From Gyrodactylus bullatarudis (taxonomy: Eukaryota; Platyhelminthes; Monogenea; Gyrodactylidea; Gyrodactylidae): DNA of 64,000 nucleotides. Shown in pieces: positions 1-64,000 of the stretch. The notes beneath the pieces were generated by a model, which saw only the letters and a list, made by a program, of their open reading frames with translations, did no database searches and had not been told where the DNA came from. The position numbers and the translations under genes were made by a program. Location: assembly GCA_012064415.1 (NCBI GenBank), contig SSNU01000208.1, forward strand, positions 1-64,000. The letters run 5' to 3'. How positions within the stretch are numbered: position 1 is the first letter of the stretch; every line of letters starts with the position of its first letter.

Positions 1-210
1 TCATATAGAGAACAAGACGATAATATCTCTCCTCATAACACCAGAAACCAAAGAAAATACTCGATTCTCCTCGGAAACATCCTCTGTCTCCAGGCCAGAT
101 TCAAACTTTCATTGGATTCAATCCCTTTCACAACCGTCAAATCAACCTGTACATTCCTCCAGAAACTCATCCCAGAGGACGAAGACCTCTTCAGAAACTA
201 TTTTTCCTAA
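1..210 (+). CDS. Partial ORF, C-terminal end, unknown product
   Basis: An open frame runs in from the left edge in frame 1 and stops with TAA at 208-210, giving about 69 residues with a Leu/Phe-rich end (…LIPEDEDLFRNYFS). Base composition is clearly richer in C than the AT-rich DNA that follows, which argues for real or recently real coding sequence. An AATAAA-like stretch lies about 35 bp after the stop. I do not recognise the family. It could be the last exon of a gene that starts outside the window, or the end of a retroelement ORF. Confidence 0.35.
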   Translation, partial: SYREQDDNISPHNTRNQRKYSILLGNILCLQARFKLSLDSIPFTTVKSTCTFLQKLIPEDEDLFRNYFS

Positions 211-2789
211 TTGTACATACTTATTTATATTTTATTATCAGTTTAATAAAAAAAAGATTTCTATTCCAAAATGAATGAAAATAATAATTTTGAAAGAATC
301 AGTAAAATTTGAAGAAACACACGAAAAACTATCATATTCTCAATTTTCATTCATCAAGTAAGCTGGTAACAATACACTTGACTAATCCAAAATCTGTTTT
401 CTAATCAAGATAATAGCCTTTCTAGCGATTGTATTCCATTATATATGTGGTATGCATTCTATAAATAACGAAAAACTAGCCGTTATACGAATACTTACTC
501 AAATGAAGAGAACAAATAACAATGAAACTTTAATCCAAAAAATAGCAAAACATTAAAACATTTATTCACAGATATATCGATATTAATGTAATAGTGAAGC
601 ACTTATACTTACAAAGATTATCTACAATTATTTCGTTTTAGGTCGCTTCTAAGTGGTAATATATCCCAAAGATTCGTCTTATTTGGTAATGGATTAGCCC
701 ATGTCTTATTTTGGACTCATTAGCATGCCACAACCTGTGGTTTGAATCTAGGACCTCTCCCATTGTAGCTCACTATAATTGGTTAGCAGAATCTAAAGAG
801 TTCTATTATTCTCCACAAGAGAATTAATCAATATTAAGAAACCCCTACTGAATTCTTATTGGTGAATTTAATCTCAACCAATCAAATTTTAGTCTAAATC
901 TTTTAATTTGACTGATATATAATTCAGAATATTAATATATCTCGTGTAGAGAAATTTGATCACATAAAATGAACGATACAAATGTGATAGACTCTGCCAA
1001 AATGGAGTTGAAATAATTATGACCTTCCATTTGCTGTCGTGATTAAAAAAAGAGATAATAAATTTTCTCAATCGCTAACAAAAAATAGCGAGATTTGTAG
1101 TGATAAAAGCTGTTTCTTTGATTCATTTCCCCTTGTTTCATTTGTGTCAATCTGGAGATAAAATTTTATTCTTGTCTCCAATCTTTCCTTCAGATCAGGA
1201 TCATTTCACTTTTCTTTTCATTTCAATCACTGATAAAACTGTATAATCTCTAAATTTTAGAAAAATTAGTTATTTCCAAGATAAAATTAAACGTTTAAGC
1301 CATGATTCTGTTTCAAAGATTCTTAAAGTAATGATGATTAACCTATTTTCTTAAAGAAGAACTTTTATTTATTCGAATAAAATATGATTCATTAAGCTAC
1401 AATGATTTATTGATGATTTTAATTTAAAAATGACTCGTTTTCAAGAACCCACTCACATAAGTCAAAGGGAATAAAGTAAGAAACTTTTAACGAGAATTAG
1501 AAAATGTTATATTTCTACTTTGAAGTAAACATGGATCTCGAGGCATTTTCTAAGATTTATTTCACTGAAACTGGATTTAAATTGTGTTTTTTCTAGAATT
1601 TTCCAGCTTCAATTGTGATAAATACAGGTTTTTAATTTTCAGGTATCAGATTCTAACCCAAGTGAGTTACATAAAAAACTTTTATACCTCAAACGGGATG
1701 CAATATCATCCATAAGAAAATTACAGAAGTTGGTTTCTTGGACAGCAAATTATGTCTTGACAATAAAATCTTAGTATGATTTTCTATAGCTAGGAAAAGA
1801 TTAATACCAAGCTACTTTCATCTTCTCAAAGAAGAAGAAACATTTAATATGCATGTAAAAATAAAGAGTATTCAAAGACCGCTACACACCTAAATATATG
1901 GAAAAGATCAATCACAAATGGAGAACAATGAAAAAAACTTTGCCGAAAATAGACAGTTTCTATCTAAATCTATTTCTACTGTTTTAGTCTTGATATTACA
2001 ATTATAATCATTCTAGTTCTTTCTCCTATAGAAAAAGAAGAAATTATTTTATTACTACAGATTGAATATCAAAATAAATCAAATAGCTACTAATCTAAGG
2101 ACTTTGTCGATGTTTCAAGCTCCTCATAATTTGCCATGTCCCCTATGTTAATATTGAAGAGAATATTCTATAGAATGATGATAGAATTATCGAGCGAATT
2201 CAACTCCAATCCTATTGGTAGATTTTGGAATGCATATGCTTAAATCTCGCACACTGATTGGCTGACCTAGTTCATTGTAAATATCTCTTAGGTCATTTAG
2301 ACTTTTGAATCAGGATTTATATTTTTTATCAGGAGTTATTTTTTGAATATAATACTATATATACTTAGTATTAGAAATAAAAACTGTGCAAATGCCTGTA
2401 ATCAGTCAAATTTATAAAAAATTCAAATTTCCACATTTTTACCGATTCATACTCGCTCAATTAAAAGAATACCGATCTTATAGCGATTCACACCAATCGG
2501 TAAAAAACCCTAGTCATAGGTTAGATGAGTTCCTATAATTAAAAAAAATATTCTTTTAACATAAATATAGAACATTGGATATTAGAGATAGATTTTGGAA
2601 ATTTTCGATTTCTAGCCTGGGTCAGAATCTGAATGGGCTCTTCAGGAGAATTTGATTTATGCATAAAACATGTATGGTCTGAAATCTATTTGTGAACTGG
2701 TTTCAATAGAAACAATAGTTTTGTATTTAAAATTAGCGTGATGAAAAATTTGCTGAATTTGATTTCGGCCATTTATTCTCATGATAGAA
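211..2789. other. Non-coding stretch with one repeat relic
   Basis: No credible exon was found on either strand. Apart from a decayed copy of the hammerhead-bearing repeat (listed separately), it is unique-looking AT-rich DNA. The segment just before 2780, ending in CATGATAGAA, resembles a stretch near 10860-10910, so the retrozyme at 2790 inserted into an older dispersed repeat. Confidence 0.4.
589..772 (-). repeat. Relic of hammerhead repeat family A
   Basis: Read on the minus strand this matches the 360-nt unit at 2791-3150: the tRNA-like end, the ribozyme region and the 3' tail are all recognisable. The middle of the unit is deleted. The ribozyme core is damaged: the CTGATGA box reads CTAATGA and the stem II/GAAA/stem III part is truncated, so it should not cleave. 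Confidence 0.6.
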
Positions 2790-3240
2790 TGAATAGTGCC
2801 GCACCTATACTTACAAAGTTTAACTAGAAATATTTCGTTCTAGGTGCTTAGCTCGTATATCCCACTGGAACGTCTTATTTGGTAATGGATTAGCCCATGT
2901 CGCTGAATGTTACAGCTTACTAATGGATCCCACCGAGACTGGTACGAAAGAAACTCACAAAGCATTTAGAAATAATCTAAGTATACATATATGGTGGACA
3001 TATACGCGCGTTTCGTCCTTTTTCTGGACTCATCAGTATGCCACAACCTGGGATTTGAACCTCGGACCTCTCGCATTGTAGTCCAACATCCCATGCAACT
3101 CGGATTACTTCTATATGCTCTTTGGTACCCCTAGGGTTTTGCTAACTAATGAATAGTGCCGCACCTATACTTACAAAGTTTAACTAGAAATATTTCGTTC
3201 AAGGTGCTTAGGTTGTATATCCCACAGGAACGAAATATTT
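2790..3240 (-). mobile_element. Retrozyme-like insertion, family A (1.25 tandem units)
   Basis: Direct comparison shows that the sequence from 2791 restarts at 3151, an exact 360-nt period, and then stays nearly identical for about 80 bp. The insertion is thus one full unit plus a quarter of a second. The 10-bp sequence CATGATAGAA lies on both sides (about 2780-2789 and 3241-3250), consistent with a target-site duplication. On the minus strand the unit holds a tRNA-like box B region (3051-3061), a hammerhead ribozyme and a non-coding tail. There is no ORF. Small non-autonomous retroelements with hammerheads, inserted as partial tandem multimers, are known as retrozymes in plants and animals; assignment to that class is inference. 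Confidence 0.75.
2997..3042 (-). ncRNA. Type I hammerhead ribozyme, apparently intact
   Basis: On the minus strand the order is: stem I strand GGCATA (3042-3037), core CTGATGA (3036-3030), stem II GTCC/GGAC with a 7-nt loop, GAAA (3014-3011), a short self-complementary stem III CGCGCG (3010-3005), then TA and the second stem I strand TATGTC (3002-2997). Stem I closes with five Watson-Crick pairs and one G-U. All conserved core residues are present and the predicted cut follows the A at 3003. The core closely resembles the schistosome SINE hammerhead. Stem III has almost no loop, as in elements thought to work best as dimers. Confidence 0.88.
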
Positions 3241-3530
3241 CATGATAGAAGCTAAAATATTTTTCTCCTAATCATTTTCAATATAGTATAAGTAAAATTA
3301 GTCTTGCGGATCAACTATTTCTATCGAAGACTCTTCTTCAATGACTACTTGAAAGTAATGCTAATATCAAATTTGAGACATTTTTACTAGAAATGGAACT
3401 TGAGCACTATCACTGCCACTTTAATAGAAATTTTAATTTTGGACAAAAATTTATATTGTTCATTCTGATCCACATTTTCACCCAGAGAAAATTATATTAA
3501 ACATATTAGAATTATTATTATTTATTATTA

Positions 3531-4690
3531 ATAATTTCCCTGATCCTACTCAACATGGTTTTATTAGATCCAAAAGTACATGTTCTAATATACTAGATTT
3601 TCTTAATTACTCGTTGCCTCTTAAATCATCCGGTAAATTCATTATTATTCATTTTATTGATCTTTCGAAAGCCTTTGACCGCCTCAAATTCTCTTATATT
3701 GTCAATAAACTCATCTGTTTAGGTTTGGATAGTTCTCTTATTAATATGATTATTCTTTTTCTTACGCGTCGTAAACAATCGGTTAAATTCAATTCCTTTA
3801 CTAGTTCTTATTGTGAAATTTCCTCAGGCGTTCCTCAAGGTTCTTCTTTAGGTCCTTTGCTTTTTAATTTATGCATGTCGGATATCCAAATTCCTGACAA
3901 AATTGGTAAGATTTTTAAATACGCGGATGATATTAAAATTGTCTGTAATGTGAACAACTCTCTCGACATTATAAAAATTAATAATTATTTTGATTCCTTC
4001 AAAAATTTTCTTTCTAAAATGGGCCTGGAAATCAATAGATCTAAGTGTAAACTCCTTTTGCCCAATGGTCTCCCTGATACCTTTCTCTCTAACCTTCACC
4101 TTCCTGGTGAGTTCGTCAACACTAATATTGATCTAGATTTTGAATTGGATGCTTCCTTAAAAATTGCTCCTTTGTCTAAAATTGGTCTGATTAACTCCAA
4201 TTATGTAATTAATAGATTCTCCTCTTCCACTGGTCTTAAAATCTCGGGTTATAAAAAATTTGTTCTTCCTCATTTGGATTACCTTTCCCCTCTCCTTCCT
4301 CATATCAATAACTCTAATTCGCTTACCATTGAAAGGATCCAATACAGATTTCTTCATTCCTGTTTTCCTAATATTGATTCTTATAATTCACTAATAATTT
4401 CGCCTCTTTCTCCGAACCAATCCGTAAATGTTATTCCCTCCGTTACACAGCCTACTCGTACCATTTTATCCTCAATCAATTTAGATGTTTAGACTCTAAA
4501 TTTACGCTCTCGGATTGTGATAACCTTTATGATCTAAAATCAATAATCTCTTATTTAAGAACTAAACTTGATTACTCTTTGTCTCTTCTTTACTCTAATT
4601 TACATTTGACTGAATAAGTCCCCTTTTTGAGACATTTTACATTCAATAAAGTTAAACCTCTGACTGTGAGACAAAAGTTTGAATTGATTT
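3531..4690 (+). pseudogene. Broken non-LTR (LINE) reverse transcriptase
   Basis: An open frame from about 3531 to 4492 carries the reverse transcriptase core in order: an upstream QHGFIRSKST motif, block A with FIDLSKAFDR, block B with SGVPQGSSLGPLLFN, and the catalytic YADD box near 3920-3935. This arrangement is typical of jockey/CR1/I-type non-LTR retrotransposons. The N-terminal part (endonuclease and fingers) is missing. After a stop at 4490-4492 about 40 further plausible residues continue in another frame to 4617, so the copy is frameshifted. Its codons are less AT-skewed than the flanks. It is a dead 5'-truncated copy. Confidence 0.85.
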
Positions 4691-6218
4691 AGCACCTGGC
4701 TTGTTGTCGTTGCACACTTTGCAATCTATTCAGTGTGTATTAGAGACTAATTCTGCTGAAGGACCTTAAGAGGATATGCCTACCGCAGAAACCCAGGATG
4801 TCTCGTCTTGCTTATGGATTTTATGATTTAAAAAAAAAACTATATTTTTGAACATCTATGATTTCTCTGTACATATTTATGTTATTTATATCAATTTACA
4901 TAATATAATGTTGCAATTTCAAAAAAAAAGAATTTAGAAATCTATCCCCATTAGATATCAAAGCCACAGATTGATCTTTTAATTTTCTATACCACTAGTC
5001 ATCAAGTGATTCGTACGAATCTCTGCTTTCACACGATTCTCTGTAACAAATAGCTTATTCAATTTTCTAATCCATGTCTAAATATATACATGTAAAAGGT
5101 AATAAAATCTATAGAGAGTTAGAATTTATTACAGACTCTACAATGGCATGGAAGAAATCATGAGAGAGAGTAATGAACAACAGAAATGCATTAGTAGCTT
5201 ACTTACTTTTGTGTTATGATAAAAAGGTGCCCAGAGTTAGAGGGAGAGTGAAGCAGAGAGTAACGTATATAAATTTCCGTCATGTGATATTATTATTATT
5301 ATTTCTAATAAATTTTAAAGATATTTTCTCCATCCCATGAAAATTATATACTAAATTATCTCTCTCTCTATACTACAGATAATAATAATATAATATAATT
5401 TGAAAAAATATATTTTAAATTCATACATTTGTTTAGCTTGTGTACTGTTAATGGATAAAAATGTGATATATATCCTTATTTCATACCAAAGATTCTATTG
5501 ATTAACAAAGCGTAGTTCAGTTGGAATTATAAGAACACTATTCGAGTAGAGGGTCTCTCGTTTCAAGTAATTTTTTGATTACCGATTGAAGTTCATTCGA
5601 TAATTTCAAAACAATTTTATATTATAACTCCTCCGAAGAGACCCCGTGAAATATCACTGATGAATCACTGAACTCAACTTTCTTTCAACTGATTTCTAAA
5701 GAGTCAACGCACAGTGATGAACAGCAGCATGAGTGTAAAGATAAAATGGGATTTTTTCAAAAACAAACTCAAAATATTTTCCAGCAATCATTCTCTCTTA
5801 ATTAAGAATTCCTTTTCAAATGTTATGGAGAATAAATTTTTTTGAGGCAGAGTGTGTTTGTTTTGTCTCCTGGGTATTAGGGATCCTGGATTCCATTCAC
5901 TTTTCTCTCTATTAATGAGGCAAGTTTCTCACATTTCCCCCCTCATTTCTTTTGTAACCAGTCAACAGAAGAAGAAGAGGAAGAAGAAGGAAATTTGTAT
6001 AGAGGGAAAGAAGAAGTTGACAAAATTGCCCGATAAATTATTCATTGAAATGCAAATTATTTTTTATGAATCACAGGAAAAAGTCTCTTGGCATGCATAA
6101 TTAACAGTGGACAAGTTTGAGATCATTAAGACCATTAATCGCTGATTTACTTCAAAAAAGAGAATTGTCGAAAAGAGTTAACTCAAAAATATGACCCCTG
6201 AAAAATGGGAATGTCTAC
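4691..6218. other. Non-coding stretch
   Basis: AT-rich sequence with short simple repeats (an ATT run near 5290-5310 and ATA-rich tracts near 5385). An 82-codon open frame at 5852-6100 is lysine-rich from a purine tract and has no recognisable domain or splice context, so I do not call it a gene. Confidence 0.4.
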
Positions 6219-6682
6219 TAGACTTGGATGAAATTTCGTAAAACTGATGAAACCGGCTGTAATTTTGTTTAAACAATCTTTGAGCTATTTCTAAATCATT
6301 CCATCATGTCTGGCTGAGTCAACTCTTTAAATGATTCTTGAATCATATAAACAAAATTTCGGAAATTTTCAAATTTTGAACGTTCTTAATATTCTCTTGA
6401 TTTATATTTTCAATGTCCTAATCTTTTACATTCAAAATCCAAGATATGAAAAACTATTTAAATAAAATATTTTAAACTATTCATAACTGCATAAAGTTAA
6501 TAAAATTAAAATCAAAAACGTTCAAAATTTGAAAATTTCCGAAATTTTGTTTATATGATACAAGAATCATTTAAAGAGTTGACTCAGCCAGACATGGTGG
6601 AATGATTTAGAAATAGCTCAAAGATTATTTAAACAAAATTACAGGCAGTTTCATCAGTTTTACGAAATTTCATCCAAGTCTA
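6219..6682. repeat. Foldback element with 166-bp inverted arms
   Basis: Arms at 6219-6384 and 6518-6682 are near-perfect reverse complements with only scattered mismatches, separated by a 133-bp AT-rich loop. There is no ORF. It looks like a foldback MITE or a head-to-head pair of one repeat. The high arm identity suggests a recent origin or gene conversion between the arms. Confidence 0.85.
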
Positions 6683-7259
6683 CCAATAAATGAATGGGTA
6701 ATTCCAAAAGTCACTCCAAAACATTTTTGTTCTAGTGAGAATAAGTTGGAATATTGTCGAATAAGAATATTTTTGTAGAACACTATCAAGTTGTAATAAT
6801 ACTACATTAAGAATTAAGAAGAATCAAAAATAAACAATTCTTTAGTTTATACTCTACAAAATTACTTTTAATATTCTAATGGAAATTTACAAAACTGAAA
6901 ACTGTTTTATGCGAAATTCTTCTGAAAAAAAGGTTTATTACCTACGTGTAACGAGTTTTTAAAAATTAATATCTCAGTTTAGATTCAATCTACTAAATTA
7001 AACTATAGTTTTGTAATCAAAAACTAAACTTTGTGATAAAAGGATTGTGTGGTTAAAAATAAAATAATGATTTTATTTAAATCAAAATACTAAGGATATC
7101 TTTTATGGTGGTGGTAATCTCTCTGATGGTTTTCTTCCTACATATTATTATTATCAATATGCTTTTACTTGTTTATTTACAAGGTTGATACAAGTTTGAT
7201 GACAGAAAAAATGTATAATAATCACCAATGACTCATTATTGAATCGAATTCCAATGGTT

Positions 7260-7265
7260 TTTATT
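7260..7265 (-). promoter_or_regulatory. Candidate poly(A) signal of HECTD1
   Basis: AATAAA is read on the minus strand about 25 nt beyond the HECTD1 stop codon at 7290-7292. Position and motif fit a polyadenylation signal; in DNA this AT-rich chance matches are common. Confidence 0.4.
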
Positions 7266-7289
7266 ACTCTTCAATAGGATTTGATTAGC

Positions 7290-10200
7290 CTAGTTGAGAT
7301 AAAAACCAGTATAGTTACACGCATCCAAAAGACGCTCTTTTAACTCTTCTTTACTCTTGTAGATGGGCAATTTAAGAAAGTGTCTACACGTATTCACACT
7401 GGGATATGGCCCAGAGTCCTTGGAATCTTTCTTAACAACTGTTAATGGGGGCTGTAGATTCTTTAGTCCTCCGATTGGCAGGGAAGCTGAACCTGTAGTG
7501 AATTGGAGAAAGCGTTTAAGATCATCAGAATCCAGGTCGTCAGATAGGATTTCAATGAGCCAAATGTAAGTCATTGAGGATTTTGTAAAGCCATAATCAG
7601 GATGAGTGTATTTTTCAAGTTCATCCCTTGTCAGTTTGATGCCGATCTCGCCGGAAATCATCATTGACAATTCACTAGTTGTGCCAGTACTGAAGAGACT
7701 CAACCATTCAATCGAAATAACAGAGGAGAATCCGTCTGAATGGAAAAAATTCAATAAATATTCATTCAAAAGACTAATCAAATCAAGGAGATCATTGAGT
7801 TATCAGAAAAGAGTTTCTAATACGTTTGATTTCTTTCTTACTTTCTACTATTTATATCTTGTATAATCAAAATGAAGAATCCCTATATATTCGTAAGGGT
7901 TTAAATGGGGAAAATCAATAAGATTTCAGTGTCCATTCTGTGTTGACATTTTCAATTGCTCTTTTTCTATTACATAGGAAGATACCTAAGAATTATCTTA
8001 GGAAACATCACTCACACTTGAACAATATTTCGAGAGGAAATAAGAAAAAAGGGTCCAATTGATAGAAATAACCATTAGTGCATATTATTATTTTGTTGGA
8101 AGAGAAGAACTAAGGGTATTATTAGTCTAAATCAGTAATACTTATTAATTGTGAATAATTGTCTTCAACATTTTTTATACTGAGGACTGTAATCTAAATC
8201 ATACCCTTTGACCTATTAAAAAAGCCGAATTTTTATCATAATTATAAACCGACTACTTCCTTATAGAGCTATAAGTTTTTTGAAAATTATCAATCCAGAA
8301 AAAGAATATAACTTGTATTGCGTATAGACTCACTGATAAAAGAATCCAGCTGACGTTGTATCCCAGTGAATAAACAGAACCTGAGCATACCGAAAATGTA
8401 TTGCTCTAGATTCTGGAGTGTAACATGTTCATCTGGTGAGAATCCCTCTACAACAGCACAACTATCAAAATGATAGTTCTGAAAAAAGAAAATAGATTCA
8501 AGAGTAACTGATAAAGAAATACATAAAAGTCAATTGTTGTTTGATAACGAACCTTTGAGGTTGGAAGAAAGGACATTTGAAGAAGGAAATCATCAATATT
8601 CCCGCCGAATAGCTTGGTTGATAACTCTAAAAGTACTTCCTGGGGTAATCCATCCGGATAGGATGCTTCAAGGCATTGTTTCTTTCGAATGAATTCAATT
8701 GAGCTCTGGAAGAAGCCCCTCATTGATGGATACAACTCATAAAAGTCAGATAAGTCTAGGGTATCCTCCAGCCAATGATTTGTTGGTTTGCTTGATTTTA
8801 AATCTGTAAAAATATACTTTTATTTAACATTATGAAAGTCAGAGTGAGAAATAAAAAAAGCTAAAAGCTTAAAGATCATTTACAAACCACAAAAATCTGA
8901 CAGCTCTAAAGACTGGAGAGGCTCTTTTCATTGAAAAAGAAAAGCCCAATTTGTGCGTTCAGAAAGTAGCCATCAAACCACTACCTAGAGGAACTTTTTT
9001 ATGTTTTTAACAATTTTCGATCTATTGTTCATTTTTGTTGGAAATTCCAAAGAATCTTCGAGTTTTAAAATGAAAATCTTAAATACCCAACTTCCTTTTA
9101 ACTAACTCTATAGATGGAAATACCTTTTATTTCTTCGTTTTGTTTCATGTAAAGATTCAAGGAAAGATCCCAGATGATGGCAATTTCATTCAGTGAACTC
9201 AATTCTCAATCAATTTGCTGCCATCAATTTCAGAAACTAATTAATCACATCTTGGTAAAACTAAATTGAAGAATAAACTGTTGGGGATATTACAACAATG
9301 AAGCCGCATTATAATGACTTTTTGACAGATTCTTTCCCCTCTCTCTGTCTGTACACTCTGTCCACCACCCTCCATACAAAACGGATTCTGAGTCATTTTA
9401 TGAATGGACTAGCTCTCTTTATAATGAGAACATATAAAATTCATTTCTTTCAATAATAATGGAATATTTTTTATTTTAGATTCAGTGTTATTTTTTAACA
9501 CCTTCTTTTGCTGTTTACTTTGGTTATATTTATCTAGGGTTGATCATAAAAATGAACTTATTTAGGTTATGCATAGAGAATTTGGAGTTGGTAGTTGCAA
9601 CTGAATTCCCTTTTAATCCTTCATGTCCCATTGTTCCACCAGTGGAACACAACACTTTCTTGAGCGATAATTTGAATTAAAAGATAATTCATAGAGATAG
9701 CTTTTTCCTGATAGTGACTCAAGAATAGTAGCAAGTTTCAGATTATAATTTTCAACAAATCCTAATGCTTGACGCTAGTTTGGCCGTTACAATTCAATTT
9801 CTCTAAAGCTGCCTTGATAGATCATATTAATTTTTTCTTTCGTGGATTCAGAAATTATTGATTTTTTTATCTTTGAAAACGAATTGAAATCCTACATTCT
9901 TTCAAATTAATTTTACGGATTAATTTTCATCTGTCAAAGGGGGATATATAAGAGGATTGTGTTCAAGGAATACTCTCATAGATGTATGATCTTCTTCTTT
10001 TTTTACTTGTGATGCAAAATATTTGATAATTCCAGATCTTATTGGCCAAGTCGATTTTTTCAATTTATTCCTCCTTGGAAATCAATAGTTACTGTAATGA
10101 TTTAATTTTATGATATGTCATTCTTGATGAATTAGAAAAGTTATTCTGTGAGATGTCTACAAACAAACGGTGTCAGTTATTTCACAAATAAGACCTTTAT

Positions 10201-13200
10201 TTGGGGCATACTAATTATGAGTAGATTTCAAAAGTAGATTATTTCAAAAGTAGCGAGATAGAGCTGAAGTTTCATTTTTAGGCGTTCAATAGCAAAAAGA
10301 ATGAATTCCTCAGTAAAATTCGTATGATTCCACATAAAACTTGTTAATATTTTGGAATTTATAGTTTTAACGAAATTCCCATTTTTCTGAACTTTGTGTT
10401 GAAAGATTCAAATTTCACTAATCTCAACGTGAGAGAGTGCTCAAAAGTTGATTTTTAGGATCACGATTAGACGAAGAAATCAAATCTGATTTTGAGAATC
10501 AACCCATCATCGTATGAAAATTAAATATTTTTTTGTTCATTTTCCCTACTTGAAAATCGATGAAATTTTGTTGAATCAAGATCCCTGAAAAAGTATTATG
10601 GTGACAATCAATTTACTTGTCTTATTGTGATCTTAAAAGTCAACTTTCTATCACTATCTCACGTTGAAATCAGCAAAATTTGGCGTTACTTCAAGATTTG
10701 AAAGTGGGTCTCATGATTTACATTCACAAAAATTCGATTTCATGATGAAAATATTGAGAGTTGTATGAAAATCATAAATTCCTATCTTTATATTAATTAG
10801 ATGTTCCAGAACATATTTATGTACTGGTTTTAATAGAAAAATGATTTTGTATTAAAATTGGCTAAATTCAATTTCGTTCGTTTCTTTCATGATAGAAGCT
10901 GAAATAATTCTTTGAGCATACAAGAGAAAGATGTGTAAACACTAATGTCCTTTCAGAATTATAAGCAGAATGTAAGAATACTATTTAATAATACTTTGAT
11001 CGGATCCACATTCGGTAAGTGTCGTGATTATAGAATTAATTAACTTTCAAACATAACTCTAACAGATTGTATCAGTTTCTTGTGTTTGTAAGAGAACCAG
11101 ATGGATTCAGATTAAACAATTATTCTGAAGTTTATAATGTATTGTATCTCAGTCACTGCCATCTACACATAGTATTTATATCATGGCTGTTATGTAAGAG
11201 AATCTTATCTCAAATTATGGCAATAATAAAATACAATAATAACTCTTTGTAGAACAGAAGAATTTACATAAAGCTAGATTATATATTTATGTATGGGATG
11301 TAGCTAGGAAATTGCAAATTGTATCATGATAGTTTTTTATTTCCGTTGAAGGGGAAACAAACATTTCTAAAAAATATTATAGAGATATTATTTTTTATAT
11401 TGTGTAATAAGTAATATAATATGTACGATGTTGTAGCCTTAAGGGATCAGTTTTTGTCAACTATAATTATGATTCAGCTAAATTCAGAGGACTTCATTCA
11501 TGGGGACTGAGATCTCTATTTATTTGTATGCAGAAAAAAACAGAGGAATAAGTGAGTGTAAATAATCGATTTTGATTGGTTGTTAAAATTCTCGATATCT
11601 ATTGGTCAGAAGGAATAGAGCAAAAATCAACTAGCCTTTTGTTAGTTTTGAGTATGAAAGAGGGTTAAATACTCTACTTACTTTTGATTTCCATCTGGTC
11701 TAAATACTCGAATGAACGAAACAAATTAGCCTTTTCTAGGCAAGAGGTCTGGTCTGAAGTTTCATCCATCTCACTTGAAATTAACTGGTCTGATTTGTTG
11801 AGAGAATGAATTGAACGTTTCCTAAAATCGGGCAGATGTCGTATTTGAATAGAACTAGCAATGTGAGCTTGAATTGCTTTGAGAAAGATGTCGGAGAATC
11901 GAAGATCAAATCTTCGCTTGTCCTAAAGAAAAAAGCTCGATTAAATCTACTACAGTTGGATGTAATTTTTCAAAATTACTAAAATAGCCCATCGATATAA
12001 TAAATTTAATCTTCAAGTAATATTAATACCCTACCAAATTTCCCTTCAAAATATCTTTGTATGCTTCTGGAATACGATTTTGAAATTTTTCAAATTAAAA
12101 ACATTTTTTGACCAATCAAAATTGTAATATTAATGAAAAAAATTGAATTTAACTATTGAAAAATCAATTTTAATCGAATTTAAATTATTGAAAACGTTTT
12201 AAATTTGAAAAAAAATTTGTTTACCTTATTCCAGAAGCATGGAAATTTGGTGGGATTATATTGAAATACTTGAAAATTAATATCTACACAGTCATGGTTC
12301 TAAATAAATAGATTTATTATCAAAACAGTTGCTTCATTTCATTGATCCCTCCTATGTACCTGATATCAAGCAACTGTTCTATAACAATAACTTTTAGCTA
12401 AATTATGGTGCTTCAGTGAATACTCCAAACATTCTTCAACAGGTCACAAGTTTACGACATAATTGGAAAATTTTTGAAATTTCAAGGTTTCATTTTATTA
12501 AATTTTTTGTGTTGTTGTATCAAGAAAAAATCTATTCAATAGTTTGTCCGAAGGGATTACTGATAATTTTCAAATTTTTCATCAAGTACCTTCGAAAGTG
12601 GATTCACCTCAGTAGTATCGATGACCAAGAATGATGGGTCTATCAAAAGTTTAGTTCATGTCAAATTTTGATTATCACTAGGGTCTTAAAAATAGTACCA
12701 AAGAAAATAAAAAATAGAATCTCAAAAAGTAGATTAGAGTATTTCTAAGGGAATTCAAGGGATTTCGAGGGAAAAATAGTTTCGAGACATAGTTCAAAGC
12801 TTCGATCTAGATGATAACTTCTTACATGATAAAAGCTCGATATCAGGAATCTATCAGTTAGCAATCCATGAAAATTTTGATCAATCGTTTACTAATTGAG
12901 GAATGTTATATTCTGAGCCTAAATTAAAAAAAACAGTACAAAAGAGTACCGTGGAAATAATTTAGTACAGAAATAGTACCAACTATCTATCTAATAAATG
13001 GGATAAGATAGGAGATTTGGCCATTTAGATTATTAAAACTCAGCCAGTCCTTTGTCAAGAGTAAAAATAGGCGAAATAGTAATTTTTTGAGGCCCTAGTA
13101 ATCATTAATAAACTCATTCGTTTATTGAGAATTTATGTAACGTTCAGTCAAATAACTAAAAAGAAAATTTGTCACCTTTGAAGTTTTCAAAAAATTTGAA

Positions 13201-16200
13201 TGGTTCTAAAATAGAGGCTAATGAAATTTCTGAAAAAGTTTAAAAAATAAAAGTTTGGCGCCAAATTAAAATTTGGAAAAAAAGAACTCTAACTAAACAA
13301 ATATTCTCATCAATCAGAAAGATTCATGATACACACAATCGTTAAACTGATTACAATCTGTATTTTTTGATGGAATGCCTCATTAAACTTAGATATAAAA
13401 GGCAATACAGATAGAGTGAGATGTTTTCTATGTAATTCTATCAAGTATTCTTTATCTAATAGCATTTTTCTAATTCCCCTAACTGGTAATGGACAAAAGT
13501 TGAAACTTTTACCAGAGAAAAAGTTTGCATTCAGATTCACTCAGATCCCCATTAAAAATTTCCATCATTTCTGAATAGTTTGACAGCAAATGTGTGTCAT
13601 TGATTTAATCTGTATGAATTATTTAAATAAAGAATTCTAAAAGTTTTTGGCTGTCACACGCGAAATTGCCTTTTTGGATAATTACAATTAATCATTTTGC
13701 CAGAAATCTCATAGGTGTAAAACTGAATATGAATTTAAAAACTTAATTGGCTAATCGTGAGTCTGAAAAAGTGCTGATTTCAGACCAAAAAGGACATCAA
13801 AATGTTTACTCTTACAGGATCATAGTACTGTGAATGAGATTTCTAAAAAGAATCCATCAATGATGGATAAAGGGGGACTCATTAACTTGAGAACCTCAAT
13901 TTCTACTAAATCTAATTGACATGAAGATGAGAATTTACTATTTTTACAAAAAACTCGATATTTTTCTCCGGATTCACAGAAAAAAATAATTTTTTGATTT
14001 CTAAAATGGAATGGCCTAATAAGTTGTTGGTATTCAAAAGAAAAAAATAGGCCAATTTTTGAATTTCGAAAATGCACCAAATTTCCACTTTTTTAACTTT
14101 TGAACCCAAAATTTTCATCGATTTCGATGGTTCGAAGCAGTTAAATACAGGAATCAAAATTAGACAAAGAATTCGCATTCACCTGTAGAAGTTCACTGAA
14201 GTTCGTCATTACACTGTGGGAAATCGAACCATTAGAATTTTTCGATTATCACGAAGGAAAATTATCCAAGTCTAACTTTTTCTCGGGAACAGTAAGATCT
14301 TTGCTATCTCTATGGCCTAATTCGAATTCTTTGTTCAATGTTGATCTCGAATATCATCACCTAACTGCTTCGAATTATCGAAATCGATGAAAATTTTTGG
14401 TTCCAAAGTTGAAAAAGTGGAAATATCCACATCTTATTAGCTCATTCTGTTTTAGAATTCAAAAAATTATTTTCTTCTGTGAATCCGGAGAAAAATATCG
14501 AGTTTTTTTGTAAAAATAGAAAATTCTCATCTTCATATCAACCAGCTTTATTTAAACTCGTTGTAAGAGCCGTATGATCGAATAAAAGTATATAATTAAA
14601 TCAGTTAAATTAGGATTCTTGATTGACATGATGAGCCAGAGGATCTCCTGATCAACACATAATGTTATAGGAGAATGAAGAAATACCACATCAAAATCAT
14701 AATTCAAATCAATCTTAATTCTTTCTTTTTTTATCTCTTAACTCTGTGTAGCTGAGTGTAAAAAGTAAATACAAGAATTGTTTCATTATAAAGGATTCTA
14801 AGCTCATAATGATATAAAATAATTACCAGGATAACACAATGCCTGAAAATGCTTAATGCGGTTAATTTAAAAATCAGGTTTTACGACAGAAATGTTTAAG
14901 GCTTATTTTACTTATTAGCGATTCGTATTTAAAAAGTCTTTTTGACTAATTTCTTTGGTATTTTTTCTGGTTTCCCTGATAATAAAAATCAGAATATCTA
15001 GTATCTTTTTTAAACTTTATATCTTGACGTCAGTTAGCTTTATGTTACTCTAATTTTAAATGATGACTCCCCTACTACATAAGTTATATTTCTAAAATCT
15101 TTTGGGTTCCAATTAAAAAATAATAATCAAAACTTGTTTATACCTTATGAATGAAAAAGTTTTTGAACCTTATACCGGGTTTAAAAAGAAATCAGTATTG
15201 CTGTCTAACTAGAATTACATTTCATTCTAGGTGCTTATTTCTTACTGGGTAATGGATGCTTTGTGAGTTTCAGTGGGATCCAGCGACATGGGCTAATCCA
15301 TTACCAAATAAGACGTTCCTGTGGGATATATTACCTAGGCACCTAGAACGAAATAATTCTAGTTAACCTTTGTAAGTATAGGTGCTGCCCTATTCATTAG
15401 TATTACTGAAAATAGTTCATTCTAATAATAAAACTATAATTCCTTTAGCTATGAAGAAATTTGAGATGACATTCATTTCATTCGTTCTCTCTCCATTCCA
15501 CATTGTGATGTACGTAATGTTGTTCTAACAAGGTCACTTTTTCTTATCCTTATTTGCGAGACGCTTTCCACATTATTATTTTGGTTGTCAATAATAATAC
15601 TATCTATAGTTCACGGTTCGATTAATTTTTATCTCATTTTTGTAACTTGAGCAGTTTTCATCGAGAGATTTGAATTATTTATCTTTATTCCCTTGAAAAG
15701 AATTCTCTATCGATCGTGAAGTTATTTGACTTGAAGATGAGAACATTTTTTTAGACTAAAATTCTACCCTTCTGTTCACCGCCCAAGTAATGTTTATGCG
15801 TTAAATCGTCACAATGTAAAAATTACAGTGTTTTTATAAAGTAAGCCTACTAGAAAAGTAAGGTTATTCACTGGTTATCACTAAAGCTAATTGATATGAA
15901 GTTGGGAATCTATGATTTTTACAGAAAACTCGATATTTTCATCAAGAATTCGAATTTGTTAAAGATTTTCTGGAATCCTACTCATGCTGCCCACTTTTAC
16001 CATTTGAAGAAAAAAATTCTGAAAAAAATTATTTTTATGAAAAATATGGTCATTTTTCAAATTCCCATTTGGCGCCAAAAACTGTTTTTTTGAACTTTGA
16101 GCTAAAAAAATTTTATTGAGTCGAAAGTGGAAGGCTGTTCGAAAGAGTTTTAAGAATAGACAAGAGAATCAATTCAACTGAATCTGATCTAATGCATAAT

Positions 16201-17549
16201 CATATTATTGTTTGGGAGTGGAATTTCGATCTTTCGATCATTTTCACTACTTGAAATTCAATGAAATTTCGATAATTCAAAATCTCTCGAAAATGAGGAA
16301 ACTGTCGATAACTCGACGGTGCTGGTCAGCTTTCTTGTCTAATCTTAATCCTGAAAATCAACTTTTGATCCCTCTCTCACTTTGAAATTAATAAAATGTA
16401 TCAGTTCAAAGTTCGAAAAAATGGGAATTTGAAAAATGACCATATTTTTCATAAAAATAATTATTTTCTTCAAATGGTTAAACTGGGCAACACCAGTAGG
16501 ATTCCAAAAAATCCATAACAAATTCGAATTCTTGATGAAAAATCAAGATTTCTGTAAAATTCATAGATTCCCAACTTCATATCTAAGATTGATTTTGTTT
16601 TTAACAATGGATTAAGAAATGGATGTTAAGAAGTGAAACAATCATAATAATTTATGCATATATTTTACAGTCTCATTGATTACTTTTGAGTAATAAAGTA
16701 TTTATGAGGGGGGGAACTGATCTTAATTTTAACCCCAAACACATTTTAGGGCTTCATAACAAAAGTCTTATTACGAGCTTAAGAAACTCAATTTACCTCA
16801 GTAGAAATATTTAGAAATTTTCTTTGAAGGGAATGATTCAGTATGCCATTAGTTCTCAATTTTTTCACTTCTCATGAATAATTTGACAAATGGTAAAAAT
16901 TCATCTTTTAGTCTTGCCATAGAGAGAGAGAGAGAGAGAGTAGAAAGATCATCCATGATCATCACAATTGATCAGACTGGGGAGATAAAACTTAACAGTG
17001 ATTTATCAAATTTATTATTAGACAAGAAAGTAATAATGGAAGTAACAGGGGAAGCTTGGAACAAAAAGATTGATGGAAAAAAGTTATTCTCAAGGTTACT
17101 TACAAGTAATACCTTTCCAACAAATATACCCAGGACATGGAAATTCTCTAGTAACTCATTGGTTATCATCTCCTGGGGATATGGAGCTGGAAAAAGGCCT
17201 GAGGAATGATCAGCATAGACGTTTTCAATTCTAGAATCATCGAAGAGCCACATGAGATTATCCTTTTGGCCAAATTCCATCGAGACGAGATGGTAAAACT
17301 CTAGCGTTGGACCAGAGCCAGTGCCAACTTCATCTGTATAAATAATTTGAGATAGAGATTAACTTTAACAGTCTGTATTAAATAATTGTTCTCACCTGTA
17401 AATTGAACTTCCAACTGGGTTTTTCTCGAGCCATGTGACTTGATCAACTTGAAAGCTTCCTCCATGAATGGGGATCGACCTGGGGTGCTCACTAAATCAG
17501 GTTTAGGATTCCTATCAAATTTGACGTATTCCTTATGTAAACGAATAAT
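7290..17549 (-). CDS. HECTD1: HECTD1 exons 23-28: catalytic HECT domain
   Basis: Exons: 17396-17549, 17104-17333, 11682-11922, 8553-8803, 8334-8478 and 7290-7735. The N lobe shows RKTQLEVQFTG-DEVGTGSGPTLEFY and GLFPAPYPQE…FHVLGIFVGK; the E2-binding part follows with KRRFDLRFSDIFLKAI. A polar insertion of about 50 residues (around 11700-11850) interrupts the lobe, as it does in HECTD1. The C lobe ends FLQFTTGSASLPIGG…PSVNTCRHFLKLPIY and the chain ends at GFYLN. The cysteine acceptor is present, so the enzyme should be active. A 5.2-kb intron (11923-17103) separates exons 24 and 25. Confidence 0.93.
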
Positions 17550-20500
17550 CTAGAGATAAAATTATGAGGTTTGAATTGATTCAAAGATATAAAATCCAAA
17601 CTTCAAATGTTTGTTTCTTTCGCGAGACCGATGTGTAAATGTCATCGACTTCGGATTCCTCGCTAAGCCATTCTGAGACATTAAACTTTAATGATTTACT
17701 GTCATTAGTGCTAGCATCAAAGTTTTGCAGAGAATCGTCATTCTCCTCTGTATCTATCAATGATAGGGCTGAGATCACTGAGCTAAAAGCTAAAGTATAG
17801 ACAATGGATTTCATTAATTAGTTAATTGCATCAATCTGTAGTGAAATATACATACCGGAACCTTGGTTATCTTCACAACTTTTGATTGAATTTTCATGAT
17901 TTGAAAATCTCGATCCATCTGATAGTTGGCGTTCAAAAAACTTCTTTGGCGATAGGGAACTCTGATTACAATGATTCCTCTTTCGATTCGGCTTACGGAA
18001 GAGGAATTTAGACAATGAACTATCCGAGTTCCTCAAGATGCTTAGGGAATCTGATTTTATTGTTATTGGACCATGCTCTTGAAGCCACAAGACACACCTG
18101 CGATAAGTAAAATATAAAGAAATCTTCAAAAGGAATCATTATTTCAAAGCATCATCTTAGAAATTAGACTTAATTTGTTAACTGATATGAATTAAAAAAT
18201 TTAACATATGCTAGTCGGGTTTCTCACATCAAGTTAAATTTCCTAACTTTAATTTCAACTCTATTTTATTTACTTATGCGAGAGAATGGCATATCAAAAT
18301 TTACAGTTTTATTTCCGATATTGTTCATAATATTGTCAATTCGCCACTTTTCCAACCTCTGAGCTCAGAATTTTTATCGATTTTGAAAATCTAAACCAAT
18401 TCGATATAGAAATTCGAGATTTTCAAGTTAACCTTTGAAATTTTTGGGTCATTCCCCTTCGTGCTGATTAAAGAATACAAATTTTTTGATTTCTCACAAT
18501 GATGAGGAATTTTCGACCAAATTTTTCGAAATTTTTTTAATAACAGCTTATTAAAATCTATAAAGTATTTGTGTTCCTGACTATCCAAAGAAAAATGTTG
18601 ATTTTATTGTAAAAAAACTCTAATTCTCATCTTTATGCCTTTTATAGAAGAATTATTATTTTTCTTTTGGAAATCAGGCTATGCAAATTCTCGCAGACCA
18701 AAACTAATGCGTTACTCACCTAGCATTACCGAGAGCAAGACGTTGGAAGAGACTCTGGCGCAATTCAAAAGAGAAAATATTCGGCAACTTCATAGCCAGG
18801 TCTGTACACCAGGTGGGAAATGTTTGAGTCGATAATGAGAGTGGATCATCCATCTGATAAGTAATCTTTTTACTTAGACTCTTGCACGTCAAATCATTCT
18901 TTTTGAGATGATTTCTCCTTCGTTCTAATGCTGAAAATTAAAGATAGAAATCATTCTCTTTTCACTATGTAATTAATCACAAACTCAATGCTACTTAATT
19001 TCTTTAGTCATCTGATCAAATGTTACTCTGTCTGAGGAGTTAAACACTACTCTGATGATCAATTTCCTAAAACTCTGAGGCCTGGACACAAAATTAAATA
19101 AAGTTGAAATCCTTTTGCTATAGTTTTCTGCTAGATAAAATATTTGTGGATTTTTTTCATTACGTTCTTTTATTGAGCATGCCAATCTTGCAAGGAAATA
19201 CTGTAATTAAATATTTAGATTTAATTACTACTTCTCACTTCTCAAACATAGTAGATTTTGATCTTCAATCATTCAAGGTGATTGGCCCCTTTTCATTTCC
19301 AATACAGGAAGCGAGAATATAAAAAATCCTCTCTCACAATATTTTTACAAAATTAATTTAGGCTATTATTTTTAGTGTTTCACTCTTGAAATTGGGCGTT
19401 TTATGTATGACAAAAATAAATTTTTATATGCATATGTGGGTCATTTCTCAGGGGATATTTTCTTCAAGAGATCATTCTTTCCTATTTAGCCAAGGGTAAT
19501 TTAGTATCTGAAGAGCTCTTTACCCAATTTGGAATTTTTAGTGTTTGGGTTTGATTCTACTTGAAAGAACTATTGAGCTATCGTCAAAACTTGAGATTCA
19601 TGAGTCTAGAGAATACTTACTCGATTTCTTGTGTGAAATAGTCATGAGGAGCTTCAAAAGCTTCAATGGATACTTTAGGGATAGATTCAGGGTCTCTTCT
19701 GACAGATTCTGCAATATTAAATTTCATCAAATCAACTTTCTAAAGCTTATCTCTCAATAACTTTAAGCCTGCCAGTTTCTATGGTGGAAACAGGGAAAGT
19801 TACTCTTATATTAAAAAAAAATGTAGCAAGTTAGAATTTGCCAGAAGCTAATACAAATGAAGCAGAAATATTACTCACCTCAATCGAATTATTTGTGTGT
19901 AAATCAAGGTTATTGGGAATATTCTTTCCATAATACAAGGTCATCTGAGTTGTCTTGACGACATACTGAGGATAGCTATCGTCAACAATTTGGAAGTAGT
20001 GTTGTTGTGATTTATTGACTCCATCGACACTCTCAGAGTCATTTGGATCACATTTACTGTCGGTGTTATCATAAAGACTCTCTGAGGATTTATTAAGATT
20101 CATATCACTATTCTGAGGCGAGCCTTTGGCAGAAGTCAGGTTTATTCCATTTCTGATGAGTGAGTTGAATGTTTCATCCACATAATTGTCAATTATCTCT
20201 ACTAATTTCTATAAAAATATATAAATAGAACATGCAATTACTCATAAGTAGAGACTGGTAATAAACAAAAATACTCACGAAAATGTAATGAAAAATGGGT
20301 AATCTATCATTGGCAAGGATAAGCCGAAACTCTTTGGAAGGTAATTGACCAATTTTCACTGACTTTGAAATAAAAAGGGAAATGTTCTGATATTCATCTC
20401 CGCCAGCTTGAACACTATTTTGCTTAAAGTTAAATTCTGAAGAAGCAGGAACATTACCCTTGCCACGATTCGGATCAAAAGCCGGGATAATTTCTGGCGA

Positions 20501-23500
20501 TGGATTCAATGTACTCAGTTGAGATATTCTCCAAGCATTTCTCATCTCCCGGCTAATTCGGTTTAATTCCTTCGCACTCTTTGTTGACATGCAGTTCTCC
20601 CTGTTCTCAGTATGGCGGCGCAAATCGAAGCAAAATGATTCACTATTATTCTTGTAACGTCGAGTGGAGGTGGATGCTTTACGAAAGATTTCCACATTAT
20701 CAGTGATCTGGTCTTCCTCCTCGACCATTTTATTTGGCAACGTTAACAACTCAAGACTACAGCTTCTTGATGGATTTTGAGACTGTGAATTCTAAACAGG
20801 AATAAGATTACTTAAAACATGATTGTCTTCACACGCCTTGGTCAGTGGTATGACAAGCTTATCAAAAACAAAATACTATTTGCAGGGATGAGTTCACGAA
20901 AGTATATAGATTCTGTTTTGATTTTGATGAGTTCGTTGTTCCACTGAAGAAGGCGTGTGAAGACAATCACCGTCGAAAAGTTTGGATGACTATGACTGAG
21001 AATACTAATATTGACCAAAGTCTTGAATAAATTTTATTATAAAAGGAAAAAGATTATTTTAATATTACTGAAGATTATAAAAAGTCTAATTTTCTGAATA
21101 TTTTATGATCTTATATTTTCGATATTTTAGGGGCCCAAAATTGTATTTGTAAATGCCAATGGCCAAGTAAACAATTTTGCAAAGTTAATGAAAAAACATG
21201 CAAGACTTTGCATGAATCTAGATAGAAGATAGCTCACAGTGAATTATTTATTTTTTCAAGAAAAAAGAATCACCCAGACCAAGTACAATGTTGGTTTAAT
21301 GACCAATGAGCGAGTATGGATTTTATAAGAATTAGAGCAAAAGAGAACCGATACATATGCTGAAGGATTGGAATTATTCTAGCACACTCTTAATACAAAC
21401 AGGTGTGTTAATAAGAGTTATTTTTTGCACAGAATTCTCAGAGAGATTCCGGATTCATACACAACCAATCAAATTTAATTTATATTTCATAGAGTTATCT
21501 AGCAAGTAAAATTATTAGGCATCTTCCACCTTCCTTTCACTTTTGCATTATTCATAAATTCACTTTTAAAATTTCATCCAAAATGGAATAGGGAAATCGA
21601 TAAGTTGGGTAAAAGAGAAGATGGAAATTTTAATCACACACCTTTTCAAATTCAGTTTCCATAAGATTGGAGAGACTTCCTTTGAAGCTTTTCTCTTCGT
21701 CCGATTTATTTTCATCCTGGTTTATCCATGGATCATTGAATAATGAATCTATCTGCATCTAAAAATGAAAATAATGATAATTTCACTTTATTTATGAACT
21801 TTCCAAGACCAAGAATGGTAAGTTTACAATTAACCCTTAAAGATAGATGAAGAATCTGATAATTTGTTCAGGCAATTGCATATCTGAGAATTCTGTGGGT
21901 TTATCATTTAAGTAAAACTTTATTTTTATCAAATTCAAATGTCCTTGCAACTAAGAATACATAGGCCAAACCATCAGGAGCCTTGAGGAAAGAATCGATG
22001 AGCATCTCCATACTGGTAAAACAGCCATCAGAGAACACCTCAAAAGCTATGATCCTGAAGTTTCCACCCAAAACTTTGAAATACTATACAAACCATCAGG
22101 AAATTGCAACCAACAAAACCTAACCTATGCATTCAGAAAAACCATGTTAAGCCCCTGAGCCTTCCAAAGCCGAGAGAACAAAGTCAATTATCCTAGCCCC
22201 CACCCAAAAAGAGGAGAAGAGAAGAAGTCGAGACGAGCAAGCTTATCACAGAGTTCCTCGGAGGAACTTCCTCCCAGCATCACAATAATGAACTCTAAAT
22301 TAACACTACAAAATTTTTCTTTTTCGTTCTAATCCTATTCTGTATAATTAATAATAATTAACCCTTTTAACAACAAATTTCGAATAAGACTTTTACAAAC
22401 AATATGGCAACAGGTATGATCCAATCAAAATCAAAAAAAGCTATTTTACCCAATCATGTTCATATTTTTTTCTAAAAACCTATATATTTGGCATGTATCA
22501 CACTGATGAGGATGTCCGAAATAAAGGCCTGTGAGAAAAATCCTGACATCTTTTTATTTTAAAATTCAAGAAAATAAGCTTTTTAAACATAACAGATCTG
22601 TTTTGTATTCCAATAGACTTGTAATAGATTTCCTTTCGAATGAGCGGTATACGAAGTATTTTCTGATGTCCAAATAAATAATAACTTTAAAATAATTCAA
22701 TAAAGAATCTAGTACGAAAGGATTAAATTTGCATTGACCAGCAAGCCCAAAACACAGTTAACGTTCCCTAGAAGACTGAATCAGGACTTGTGTATTTTAA
22801 ATTCTCAATGAGTTCTTACTACGTGATCAGTGATCACTTAAATCTTGTTCATTAAAATGCATCACATTACCAAACAGGTATGAAAAAGGATAAGGAACGC
22901 AAAAATTTAGATTTGGTTGTTAAAATTTCTCACGTCACATTCTTCAGTTGATTTCTTCTTGTCCGTGATTTCCTTTGGGTCCTGAAAAGAAGTAAACAAA
23001 TTTATCTTAGAAATAAGTATAAGCCTGTTTAGCTGGACAAACATTATCTGAAATGGCTTCTTTCTCCTCGTCAGCTTCAGTCAATGGGATATTTTCAGTT
23101 AACAATGGTTTCTTTGTTGTCAGGTTAGTGTTTAGATTCGGATCTGAACATTGAATTTCATCATGACTGCGAACTATTTCATTATTTTCTTTGGGATTTA
23201 TTGTACTATTCGAATTGATTGACTCTTTGTGGGTGATGTCATTGCTCTGAGATGATTTGTTAATGTTCGACAAGGTACTTTTACGCTTAAATCCAGAAGT
23301 TATCGGTTGATAGTGTTGATGGCTGTGATACTTGATACCTGGATTGATTTTTCTTCTCGACGATTGATAAAAGGTTGAGGACTTAACCATTCTTCGAAAA
23401 TCAAATTTTGACTTGATCTAAAGATATAAGGATCATTAACTAGTGTAGTAGGACTGGTTTTTTGACAACTCCGAATTAGGCAGTAAGATTCTAAAAGCTC

Positions 23501-26500
23501 TAGATTTGGTTTAAGTTACATCTTATATTTTAAGCCTTAGATATTTGAGGTTGAGTTCAATCATGTTGAAGAAAATAGATTACGGCAATCAGATACTGGT
23601 TGAATTTTGAAGGGCTCAAAAAATTTTGTGTTTCTCATAAAAAATTTGATTTAAATCAATGAATTTGAATTATCCCAATTCTGATGGTTCATTGGTTTCA
23701 ATAAAAGTTTGTAGATTTATTCAGTACAAAGATGAATGAAAAATACTCAATGCTTACCTTATCGTGAACATGAATCACAGTGCCATAAATCTCAAAGCCT
23801 CCTAGTGGGAGATCCCAGCTGGTCTTTGGAGACCAACTATTTCTAACTAATCGAATGTATCGCCAACCTCTGGAATATTTTGCAAGGCTTTCCGTTGATT
23901 TTAGGTCAAGACTTAAATCAACACAAGTCGGATCATTTACGTTAGCATTGGAACTGGAAGGCATATTAATTATGTCACGTTTCGAACAGAATGGTATTGG
24001 CCAACAGTGTCCGGAACCAGGTGTACTTTTCACTTCGTTTGAGGAAAAATGGACGCATAGTGTATTCCAAACTTCACAGTCATTTGAAACCTGCAAAATT
24101 TTATTTCTTATTAAGAATTATAGAAATTTATTATAGAATTATATAGAATTTATTATTTTATAAACTCACATCCAAATTCCAATTGGTCAACCTGGCCAGG
24201 TTATGGTTGTCCTCCAAGTTCCTCATGAACGCTAGTGAATAGGCTGTTGGAATAATTTGTACACCAAGATCGATATAAACGCCCAAATCACTAACGGAGT
24301 AGAGGGCTTTCTTAGTTTTTTCATTCCAACTGTCGATGCACTGCATTCCATGAATGGAAAGGCCTACACCGATTGTTGAATGATTCACTGACAGGTTTCC
24401 ACACCTAGGCGCCAATAGGTTTGCACATGAATTTACTGTAAAGTTTGATAAACGTAAATTTCAATACACACACAGAGGATCATCTTTTGGAGAACATACC
24501 AATCTTACTATCATAAGAATTTGTAGTGATTGTGATGAGATTCTTAGAGGCTGGATTAATCCAAGATTCAATGGAATTATTTCCCCCATTAGTAGCCAAC
24601 CAGTCGATAAGGCCTGACTTGCCAAACTCTTCTCCTCGATTGGGATCACATTCGTCATCCAATGGTGACCTGAATGTGATCGGTTTCTCTGATGACTCAA
24701 TGGTTTTATAAAAGTTCATCTGTGACCTAGTCAATTCGTACCACTGTCGAGTGCACAGTTGAATCAAAGACTTTTTAGCTAGCTCCACTGATACCAGAGG
24801 AGTGAACCAGAGTAATTCCCCATTAAAGTCAAAGAGGTTATCACCATTCGATTCAGCATTCTCCGTCCATTTTGCCACAGTGATTTTTATCTTCATTTTT
24901 ATTTGGTCAAGGCGATTCTTTGATAGACTCGATCCTAACATGTATGAACAATACTTTGAGATTATTTGACACCCGTGTGCTGTTACAGGCAGCCTCTCAT
25001 GATTCTTTGGATGGAAAAGTTGACTCGGCTCATTAATACGATTAGAGCTGGCTGATAGACAACAGGATGTTATCAGACCAATTGGAACTGATTTATTTGA
25101 TAGATCTGGATTATCTTTGAGAGAAAAATAATACAAAAATCTAAAATCTAATCGACATGAAAATGAGAATTTACTATATTTACAGAAAAAACTCTATATT
25201 GGCCAGATTGAATATTTTTCAGATTTTTTTAAATAAATTTTTTCCAGACTCTCCGGAGTCTTTATGTCAAGTAGCTATATATAGATTTAAGGATTTGAGA
25301 AGAAAGGTTCTTATTCGTTCATCTTATTTGTAAAATAATCTTATTTATTCTAACCTAAAATCCAGCTAAATTAACTTCAAAAGAGCACAGCATATCACGG
25401 AGAGAACGGATTTGGACGCATTACTTACTTGATAATACTCTGTTATGAAATCTTATGATTTCCTCAAAGGGAAGTCTCCATTTGGAATCATTGACCGTGG
25501 CCAACTCGAACAGGTAGAGAGGGAATCTTTCATTTTTTTCAACATAAAATATTACATTCTTCGAGAGGACCTCGACACCTTCCCCTCCGTGACTCGGATC
25601 CAAGTTCATAAGAAATAGACGACGTCGTTCGTTCAGATACCAAGTACTTAACTCCAACTGATTATACCTATTCCAGGGATCATGAATCGGCCAATAAGAT
25701 TGAATATCTTCAGTGGATATAACTTTGAATAGGAGCTCGAACAGGCCTGTCTGGCCTATCTCAAAAGTTGTAAACTGATTCTCTATCGTTGAAGTCAAAT
25801 GGTTTGACAAGGTCTTTAAAGCACCACTGAGTACTGTAAATGGTTTCAGCTCAAAATGTTTATTAGTTTCGGTATCATTTGTCATTGAGAAATAATCCTA
25901 AAAGGAAATACAAAGTTAGAGCTTGACACTCAAGATAAAAGTTTGACGTACTGGTAAAATTAATTTGGTTTTCATTGCAGATTCAATAGTTTTGCTAATC
26001 TTAATGAGGGGCGATTCATGTTTCACCTCAGAGTCCGATACTGCATTCTTAAGAAGATGGTTGATGAGCTCAACTATTTTCATACGCTTACTTTCCACGC
26101 GGAGTCGTTGGTTCAGAAAGGCTTGACTAAAAAAGATAATAATTGAATCTCCAAAACGGTATATATAAATGCAAAACCTACTTTCTACTATGGCTCAGGG
26201 AATCAATTCGTATAGTAAACAAGAGGGGTGGACTTGAGAAGTAGACCTCTTGATGGACTGACTGGTCAGAGCTCGAGTTTGTAGAATGACGTGAGGAATT
26301 ACGCTTCCATGTGTACAATTGGTTTCTAGAGGCATGTTCAATAATTTGGAAGCCATATCTTCTCTCTCTGTGGATGATGAGTCCAAGGTCTTTTCTGAAT
26401 ACTCGATCTTCACTTCGTCTCACGATAAGGCTTTTATTCTCCTGATTCCAGATTAGCTCAAACGGACCCGCCATAACAATCTGTTGGATTTCTTTGACGT

Positions 26501-29500
26501 TTGGAACAGAAATAAAGTGATGATATGATGGCTTGGCAGATTCCTCGTCTCTCGAATCACTAGATTGGACTTCATTTGTGTGACTATCGGATCTGTAGAG
26601 TTTTGACTCCTGAAAGATTGGCCTGGCTCTGAAACTACCCTTGGTGTAACTTTCAAACTCTCGACTTATGGCCAGATGGTGAGCGAGATTTTCAATTTGA
26701 CTTTCTGCAATAAAAATTTGATTTCAATGTTTTCCAGATAATAAAATAATATTCTTCACACCTTTTACCGGAGTGTGAGATTATCATTGTGATAACCTCG
26801 GATATGTGGGAATAAAGAGGAATGCTTAGATGACCTTAGAGTTGAGCTTTGTAGCTTTTTACTGATAAAGCTTCTAAGCGTGAGTAAGTAAGGATTTTAA
26901 CTCACAAGACATTGTCCACATTCAATTCAGAAAAAGGGCACCAAACTTTGAATTAGCGCATAAAAAAGATCTTCATTACTCTCATTACAACACGCATTGT
27001 TATCAATCGATCTAACCATGTGATGATGAATGAAAACCCATAGAAAGAGATCAATGATTATACGTTAAATATGTTTGCATAATTTTATCTTAGAAACGAG
27101 TAAACTGGTAGAAGGAAATTGCATACTTTAATAAAGGAAAATTAGTTGAATTTGATTGGCCAATTAGGAATACTTGTGATCCATTCATAGAAAATTCTGA
27201 ATGAATTTCCAACATTTACTACCTACTACTACCTGTATTTGAGCTTAACTTGTTATTTAGTCTGTCTTTTGAAATCTTTTCATCTGAGGGAATATTGATT
27301 TAGTGAAGAGACATTAAATTAGAAATGATGAAGAAAAAGATTCATCAACATGTTTTTTATACGTAAAATAGTAATTTTTTCACTTTTTCCAAAGAAAGAA
27401 CACGAGATTGGCCAGATTATTGATTAAAAAGGATGATGAAATCCATCTAGTAGCTGAAATAGTATGCCAAGATCACATGATACCAATTGAATAGGAAAAG
27501 AATTAGACCCATCTTGTAGGAATGCAATCGCAACGATAATGATGATCTGGTTAATACCTCATATTTGGAGCCAATAAAAAATTGATTATTTCACAACCAT
27601 CAATCAAATTACAGAGCCAATGTATTATTATTCATTTTACATTTGTTGATATCATTTTGAATGGGATATAAAAATTTTTCTACAAACCTTCTAACTCCAT
27701 AGGCAGTAGTACCATAGAAATAAACATCAACGTCTGTTCATAATTCAGTAAGTAAAATAATCAATTCTAAATGTCAAACCTTGGAAAATGTCTATCAAAC
27801 TTTGATAAAATAACCAAGATTAGTAAAAATAGAAAAGCGACTTTCTTACAAGAAGAATCCTTATTGACTAGAACTCCCATTAGAATGGTTTTATATCAAT
27901 TTTGAGTCTTTTACTCGATTGGTTTTCCCATCGTCTCGATAGGGTTACTCCTTTCACAAATGAAAATAGAAATATCAAGTAGTATTTGACTAACTTCTAC
28001 TCAGAGACTTGACGCCATTTCGATAGTTGACTTCGATTGAATTTAACGAATCATTCGATCTCTTCTTATGATACAAACATTTGTAGGTAGTAATATTCTG
28101 GCCATCCTTAACATTGCAAAAGATGTGAGCATAATTGTTGAATATATGGAGAGTGTAGGCTAATGGATTTTTCACATCATTATTATCGGGAACGCATATT
28201 AGTTTCCAATCTTGCCATTTATACCCGATCATGGGATTCAGATTCACCTGTGGAAAAATGAGAGTCAATTTATCTTGGTAGCATTTTATTCATTTTAATG
28301 TAAATGTTGAAAATCTCAATTCAATATTATTGATAGATGACATTCCTAAATTCCTAAAACGCGCCACTTATTCAACTTGGTTTTCAACGATTTATAACAT
28401 TTGAGAGTGAGTAAAAAAAAGTTAACCTTTACATTGTTTTTAGACATTAAACCTACTAGCTAAGTGTGGTCACTGGTTATTACTATATCCTTGTGAAACT
28501 AACTTCCGTAAGAGAGTCAAATAATATTCAACTCACGGTGGCAGATGTACACGCGTTTCGTCCTTATTAGGACTCGTCAGTACACCATAGCCTGGATTCG
28601 AACCAGGTGAACGTTGTGAGGCAACGCTTCTAACCACTAGGCCACAACGTTGAAGACCCGGGTTCGAATCCAGGCTATGCTGTACTGACGAGTCCTAATA
28701 AGGACGAAACGCGTATACATCTGCCACCGTGAGTTGAATATTATTTGACTCTCTTATGGAATTGACACTTGCTTATCCGAACTCTAACATCTAGGTGTGA
28801 GAAGACAATCTCCATCAAGTTAGTTTCACAAGGATATAGTAATAACCAGTGACCACACTTAGCTAGTAGGTTTAATGTCTAAAAAGTTAACCTTCTTTAT
28901 GGGTTTACAGTAAAAATATTTCTATCGAAACATCTTATTTTTTTATTGAAACACGAATATTTAGCCCCTAATTAAGTATTATTTATCTCGACCAATCAGA
29001 ATCCAGCAAGTGATTTCTATACATTTAGATAGGAAAAAAAGTGAGTTTATGTGAAAATGTGAAAATTCACTGTGTTTCAATAAAAATAAGATGTTTCATA
29101 GAAATATTTTTACTGTAATGAAAAATATATAGAATTTTTGTTTAAATTAGTCATTAGTATTAGATCAAAGGGAAGTTGATCCTTCTGTACTTTTAAATAA
29201 TTTTTAATCTTTATGTAATAAATTCGAATATAAAACTTGTCTAATAGACAAAACAAAATCCTATTGGTTGCAGAAGAAATGAATAAAGAGATATCATTGG
29301 TTGATTTGGAGAAAACAAACCACATCATCTGTTACATCTTCAAGGTTATTGGAAACATCATTAGTGATGGTATTTGGCAGAGTATCCTGTTGTTTAGCAC
29401 ATTGATTCGTTGTCTGAGCCATAGGATTATTGTGGTTAAGGGAATTGTTAACCTGGGATAATTCCAGCAGATATTTTGTATATTCCAAGAGGTTATTGAT

Positions 29501-32500
29501 TCCCGATCTATGGTAAATTGGCAGGTAGATGTCGCTACTCTTTATTATCAACTGATTCAATATCATTAGAGATATTAAAACAAAGTCTTCATTGTCCTAT
29601 GGGAATTTAATAAAAAAAGGATTATCAATCTCCAATTCAGAATTTCAGATTAATTTTTTATGAAAGGTAAAAAAGTCTTAGAAAACAGTATAATTTTTTG
29701 CAATTCAAGTTGGATTTTGACTCGAGGCTCACTTATTCATGAGAGTAAATAGATTTATCAGTAGATTACTTATTTTAAAGCAGGAAATTGATAGCGAATA
29801 TTGATAATGAAACTTAATTTATGTTGATTCAATTCAACAGTCCCCCCACCACTCAAAATGACAGGCATGAGATAAATGGACTAAAAAAGGGTATCTTTCT
29901 CCTGGTAACTTCTATAGAAGAGACTTTGAAGAAATCATGAGGTTATTCAAATTAAATCTAAAAAAAGGTTTTTTTTTAAGGATTTCAGATTTCAATATGA
30001 AGCAAAAAATTAAACAAGAGATTAATATTTTCAAAAGTACTTCTCAAACATTTGCAGTTATCTATATTTTAAAAATACCTTGAGTCTTCTTTCAAAAGTA
30101 ATCTTTATTATTTGGTTAATATATATGTTACCGGTAATCTTGTTACTCTTGATAGTCTCAAGACTCCTGGGCAAATCAGTTAAACTTGTTACTCGGTTTC
30201 AAGATTATCTGATAGTCTCAAGTATCCCGGGAATCTTGTTACTAGTAACAAGTTTAACTGACAATAACTAATTTTTTGACTTTTAGAATTTAGAAAGAAA
30301 AATCACTAATAAATTTTTATGATACAGCTGTATTTGATTACTTTTTAAACAAACAACTAACTATAAATAGGAGAAAGACTCGAAGGATTATTTTGAAAAA
30401 TTTACTAGATCCCAAAGATTTGGTAAGAGTTTAGATTATGAATAGAAGTTGATGAACTGATTAGTTAATATTGATGGAAGAAGAAGATGATGCCAGTTAT
30501 TTCACAAATAAGGCCTTTATTTCGGGCATACTCATCAGTGTGATACATGCCATATAAGTACAGATTTGCAAAACAGAAAATATACAGTCATTGGTTCAAT
30601 GTTATTACACTTTTGATTAGTTAATAAATTTCGTATGGATTGAAAATGAATATGAAGTTTTCAGGTTATAATTCTAGATAATATCACACAGGTATAGTTT
30701 TCATTTCTACCGATTATCAAATTTTGTAAAGCTAATAAGGTTCTATTGATGTGTAACACTTCTGAAAAGAGATTCTGAAAAAATCCTAGGGGTGTTATGA
30801 ATAAACTGAGTGATTTTTCTTTCTAAATTCTAAAAGTCAAAAAATTAGTTATTGTCAGTTAAACTTGTTACTAGTAACAAGATTCCCGGGATTCTTGAGA
30901 CTATCAGATAATCTTGAAACCGAGTAACAAGTTTAACTGATTTGCCCAGGAGTCTTGAGACTATCAAGAGTAACAAGATTACCGCTAACATATACATCTG
31001 TCTTCTGATTGGTTTAAGCATTCGATCTTGATTAGGCCAATTAGTAAAGGCCACAGAATAAATAAAAATATTATCATCTTCAAGAGATAGTGAACATAAA
31101 CCTATCACTAATAAACAGCATTATTTTTCAACTAACTTCAAATCATCACCGAATGAGATATTGTATTTAAAAACAACTCACCTGAAGTAATATCAGCTCG
31201 AGGAATTGAACTAGATGATAGGCAAATGTAAAGCCGTTAATTAATCGAGGACCAACTCGTTTGATATCCAGAGTTTCCAGGGAATCAACAATCTTTGATA
31301 GTAAGGCCAATGCTTGAAATCTAATGGGAAAGTTGGAGCCTTACTGAAGAGAAGGTTGGATAGTTAGCAGTCTGGACTCACCTTATCGATTGGTTTATCG
31401 TATTCTTGTAGACAATAGGTAGGATTATTGAGATTTCATCGATAAAGACATTTCTATTCTCATTCATTACATCATAGTTCAAATTTTGATATGCATCCTT
31501 GATGATTTGGTCAAAGATTTCTGTAAAATTATAATATTATTATATATATGTCATCGTATTTATCCTTACGTTACTTTTACGTTTTTTCAAATATTCTTAT
31601 CCCCAGTAAGTAAGCTTACTTATTTTTACATTTATTCCCTCAGCAGTTTTTGTGTTTGTATAAAAATCTCTCAACATAAATAAGACACATTGTTGACAAT
31701 TTTTTTATCCCTGTATTTGATAAGGGCCCATTGGATAATTCAAATCTTATTGGTGTGACAATGAAACGTGACAAACATTTAACCATTTTAAATCTAGTCA
31801 AACTCATAAATTAAAATCAAGAAAAAGATGATATTTAGCTGATATTAGTCTAGAGTGTAAAGTTGAGAATTTAAAGATTTTACAAAAATAAAATATGAGC
31901 AGATTATAATCGATTTGGCTTGGTTGATTTCCTTGACAAATTGTGATCCTGAACGACAACTCTTTAGAACAACAAAAATTTCCAGCTCAAAGTTTAAAGA
32001 AAATAAGAAAATCTATTTTTTCTTAAAATAGTAAGGTTGAATACAGTTGCAGAAGTAAAACTAGAAACATTCCTCCTAAAATATATAAGTTAATTCACAA
32101 AATATGAAACTACACAATAGGGATAAATTTAAAAATTTTCAGATGCCTACATATATAAGGATGTTTTGATATCTAAGGAATCTACAGGTGTAAAATTTCA
32201 CTTTTTTCTAGGGATGATGTCAATACAATAAAGTTTTAAAGAATTCCATTTTTAACGAAAATAAATCACATTACTTTTAAGTTTCATGTACATTTTCGAT
32301 TAGAGTCCATGGTTTTAACAATTGATTTAAGAAACTACTGTATTCAATCTTAATAATTTGCTTGAACAAATAAATAACTTCCAACAACAAAAATTCAATC
32401 CAAGATTGATCATTTACAGCTTTTAAAGATTCGAAAAATAATTGGTTTTTGAATTTCAATACATTTTGTAAATAGAAAAATCATTCAATATATTTTTTTA

Positions 32501-35149
32501 CGACACCCCTAGGACTTTCTCAGAACCTACTATTGGTATATATCATTAGAACTGCCTTTGAAAGTTCTATCGAATTAGGAAAAAATATCCCTACTAGACA
32601 AGGATAACTGTCGTTTTAGATTGTGAATAATATGAAAAACTAATTATTTTTTGAGAAATACTAGACTCTATTAGTCTTTTACCCCACAGATAGACCAATG
32701 TAAGCTGGTAGACTACATAGTCAGGTAGCTGTAGTGATAGTCAATCTATGCCAAACAGTTCCCTGAAGAACTACTTGGTTCAAAATTAAGATTTTTGCAG
32801 CTAAAGATAGAGAAATTCAAAAAGTTTTATCAAAAATCTATTCACTCGAAGGTCAAATCGAAAAATTATGGAATTAAGAAAAAGATTTAGTGGACAATTA
32901 CAACTACAGATCCCTTTATCAAAAACAGATAATGAGTTCTGTTCTTGTGATACTCCATCCTTCCTCCCTGAGAAATGCTTTAGACTCTGGTTGATTCAAT
33001 CATCTGATGATTTCTAATTTAGTACTTACTATTTTATGTACAAATATCAAGCCGGTAAAATACAAGCTTTATTAATCAATATTCACGCGTCTTCAAAATT
33101 CTTTAAGGAATGAATCTTTCTACTGATAGAGATTTAATATTTATCAATCATTTCAGATAATTAATCCTCTCCGTATTAACTCACGTTTATTTTGATAGAA
33201 CGGTCGAAATTCAAGCCCCAATGATCTGGATCGATAGAGGGCCTTTTCAATTGGATGACATCCAGATATTTCGAACCAATGGAAAAAGGGATCCTCGAAT
33301 TGTTCATCTGCAACCAAGAGATCCAATAAATCTGTTCTATTCATCTCTAGTATCAGGTCGATAAGGGAAATCTTTCTCCCACCAAAGTTGTAGACTTTGG
33401 GCCGGAAAAATTCTGGCATCATCTCCTTTAGGCTAGAAAAGTTTTCATGAGAGAAATTCTGGACAATAAATCTCAAGACTTCTGGACTGCTTTCAATATT
33501 TCGATTATTTCCAAATACCACACGCATTGTATCTATAAAAGGAAGGAATATTTTCAATCAGACACAAATTTTGAATTGCTCATGTGAGCAGCCGATTACC
33601 CTCTTTGATACAAAATTCGAGAAATTAAACTTTTGTTGCTTGAAAACATGTTTTTCTTACTTGATGAATTGTTGATAACTCCTATTCGGTAACGTATCCA
33701 AACGTTAATCAATACTGATTTTATTTTAGAAAAAACTTTCTGTATCTTCATAAGGTATCTTATATTTTCTAAATTTGATCTAATTAGTAATTACTGTTTG
33801 AATCATTGATCAGCAAAGAGACAAAGTTATTCTAACTGAATCTGGGAGAGTTCTTTTGTAAAAGAAAACGCATTCTAATATTTACGAGATTGATAAATTT
33901 TTCAGGGACTCACCAAAATCTCCGGATTCCAAAGCTTCAATGTCACTCATTGATAAATATTCAGTCTCGTTAAGGCAAATCTTTGGCTCATTTGGCAGGG
34001 AATTCAACCCATAAAGAATACTGGAGAGGATTTCAATGAACTTGACTGCAATCAAAATCAGATCATCATTTTGATTGAGTAGAAGGGGGAAAAGTATCCT
34101 GGAAAGACTCTTGTCAGTGTTGTGGGTAATCTTTTGAGATTTCCTAAGAATCATTTGCGCCATGTAGAAGCACTTTGACCGGGAATGACAACAAATGATG
34201 ATGAGTATCTCTAGAATGACCTGGCTTACATGGATCGAATCAGTCTGATTGAAACTGACACCATCCTCAAGGGAACTATGCAGATTGGCTAGAGGAAAAG
34301 AATGAATCAAAAGTAGTTTACTTTGACTGGAAAGATTTAGAATATCCCAATCCTGGTCCAAGTGATGGAATTGAACATGGTTACTCGTGATGAGGATGAG
34401 TTTGAGCAGTTTCTCTAACAACTCATCATTAATCATTTCACTGAGATCAAAGCTGTGATTGGAAAAGTTTCGAAATAAATTTGAAAGACTCTGTAGGGAC
34501 TTGTTCATAATCTCAGGATTGTTACATCGAATGAGGAATATGAGATGATGAAACCATTTATTCTCGTGGGCTGATAATCCCGATGGAAGGTCTTCTACTT
34601 TGGCGCATAAATTTGATACTAACGTTAGGCCATTTGACAAAACATCTGAATGAATTGAGTCTAAATTGGTTGTGATAAAGTCCAAGACTTTGGTTAAAAC
34701 TTGAAATGTCTGAGATTTATCAAAGCCAGAATTCGAAATAATCTTTAACATCTAGTAGAATTTAGACAAGATTAGATTACTTTAATTATTTGTTGGCCAA
34801 ATGCGTTGCTTATCTCATCTGACATGTTGATATTATTCAAATGAGAGGCGAGAAAAACAATAAAATTGGGATAACTAATTGCATGGTGAATAACTGATGA
34901 TGAAACATCAAGAAAATATGTTAAAGCTCTAGAAGTCAATTCTAAAACGATATCTGTTGCAGTATCATCAAGAATAATTCGACATAAAGTGGGAATAAAA
35001 ACACTAGGCTCATATTCGTTAAATAAATTGTCGATATTTTCCGAGAAAAGAATGTCATTACATAGTTGTTCGAGAGCAACTATTTGCATAGTACGGTCTC
35101 CATCTTCGAATTGATACAACCACTGTAATATCATTGACCTTTCTTCCAT
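7290..35149 (-). CDS. HECTD1: HECT-type E3 ubiquitin ligase HECTD1 (about 28 exons)
   Basis: A whole HECTD1 orthologue was assembled by hand from GT-AG exons whose phases agree from exon to exon; the product is roughly 2,760 residues against about 2,600 in vertebrates. HECT ligases accept ubiquitin from an E2 on a cysteine and pass it to substrate; HECTD1 is a cytosolic ligase. In order: an armadillo-type N terminus, a decayed ankyrin region, a second helical-repeat segment, a SUN/discoidin-like domain ending in GFEIYGTV, a long polar linker and a C-terminal HECT domain with PSVNTC around the catalytic cysteine (codon 7386-7388). The start at 35149 opens with a MEERSMILQWLYQFEDGDR-like segment that fits the HECTD1 N terminus. 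Exon coordinates are in the five block entries. TRIP12, a relative, is less likely because of the SUN-like domain and the PSVNTC tail. No MIB/HERC2 domain was seen. Confidence 0.95.
8903..8995 (+). pseudogene. Penelope-like element fragment (C-terminal end)
   Basis: In one plus-strand frame this reads EALFIEKEKPNLCVQKVAIKPL, nearly identical to the end of the GIY-YIG region in the Penelope-like element at 61105-62082. It is a short dead fragment in HECTD1 intron 25, just upstream (in gene sense) of the 8553-8803 exon. Confidence 0.75.
9612..9745 (+). repeat. TTAA-type terminal repeat relic (piggyBac-like family)
   Basis: TTAATCCTTCATGTCCCATTG is followed by the hairpin GTTCCAC-CA-GTGGAAC. 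The same terminus occurs near 39111 and 43860, where it follows TTAA as CCC. A TTAA target followed by CCC is typical of piggyBac-type DNA transposons. No transposase is present. Confidence 0.5.
10165..10225 (-). repeat. Decayed Penelope-type hammerhead relic
   Basis: The minus strand matches the flanks of the ribozyme at 30503-30542, including the AAATAAAGG…TTATTTGTGAAATAACTG side. The CTGATGAG core has become ATAATTAG and the GAAA is altered, so it is inactive. Confidence 0.55.
12014..12284. repeat. Inverted-repeat element (MITE-like) in HECTD1 intron 25
   Basis: The outer arms are reverse complements: 12014 onwards (CAAGTAATATTAATACCC…ATGCTTCTGGAATA) and the segment ending at 12284 (TATTCCAGAAGCATGG…ATACTTG). 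One arm has about 18 extra bases. The centre is AT-rich with further short inverted segments. No coding potential. Confidence 0.7.
13912..14550. repeat. Large foldback element
   Basis: Two arms of about 200 bp face each other: 13915-14190 (TTGACATGAAGATGAGAATT onwards) and 14330-14548 (ending AATTCTCATCTTCATATCAA). They share blocks such as the GAATCCGGAGAAAAAT/ATTTTTCTCCGGATTC pair and a CATCGATTTCGA block. The short open frames here are shadows of the repeat. It belongs to the same dispersed superfamily as the elements at 15890, 40855, 43343 and 58185. Confidence 0.75.
15205..15400. repeat. Head-to-head partial dimer of hammerhead repeat family A
   Basis: 15210-15250 is the reverse complement of the tail at 15290-15370, and the right half matches the 3' tail of the 360-nt unit at 2791-3150 (ACGTTCC, CACCTAGAACGAAATA, GTAAGTATAGGTGC). 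The ribozyme and tRNA-like parts are missing. This is a truncated inverted dimer. Confidence 0.65.
15890..16588. repeat. Foldback element of the GGCGCC family
   Basis: The left arm starts TTGATATGAAGTTGGGAATC (15891) and the right arm ends with its complement near 16586 (GATTCCCAACTTCATATC). The arms share long blocks including a CATATTTTTCAT segment. The left arm holds the TTGGCGCCAA palindrome seen in other copies. Open frames in it are not genes. Confidence 0.8.
16921..16940. repeat. (AG)n microsatellite
   Basis: A run of ten AG units lies in HECTD1 intron 24. Confidence 0.9.
17602..23417 (-). CDS. HECTD1: HECTD1 exons 14-22: polar linker and pre-HECT region
   Basis: Exons: 23043-23417, 22934-22981 (48 nt), 21642-21758, 20279-20791, 19879-20208, 19621-19708, 18720-18930, 17856-18097 and 17602-17789. 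Exons 14-16 encode a low-complexity Ser/Asn/Lys/Glu linker. Exon 17 carries SPEIIPAFDPNRGKGNV. Exons 19-21 encode LSLSTQTFPTWCTDL…FSFELRQSLFQRLALGNAR-CVLWLQEH, which matches the conserved HECTD1/TRIP12 segment ahead of HECT. The MIB/HERC2 domain expected straight after GFEIYGTV is not visible. Phases agree at every junction. Confidence 0.83.
18330..18625. repeat. Degenerate copy of the GGCGCC foldback family
   Basis: Similar in layout to the element at 13912: a CATTTTTCCAAC…TTTTTATCGATTTTGAAA block, then a Phe/Leu-rich AT tract ending in TTCTCATCTTTATG. It is diverged and only one arm is clear. It lies in the intron between HECTD1 exons 20 and 21. Confidence 0.5.
20821..20968. repeat. Short inverted-repeat element in HECTD1 intron 16
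   Basis: A perfect 19-bp pair, GATTGTCTTCACACGCCTT at 20821-20839 and its complement at 20950-20968, encloses about 110 bp; the adjacent GTCAGTGG/CCACTGA also pair, and the interior has further weaker complementarity. It resembles a small MITE. Confidence 0.7.
21960..22531 (+). pseudogene. Penelope-like element 3' fragment with hammerhead relic
   Basis: The plus strand reads LEERIDEHLHTGKTAIREHL and then NFEILYKPSG, the GIY-YIG endonuclease part of a Penelope-like element, diverged from the 61105 copy. About 230 bp downstream of that, 22499-22531 holds CACA, CTGATGA, GGATGTCC, GAAA and TAAAGGCC, the core of a Penelope-type hammerhead. The segment that would complete stem III and the cleavage site is deleted (CCTGTGAG in place of CCTTATTTGTG), so it should be inactive. 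It lies in HECTD1 intron 15. Confidence 0.75.
23758..25114 (-). CDS. HECTD1: HECTD1 exons 11-13: SUN/discoidin-like domain
   Basis: Exons: 24500-25114, 24170-24435 and 23758-24090. The end of exon 11 reads DPNRGEEFGKSGLIDWLATNG and then WINPASKNLITITT, exon 12 reads VYIDLGVQIIPTAYSLAF, and exon 13 ends with RGWRYIRLVRN and LGGFEIYGTV. This series (residue run, DLG, ‑R‑NW‑, GFEIYG) is the SUN/F5-8C-like beta-sandwich of HECTD1, which serves in binding rather than catalysis. An insertion rich in Ser/Asn (SSSNANVNDP) sits within exon 13. This is the best-conserved region outside the HECT domain and is what identifies the gene. Confidence 0.93.
25429..29596 (-). CDS. HECTD1: HECTD1 exons 6-10: central helical and linker region
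   Basis: Exons: about 29336-29596 (an alternative donor would give 29324), 28001-28247, 26182-26704, 25952-26126 and 25429-25897. Exon 6 contains DNEDFVLISLMILNQLIIKSSDIYLP, matching a conserved helical segment. Exon 7 has GYKWQDWKLICV, the counterpart of the HECTD1 YHWRDWS motif. Exons 8-9 resemble the stretch preceding the conserved long helix (VMAGPFELIWNQENKSL). Exon 10 is more divergent. All junction phases agree (0, 1, 2, 0, 1). The introns hold the 28430 and 30119 repeats. Confidence 0.82.
28546..28584 (-). ncRNA. Hammerhead ribozyme, family B, cleavage-site mutated
   Basis: The minus strand has stem I TGTA/TACA, core CTGACGA, stem II GTCC/GGAC around TAATAA, GAAA and CGCG. The base just before the cut is G (from 28550), where hammerheads need A, C or U. 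The partner copy at 28681-28719 has A. This copy is therefore predicted inactive. Confidence 0.8.
28594..28650 (-). other. tRNA-like head with Pol III boxes A and B
   Basis: On the minus strand box A TGGCCTAGTGG lies at 28644-28634 and box B GGTTCGAATCC, a perfect consensus, at 28604-28594, with the flanking CCTGG/CCAGG forming an intact T arm. The acceptor stem is missing, so this is a tRNA-derived internal promoter, not a functional tRNA. It sits directly upstream of the hammerhead, which implies Pol III transcription of a ribozyme RNA. A second box B in the plus half lies at 28661-28671. Confidence 0.75.
28681..28719 (+). ncRNA. Type I hammerhead ribozyme, family B, apparently intact
   Basis: TGTA (28681-28684), core CTGACGA (28685-28691), GTCC, loop TAATAA, GGAC, GAAA (28706-28709), CGCG, TA, then TACA (28716-28719). 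Stem I and stem II pair perfectly and every core base fits the consensus. The predicted cut follows A at 28715. Stem III has virtually no loop, so cleavage may need a dimer. Confidence 0.88.
28904..29118. repeat. 215-bp MITE in HECTD1 intron 6
   Basis: Arms of about 47 bp, starting TTACAGTAAAAATATTTCTA (28904) and ending in the complement at 29118, with one or two mismatches. The ends read TTA…TAA, suggesting a TA target. It lies 20 bp from the retrozyme dimer. Confidence 0.8.
30119..30998. mobile_element. Foldback element with a hammerhead in its loop
   Basis: Arms at 30119-30307 and 30809-30998 (about 189 bp) are almost exact reverse complements. Each arm itself contains several short copies of CTTGTTACT/AGTAACAAG and AGTTTAACTG in both orientations. 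The loop (30308-30808) carries a Penelope-type hammerhead on the minus strand. No transposase. It lies in HECTD1 intron 5. The apparent proteins in the arms are mirror images of each other and not genes. Confidence 0.8.
30503..30542 (-). ncRNA. Penelope-type hammerhead ribozyme, apparently intact
   Basis: On the minus strand: stem I CACA (30542-30539), core CTGATGA, a minimal stem II around GTATGCCC, GAAA, stem III ATAA/TTAT with loop AGGCC, U at the cut, then TGTG (30506-30503) closing stem I. The short stem II and small stem III are features reported for Penelope-associated hammerheads. The predicted cut lies between 30507 and 30506. Confidence 0.75.
31183..35149 (-). CDS. HECTD1: HECTD1 exons 1-5: armadillo-type N terminus and decayed ankyrin region
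   Basis: Exons: 34781-35149, 33914-34751, 33185-33532, 31382-31520 and 31183-31320. Introns are 29, 381, 1664 and 61 nt. Exons 1-2 encode helical armadillo-like repeats (IVALEQLCNDILFS, then LTLVSNLCAKVEDLPSG) that align without gaps to HECTD1 across the 29-nt intron. Exon 3 covers the place where HECTD1 has ankyrin repeats; only a weak trace remains (SLIDLILEMNRTDLLDLL, HPIEKALYRSR). Exons 4-5 hold the segment LPIVYKNTINQSIR-FQALALLSKIV, matching the second helical-repeat stretch. Donors are mostly GTGAGT. Confidence 0.88.
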
Positions 35150-35267
35150 TTTCGGAAATATACAATTTAAAAAGGTTTGTAATTACACCAAAGTTTCTTC
35201 ATTATATCATCAAAATTTGATCGGTAATATATTGTTTTCGTTTGAGCTAGATCTATATTTCAAAAAT
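35150..35267. promoter_or_regulatory. Shared bidirectional promoter region
   Basis: Only 118 bp separate the HECTD1 start codon (minus, 35149) and the most likely start of the pseudouridine synthase gene (plus, ATG at 35268). Both 5' UTRs and both core promoters must fit here or overlap the partner gene. The sequence is AT-rich, with no clear TATA box assignable to one direction. Confidence 0.6.
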
Positions 35268-36519
35268 ATGATAAAACTGTTCAACAACTCGAACAATTTC
35301 GTAAATATACCCAGGGCAGGAATAAAATTAAATCTTGATTATTTCAAAAATCTGAAACCTGTTGATAATGGTGTATCAGATGTAGACTTCTATGACGAAA
35401 TTTTAAAAAAAGATTTAGTTTACTTGAATAAGGATTTTGCTGTCATCAATAAGAATGTTAAATTCAACACATTAAAGTTTAACTTTCAATTAATTAGCCA
35501 AAGATTAAATGAGATTATTAAATCTGACGAAGATTTTGTAATTAAAGCCCCGCTATATTCTCGTCTAACCTCGGGTTTAGTATCATATGCTCGAACACCT
35601 GTAGGTTATCTTAAGTTACGTGCCTACTACAAATCCTTGGAGAGAAACAAGTCAGATTTCCTTATGAATTATTATTGCTTATGCTGGGGCATTCCTGCGA
35701 ATTTGAACAAAGAAATGTCCAGTCTCTTGATCAGCTTCTACAACCTTGACCGATCAACAAGTGGTATCCAGGGATTTATCTACAAAGTACCAGAAAAACT
35801 AGAATCCCAAAACAAAATACGAAAAGGAGAACAAGAATATAAATATCTCTCTCATGAGACATTGAGGACGAGTAAAACTTATCCCAAGGCATGTCTAGTC
35901 AGAGTCCAGACAAAATCAACAATGCGTGGCCTTGTTGACCTCTACCTGATTCATCAGGGTAGTACGATAATTGGAGAATTTCTTCAAGTATGTTTCCAAG
36001 AAAATTTTTATCATAAAAATAAGAATCTTCCTCTTCTCAAGAAAAGTATTCAAGAGTTTTTATCATACTTTAAGATTAAAGATCATAAGTTCAATATTTC
36101 TACTTGTAAGTAAGTAGTGGATTATATTTATTTATTTTCTCAAAAAGTCTTCAAGATTGGTTTATGAAAAGAACAATCGCATTCTGATGCCGCCCGCTCA
36201 TATGCGCCTTGACCATCCTCTCTCACATGAATTGGCTCAAGCTCTCTCTGATGAGAAAATCAATCGGGATCATCTGGTCAAAATGATTCACAGCCAAAGT
36301 GTCCCAATGCCTGGTCTCTTATTCAATCAGGCAAAGTCAGATTATTATTTCAACGAGTCCAACTTCTCTTATTCCACATGCCACAATTTTAAAGGAGAAC
36401 CGTGTGGAACTGTATTTTCAGCTCCATTGCCCAAACATTTTACTGACATGATGAGTGCTCTTGATCTTGAATACGATTGTAATGAAAGTAATAAATTAGA
36501 AATATTGTCTCAAAGCTGA
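35268..36519 (+). CDS. RluA-family pseudouridine synthase, RPUSD4-like
   Basis: Two exons, 35268-35987 and 36148-36519, joined at phase 0 over a 160-nt intron (donor GTATGT, acceptor AAAAAG), give about 363 residues. RluA enzymes turn uridine into pseudouridine in rRNA, tRNA or mitochondrial RNA. The family signs are LVYLNKDFAVINK near residue 55, like the entry strand of the fold, and NLDRSTSG, the counterpart of R-L-D-x-x-T-S-G, with the catalytic Asp codon at 35748-35750. The Arg before Leu is replaced by Asn. After the splice, PPAHMRLDHPLS corresponds to the late conserved LHLHARQL-type segment. The G-R-x-H-Q-I-R motif is degenerate. The N terminus is Lys/Asn-rich and could target mitochondria. 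An in-frame TTG at 35217 is less likely as a start. RPUSD3 is an alternative. Confidence 0.75.
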
Positions 36520-36932
36520 ACAAGAAACACTATTCTAGTTTATTTTGAAAAACAGAAATTCTATATGAATAGATTGTAGGCTGATAATTTTAAAAATCAA
36601 GAGAAACTACTTTTCTCGATAGAGCTAATAAATTAAACGAAGCGGTATCATATCTTGCTACTATAAATCAATGAAAAGCAGTATGATAAAATTTTATGCT
36701 GTTATAATATTTCACAGATTTCATCCAATTATTGAATGAATTTTTAGTTCTAAATAATAATTTGGTAATAATTTACAATACAAAATTTCGCGCCCTTATT
36801 CTTTTAAAACAAATTCTTGAAGAATTTCATATTAAGTATGATCAATTTATTACAGAATAGAGTACAAATAATTACGTTTTTTTCATTGGATTCTCATAGG
36901 GTCCAACTTCTAAATAATCTTAATTTTTCCGA
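36520..36932. other. Intergenic, tail to tail
   Basis: AT-rich, nothing coding seen. It separates the convergent ends of the pseudouridine synthase gene (plus) and the hypothetical gene at 36933 (minus). Confidence 0.5.
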
Positions 36933-37472
36933 TCAATGTTGAACGTTACTTTTGCAATATTTACAAATCATAGGACTCATGTTCAGGTTAACATTGTCCC
37001 TATGAATGTGCATTGTACTCTTGAGAGTGTATCCAATTATGTACAGAGGTGTAATATCCATCATGATGATTTTACAATAAAACTTGATTGAAGATAAATT
37101 AGTTAGGAGATTGTTCATCTTCTCAATGTTGATCACCTTCGTAATCATTGAGATGGCCAGACGAGAATTGTCTTGTATGTAACAGGTTCTCTCAATGACC
37201 AAAAGGTACCTGGCACAGAGGAGCAATTTTGAGATTTGACGATAGCGAAAATTTGGCTGAGAGTCGAGGAAATTCTTGAACGAAAGAAATTCATTCATCA
37301 GCAAAAGGTAATAGTTGTTCGATTTACATCTCAGGTGCAGTTGGATTGATAAAACCTCGTAGAAATTGCTCATATTGTGTGATTCACAGTGGGAGTATTC
37401 CAGGGTCTCCGAGACAAGGTTCTCAATTTCCTCAAAGATTAGCTTGCCCTTTTCTGAAAATTCAATTTTCAT
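36933..37472 (-). CDS. Hypothetical protein, 179 aa, single exon
   Basis: A complete frame from ATG at 37472 to a stop at 36933. The composition is protein-like and mainly helical, with conserved-looking Leu-rich helices (KLLLCARYLLVIE) and a C-terminal CKYC pair that could be half a zinc site. I see no signal peptide. Its layout resembles the ORF at 38436-38933 on the same strand: charged N terminus, a QL-rich helix near residue 45, a LLLC/LTCL helix near residue 85. The two may be tandem paralogues, possibly with a divergent cyclin-type helical fold, but that is a weak guess. Confidence 0.5.
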   Translation of the reverse strand: MKIEFSEKGKLIFEEIENLVSETLEYSHCESHNMSNFYEVLSIQLHLRCKSNNYYLLLMNEFLSFKNFLDSQPNFRYRQISKLLLCARYLLVIERTCYIQDNSRLAISMITKVINIEKMNNLLTNLSSIKFYCKIIMMDITPLYIIGYTLKSTMHIHRDNVNLNMSPMICKYCKSNVQH

Positions 37473-38435
37473 TTTTAACGATGAATATCGCTCGGAAATT
37501 TTCTGTGCAAAATGTGCGTAATTTATAAATTAGAAATTTTCCATATTGATAATAAATTGATTCTGATTGCATATTTCTAATTTAGAAAGTTCTTAGTAGA
37601 CTTTGAATTACATTATTTTAATTAAATTTAAACCTGAACCTTTTTCCAATGGCAATTCGAAATAGGCATCTAATATTGAATTTTTTAGCAGATTTTTACA
37701 TGTTTTTAAAGGGTTTTATCTGATCGGTTTGTAAGGTTTTTAATAAATACTAAAATGAATGTTTTTTTTGGAATAGAAATTTATTTATTTGGTAAATTAC
37801 AGTAGTAGAATTATGTACAAAAATATATACATAGAATCATTTTAAAGAAAAAATAGTTTTTGAATAGGTATGATGGTACAATATCAATGAGAAAGTTACA
37901 AGTTAATTTCAGGTTATCGTATGGGATTTAAGCAATATTAATTCCAAGTCTCGCTTGCAGTTGGAGGATTTTAATAGAATTGAGTATCTCTTTTGTTGTC
38001 AAAGATGGTCATGGGTAAAATAAATAAAGGTGAATCATAATCCAACATGTCTGGGGTGTAGATTGGGTAATTAAAATCGTCACGTAGAATTATTTTTTAG
38101 TTGAACATACATTTTAGAAGATCTAACAAGCTGATTGTTTATTAGCGGATAGAGGATTGTAAGTCAGAATTGTTGTTACAGTACGAACTGTGCACTTTAT
38201 GTCAAAAATCACCCTTTCCTCTCTGCCCCTTTTTATTAAAATAATAATATAACCTTTGTACTTATAAGTAAGCATACTTCTACTTTCAGGTTTGTTTTCC
38301 GCTCATTGATATTAAATTTTGCCATTTTCAAAAAAACAAGACCTATCCTGCTTGCAATTGCTTCAGATCACACCTTTTGTTCAAGACTATAAACGGAATA
38401 GTTGACAATTAGGAAAAAATACTCAAGTAAAGTCT
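37473..38435. other. Intergenic between the two hypothetical genes
   Basis: AT-rich, no exon recognised. An AATAAA-rich tract lies near 37740-37800. A GGTTTGTTTTCCGC block near 38290 resembles nothing else here. Confidence 0.4.
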
Positions 38436-38933
38436 TTATTCATGAATTTCATAACTTTCATTTTCCTCTTGTAGGAGACTCCTAAGATATAATCTTAGAT
38501 TGAAACAAATGATGAAACACAGCTCTGACTCAATCTCCAACTTGACCAGGTCGCCCTCCAACGTCAAGAGGATCTCTTGTTCCACTTTGATGCAGTTCAA
38601 GTCGAACACCTTCAGGATGTTGTCAATGGCGACTCTGGTATCTGGCAAGGTGACAATAGTCGTCTTGATAAAATCCAAAAATTTAAGGCACGTCAAAATT
38701 TGCATTCGTACGACGACCGTGTTATTCTTCAACAGGCTAAATCGATAACAAAACTGAAGGAACACAAACTTGGTCTGATCCTCGAGCTGATCATAGTGGA
38801 AGTAAAGTTGGGATTTTAACTTGTCGAAAAACTCAGTGGTATCATTGATGCTGAACTCCTCGAAGGAATCCATGTTGATGGCGTTGATTTTGGATAATTC
38901 CCTGAGGCCTTCCTTTGATATGTCCAAGTTCAT
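38436..38933 (-). CDS. Hypothetical helical protein, 165 aa, single exon
   Basis: A complete frame from ATG at 38933 to a stop at 38436. Codon use is richer in GC than the flanks (many GAC, GTC, CTG), which favours a real gene. It is all-helical in appearance. MQILTCLKFLDFI near residue 78 followed by VEQEILLTLEGDLVKLEI near 118 recalls the middle helices of a cyclin box, though no diagnostic motif is present. It lies about 960 bp upstream of the similar minus-strand ORF at 36933-37472. Function unknown. Confidence 0.6.
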   Translation of the reverse strand: MNLDISKEGLRELSKINAINMDSFEEFSINDTTEFFDKLKSQLYFHYDQLEDQTKFVFLQFCYRFSLLKNNTVVVRMQILTCLKFLDFIKTTIVTLPDTRVAIDNILKVFDLNCIKVEQEILLTLEGDLVKLEIESELCFIICFNLRLYLRSLLQEENESYEIHE

Positions 38934-39110
38934 GTTTTGTTTTTTTTTTATAACAAAAAACTCTCCAGTTGAGTAGATATTCGCTTTATTTCTTCTAATT
39001 CTTGCCTTTCTCTTCTACGCATCTATATTTATTCGGCTTATTAATTAAACGTAGTGTATTTAAGATATTTTAGTAAATACGCGATAAAGTATAAAAATAA
39101 TAATACCTTA

Positions 39111-39450
39111 ACCCTTCATGTCCCATTGTTCCACCAGTAGAACACAACACTTTTTTCAGTGATATTTTGATCTATACAAGAAGGGTGATTTTTTAAATAT
39201 ATAGTTTTATATATATATATATTTAGAAAGTTTTATTGAAAACCTTTTGCTGAGGCCTTAAATAAGAGTAAAATAACTTTCTATCGTAAAAAGTTGCTGT
39301 ATTCAGTTTTGAGCTAGACATCTCTCATGATTTGGAAGATGGCTAGTTTTAGAGCCAGAAAATGCCTATTTTAACCTCTGCATTACCTTTTAAATGAAAA
39401 GTCAGCTTTCAAAATAGAATTCAGATTCGTAATCAACGTAATTATATTGG
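39111..39450 (+). repeat. piggyBac-like non-autonomous element
   Basis: TTAACCCTTCATGTCCCATTG starts at about 39111, followed by the GTTCCACCAGT hairpin. The body matches the element at 43859 over several blocks (AGAAAGTTTTATTGAAAAC, TGCTGAGGCCTTA, GAGCCAGAAAATGCC, TATTTTAACCTCTGCATTA, AGTCAGCTTTCAAAATA). No transposase ORF and no clear right end. Confidence 0.6.
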
Positions 39451-40854
39451 TAAGGCTACAAATTTTCTTATTTGTGTCAAAAGGGGGGTCAAAATCGAAA
39501 AATAATATTTCTCAAATTTTTTAGATCTTTTTAGCTATTATTTTCTAAGGCTCTATGATTACTGTTCATAAATTAGAAGAAATAACCACTGGTTTATGGT
39601 GTGTATCTGTATAGATTATGTGGCTAATTTTTCTCATTTGACAAGAATTTCAATTCCTTTTGTTTTCTTCTAGGACTCCCTAAAATAAAAAAAAGTGATG
39701 AAAAATGAGAAAGATATATTTTCTAATCTATTAGCCCCTCTAAGAAAACACATATTTTAATAATGTAGCAAGGAGTGAGTAGCTAAACTTTTGTCATTAA
39801 ATTTAAAATATTTTACATCATTAATATCTATAGAGTATGATTTGATCCCCTCTTCTGATTGGCCAATCATTTTCTTGGCATAAACTCTATCTACCTACCT
39901 AATGAGAAGTGAAAATAGATGTTAAACTAATCATTATTTTTCATTCTGTCTGTAGACACTGGGTGCATTCTCAATGGTACCATGAGAGAACTTATCAAAG
40001 TTTTATGTGAGTTTTATTTATCATGAATTTCAAAGGCAATTGAGGATAAAAAACTTTATGGATAAGATATTAATTTTCTGGCAATTTTTCATGATAAGAT
40101 TCATGTGGTAACACGTAACAATGATTAGCAGATCTGGGTGAAAATATTTGAAAATATCTTCTTGAGTTATACATCTAAGGCTATTCTCGATGAATAGAAA
40201 ACCCACATTTTTTCATCAAAGTATCATTTTTAATTTCGATCTGGTGCTATTTTTTCAAACTTTGAGTTGAAAATCTTTGTTGATTTTAAGGTGGGAGAGG
40301 AATCAACTATTATTTTTCCGAATCACCAATAGGCCAAAATAGTCTGGAATTTGATAAATTAGGATGATGCAAGATTTTTTTTCTTAAATCAGCAAAAGTG
40401 TACCGTTTGAAACAATTACCAAAAAATCTTTAGTAAATTTTGAGATTTTTGTTAAAACTGCCAGCTTCAACTTCTAGAAAAGCTTTAGATATATAACTCA
40501 ACAAGATATATGACCTGCTCAAACCGACTGTTTTCCATGATTTTAAAACATTTTTTCATGATTTTTTTGATTGTTCATCACAAACTATTCATATGCTATT
40601 TTTGCTAGCCAGGCATAAGAACGCCGTTAATATTTGAGTTTTTTTTTCCAGAATGAATAGAAGGAAAATTCATGATCTGTTTCGATCGTAATTATTAGGG
40701 TGATACAGAAAATTTTTTCCTGATTTTTTAGGCAATATAAGATACATTTCGACATTATCTGAGTGTTCGTAACGATTAATTTCCAAATAAATCCTCTCAT
40801 TTCAATTTAGATTACTGACCAGTATATGTGTCTTTCGATATAATTATTTTTAGG

Positions 40855-41437
40855 AAAAATATGGTCATTTTTCAAATTCCCATTTGGCGCCGAGATCCCA
40901 TTTTTTCGAACTTTGAGCTGAAAATTTTTGTTGATTTGAAAGTGGGAGGTTGATCGAAAGAGTTTTTTCAGGATTAAGATTAGACAAGAAAGCTGACCAG
41001 GACCGTCGAGTTATCGACAGTTTCCCTATTTTCGAGAGATTTTGAATTATCGAAATTTCACTGATTTTCAAGCAGTGAAAATGATCAAAAGATCGAAATT
41101 CCGCTCCCAAACGATAATGAGGTTATATATCAGAAAAGGTTCAGTTGAATTGATTTTCTTGTCTAATCTTAATCCTGAAAAAACTCTTTCGATCAGCCTC
41201 CCACTTTCGAATCAATAAAAATATTTAGCTCGAAAAAGTGGGATTTTGGCGCCAAACGGGAATTTGAAAAATAACTATATAGTTCATAAAAATAATTTTT
41301 TTTCCGAATTTTTTTTTAAATAGTAAAAGTGGGCAAAATGAGTAGGATTCCAGAAAATGTTTAAAATATTCTAATTCTTAATGAAAAAATCGAGTTTTCT
41401 GTAAAAATTATAGATTCTCAACTTCATATCAATTAGC
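40855..41437. repeat. Foldback element of the GGCGCC family
   Basis: The left part (CATTTTTCAAATTCCCATTTGGCGCC) and right part (TTGGCGCCAAACGGGAATTTGAAAA) are mutual reverse complements around a centre near 41070. The right outer arm ends ATTCTCAACTTCATATCAATT at about 41437; the left outer arm is truncated. The ORF at 40865-41110 is a shadow of the repeat. Confidence 0.75.
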
Positions 41438-42382
41438 TTTAATCGTAATCCGGCGAGAGAACCAAACTTGAAACTCTCTTCGTTTATCTATGATACGGCG
41501 AAGAAAGGCTGCATATATTCTCGTGAAAGCTCTATTGATTTTAAGTTCTATTCAAAAGTAATTTGTAACATTCAAAAACTTCTTATACAATGGGAAAATG
41601 GTGTTTTTAAAAGTAATGAAATTGTGTGACAACAGGAAATATTTGTCACATGATACTTCCTATGAAAGGAATTCTCTATTTGTGATATACTAGTTTCTGT
41701 CATTCTATAATTTTTATTCTCTCTCTTAAGAGTATTAACAATACAGTTTTGTATTTTTATTTTACAAAACGGCCTTTGGAGAATTTCTGATAACAAACTG
41801 ACTTTGAATAACTAAGATTTTTGGCATATTTTAAGAGATCACAATTTATCATGTATAAGCATTGGAAACTCATATTATATCCAAGATATATTCACTGAAT
41901 ATTATTCAGGTCTTATGTGGTAAGAAATCATTGAAAATTGAGCAGTGATTCAAGATTTTCTAACTTATATGACATAATGAAGCCAATGCAAAATTACAAC
42001 TCAAAGTTAAATGAATGTTAAATGAATCGGTCAGAAAAGGATTTCAAAAACATTAATTTCAACATAAAGTTACTACTACTCAAAAGTAGATTTGATATTA
42101 ATTTTACAATTTTTGAATTATTTCGAATTGAATATTTACGTTTACGTCCGAATATCCCATAGAGAAATTCATTATTGGATGTTTTTAAAAAAGAAGTTTA
42201 TTGAAGAGAAATACGTATTTCGCCAGGTCTTATCAATCTTTAATCCTGGTCTGGTATATGATTATAAAATTACGAATTTTAATGAAAAATTGTTAATGAA
42301 ATTGTAAAGTTGTGAAGAAAAACTTCCAATTGATGAAAAACCAAAAAACAGGGATTCGTTTTCATTTCATCGATGTTAGTGA

Positions 42383-42625
42383 CTAACAGTTAGTCTCTTT
42401 GTCATTCAGAAAAATTACTGCAAAACAAGAGGGGGCAAATGTTCTATAGATTTGCCAATTTTCTTCATTAACCTGGCAACCACATTGTTCTAGGTGTATT
42501 TTTATAGAGGAACTCTTTCTATTGAGGTCTTCTTGTATTCTGATAGCAATTCTTCTTTCGGTTCTTCCCATATACTTGGCACCACATGTAGCTTGAAAAC
42601 AATAGATGAGATTTGAATTAGTCTC
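42383..42625 (-). pseudogene. Penelope-like GIY-YIG endonuclease remnant (second family)
   Basis: The minus strand reads NLIYCFQATCGAKYMGRTERR and then IRIQEDLNRKSSSIKIHLEQCGC. This matches the zinc-finger-like Cys pair, the KYMGRTERR core and the downstream His of the Penelope-like GIY-YIG domain. It differs enough from the 61105 copy to be another family. Only about 80 codons survive. Confidence 0.75.
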
Positions 42626-43342
42626 TAAGATGCTATATCATTATTCTGGACCTTCCTCAAGAATTTTCTGATAGAATAATCTTTTACCAAATTAGTTTTT
42701 TAGTCACAGATATTTCCCTTTTATATAAAGCTTAGTTTAAACCGTTTTAAACTTTCAAACCATTTTATAATCCTAACTACTGTAATAATAAATCAATAAT
42801 TTTTATAGTTATTATTTAAAAAGTGATTAATTATAGTCTTGGACTTGCTTTTTTGTTTATTTCTCAGAATTGAATGCTGGGGGTGAGGGGTGGATTAGAC
42901 TATGACGCGTTGATTTATTATTGCAAGAGAGGGAGTGTAATGATAGAATTTGATAACATTTTGAAAAAAAGTAAATTATTTTTCCCAACTATACAAATGT
43001 ATGTGCGGGTAATGTTCTCTGGAGGAATTGTAACCCATTTCCGACATTGGGCGGACATTTTATACACATAAAATTAGCTGCACAAATAGGTACCTTGCCT
43101 CATAATATATATTATAAAGTCTATTTGTATATATGGGTATTCTCAATAATATATATATGTATATCTATTATATTTAGCCTGGTTAGTCTAAATAAATTGT
43201 GTACATAAATTAAAGAGGAATTCCATCCGTAATATGATTACATCAATTTTGAGTTTATTACAACAGGAATTACGTTATTTACAGTTTATTCAATAGTGTA
43301 AAATATATTTTAGAGCCAAAAACGATCTGACTAAAGTTGGGT

Positions 43343-43666
43343 GATATAAAGTTGGGAATCTATGATTTTTACGAAAAACTTGGTTTTTTCATCAAAAATA
43401 CGGATTTGTAAAAGAATCGTACCCATATTGCCGACTTTTACAATTTGAAGAAAAAAATAATGAATAATTTGAAAAATAATGAAATTTTGGCGCCAAATCG
43501 GAATTTGACCATATTTTTCATGAAAATAATTTTTTTTCTTCAAATCGTAAAAGTCGGCAACATGAGTAGAATTCCAGAAAATCTTTATCAATTTCGAATT
43601 CTTGATGAAAATATCGAGATTTCTGTAAAAATCATAGATTCCCAACTTCATATCAACTAGCTTTAC
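43343..43666. repeat. Compact foldback element of the GGCGCC family
   Basis: About 324 bp, nearly perfectly palindromic around TTGGCGCCAA at about 43490: it starts GATATAAAGTTGGGAATCTA and ends TAGATTCCCAACTTCATATC. This is the shortest complete copy and best shows the family layout. Opposing ORFs on both strands are mirror artefacts. Confidence 0.85.
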
Positions 43667-43858
43667 ATACAAGTAAACTCTTTTTATTCTTTTGAGTCTT
43701 TGGGTCATGATTGTTTGATCATACCTGTATTTCATAAATGATTGAATAATTTATAAAACATAATAGGAATTTGATGGGAAAAATATGGAAAATTAAGAAA
43801 GTTTTTGCAAAAATTTTCACGTCTCATTCAACCATGGGGTCTCAAGGAACTGGATTAG

Positions 43859-44215
43859 ATTAACCCATCACGTCGCATTGTTCCACTATGACCAGTAGAA
43901 CACAAAACTATCTTGAGCGATAATTTGAACTGAAAGATACAAAAATATAAAGATAGTTTTTCACTGATGTTAACCAAGGTTATTTAAAGAATATTTAGAA
44001 AGTTCTATTGAAAACCTATTTGCTGAGGCCTTAGAAGATTTCATCGTAACACAATAGAGTTCAAATATGCAAGCGCCTTTTTGATATCTCTTATAATCTA
44101 GAAGATAACTAGTTTTAGAGCCAGAAAATGCCTATTTTAACCTCTGCATTACTTTTTGAATGATAAGTCAGCTTTCAAAATATAATTCAGATTCGGAATT
44201 CTATAGGCTTTGAGA
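43859..44215 (+). repeat. piggyBac-like non-autonomous element, second copy
   Basis: Starts TTAACCCATCACGTCGCATTG (about 43860) and shares the body blocks listed for the copy at 39111. In this copy the hairpin is interrupted by a few extra bases (TATGACCAGT). Confidence 0.55.
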
Positions 44216-44558
44216 AATCATCGTATCTGGGACTTTACTTTCTGATACAACTGTAGAGCCCATAGAAAGAGTTTATAATTATTTTTAGTATCATATTGAT
44301 TAATGATGAAAAGTTTTTTTTCAGAAAAAAACAAAATAGAGGTTAAAATTAATCCCGGTTTCCTGTTGGCATTACTCAACTGTCTATTGTAATGATGTTG
44401 GTAAATAAATATTAACCAAAGGTGTGATAAAATATGGTTTTATTCACATTGACTAGTAGTAGTCTTAGTTTAGTGTAAATATTTAATTTGTTTTTGGAAA
44501 AAAAACAATAAAATCCAATCTATTATCTATTTTTGAATTTGACCCTTTTACTTTTTAG

Positions 44559-47500
44559 ATATCTTGAAATTCTTGTCAACTCTCACGAGCCAAGATGAAT
44601 TTGGAATGGAAATATCTTTTGAGATGGGTACGTTGAATTTAAATTGAACATAAATATTCTACTCTATCAGTTCAATAGAACTTGTTTTAGAATTCATTTA
44701 TACATGTTGATGCGTTTATGAGGATTGGTTTGCACCAATCTAAGAAGGCCTGTATTCATATGAAGATATCCATTTTTACTCAGTTGGTTCCCTAAAGTTA
44801 AAGCTTAGTTGCTCTTCTAAAATAAAGCTAGTTAATATGATGAAGATTTAAAATAATCTAGATAATAAACTAAACTTGCTGGAATATGCATGAAGTTTTA
44901 ACATATTTTACTTTAAAATCCCATACTTACTAATAAGTATAAAGATGCTTTTAAATATTTATCAGGCAAGTAATAAGAAAGAGATTTGTTGAAAACAGTT
45001 TATATAAAGATCATGATTATCTGGCACAAAGATGCTAATTTTCTTAGATTCTCATGTGAAGATTGACCAATTTAAAATTGATAGTATAACTTGTAAAGAG
45101 AGACCACTGATGATCTTTCAGAACTGTACATCTTCTTAAGTTTTGTATTTAAGTGGAATTTCAGACGCGAATCACGAATTTTTTTTTCTTTCTTTAGTTG
45201 AAGCAAAGAATGATAAATCAAGCAAATGTCATGGTATCAAATGCAATAACGAGGCACTGTGCAGTCGGATCAACCAGTTAACCTGCCTCTGTCGTATGGG
45301 GTACTCTGGGAGTGACTGCTCGAAAGAGTTCAGTGTAACCAAGTTTCCCAGAATTAATGAGAATGGTTTTATTGACTTTTACTTTCCCTCCGGTTGGATA
45401 AGAAACTCCACTGATACGGATAAAAAGCAGGTTCACTGGGACCCAAGTTTCTCGCTTAGTCTGAGATTTCAGCCTGATTATATGAAGAATGGAATCAATT
45501 ATCCCCTGCTCTATTATCGATCACCGATAACAAAATCTTTCTTTCTTGTTTTCATGCGAGACAACGAAGTAGTTACTAGAATTGTTCCATTGTCAAAAGA
45601 GAACTTTCGTCTAGAGCGCAATCCCAACCAAATAGCCGTGGTCTACACCTCAAAAAGACTACCGGAAAGTTATCTCGAGTACAAGTGCCTTACTGGGGTT
45701 AAAATGAAAACATGGCACAACTTTACCATTGGTGAATTAAAAGGCGAAGGCATATTCATCGCGTTGAACGGGAAAAACTGTCAGATTCCCAATAAGGTAA
45801 GCTTTAATTTTACCTGGTTGCATTAGGCTCTTTTAACAGCTTCTGAACATACTCAGGTAGAGAAGAAACAATACTTTATATGAGATTACTTTAGTTTGGA
45901 TCTCGTTAAAAGACTATAAATACCAAAAGGAGAGAGATCTTTGCCCACCTCAATAGCAGAAGACTCTGAAGATACAAATCAACTTTTTGTATAGGCTGTT
46001 AATTTATCACCAAAAATCCACGATAACTGAAAAATTTGTATATTTTGGAGATTTCGTTGATTTTTTGAACCAATCCCTTATATCGCTTATTTATATCATA
46101 ATTTCAAAGATCTCGTTGGAAATTTCTGATCTAGTTCAAAATTTTACATAGAATTCAGATTTAATCACGATTTTTCAATATGAGATGTCCGAAAAAAAGT
46201 GAAATTAAATCTAGCAAATTCTTATTTTTCTTCAGATCATTAAACTAGGTTTCTTCAGATTCAGAAAGATTCCGAAAATTTCCGAATCATCACAATTTGA
46301 CTTCAGGTATAAACAAAAAATTATTCTCTTCCATCATGTGTTGAATTAAGTCATCTTTAACTTTGGCTATGCTATTAGTCATTTTGTAAGAAAGGCGATG
46401 CCTGAGAATATGAAGAGATTAAGCTCTATTTCGGGCATACTCTTAAGTCTTTAAATGCCAAATATAAATAAATCAATATTACAAAAATGATTCTCATTTG
46501 AAAAAATTAATAAGAGTAATATTTTCTTTGTCTAATGATGATCCTGAAAAATATCGTTTGATTCCTCTCAGACCTTGAAATCAACAAAAATTTTCAACTC
46601 AAAGTTTAAAAAATTTAAAAAACCTCGAATTCTAAAATGTCCCTAAAATTTTCCAAAAAAACCTTTTTCAAAATTTTTTTCTCAAATCAGTAAATGTGTA
46701 CATTTTGAATCAGTTACCAAAAAATCTCTCAAAAATTTCGATGAAAAAATTAGATTTTTGTAAGAATCATGAATTCTCTATTTTTCTTCAAGCCTTCATT
46801 ATCCTCTAATTATATGTATTTTCAGAGAGTTTCACTGGATAGTTACATCAGAATGACTGGCCAAGAACATCACTCATCCCTACAATCAGATCCGTATCAC
46901 AGTATGAATGAGGAGGGTGGCCGGAATTATCAACAGTTATTCTTTACAGTTGGGAATATCCTCAATAACCCCTTGATCGAGTGGAACGAGGACATTGAGA
47001 AGATGACTGGCCAGAGTAAATTCTGCATTGATCAGATTATCCTGAATAGACAACTTTTGGATCCGAGGAAGACAGCTTATCATGGCGATGCTTTGAGAGC
47101 ATATGGTACAGAAAATTGTAAGACAACAGGCTGTGCAAGTACCATGCCCAGATGCAGTAATTGTCTTGATGTTACAGCTGACTTTGGCCAGTGTTTATGT
47201 TCATTGGGAACTAGTGGAAATCAGTGTGAAAAAAGTTTGTCTAATTACTTCAAAGTAGACACAGAATATTAAAAAAAAACATTTCTCGTAGTAAAATTCA
47301 TTGAAAAATGTTAAAAATTCTGTCTTACCCTCATATATACGAGTGAAATATTTTAGATAATAGGGTTATGTTGCCGAAATTTAACGGTATTTCCATGCTC
47401 AAATACAATTTGCTCGGCCTTCCCTACTCGGAATATTTGGATGATATCAATATCGACTTTTATGCAACCAGAGAAACTGGCATCCTCTTCCACATTTCAT

Positions 47501-50500
47501 CTACAAGTCTTTCGTTCGGTGATGTTATATCAATTTACCTGCTGAAATATCGCCTTCATGTCATTGTAAAAATGGCCTCTAGTTCAAATGTTATCATGTG
47601 AGTCTTGGCTCCCAAGTCAGCTTCAGGATATTTGAAAATTCAATACCTTAGGTCTTTCTACATCGAAGATAATATTGATATTTGCTACCGAGTGGCATTT
47701 TGATTTTGCAGAATAGCCATGTTTCCATTTTATCGAACTTTGAACTGAATATTTTTATTGATTTCAAACTGAGAGAGTGATTTTGATCACAATAAGACAT
47801 GAAAGCCGAATATACTGAATCTATTTTGATGCATAACTTCATTATCGTTTGGGAGCTAAATTTTGATTTTTTGATCATTTTCACTATTGAAAATGGTGGA
47901 TCTTTTGAAAATTTTTCGACAATATTCAGCTTCATATGGTACCTATAGAACTCTCCAGGATTAAGTATTTGTTGAGAAAAAATCAGCCATGCAAGATAAA
48001 TAAAAATAGTTCATAGTTTAACCCATAGATTGCTTGCTGAAAAGTCTATCACTACTAATTCTAAATTAATGTGAAAAATGGATACTACTTTTCAGTAACC
48101 AAGTATTTTTATCTAAACAGTCACGCAAGCTAAATCAACATTCAATTTTGCATTTGAGAACACATTAATGAAATTATGATGATAAAAGGAGCTTTTAAAA
48201 AATATATAGTCTATATCCAAGTCTAAAGATTTGAATATGTCCAAAATGCCTGGTCCCCGTTGTATCTTTCTTAAGATGATCTCTTTCCTGAAAACTTTCT
48301 AATTTTATGGCATATAAATGTAAATTAATATAGTAAATTTAACACTTAGATGAAAATAAATACCAATGGAAAAATTACAGTGTATTTAGACATTAAACTT
48401 ACTAGCAAAGTGTGGTAATTACTAGGGTAGGGTGAAATTTTTTTTTCTCCCAACAACTCACGAGAGGACTTACTTTTCTGATAACTTTTAGTACTTGCCC
48501 ATTTTCCCCCAATATCCAACGGAAATGATAAAATAACGAAATTAACCATGAAGTCCCTCTTAATGATTTATGATTTTGATAAATTTTTGAAGATAAAATT
48601 TAAGAAACTCATTGAATGGCCAAGATATTCCTGATTTTAGTGATTGAGTAGTAAAAATTCATTGGATTTTCAAAACCGAATGACATAATGGGGAATCCTT
48701 TTCGACACATTCTTTTATACAGAATAATGCTTAGAATTTATAGTTCTATCAGAAAACTTGGTCCTAATATGAGGTTAAAAATTTCACCCTAGCCTAGTAA
48801 TACATGAGGTCTGACTTGATTTAGATTGTCTTCTCACACCTACAGATGTTAGAACTCGGATAAGCAAGTGTCGAATAATATATTCAACTCACGCTGGTAA
48901 ATGTAGGCTTGTTACGACAATCATGAGTTCTTCAAGTATTCTAATCACACAGACAAGGTCTCAATTTTTTGATATACCATACTAGCCAAAGAAAACCTAT
49001 TCCTTCCATGGCTTGGATTCATCCTCAATAAGGCACTATTAGAGACAATAAAAAATTGTAAAATATTGATGACTTCAGTCAATAAATACTACTTCTTTCT
49101 TGGGAGACTAGAAATTGAAAGTTTCACGTCTTTTCCTTCAGTCTCTCTCTCATTTCTTCATCTTGTGGAAGGGGAAAGTATTGACCCCCTTTTGAAGTAG
49201 GAAAAAAGTCTTTGATCTACTTATTTTATTCCTTCTTTTGTTTCATTTTGCTAATTTTCCCTCCTATACGAGTGGGGTGCCCTCTTCTCTTCTGTATTTT
49301 CTTTTTTTCACCTGTATTTTTCATCAATTTAGCTATGTATTTCCCTTTTCCTTACTCCTTACCAATAAATAATTACTCAATCATGTTTGTATCTAGAAAT
49401 AATTGCCAATGTACTAAGCCCATAGTTGACATTAAAATGAGAATTTACTATTTATCTAAATCAAAAAATCTCGAGATTTGAAAGAATGTCTTTATTACAA
49501 CTATAGTTTTATTTCAACATTCGACCTCAAATTCTTGTTGATGAGCTCATGGCAAAGCTGCATTGTGATTCGTTTTAAAATCTGCAAACTACTTTTCATA
49601 GCATTAGAACAGTTTCATTTATAATCTATAACTATAAAAGTGCCTATTTTAGCTTTTTTTTAAACTTCATCTAGTGTAGCATACTTTTCGATGATAGCAA
49701 CTACTATATTTATTTGTGATGGGAAATCCCATTGCTAGATTGATGGGGAATGTTTTATTCCATTGTATTTTTCGAATATTCCTGGAATCATTTGCTTCTA
49801 TTAATTTTTTTCCTCTATGACTGATGACTACTTCATATCCTCAACGAAGAATAACGACAACAACAAAAGGAATATTTTGATTGAATGTCAGCCAGGCTGT
49901 TAGTTAGGAGGATGGATTAATAAATAAATTAGACTGAATACCGTATTATTTCAACAAATATTCATTTTTTCCAATACATCTCTTCTTTTAGCCCATATAA
50001 ATTAACACTCGGATTATTTCAAGGGGAGAGCTATGCTTTTATTCAATAATTTAATTTAAAAGTCGTCCACAACTTTGAGTCTCTCTTAACAAAAGTGTGA
50101 TTCTCTTGTTGTGATTTTACTCTATTTTCAATATAAACTCGAAGACAACTCTAGCCAGGAATCTGTTTATGAAAAATCTAAGAGAACCTTTTGTTTCCTG
50201 TTAGTATGAGCCTCAAGTTTGTCTTCAAAAGGCTTTTGAGAATAAAATTGAATAGAATAAATGTAATTAGACTATTCTAAAATTACTAAAACCACCAGTC
50301 GATATGATAAAAATCAAGTATTTTCATGATTGAAGAGTTTTAGTATTTTTTCAGCTATCAGCTGTAATAAATCGATTCTCTGATTATCCCATTAAAAATG
50401 CACTTTCTTTTTGATATATATCAGAGAGGATATTTCTACCAATAACTGAGGATATTCATAATACAGTAGCTAGTTTTCTTTCTGACGATTTCACAAGGAA

Positions 50501-53500
50501 TTTTTACTAAACAAAAGAATTGTAATGTAAGAAAGATTCCTTCGATTCCAGATGAAACCATGTTTATCCAAATGTTTGGGGGGACTTACGGGATCCTGTG
50601 CATTACATAACAATACGAACATTAGTCATTAATGACTCATTGAACAAGTGTTGTGGATAATAACCCCACCTCATGTGAGAAAAATGGTCAGAAAGATTTT
50701 TTATTCAGATTTTTAAAGTTGCTTTTTCTATTAGAAATAGCTCTACTAAACATGGTATGGAAATGATCAGCAGAAAAATCTCTTTCGAAAGGTGTTAATT
50801 TAGTTGAAAATTAATATCTAGCCTATTTTGGGTAAAAATATGTCTACTTACAAGTAGTCACGATTTACGAAAGATATTTTTGAGGGGTAGAAATTAGAGG
50901 TATAACTTTTACACAGTTATTAAAGAGGGAGTACTGTACTAAATACTTTATCTATAATGTATGTTATATACTGTTATACTGCGATTAACCAGTACGAAAT
51001 CAGTATAACCCTTGAGAAAGTATTTATTCAAAGGATATACTGATTTCGTACTGGCTCAAAACTTATACTAGTTTATTTATAAACATACTGATTCAAAGGT
51101 TATACTGTAACATATATATCGAGCACTCATTGGACGAATTCTTGCATCTAGGAAAATGCAAAAAACTCTCGAAAAATTCATCATATAGTCTTTTAATAAA
51201 ATTCTCTGTAAACTGTATCAAAATATCTAAGATGTCTAAGCTTAATGTCAGACGTTTATCTTTCTAAATGCAATTCTTCATTATAAAGATCATTATTAGA
51301 ATGCATTATAAAATAATAAGGTATTCTAGTTACAACAGAGCCATTGTTCTCTTGGCAGGGGCAATTCGTCTCAGACTGATAAAGAGAAAGAAGATTTTAA
51401 TTGATCATTAAATTGATTTTGAATAAATCATAGAATTTAGAAAATGTTTTATTATTGCAACATCTTTCATGAGACATGAGTTGCATTTGCCGATAGGCTC
51501 AGGATACATCGACCTAAATTTAGCAGATTGTATGCAGGCGATAGAATATTTGAGTTTTACAGGTTTGATTATTATTACCTTTGATCCTAACAAAATAAAC
51601 GTATAACAAATAAATATCTTTATCCATCAAAAAGTACAGATTAGAGATAAAATAATATCCTCAAATTTCATTGGTCTATTTAATACTCGAATTTTATTGG
51701 CCAGGGAGAAGAGTGAAGAAAGGTTGAATTATTGGGCCAGAGTTATCTCGAGGCGTTATCTATGTAAATGACTATACATATATGGAGTAAGGAACTTGAT
51801 CAAATTTAAATTAACTTCTTCACCATTTTCTTGCAACTTTGACCGTTCCGTAGCCATTGTAGCCATGAGAAGAACAATGTCACTCTTTAAAACCATCTGT
51901 TTTGAAGAATTTTAAAATAATTTGATTGCCTCTTTTCTGTAAGAAAAACTAATATTCTTTCGAATGAACTATGATTAATCAAGCTACAATAATTTATTGA
52001 AAAGTTATCACAATTTAAAGATGCCTTATTTTGAAAAAAATAAAAATATAATAAACGTTTTTTTGAAAAGAAATTCAGATCTATGTGATCAAATTAACAT
52101 GAAATCTTAAGATAGAAAAGTTAGCCGAATTAGTCATTTTTCCAGCAAGAACTCAAGGTGGAATGCCAATGCGTCATCTTATGGTAATAAAATATAACTT
52201 TTTGATCAATATTATTTAGGCTAGTCTTTACGAAAAATTTGATGAACAAAATTAGGCTCTCTTCACAGATGATAAAAGGTGTATATGATCTGACAGGAAT
52301 ATTTGGAGACAATTGATTCCAATACACATTCATCTATTTCCTTGGAATATTTTCTCTCATCAACCAAGTAGAAAGAGTATGTTAACTACTACTCAAGAGT
52401 TTGACATAAAACAACTTTGATAACTCTTGAGGGGAGGGTGTTTAGACAAAATTTTGATATTCTCTATTAAAATTAACTCATCGATTCTCCTTTATAATTA
52501 TCTTAATTTTGATATATTGAGGAAAATTATTCTTTTCCTGTATTATGTAAACTTTTGAAAAGTTTCTTGAAAGATTTCTAGCCATTGTTACAGATGCTTT
52601 AACACATCATTATTATCTTCTTGTTGGTATTATTGCTTGCAATTACAATTTCGTTACAATTTTAAATCAATGAGTTCTTCCTTTTCAAATTTATCCTTTC
52701 TTCATATCAAATACCAAAGAGACTAGTTTAACTCGCTTCAATAAAATCCAACCTTAAGTCTTGGATACATTGTCACAAAAATGACCAGATTCAAGTTCTT
52801 GTTTGAAAAAAAAAATTATTTTTCAAATTACGATTTTGCGCCAAAATTAAATTTTTGAAAGACACACTGTGATTTGTAGAGTGAATCTACTCTGGTAACC
52901 TTTTTTAATGAAAAATTTAATGACTTTACTTTTAAAGACACCCAGAACTAAGGAACTCATTATTCTAAATTTAAGCTCTTCGATAGGAAAAAAAAATTGA
53001 AATTTTTACACTTTTTCAGAGGGCAAGACCAAATCAAGCCAAATACTTGGACATCTGTGACCCTGCGCCGTGAAGGCACAAAGCTAACCCTAATCACCAT
53101 AGACAACGGAATCAGACATGAATCAGTCTACACGATGGAAGTGGCCAATATAGCCCATTCGAATTGGAACATGTCGAATATCTGGCTTGGAGGCCATAAC
53201 AACCCAGATGAGCTGTCTCATTGGCTTCCATTATCTATAAGGAGGCCGTTGCAAGATGAAAATGACACACCAAGAAACGTTCAGGGCTTCTTTGGATGCA
53301 TTCAGAAAGTTAGTGATGATTTGTATTAAGGTTTATTCAATTTTGAATTGTTTTTCAGATATGGACTAATGGGAATACTGAGGTTTTTAAATAAAACTGA
53401 ATAGAGTTCAGGTTACAAGCGTCTCATCCAGTATCAAAACGTCTGGCTTTTTTTAACCAAAGATAGGTTACCCCAGGGACGAAAAATAATAATAAAATAA

Positions 53501-56500
53501 CGATATAAAAAAATTTCGAGAAAATAGCTTTAAATTTCGCTGATATATCTTGAAAATCACCGAAATTTTTTTTTTGCCTTTCTTAATCATAGATTAATAC
53601 AAATGTATAAAACCTGAAAATGTTATTAAAAAATCTCCTGATAGTTTGGTTCACGAGTATGCATTTTTTCATCCAAAAAAGCCTTTTTGAATTTACTTCT
53701 TAAAAAGTCTTTTTTTCATTAAATTAATTATTCCGTCCAGAGGAATAGAAAAATTTTTCCAAAAGAGATAAAAAGGTGTAACACCAACAGTCACAAGTCT
53801 ACCTAACTGACCCCTCCACTCTCCATCCGGTTAGAAATAAATGCTCTGATTGGCCCGAACGAACTTTTGCATTTCCTTGAATAATATTCTGTATAAATAT
53901 ACATGTCGATGTAAGGTCTGATGAGAAACGACGAAAATAAAGAGCTCATATTCACCCAGAATCTATTTTCGTTTTTCTATATACAAAATGCAAGACAGCA
54001 AAATGATAATATTTATTTACCTTCTGTTAGATTAGATCAAAAACTTTGCACAAATATGTAAACTAATGAAAATTCTCTACTTTTTCAAATTTTTCAGTTC
54101 CAACTTAACGGATACAATCTAATAAATTCTATCGACTTTAATGATTCCCTCAATACATCATCAATCATAATGACGGGATACAATCTAGGGAATTGTGATC
54201 ACCACCAGTGTACATTTCATGATGTGAACGTACAAAAATTAACATGTCCCCCACATGAAACATGTAGGCCAAGAGGAAATCAATTCGATTGCTTATGCAA
54301 AGAGAATGAGTGCCTTGAAAAAAGTAATTTTTCCAATTTATTCATTATAGTAATTAGTTTTTGTCCAGTCATTTCTTTTACTCTGCAAGATTTCCAGAGT
54401 AAAAGTAAAGCTTTTCGATATTTTTCCAAACACTGAGTTGATTTATTAATAAAAGACGTCAAAATATTCAGTATCAAGAGAAAAAAATAAATTCAAAAAA
54501 TGGGAATTTTGCGCCGATTTGAATAACAACCCTTTTTTGAATTTTTGATGAAAATAATAAGATCATAGACTCCCAATTTCAATCAACTTTAGTCTGTCTT
54601 CCTCCCTCCATCAGATGTCTCTTATATTAGTTGAGAATAAAAAAAAAGAGTCGGATTTATAAGATCAAGATAAGATTCACTAGAATATTTATCGTCTGTG
54701 ATAAACATTATTCTGTTTTAGCATTCATGAGGAACAGCCGGGAGATGAAGAATCTTGATTTTCAACAATCCAAAAGCTATATTAGTATCAATAATTTGCC
54801 CTTTCCGTAAGTTTATTTTTCAAATTCAATACATATCCTTTAAACAATTGCAATTTGAGATGTGATCTAGGACTTAATTGAGTGATATTACTAGCCAATA
54901 AGACATTAGAAATTCGTTGATTTTCATTGGTTTATCGTTAGGTCATAAAAAGTACAATGTAAGCATAATCCGAATAAGTATAACCCAAAAAGTTAAAAAA
55001 ATGTAATGTTATTCTTAGTTTTCCCTAACATGCATAAATGCTTTGTAAATTTTAACAGTTTTTAAGAGTTTTTTTCAAAATATTATTATTTTTTCAAAAA
55101 TATGTAATCGGATTTTATTACCCAAAGCTGCTTACATGTAAAGTTGATTAATTTCTCATATAGAAGAATCAATAAACAAGGTTCTGCGAAGCATAAAAAC
55201 ATCTTGTTTACAATTTATATTTTGGGAATAATAATAATAAATCATCAGACACTTGTGTAAATAAAACACAATCCTTTAGAAAATAGATTTACTAGCTAGT
55301 CCAGAAAATCTGCTCTCACAAAATAGATTCCGCCAATTTGGAATTTCAGTGGATAGAAAACACTACCGGGAATTGACTACCAGAATTATGACCCCAGAAA
55401 TTTCAAATAATAAACCTAGTTGATACAAAAGACTCTGTGCAGTCAGGAACAAAGTTCTCTCACTAACCACAAGTGTGGTTTAGGTTTACTGTCTGAAAGC
55501 ATGAATAAAAATATAGGCGGTTTCATTGGATTAATCTTTTTCACAGAATTAAAATATCCTTCAAACTGGAAGCAGTGAACTTTCAATCTGGTGTAAGAGA
55601 TAATTTCCATCCGGGAATAATCTCATCTCTTGCCATTGGCAGTAGGATATTCCTAATCTCCCTCGAATCATTGAACGAGATCACTCTGACCATGTTCCAA
55701 TCCAGCTATCCAAGTTATACAAAGAAGAAGAAAAACATTCTTAACCCAATCAAGGAAGGTACCCTTGACATAGACCTTGAATTGTAAGTTGATTTTGATA
55801 CTACTGAAGAGAGTCATTTATTCCTTACAACTATCAATAGAAATCATCGTCAGTTCAAAGCCTCAACCAACGGGGATCAGTTATCATTTGAGTGTGACCT
55901 TGAGAGAGGAGTAGCTGGACTTGTTATCGGTTAGTTGATTCAAAATCATTGGATTCAATTTAATTTATTCATGATGATAAAAGATAAAAGGAAACAGATT
56001 TCCTAGTGAGAATCTCTTTCGATGAATGTTTTATGCAACAAGATTAGTTAACATGTTACGGAGCTAGTTGATATAAAAATGAAATTTTACAAAAAAATAC
56101 AATACTGAATAGGCAGGCAAATGAAGTTTTCATTAAATTTCTATTTTTGATCACAGACATAAACAGATATTTCATCACATTAAAAGTCTATCTGAATTCA
56201 AAGGTTGAACGGCTTTCTCAAAGTCCAAATTTTTTTTTATGTTTTTATGCTTATTAGGTCAGGTAATAAAAAATACCGAAAATTAGCTTGAGGTCTCAAA
56301 TTATTCTATATTTAAAAATATTCATTTTGGTATACGAAAGTATAAGAAGAAGAAAAAAACTGTAAAATTTCTTGGACAAAAATATTCATAAACTAAGTAG
56401 TCAAGATATTATTCACAGTTGGACTAAGTGGTTAATTTCTAGCCCAATGAGTATCAGATTTAAGGTTTAATTATCGGATCATGCGAAATATAGGCTCCAT

Positions 56501-59500
56501 TTCCTGTTAGTTATATAAATAAATTATCTAAAATTAAAGTTAAAAAGAAAATAGTTCGATAAAATTATTGGAGACATCAGTTATAAGTCTTTAATTATCT
56601 CGGGTTGTAAAATTTTTTTCTTAGAGAGAAATAAGAGGGAGCAACTGCTCTCTAATTTAACCGGTTTTTTTGCTCAAGCTGACAAAATTCACATCTTTTG
56701 ATTCAGCATGAAATTAACTCTCTAATAATGGTCCAAGATTTGTGATTTCGATGATCTACCCCTAATGTAATCTATTGTAATAAATGTACTGAGTAATTTT
56801 TTACAAAACTTTTGATGAATTTTCACAAGACTTTAGAGAACTATCTCTCGGTACACTATCCTATTCATAATAAACTCATTTATGAAAATAATAGATTTTT
56901 TATCGCTTAAAAAATGACATTTTAGTGACCTTAGTAATTTAGTTTTGGTGAGCAAGGTATATTCAAGATGAAGTTCAACTCATGATATACAAAATAATGT
57001 ATTCTGACTGGTTAGAAATTTTTCATTAATTTTGAATGGAATAAATTTATTTGAATTTATCTGGCATGCAGTGACGCGTGTACCTTTAGTTTTGTTCTTT
57101 GACGGAAATTGATTAGATCACCTTTATCAACTGAAATATCTTGAGAGAGAGAAAAAAACAAGAAATACAGTTATCCATAATTAATCTAACCAATGAAGCC
57201 TTAGTGTTACATCTACTCGTTTATCTCTGGCTATTGATTGATTTTTACTTCTCTTTAATTACACTTTAGGGGCCATAAGTTATCTGGGAAGGAGCTGCAT
57301 ATTTGGGACAAATTCATGTACCTGCTTTGGTTATTCGAGACTTGTTCAAATTTTGAAATACGCCTAGTTAATTATGAAGATGGGAATTTCAAATTTGGAG
57401 TCGAAAATTTTTGTAAGAGAGTGATCAAAAGTTGATTGATCACAAAGAAACCAAAAATGCTGGATCAGATTTTAAGAACCACACCCCATTGTGTGAAAAT
57501 TGAATTTTGTTTATAGGTCATTTTTACAGTTTGAAAATCAATGATACTTTTATGATCCAAGATCCCTGCAGAATTTCGAGTTCATCACATATTTTAGCGT
57601 TATAAAATCCAAAAAAATAGATTTTTTCTCATAAAATTAAGCAAAACAAACTTTGTATTGAATCATAGATTTCAGATTTCATGGAACTATCTCAAGAAAC
57701 TAAATTCAAGTGATAAATTGATTTTTTTCTACTTCAATCCTTAAACACGTTAAAAAGGGGGACAAAAAATCTTCCACATTTATCTCTAATAATTTCTAAT
57801 GTGTTGAAATTGAAAAAAAGATTAAATCCTTCAAGAAAAACATTGTGAATCAGATCATATTTTCCAAATTAATATTTCCATATTCCAAATTAATGATTCC
57901 AACGTATCCCTCAGGCATCTTGCTTTACTGAGGGAATCATTTTTTTGGTTGCAAAATAAAGTAGCATTTTCATGTTTGTTGAGATTTATATAGACAAATA
58001 AAATTCAGTATCCAAGATGTAAGGATATCCAAGTAGACTTAGTGTAACAGTTTTTTATTAGTGAGCCATCTATAGAGAATCAGAGTAAACTAAGTAAAAA
58101 CACTAAAGAAATTTCCATGTCCTTTACGGAAACTTTCAAAAACTGTGATTACCAGATGTTTTAGAATCAAAATTAGTTAATTGATATGAAGTTGGGTATC
58201 TATGATTTTTACAGAAATCTCGATTTTTTCATCAAGAATCAAATTTTTTCTCAATTTTTGGAATCCTACTCATGATACCCACTATTATGATTTAAAGAAA
58301 AAAAAATTATGAAAAAATTTATTTTCATGAAAAATATGGCCATTTTTCAAATTTCGATTTGGCGCCTAAATCCCATTTTTTGAACTTAGAACTGAAAATT
58401 TTTATTGATTTCAAAGTGGGAGGCTGATCAAAAGAGGTTTTTCAAGATCAGGATTAAATATAAAAATCAATTCAACTGAATCTGATCTGATGAATAACCG
58501 CATTATCGTTCAATACTTGAAAATTTCGATAACTCAAAATCCCCCAATAATGGTAAGTCTTTCAAAATTATTTTGGCAATATTTGCCTTTGTTGTCTTAT
58601 TGTGATCCTGAAAATCAACTTTTGATCAATCTCTCACATTGAAATTAATAAAAGTTTTGAGTTCAAAGTTCGAAAAAATAGGATTTAGGCGCCAAATCGA
58701 AATTTGAAAAATGACCATATTTTCCATTAAAATAATTTTAGCCTCTTATTCTATTCTCTAATCTGATTGGACAAAACTGATAGGTATGAGATCATGAAAG
58801 TATATAAATACTATTCTGTTTTTGATACTTTTTTTCTAAAGAATACTTCTTTTAATGATTGCGGCACTTTTTTCAAATAAATTCTTAATTCCTAACATAT
58901 TTTGCTTAAATTTTTCTTAGATAAATTGAAAATAGACAATCATGAAGATTAGATGAGTTCTAGCTTTGAATTCCTTTCTACATTTATCATGTCATATAGA
59001 AACCAGTATATATGAGTATACCCGTAATAGAGTTGTTTATTTGTGAAATATTCTGGCAACCTCTTATTTCAAGATACCCTTTTGAATTCCGTGGCTCAGC
59101 TCAAGACCAATGTTTCTGAATATTTATCTTGATTAACTCTATTTTTACTTTTATTTATTGAAGATTTGAAGATCCCATCATGGAATAATAAAACAATTTA
59201 CTTAATAATCTCATCAGATTGCAATAAAAATTCACAAAATATTCAAAAGGTCGTATTTTTCACCCTTCAGGGATTAATATTTAGAAGTTTTCCTAATTTT
59301 TTATAGTTATTTTCACAAATATCAACTCTAAATATTAGTAACAGCTTCAAAAACAAACTTGAATTATTAATTTATGCCAAAAAAATTTGTTAAAAGAGAT
59401 AATATTGATCATAGGATCTTGACAACACAACTGTAAATTGTGAATCTATGAGTATGAAAGAAAGTTAGACACAACAATATATAAATATTTTGGGTTCACT

Positions 59501-62500
59501 TTCTGAAAAAATAATTTCTTTGACTTAAAAAGTAAGCCAAATCTTGATAATTCATGTTCATGTTGAGATAAAAGTAAAACTACAATGGTAACTATGAATT
59601 ATTCAAGAATATTTCTAATTGTCCCATTTTATAATTGAATAGCTTGAATGGGATCTATCATGATCTTTTTCATCTTTTAATAGAAATGAATAGAAAAACG
59701 ACCATTTTTTTGGTGTTGGCAATTCTACAATTCGTGTGGAATAAATAATTTGTCATAAATTATTCATGAAAGCTGAAATTTAGAGATTGAATGTAAACAC
59801 ATTTTTTTTTGTTTCGGCCATTTGATAAAATATGCAATAGATTTATAAAGAAAGGAAATGCCAAGTAAGAAAGTAGATGCTACCCAAAAAGATGAAAACA
59901 CGAGCTCTTCTCCAATCAGGGCCAATCAGATTCACTGGATCAATATGCCCCCGTATTAAGTACAGACCTGACGTTGCCTTTCCTCAAAAGTTCCTCAATT
60001 GCACTTTTAAAAAATCTGTAGCCACAAAATTAACCTACGAATAATCTTGATTTAGGAAGTAACGATAATTTCTGTAAATAAGCACAATATAGAAATTACA
60101 GTGTTTTTAGACTAGAAAATTGTGGACACTAGTTATTACTATATCCATATGAACTCTAACTTGATGGAGATTGTCTTCTCACACCTAAATTTATGAATTC
60201 GGATAAGCAAGTGTCAGTTCCAGAGAGTCAAATAATATTCAACACAAGGTGGCAGATGTAGGAGAGTTTCGTCCTTATTAGGACTCGTCAGTACACCATA
60301 GTCAGGATCCGAATCCAGGTCTTCAACATTGTGAGGCAACGCTTCTAACAACTAGGCCAGAACCGCCGTTCGTCTCCAATAGTATTGACACCACCTACAC
60401 ACTGGTTTTTTGTAAATAAGCACAATATAGAAATTACAGTGTTTTTAGAAAGTATCTTATGGTAACGATGTCTAACGATAATTTCTATTGTGATCGTCTG
60501 ATTCAGATTCACGGTTCTATCAAAAATTTTAGTTAATAGGTTTCCTTGTCTATTGGTGAAAAAAAGTTTGATCCCTCTGACAAATTGAAAATTTCCTACT
60601 CAAACCTTGAAAAATGGAAATATTCGGAATGTCTCCAAATACTTTTACTTAAATCAGTTTAGGTTCACAAAAAATCTTTTAAAAATTTTCTTTTTCATAA
60701 TCCATGATTTATGAATTCCTAAATTTATCGAGAATAACTTTTTTTTATAAAGAAAGGCGATGCCAGGTTTGTTAAAAGAATAGCGCTTTATTTCGTGGCA
60801 TACTCTTCAGCTTTTACATGCCAGATTTATATACAAAAATTACAAGAAATGATGATAATTGATCTGATTGGCCCTTCTTTTTGTTCACCTCCTTAGAGGT
60901 GAGTGCGTGTGTGCTTCTTTTAGTACTTCTCGGTTTTCTTGGTGTTGGTATTATGCGAGTACATTTGGTGGTGGGAGAGTTACCATGTGCGTGTGTATAC
61001 TGGTTCTTTGTACATTTGTATACGGTCTTTCAATGGAATAGACCATGCTAAACAGGATTTTGAAAAATAATGGTTTGAGTTTAATTATCTGAGTTCTATT
61101 AGTATTAATTTTGAGAGAAATATCTGGTTATCTTTTTCTGATCTTGGTTTCCTTCCGCCATATTCCTTTTTCTTGGTCTGGATCTGGTTGAAGGTTGGGA
61201 ATTAGCTAATTTCTCTCTGGTCTCTTCATTCGTGTATATTGTTTTTACAGTTTCTTCTCTAGGTAGGACTAGTGGTTTGATAGCTACTTTCTGTACGCAC
61301 AAGTTTGGCTTTTCTTTTTCAATGAAAAGAGCCTCTGCTGTCTTGAGAGCTGTCAGATTTTTCCCTGGTTGTTTGTAAAGGATTTCAAAATTTGATGGGG
61401 AAACTTCTTCTGGACATTCTCTCAGGTGTTCTCTGACCGATGTCGTCCCAGTGTATAGATGTTCATTTATCCTTTCTTCAAGACGTCGATAGGTATGTCC
61501 TATGTACTCAGAATTGCAAAAACATTTGAACTTATATACAACGTGAGTCTGTTTCAATGTGTCCAGTTTATCTTTGGTTTGGTTTGAAAAAAATTTAGTG
61601 GTTTTGAAAAATATTCTTAGGGTTTTGTCTGGGAATGTTTTGTCGAATCTTTCCTTTAGTTTTTTCTTGTATATTGAGCTGGTCTGATCTCCTTTGAATG
61701 GTATGTATAGTCTTATTTCTCGTTTCTCCTCTTCGTTAGCTTTGATGTTTCGTTCCTCTTCTATGGACTCTAAGGTACTCTTGATGAAATTTATGGGGTA
61801 GTCATTTTTTATGAAAATGTCCATTAGTTTTTCTTTTTCTTCTTCCCAAAATTCCTCAGATACTATTCGTTTAGCACGAGTAAACAAGGATATTATCAGT
61901 CCTCTTTTGAATTCTTGTGGGCAAAATGAGTTGTAATGAAGTAATTTTCCTGTGAATGAGGGTTTTCTATATATTCTTCTCTTTATTTCTCCTGATGTGG
62001 TTCTCGATAGTTGTACATCTAAGAAAGGTAGTTCTTCATTTTGACTGGTTATCTTTTTCTGATCTTGGTTTCCTTCCGCCATATTCCTTTTTCTTGGTCT
62101 GGATCTGGTTGAAGGTTGGGAATTAGCTAATTTCTCTCTGGTCTCTTCATTCGTGTCTATTGTTTTTAAAGTTCCTCAAGGTAGGACTAGTGGTTTGATA
62201 GCTACTTTCTGTACGCACAAGTTTGGCTTTTCTTTTTTAATGAAAAGAGCCTCTGCTGTCTTGAGAGATTTTTCCCTGGTTGTTTGTAAAGGATTTCAAA
62301 ATTTGATGGGGAAACTTTTTCTGGACATTCTCTCAGGTGTTCTCTGACCGATTTTGTCCTAGTGTATAGATGTTCATTTATCCTTTCTTCGATAGGTATG
62401 TCCTATGTACTCAGAATTGCAAAAACATTTGAACTTATATACAACGTGAGTCTGTTTCAATGGGTCTAGTTTATCTTTGGTTTGGTTTGAAAAAATTTTT

Positions 62501-62938
62501 GTGGTTTTGAAAAATATTCTTAGGGTTTTGTCTGGGAATGTTTTGTCGAATCTTTCCTTTAGTTTTTTCTTGTATATTGAGCTGGTCTGATCTCCTTTGA
62601 ATGGTATGTATAGTCTTATTTCTCGTTTCTCCTCTTCGTTAGGTTTGATGTTTCGTTCCTCTTCTATGGACTCTAAGGTACTCTTGATGAAATTTATGGG
62701 GTAGTAATTGTTCCTAATATTTTTTAAATAGTTAACAAACTAGAATTTCTTTTCAAATCTAATCAATTCCATTTTTTTAGGTAAACCCAACGATGAATTA
62801 CAAGGCAAGTTAAGCTATTTAACTGGTAATCGTTCATACTCTGGCTTTACAGGAACCTTGCGGAACCTAAAGATCAACTCCAGGAACGTTTCCTTGAAAA
62901 CCGAGAAAGTTACTCTATCTGGAATTAATTATGCATGA
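44559..62938 (+). CDS. Laminin-G/EGF-like protein (neurexin/CASPR/axotactin-like), 11 exons seen
   Basis: Exons with agreeing phases: 44559-44627, 45198-45796, 46826-47234, 47357-47597, 53020-53308, 54098-54323, 54722-54806, 55547-55783, 55841-55929, about 57270-57330 and 62782-62938 (TGA at 62936). Such proteins are extracellular adhesion or synaptic-organiser molecules; laminin-G domains bind partners in a Ca-dependent way. Visible order: end of a laminin-G-like segment, EGF (CHGIKCNNEALC…CLCRMGYSGSDC), laminin G, a Cys-rich EGF-like unit (CLCSLGTSGNQC), laminin G ending NVQGFFGCIQK, EGF, laminin G ending GTLRNLKINSRNV. The signal peptide and first exons were not found; the gene may begin upstream of 44559. 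The join between the last two exons is the weakest. No transmembrane segment is seen, so this isoform may be secreted. The exact subfamily is not decided. Confidence 0.83.
46395..46475 (-). repeat. Decayed Penelope-type hammerhead relic
   Basis: The minus strand matches the hammerhead end at 60774-60815 (GGCGATGCC, GGGCATACTCTT on the plus strand). The core reads CTTAAGA instead of CTGAAGA, so the second base of the conserved box is lost and activity is unlikely. Confidence 0.55.
48373..48910 (-). mobile_element. Family B retrozyme copy split by a nested MITE
   Basis: 48373-48420 and 48799-48905 together match parts of the family B unit (ACAGTGTATTTAGACATTAAAC, then GATTGTCTTCTCACACCTA, GGATAAGCAAGTGTC, TATTCAACTCACG). 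The ribozyme and tRNA-like parts beyond 48910 are missing. A separate element interrupts it. Confidence 0.65.
48422..48797. mobile_element. 376-bp MITE with 21-bp terminal inverted repeats
   Basis: The ends CTAGGGTAGGGTGAAATTTT and the complement ending …CCCTAGCCTAG match with one mismatch, flanked by TA on both sides (48420-48421 and 48798-48799). A TA target is usual for Tc1/mariner-type elements. It is nested in the family B repeat, so it is younger than that insertion. Confidence 0.8.
50989..51054. repeat. Perfect 18-bp hairpin inside a larger inverted repeat
   Basis: CCAGTACGAAATCAGTAT (50989-51006) pairs perfectly with 51037-51054 over a 30-nt loop. Outside it, TATACTG-type repeats lie in both orientations between about 50965 and 51120. 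Located in the 5.4-kb intron of the laminin-G gene. Confidence 0.75.
57370..57690. repeat. Diverged foldback-family copy
   Basis: Begins TTAATTATGAAGATGGGAATT and ends near GATTTCAGATTTCATGG; inner blocks such as GAGTGATCAAAAGTTGATT recur in other copies. Much more diverged than the 43343 copy. Confidence 0.5.
58185..58745. repeat. Foldback element of the GGCGCC family
   Basis: Starts TTGATATGAAGTTGGGTATC at 58187, contains GATTTGGCGCCTAAATC near 58360 and its mirrored partner TTAGGCGCCAAATC near 58690, and breaks off at about 58740 without the outer right arm. Confidence 0.75.
60074..60472 (-). mobile_element. Retrozyme-like insertion, family B (about 1.2 units)
   Basis: TAACGATAATTTCT flanks the insertion (60060-60073 and 60473-60486), a 14-bp target-site duplication. 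Inside, TGTAAATAAGCACAATATAG and about 20 further bases occur twice with a 338-nt period (60073 and 60411), so slightly more than one unit was inserted. The minus strand carries the tRNA-like head (box B damaged: GGATTCGGATCC) and a hammerhead at about 60255-60295 whose core CTGACGA, stem II and GAAA are intact but whose stem III has become CTCTCC. Lies in the last laminin-G gene intron. Confidence 0.75.
60774..60815 (-). ncRNA. Penelope-type hammerhead ribozyme, apparently intact
   Basis: Minus strand: stem I AAAAG (60815-60811), core CTGAAGA, short stem II GT/AC, GAAA, stem III ATA/TAT, U at the cut, then CTTTT (60778-60774) closing stem I. The core fits the CTGANGA consensus. It lies about 290 bp downstream, in element sense, of the Penelope-like ORF at 61105-62082, where Penelope-type terminal repeats carry their hammerheads. 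Confidence 0.75.
61105..62082 (-). CDS. Penelope-like element: RT C-terminal part and GIY-YIG endonuclease
   Basis: A 325-codon frame. Residues 18-75 (LPFLDVQLSRTTSGEIKRR, IYRKPSFTGKLLHYNS, then HxPxxFKRGLI-like) match the end of the Penelope reverse transcriptase; residues 180-240 hold the GIY-YIG nuclease with CFCNSEYIGHTYRRLEERINEH and FIEKEKPNLC with its catalytic Glu region. The RT catalytic core (YADD) is absent, so the copy is 5'-truncated. The peptide MAEGNQDQKKIT occurs at both ends of the frame because the frame is formed by the join of two tandem copies. It lies in antisense in the last intron of the laminin-G gene. Confidence 0.88.
   Translation of the reverse strand: MAEGNQDQKKITSQNEELPFLDVQLSRTTSGEIKRRIYRKPSFTGKLLHYNSFCPQEFKRGLIISLFTRAKRIVSEEFWEEEKEKLMDIFIKNDYPINFIKSTLESIEEERNIKANEEEKREIRLYIPFKGDQTSSIYKKKLKERFDKTFPDKTLRIFFKTTKFFSNQTKDKLDTLKQTHVVYKFKCFCNSEYIGHTYRRLEERINEHLYTGTTSVREHLRECPEEVSPSNFEILYKQPGKNLTALKTAEALFIEKEKPNLCVQKVAIKPLVLPREETVKTIYTNEETREKLANSQPSTRSRPRKRNMAEGNQDQKKITRYFSQN
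62047..62716 (-). pseudogene. Upstream tandem copy of the Penelope-like element, broken
   Basis: Repeats 61125-61800 with very high identity in the same orientation. It has small deletions (around 62265 and 62385) that shift the frame, and it is truncated at about 62716. The head-to-tail arrangement is common for Penelope-like elements. Confidence 0.85.
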
Positions 62939-63403
62939 AACTTTGAATGAAATTTTTGAAATAAACTTTTCTACAAGCATAAAAATCTTCTCCATTGTTT
63001 GGTATCAAAAAAGGGTATTTTGTAATGATCATACGGGGTGCTACTTTTAATCTGATCTGGTGATACCAAAGTAAATTAAAATTATCATGATCCGCTGATT
63101 TCAGATATGTGCTTCTTAAAAATTCTAACATATAGTTTTCGAGTTATTCGTGAAAAACTAAAAACCCTTTCAATAGAGGAAAACATGAATGAGATAGAAA
63201 GACAGAAATGTCATTATCTTGTTCAGGAATAAATTCTTAACAAAAGTGTAGAAAGAAACTTGACTCTTCAAGGTTCTGAGCTATTTAGAGTCAAATGTGC
63301 AAATCTATCTATTTATTTCGAAAATCCTCAATTTAGACTCTATTTTATCCCTGTTTAAGCACCTTGAAGGATACAGTACAAAAGCGTAAAAAATTTTTGA
63401 CAA
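62939..63403. other. Downstream non-coding region
   Basis: No coding potential recognised. If the laminin-G gene ends at 62938 this is its 3' UTR and flank. Confidence 0.35.
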
Positions 63404-63546
63404 TTATTTTCATTGACAAATCTCTATTTTTTAACACCTAAAAATCAGAATAAAGATGACAGTCGTAGTAATTCATTAATCTATAATTCGATATTTGTTC
63501 TGATTTTTAGGTGTTATAAAAAAAGAGATTTGTCAATGAAAATATT
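63404..63546. repeat. Short foldback repeat (143 bp)
   Basis: TTTTCATTGACAAATCTCT… and ACACCTAAAAATCAGAA (63404-63452) pair with the complementary stretch 63494-63546 across a 40-nt loop. Few mismatches. Confidence 0.8.
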
Positions 63547-63714
63547 TTACAGAAACATAATTAAATAAAATGCCAACACTGCAAACAGTTTTGAGAAATT
63601 CTAAAAATTCAAATCTACCATTGGCCAGTTTTAATGTGGTGATATTACTTTTGGGAAGATTCTCACTAAATTAAAAATTTATATCTGTTACAGTTAAAAC
63701 GGTCATTAAGGTTG

Positions 63715-64000
63715 ATAACTAAAATCCCATTTTTCGAACATTGAATTGATTTTTTATTGATTTCAAAGTGAGAGAGTGATCAAAATTCGATTCTCAATAT
63801 CACAATGAGACAAGAAAGCCGAATCTGTTCTATCAATGCATAAGTTCATTATCGTTTGGGAGTCGAATTTTGATTTTTTGATCATTTAAAATTGATGAAA
63901 TTTTGACAAATCAAAATCCCTCGAAAATGGTGGAACTTTTAAAAATTTGCCAGCGTTATTTGGCTTTTATGTCTTATTGGGTTCCTGAAAATCAACTTTT
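63715..64000. repeat. Foldback-family copy running off the window
   Basis: Blocks such as TTGATTTCAAAGTGAGAGAG, TCATTATCGTTTGGGAGTCGAA and TTTTTGATCATTT match the inner part of the copies near 47750-47900, 16200 and 58480. Truncated by the window edge. Confidence 0.6.

What the first reader, a model, noticed from the sequence alone, without database searches (positions are those of the whole stretch)
2780..3250. A retrozyme-like insertion: 360-nt unit, 1.25 copies, hammerhead and target-site duplication together
The sequence from 2791 restarts at 3151 exactly 360 nt later, the whole insert is flanked by CATGATAGAA on both sides, and the unit carries a complete type I hammerhead. Insertion of a non-integer number of head-to-tail units is what one expects if the template was a multimeric or circular RNA processed by the ribozyme. 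The tRNA-like head joined to the ribozyme makes it close to the schistosome hammerhead SINE, but the tandem 1.25-mer structure points to retrozyme mobility.
Basis: partly seen in the sequence, partly recalled or inferred. Interest (0 to 1): 0.9.

Follow-up and report, generated by a model that had tools for sequence, protein, structure and literature searches.

The report
Ribozyme mini-element copied by Penelope machinery
A short non-coding jumping element with a self-cutting ribozyme appears, from how its copies sit in this animal genome, to be inserted by the enzyme of another element family (Penelope) that copies its RNA onto both ends of the cut DNA, which offers a direct test of who moves such ribozyme elements.

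Summary
In detail: an 85-nt stretch (2788-2872) recurs 360 nt later (81 of 85), an 11-bp target duplication flanks the insert, and a type I hammerhead lies on the minus strand. Complete relatives in the same 77-Mb genome are not plain tandems but two inverted arms of one non-coding RNA. One outer end lies at RNA site A (u210-218), the other at site B (u175-185), about 34 nt apart. Of 29 copies with a target duplication, 22 are A/B automatically, 3 more have a tiny second arm (the window copy among them), 4 have one arm, none is A/A or B/B. Over all 69 intervals read: 27 A/B, 1 A/A, 2 B/B, 31 with one assignable end, 8 with none. Inverted arms, a tail at one end only, and priming on both target strands are published marks of Penelope-like elements (PLEs); resident PLEs (RT, GIY-YIG, minimal hammerhead) show the same ends. 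Best reading: a hammerhead mini-element inserted by PLE-type priming on both strands. Circular versus linear template stays open; the usual direct two-hammerhead tandem was not found. PLE mobilisation of retrozymes was proposed before, on circumstantial grounds.

The parts
2779..2789 (.). left target-site duplication TCATGATAGAA
   Evidence: score 11; 28 of 55 copy intervals score >=8 against 4.9% of 3000 mismatched flank pairs
3240..3250 (.). right target-site duplication TCATGATAGAA
2788..3232 (-). arm A: antisense (cDNA) of the unit on the + strand, RNA sense on the - strand, from end A (u~215) through one full unit to u~131, about 445 nt
2791..3150 (-). one 360-nt unit (380 nt with the 20 nt that other copies hold)
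2788..2872 (-). terminal direct repeat, copy 1 (pseudo-LTR-like), 81 of 85 identical to copy 2
3148..3232 (-). terminal direct repeat, copy 2
3228..3241 (+). arm B: 14-nt inverted piece GAACGAAATATTTC ending at site B (u174-176); shares GAACG with arm A and TC with the duplication, 7 bases unshared
   Evidence: chance about 0.3%; 22 duplication-flanked relatives have a longer arm with the same kind of outer end
2997..3042 (-). type I hammerhead ribozyme, predicted cleavage between 3003 and 3002; helix III arms ACGC/GCGU palindromic
   Evidence: RF00163 29.2 bits, E 4e-5, below gathering 34; catalytic CTGANGA (N apart) and GAAA kept at 0.92-1.00 in the ~65 aligned segments that cover them
3051..3061 (-). 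B-box match GGTTCAAATCC of the tRNA-like head
   Evidence: sequence; motif recalled; no tRNA by ARAGORN
3083..3088 (-). place where 20 nt (GAGTGGATTGAGCATTGGAC, A-box-like) of other copies are missing, between TTGGAC repeats
2818..2828 (-). site B (u175-185) inside the unit: RNA 3' start used by the second arm of other copies

Best explanation
The insert is a non-coding hammerhead mini-retroelement (360 nt here, 380 nt reference from relatives: tRNA-like head, hammerhead, RT-start region) inserted by the enzyme of a Penelope-like element (RT + GIY-YIG endonuclease). Proposed mechanism: the PLE protein makes a staggered cut leaving 3' overhangs of about 12 nt. Both overhang ends prime reverse transcription inside the mini-element RNA, one at site A (u~215) and the other at site B (u~180), about 34 nt apart. 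The two cDNAs run for variable distances, sometimes past a full unit, and are joined tail to tail without enriched microhomology. Fill-in gives the ~12-bp duplication. In the window copy cDNA A ran ~445 nt (one unit plus ~85) and cDNA B only about 12-14 nt, so it looks like a plain 1.25-mer. Shown by sequence: two fixed outer ends, one of each in complete copies, inverted arms, duplication size, the same anatomy in resident PLEs, and near-identity of the two arms in some copies. Inferred: that the PLE enzyme is the actor, the order of steps, ribozyme activity, and the form of the template RNA.
For: Ends: of 29 copies with a duplication, 22 are A/B by automatic end calling (A u210-218, B u175-185), 3 more are read as A/B with a tiny second arm (L001 = window, L032 about 13 nt, L041 about 16 nt), 4 one-armed (L019, L027, L043, L089), 0 A/A, 0 B/B. 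Without the duplication filter, 69 intervals give 27 A/B, 1 A/A, 2 B/B, 31 one-ended, 8 none. Duplications: score >=8 in 28 of 55, >=12 in 13 of 55, against 4.9% and 0.1% of mismatched flank pairs; lengths 8-13, 12 commonest. Two independent primings: B is the longer arm in 16 of 29 two-arm copies; in 23 of these 29 arm B stops before reaching u185-215, so arm A's outer end cannot be copied from it, and a snap-back copy of arm A would end at A, not at B. Same template: arms differ at 0 of 198 sites in L004 and 0 of 180 in L033, while the closest other arm differs by 3.0% and 1.7%; within-copy difference is below the mean between copies in 22 of 26 (mean 4.4% against 6.8%), and in 5 of 26 no other arm is as close. 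Resident PLEs: RVT_1 and GIY-YIG in one frame of L059, minimal hammerhead in the pseudo-LTR. Three copies with both ends computed (L054, L056, L083) have 11-12 bp duplications (L054 with one mismatch) and one end with, one without, a 54-62 nt tail; L076 shows the same by eye. Published: the anole PLE cleaves and extends both strands and starts RT at two adjacent internal sites that explain the 30-40 bp tail (PMC11167929, parts 1-2 of 4 read); rotifer Penelope copies have inverted pLTRs, a 31-bp tail on one of them and 8-10 bp duplications (PMC3846280, passages).
Against: RT-start sequences of the resident PLE family and of the mini-element are not convincingly alike (10 comparisons, p 0.004 to 0.998, one below 0.05), so no shared recognition sequence is shown and the exact PLE partner is not named. 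Tail lengths differ (about 34 against 54-62 nt). 27 of 55 examined intervals show no clear duplication. Of 69 intervals 39 lack two assignable ends; I read them as one-armed, truncated or short pieces, without proof. L045 and L040b come out B/B and L035 A/A with palindromic flanks, all without a good duplication. A cruder end assignment gave 24 A/B, 4 A/A, 2 B/B of 69; three of its A/A and one of its B/B are A/B or A/other. Arms of other copies are often as close as the partner arm (424 of 1794 comparisons). No enzyme or RNA evidence exists here.
Confidence: 0.75

Rival explanations
1. Retrozyme route: the ribozyme yields a monomer that is circularised, and RT runs round the circle, so copies have non-integer length; a PLE or LINE enzyme may still do the insertion.
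For: 41 of 64 curated arms cross the ribozyme cleavage site and only 1 (L033 B) stops within 5 nt of it, so the template was uncut or religated. Eleven arms exceed one unit. Five arms stop after about one turn at u204-223, near the A start, as if colliding with the first cDNA (L019, L021, L025, L026, L039). No arm in the curated table is longer than about 1.25 turns. Circular RNAs are published for retrozymes of other animals (PMC7229834, passages).
Against: No direct pair of exact hammerhead cores one unit apart (0), while an inverted-pair pattern finds its known locus C129; in the 100 of 220 core hits that were listed, the four near pairs (C122, C129, C199, C234) are all inverted. Seven of 8 second-pass arms that reach u150 stop at u129-138 whether they began at A or B, against 1 of 58 first-pass arms, which looks like a fixed RNA 5' end; but L007 (u101), L091 (u67) and the truncated L084 (u80) and L086 (u120) run past it, and a constant run past the first cDNA's start on a circle could also give a fixed stop.
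Confidence: 0.35
2. Linear template (a refinement of the best explanation): a transcript beginning near u130 of a 1.25-mer copy and running uncut through one unit to beyond u216, so that the ~85-nt terminal repeats act as PLE-like pseudo-LTRs.
For: Second-pass stops at u129-138 in 7 of 8 arms; one-arm copies L043 (u130) and L089 (u138) join there to the target duplication; 1.25-mers would then breed 1.25-mers; in the anole PLE unprocessed RNA was judged the dominant substrate in vitro (PMC11167929, part 2).
Against: Small numbers; four copies run past u129; no promoter identified; does not explain stops at u204-223; an active ribozyme would cut such a transcript.
Confidence: 0.45
3. LINE-type target priming with twin priming, or a tRNA SINE moved by a LINE.
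For: Inverted arms and short duplications also occur with LINE twin priming (recalled); the tRNA-like head is SINE-like.
Against: Twin priming makes a minority of inverted copies, with the inversion upstream of the 3' part (recalled); here both arms start from the RNA 3' region at two fixed sites in 22 (25 with tiny arms) of 29 duplication-bearing copies, and no A-rich tail is seen at the ends listed. LINEs of this genome were not examined.
Confidence: 0.1
4. DNA transposon or MITE with terminal inverted repeats.
For: Inverted arms inside a target duplication.
Against: Arm lengths vary freely (14-467 nt in reference coordinates), the two outer ends differ (A and B) in 27 of 30 intervals with both ends assigned, one-arm copies with duplications exist, and arms can exceed one unit.
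Confidence: 0.03

Closest known systems
Metazoan non-LTR retrozymes (PMC7229834)
   Same: Type I hammerhead, non-coding 170-400 nt unit, duplications longer than 4 bp, coexistence with PLEs that carry minimal hammerheads.
   Different: There described as tandem dimers to large multimers expressed as circular RNA; here no direct two-hammerhead tandem found, arms of at most about 1.25 units in the curated table, inverted pairs with fixed A and B ends.
Penelope-like elements with pseudo-LTRs and tail (PMC11167929, PMC3846280)
   Same: Inverted terminal arms, tail at one end only, short duplications, AT-rich targets (duplications 81% A+T, flanks 70%), hammerhead in the RNA.
   Different: Non-coding and far shorter; ribozyme in the body rather than in the terminal repeat; RT-start sequence not convincingly shared with the resident PLE family tested.
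Schistosome Sm-alpha / Sj-alpha hammerhead SINE-like elements (named in PMC8490949, passages; sequences not held)
   Same: Flatworm host (here inferred from mitochondrial code), type I hammerhead, unit of 335 bp named there against 360-380 here; tRNA-like head recalled.
   Different: Not compared by sequence. Whether Sm-alpha copies are inverted A/B pairs was not found in the passages seen.

Membership tests
Metazoan non-LTR retrozyme | type I hammerhead | tested here: met
   RF00163 29.2 bits in the window, below gathering; above gathering in 2 of 8 loci given (L004, L024)
Metazoan non-LTR retrozyme | repeat unit of about 170-400 nt | tested here: met
   360 nt in the window, 380 nt with the 20-nt stretch of other copies
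Metazoan non-LTR retrozyme | genomic tandem copies with at least two hammerheads in direct orientation | tested here: not met
   0 matches to two exact ribozyme cores 354-384 nt apart; only inverted near pairs (4) in the 100 of 220 core hits listed. Diverged tandems could be missed
Metazoan non-LTR retrozyme | circular RNA | not testable with these tools
   no RNA data
PLE-mobilised element | inverted terminal arms within one target duplication | tested here: met
   22 of 29 duplication-bearing copies automatically, 25 with tiny arms
PLE-mobilised element | tail of about 30-40 bp at one end only | tested here: met
   A u210-218 against B u175-185; 27 of 30 intervals with both ends assigned are A/B, 3 are not (L035, L040b, L045)
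PLE-mobilised element | autonomous RT + GIY-YIG partner in the genome with the same end anatomy | tested here: met
   19 GIY-YIG matches, not all of them PLEs; RVT_1 + GIY-YIG in L059 and L060; duplications and tails of L054, L056, L083. That an intact partner exists was not tested
PLE-mobilised element | RT-start sequence shared with the partner | tested here: not met
   9 of 10 comparisons with five copies of one PLE family not significant; other PLE families not tested
tRNA-derived SINE | Pol III A and B boxes | tested here: inconclusive
   B-box match; A-box-like stretch in other copies, absent in the window copy; ARAGORN 0
tRNA-derived SINE | one fixed 3' end with A-rich or simple tail, one orientation | tested here: not met
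   two alternative ends and inverted arms

The most novel reading that the evidence does not exclude
Animal hammerhead retrozymes and hammerhead SINEs are PLE satellites: one RNA, perhaps circular, is held by a PLE dimer and copied from both ends of a staggered cut at two adjacent start sites, so that new copies are born as fold-back elements, and tandem-looking 1.x-mers are the special case in which one of the two cDNAs stayed very short.
Probability: 0.4. Interest if true: 0.75.

Novelty: new variant of a known kind. Interest (0 to 1): 0.62.

Why it matters
Which enzyme moves animal hammerhead retrozymes is an open question: the paper that described them across animals names PLEs a strong candidate on three circumstantial grounds (shared hammerheads, tandem copies, coexistence; PMC7229834 section 17). 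Fixed A/B ends are a footprint that can be scored in any genome and tested with a purified PLE protein. The copies also show in vivo what the anole PLE does in vitro: two start sites and both target strands. Searches that expect tandem repeats could misread such elements as MITEs or broken SINEs.

Tried and rejected
Snap-back self-priming was rejected: in 23 of 29 two-arm copies arm B stops before u185-215 and so cannot be the source of arm A's outer end; B is the longer arm in 16 of 29 (stops listed). In the other six (L002, L003, L005, L021, L025, L026) arm B runs nearly or fully round, so this argument does not apply to them.

Joining by microhomology: not clearly enriched (mean 0.91 against 0.69 expected; 8 of 34 junctions >=2 nt against 16.5% expected). 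The 5-nt GAACG overlap in the window copy may be chance.

Shared RT-start sequence with the PLE: an apparent GTGC..GCAC hairpin likeness did not survive shuffling.

Extra constraint on the ribozyme: its mean column agreement (0.937) lies within the range of the other regions (0.88-0.97).

An absolute RNA 5' end at u129-138: weakened by L007, L091, L084 and L086.

A solved-structure relative of the PLE frame: only weak hits to other reverse transcriptases (best E 2.7e-4).

Rows dropped: of 71 loci read for the mini-element (L001-L008, L011-L050, L067-L075, L084-L097) L047, L049 and L050 hold no good match; L040 holds two copies; this gives the 69 intervals. The duplication test was run on the 55 intervals held by then; of the 14 later loci only L089 was added to the 29, after reading its flanks by eye, and the other 13 were not put through that test. 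The curated arm table uses 35 copies (29 two-armed, 6 entered with one arm); its stops and the intervals were typed by hand. Arm comparison was given 27 copies; one (L044) had too little overlap.

Organism: could not be named; cox1 under code 9 points to a flatworm (or echinoderm). The 18S search failed.
Full report
What was checked. The window element is real: an 85-nt stretch at 2788-2872 recurs at 3148-3232 (81 of 85 identical), the insert is flanked by TCATGATAGAA (2779-2789 and 3240-3250), and a type I hammerhead lies on the minus strand at 3042-2997 (RF00163, 29.2 bits, E 4e-5, under the gathering score of 34). The RNA sense is the minus strand. I number the unit u1 = base 3002, just 3' of the predicted cut, downward; the alignment reference is 380 nt because other copies hold 20 nt (A-box-like) that the window copy lacks between two TTGGAC repeats.

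Host. The genome held is 77.3 Mb in 471 contigs, unnamed. Its cox1 scores 399.5 bits under code 9 and 379.8 under code 5: a flatworm is most likely; echinoderms share that code (recalled).

Relatives. A DNA search of the own genome listed 67 matches from the 40 scored of 914 candidates. Many lie in pairs, plus then minus, on the same spot. I read 71 loci for the mini-element (8, 40, 14) and cut each into unit segments with a jumping alignment. The recurring structure is: duplication, antisense arm, inverted junction, sense arm, duplication. In complete copies the outer ends lie at one of two RNA sites: A (...CACTATTCATTA) or B (...ATATTTCTAG).

Ends and duplications. In 55 copy intervals, 28 have a flanking duplication of score 8 or more, against 4.9% of 3000 mismatched flank pairs; 13 score 12 or more against 0.1%. 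Among 29 copies with a duplication (those 28 plus L089, found by eye), automatic calling gives 22 A/B, 5 A/other, 2 B/other. Three of the 'other' ends are read as tiny second arms: the window copy (14 nt, 7 of them unshared), L032 (about 13 nt, 88% alike with its overlap) and L041 (about 16 nt, 90%), seen. Four copies have one arm only. None of the 29 is A/A or B/B. Over all 69 intervals, without that filter, the count is 27 A/B, 1 A/A (L035, palindromic flanks), 2 B/B (L045, L040b), 31 with one assignable end and 8 with none. Ends in the duplication set lie at u210-218 (A) and u175-185 (B). Duplications are 81% A+T, flanks 70%.

How the arms arise. Both strands of the target must have primed: each arm is antisense cDNA attached 3' to its own flank. 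Fold-back copying does not explain the pair: in 23 of 29 two-arm copies arm B stops before u185-215, which the outer end of arm A carries, and a fold-back copy of arm A would end at A; either arm can be the longer (B in 16 of 29). Arms within a copy are alike: 0 of 198 differences in L004 and 0 of 180 in L033, with the nearest other arm at 3.0% and 1.7%; 22 of 26 copies have arms closer to each other than to the mean of others, though only in 5 of 26 is no other arm as close. So in the clear cases both cDNAs come from one RNA or from RNAs of one locus. Junctions show no clear microhomology.

Link to Penelope-like elements. Published work on the anole PLE reports cleavage and extension of both target strands, internal RT initiation at two adjacent sites, and that these two sites explain the 30-40 bp 'tail' (PMC11167929, parts 1-2 of 4 read). 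Rotifer Penelope copies have inverted pLTRs, a 31-bp tail on one, and 8-10 bp duplications (PMC3846280, passages read). The own genome has 19 GIY-YIG matches, not all of them PLEs, frames with RT and GIY-YIG, and pseudo-LTRs with a minimal hammerhead. Their copies show the same anatomy: L054, L056 and L083 have 11-12 bp duplications and one end with, one without, a tail of 54-62 nt. L054 is a PLE that landed inside a mini-element copy. The RT-start sequences of the two families are not convincingly alike, so the partner family is not proven.

Form of the template. Of 64 curated arms, 41 cross the ribozyme cut site and 1 stops within 5 nt of it (L033 B, u1): the template was uncut or religated. 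Eleven arms exceed one unit; the longest in the table is 467 nt in reference coordinates. This suggests an RNA 5' end near u130, and L043 and L089 join there to the duplication. Against it, L007, L091, L084 and L086 run further. Five arms stop at u204-223 after about one turn, which fits collision with cDNA A on a circle. No direct pair of exact hammerhead cores one unit apart was found (0; a control pattern found its known inverted pair), so no source locus for a self-excised monomer was seen. I leave linear and circular open, leaning slightly to linear.

What is known and what is new. Metazoan retrozymes are described as tandem repeats with circular RNAs, and PLEs as 'a strong candidate' for their mobilisation on grounds of shared hammerheads, tandem copies and coexistence (PMC7229834, section 17 read whole, other passages seen; PMC7761336 and the 2024 review PMC11722881, passages, say much the same). 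The word 'inverted' does not occur in the main text of PMC7229834. In the listings of searches of the held open-access library, and in the passages I read, I saw no description of inverted A/B arms or tails in retrozymes; most listed papers were not opened, subscription papers and preprints are not held, and PMC4209133 could not be read. The claim here is therefore a new variant of a known kind with direct anatomical support for a proposed link, in one genome.

Noticed in passing
window 30471-30607 (-), within 30119-30997: A solo PLE pseudo-LTR with minimal hammerhead lies in the 501-nt spacer of a 189-bp, 98% inverted repeat (30119-30307 / 30809-30997), perhaps nested in a MITE-like element.
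   Followed up: partly
L054 (G000:C103): A PLE with inverted pseudo-LTRs and an 11-bp duplication (TCTTATTTGGT, one mismatch) is inserted inside a mini-element copy.
   Followed up: partly
L035:961-1283: A copy with A ends on both sides whose host flanks are themselves inverted repeats of each other, unlike the other copies.
   Followed up: no
L092:227-599 and L096:215-661: Two copies share the same inverted junction (u368 joined to u161); they may be duplicated loci, or an inverted copy may itself have been retrotransposed.
   Followed up: no
L033:763, L062, L063, L065:305: Further hammerhead-like motifs suggest more PLE families in this genome; their tails were not determined.
   Followed up: no
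L033:1242: The only arm of 64 that stops at the predicted ribozyme cut (u1), possibly a cDNA of a cleaved RNA.
   Followed up: no
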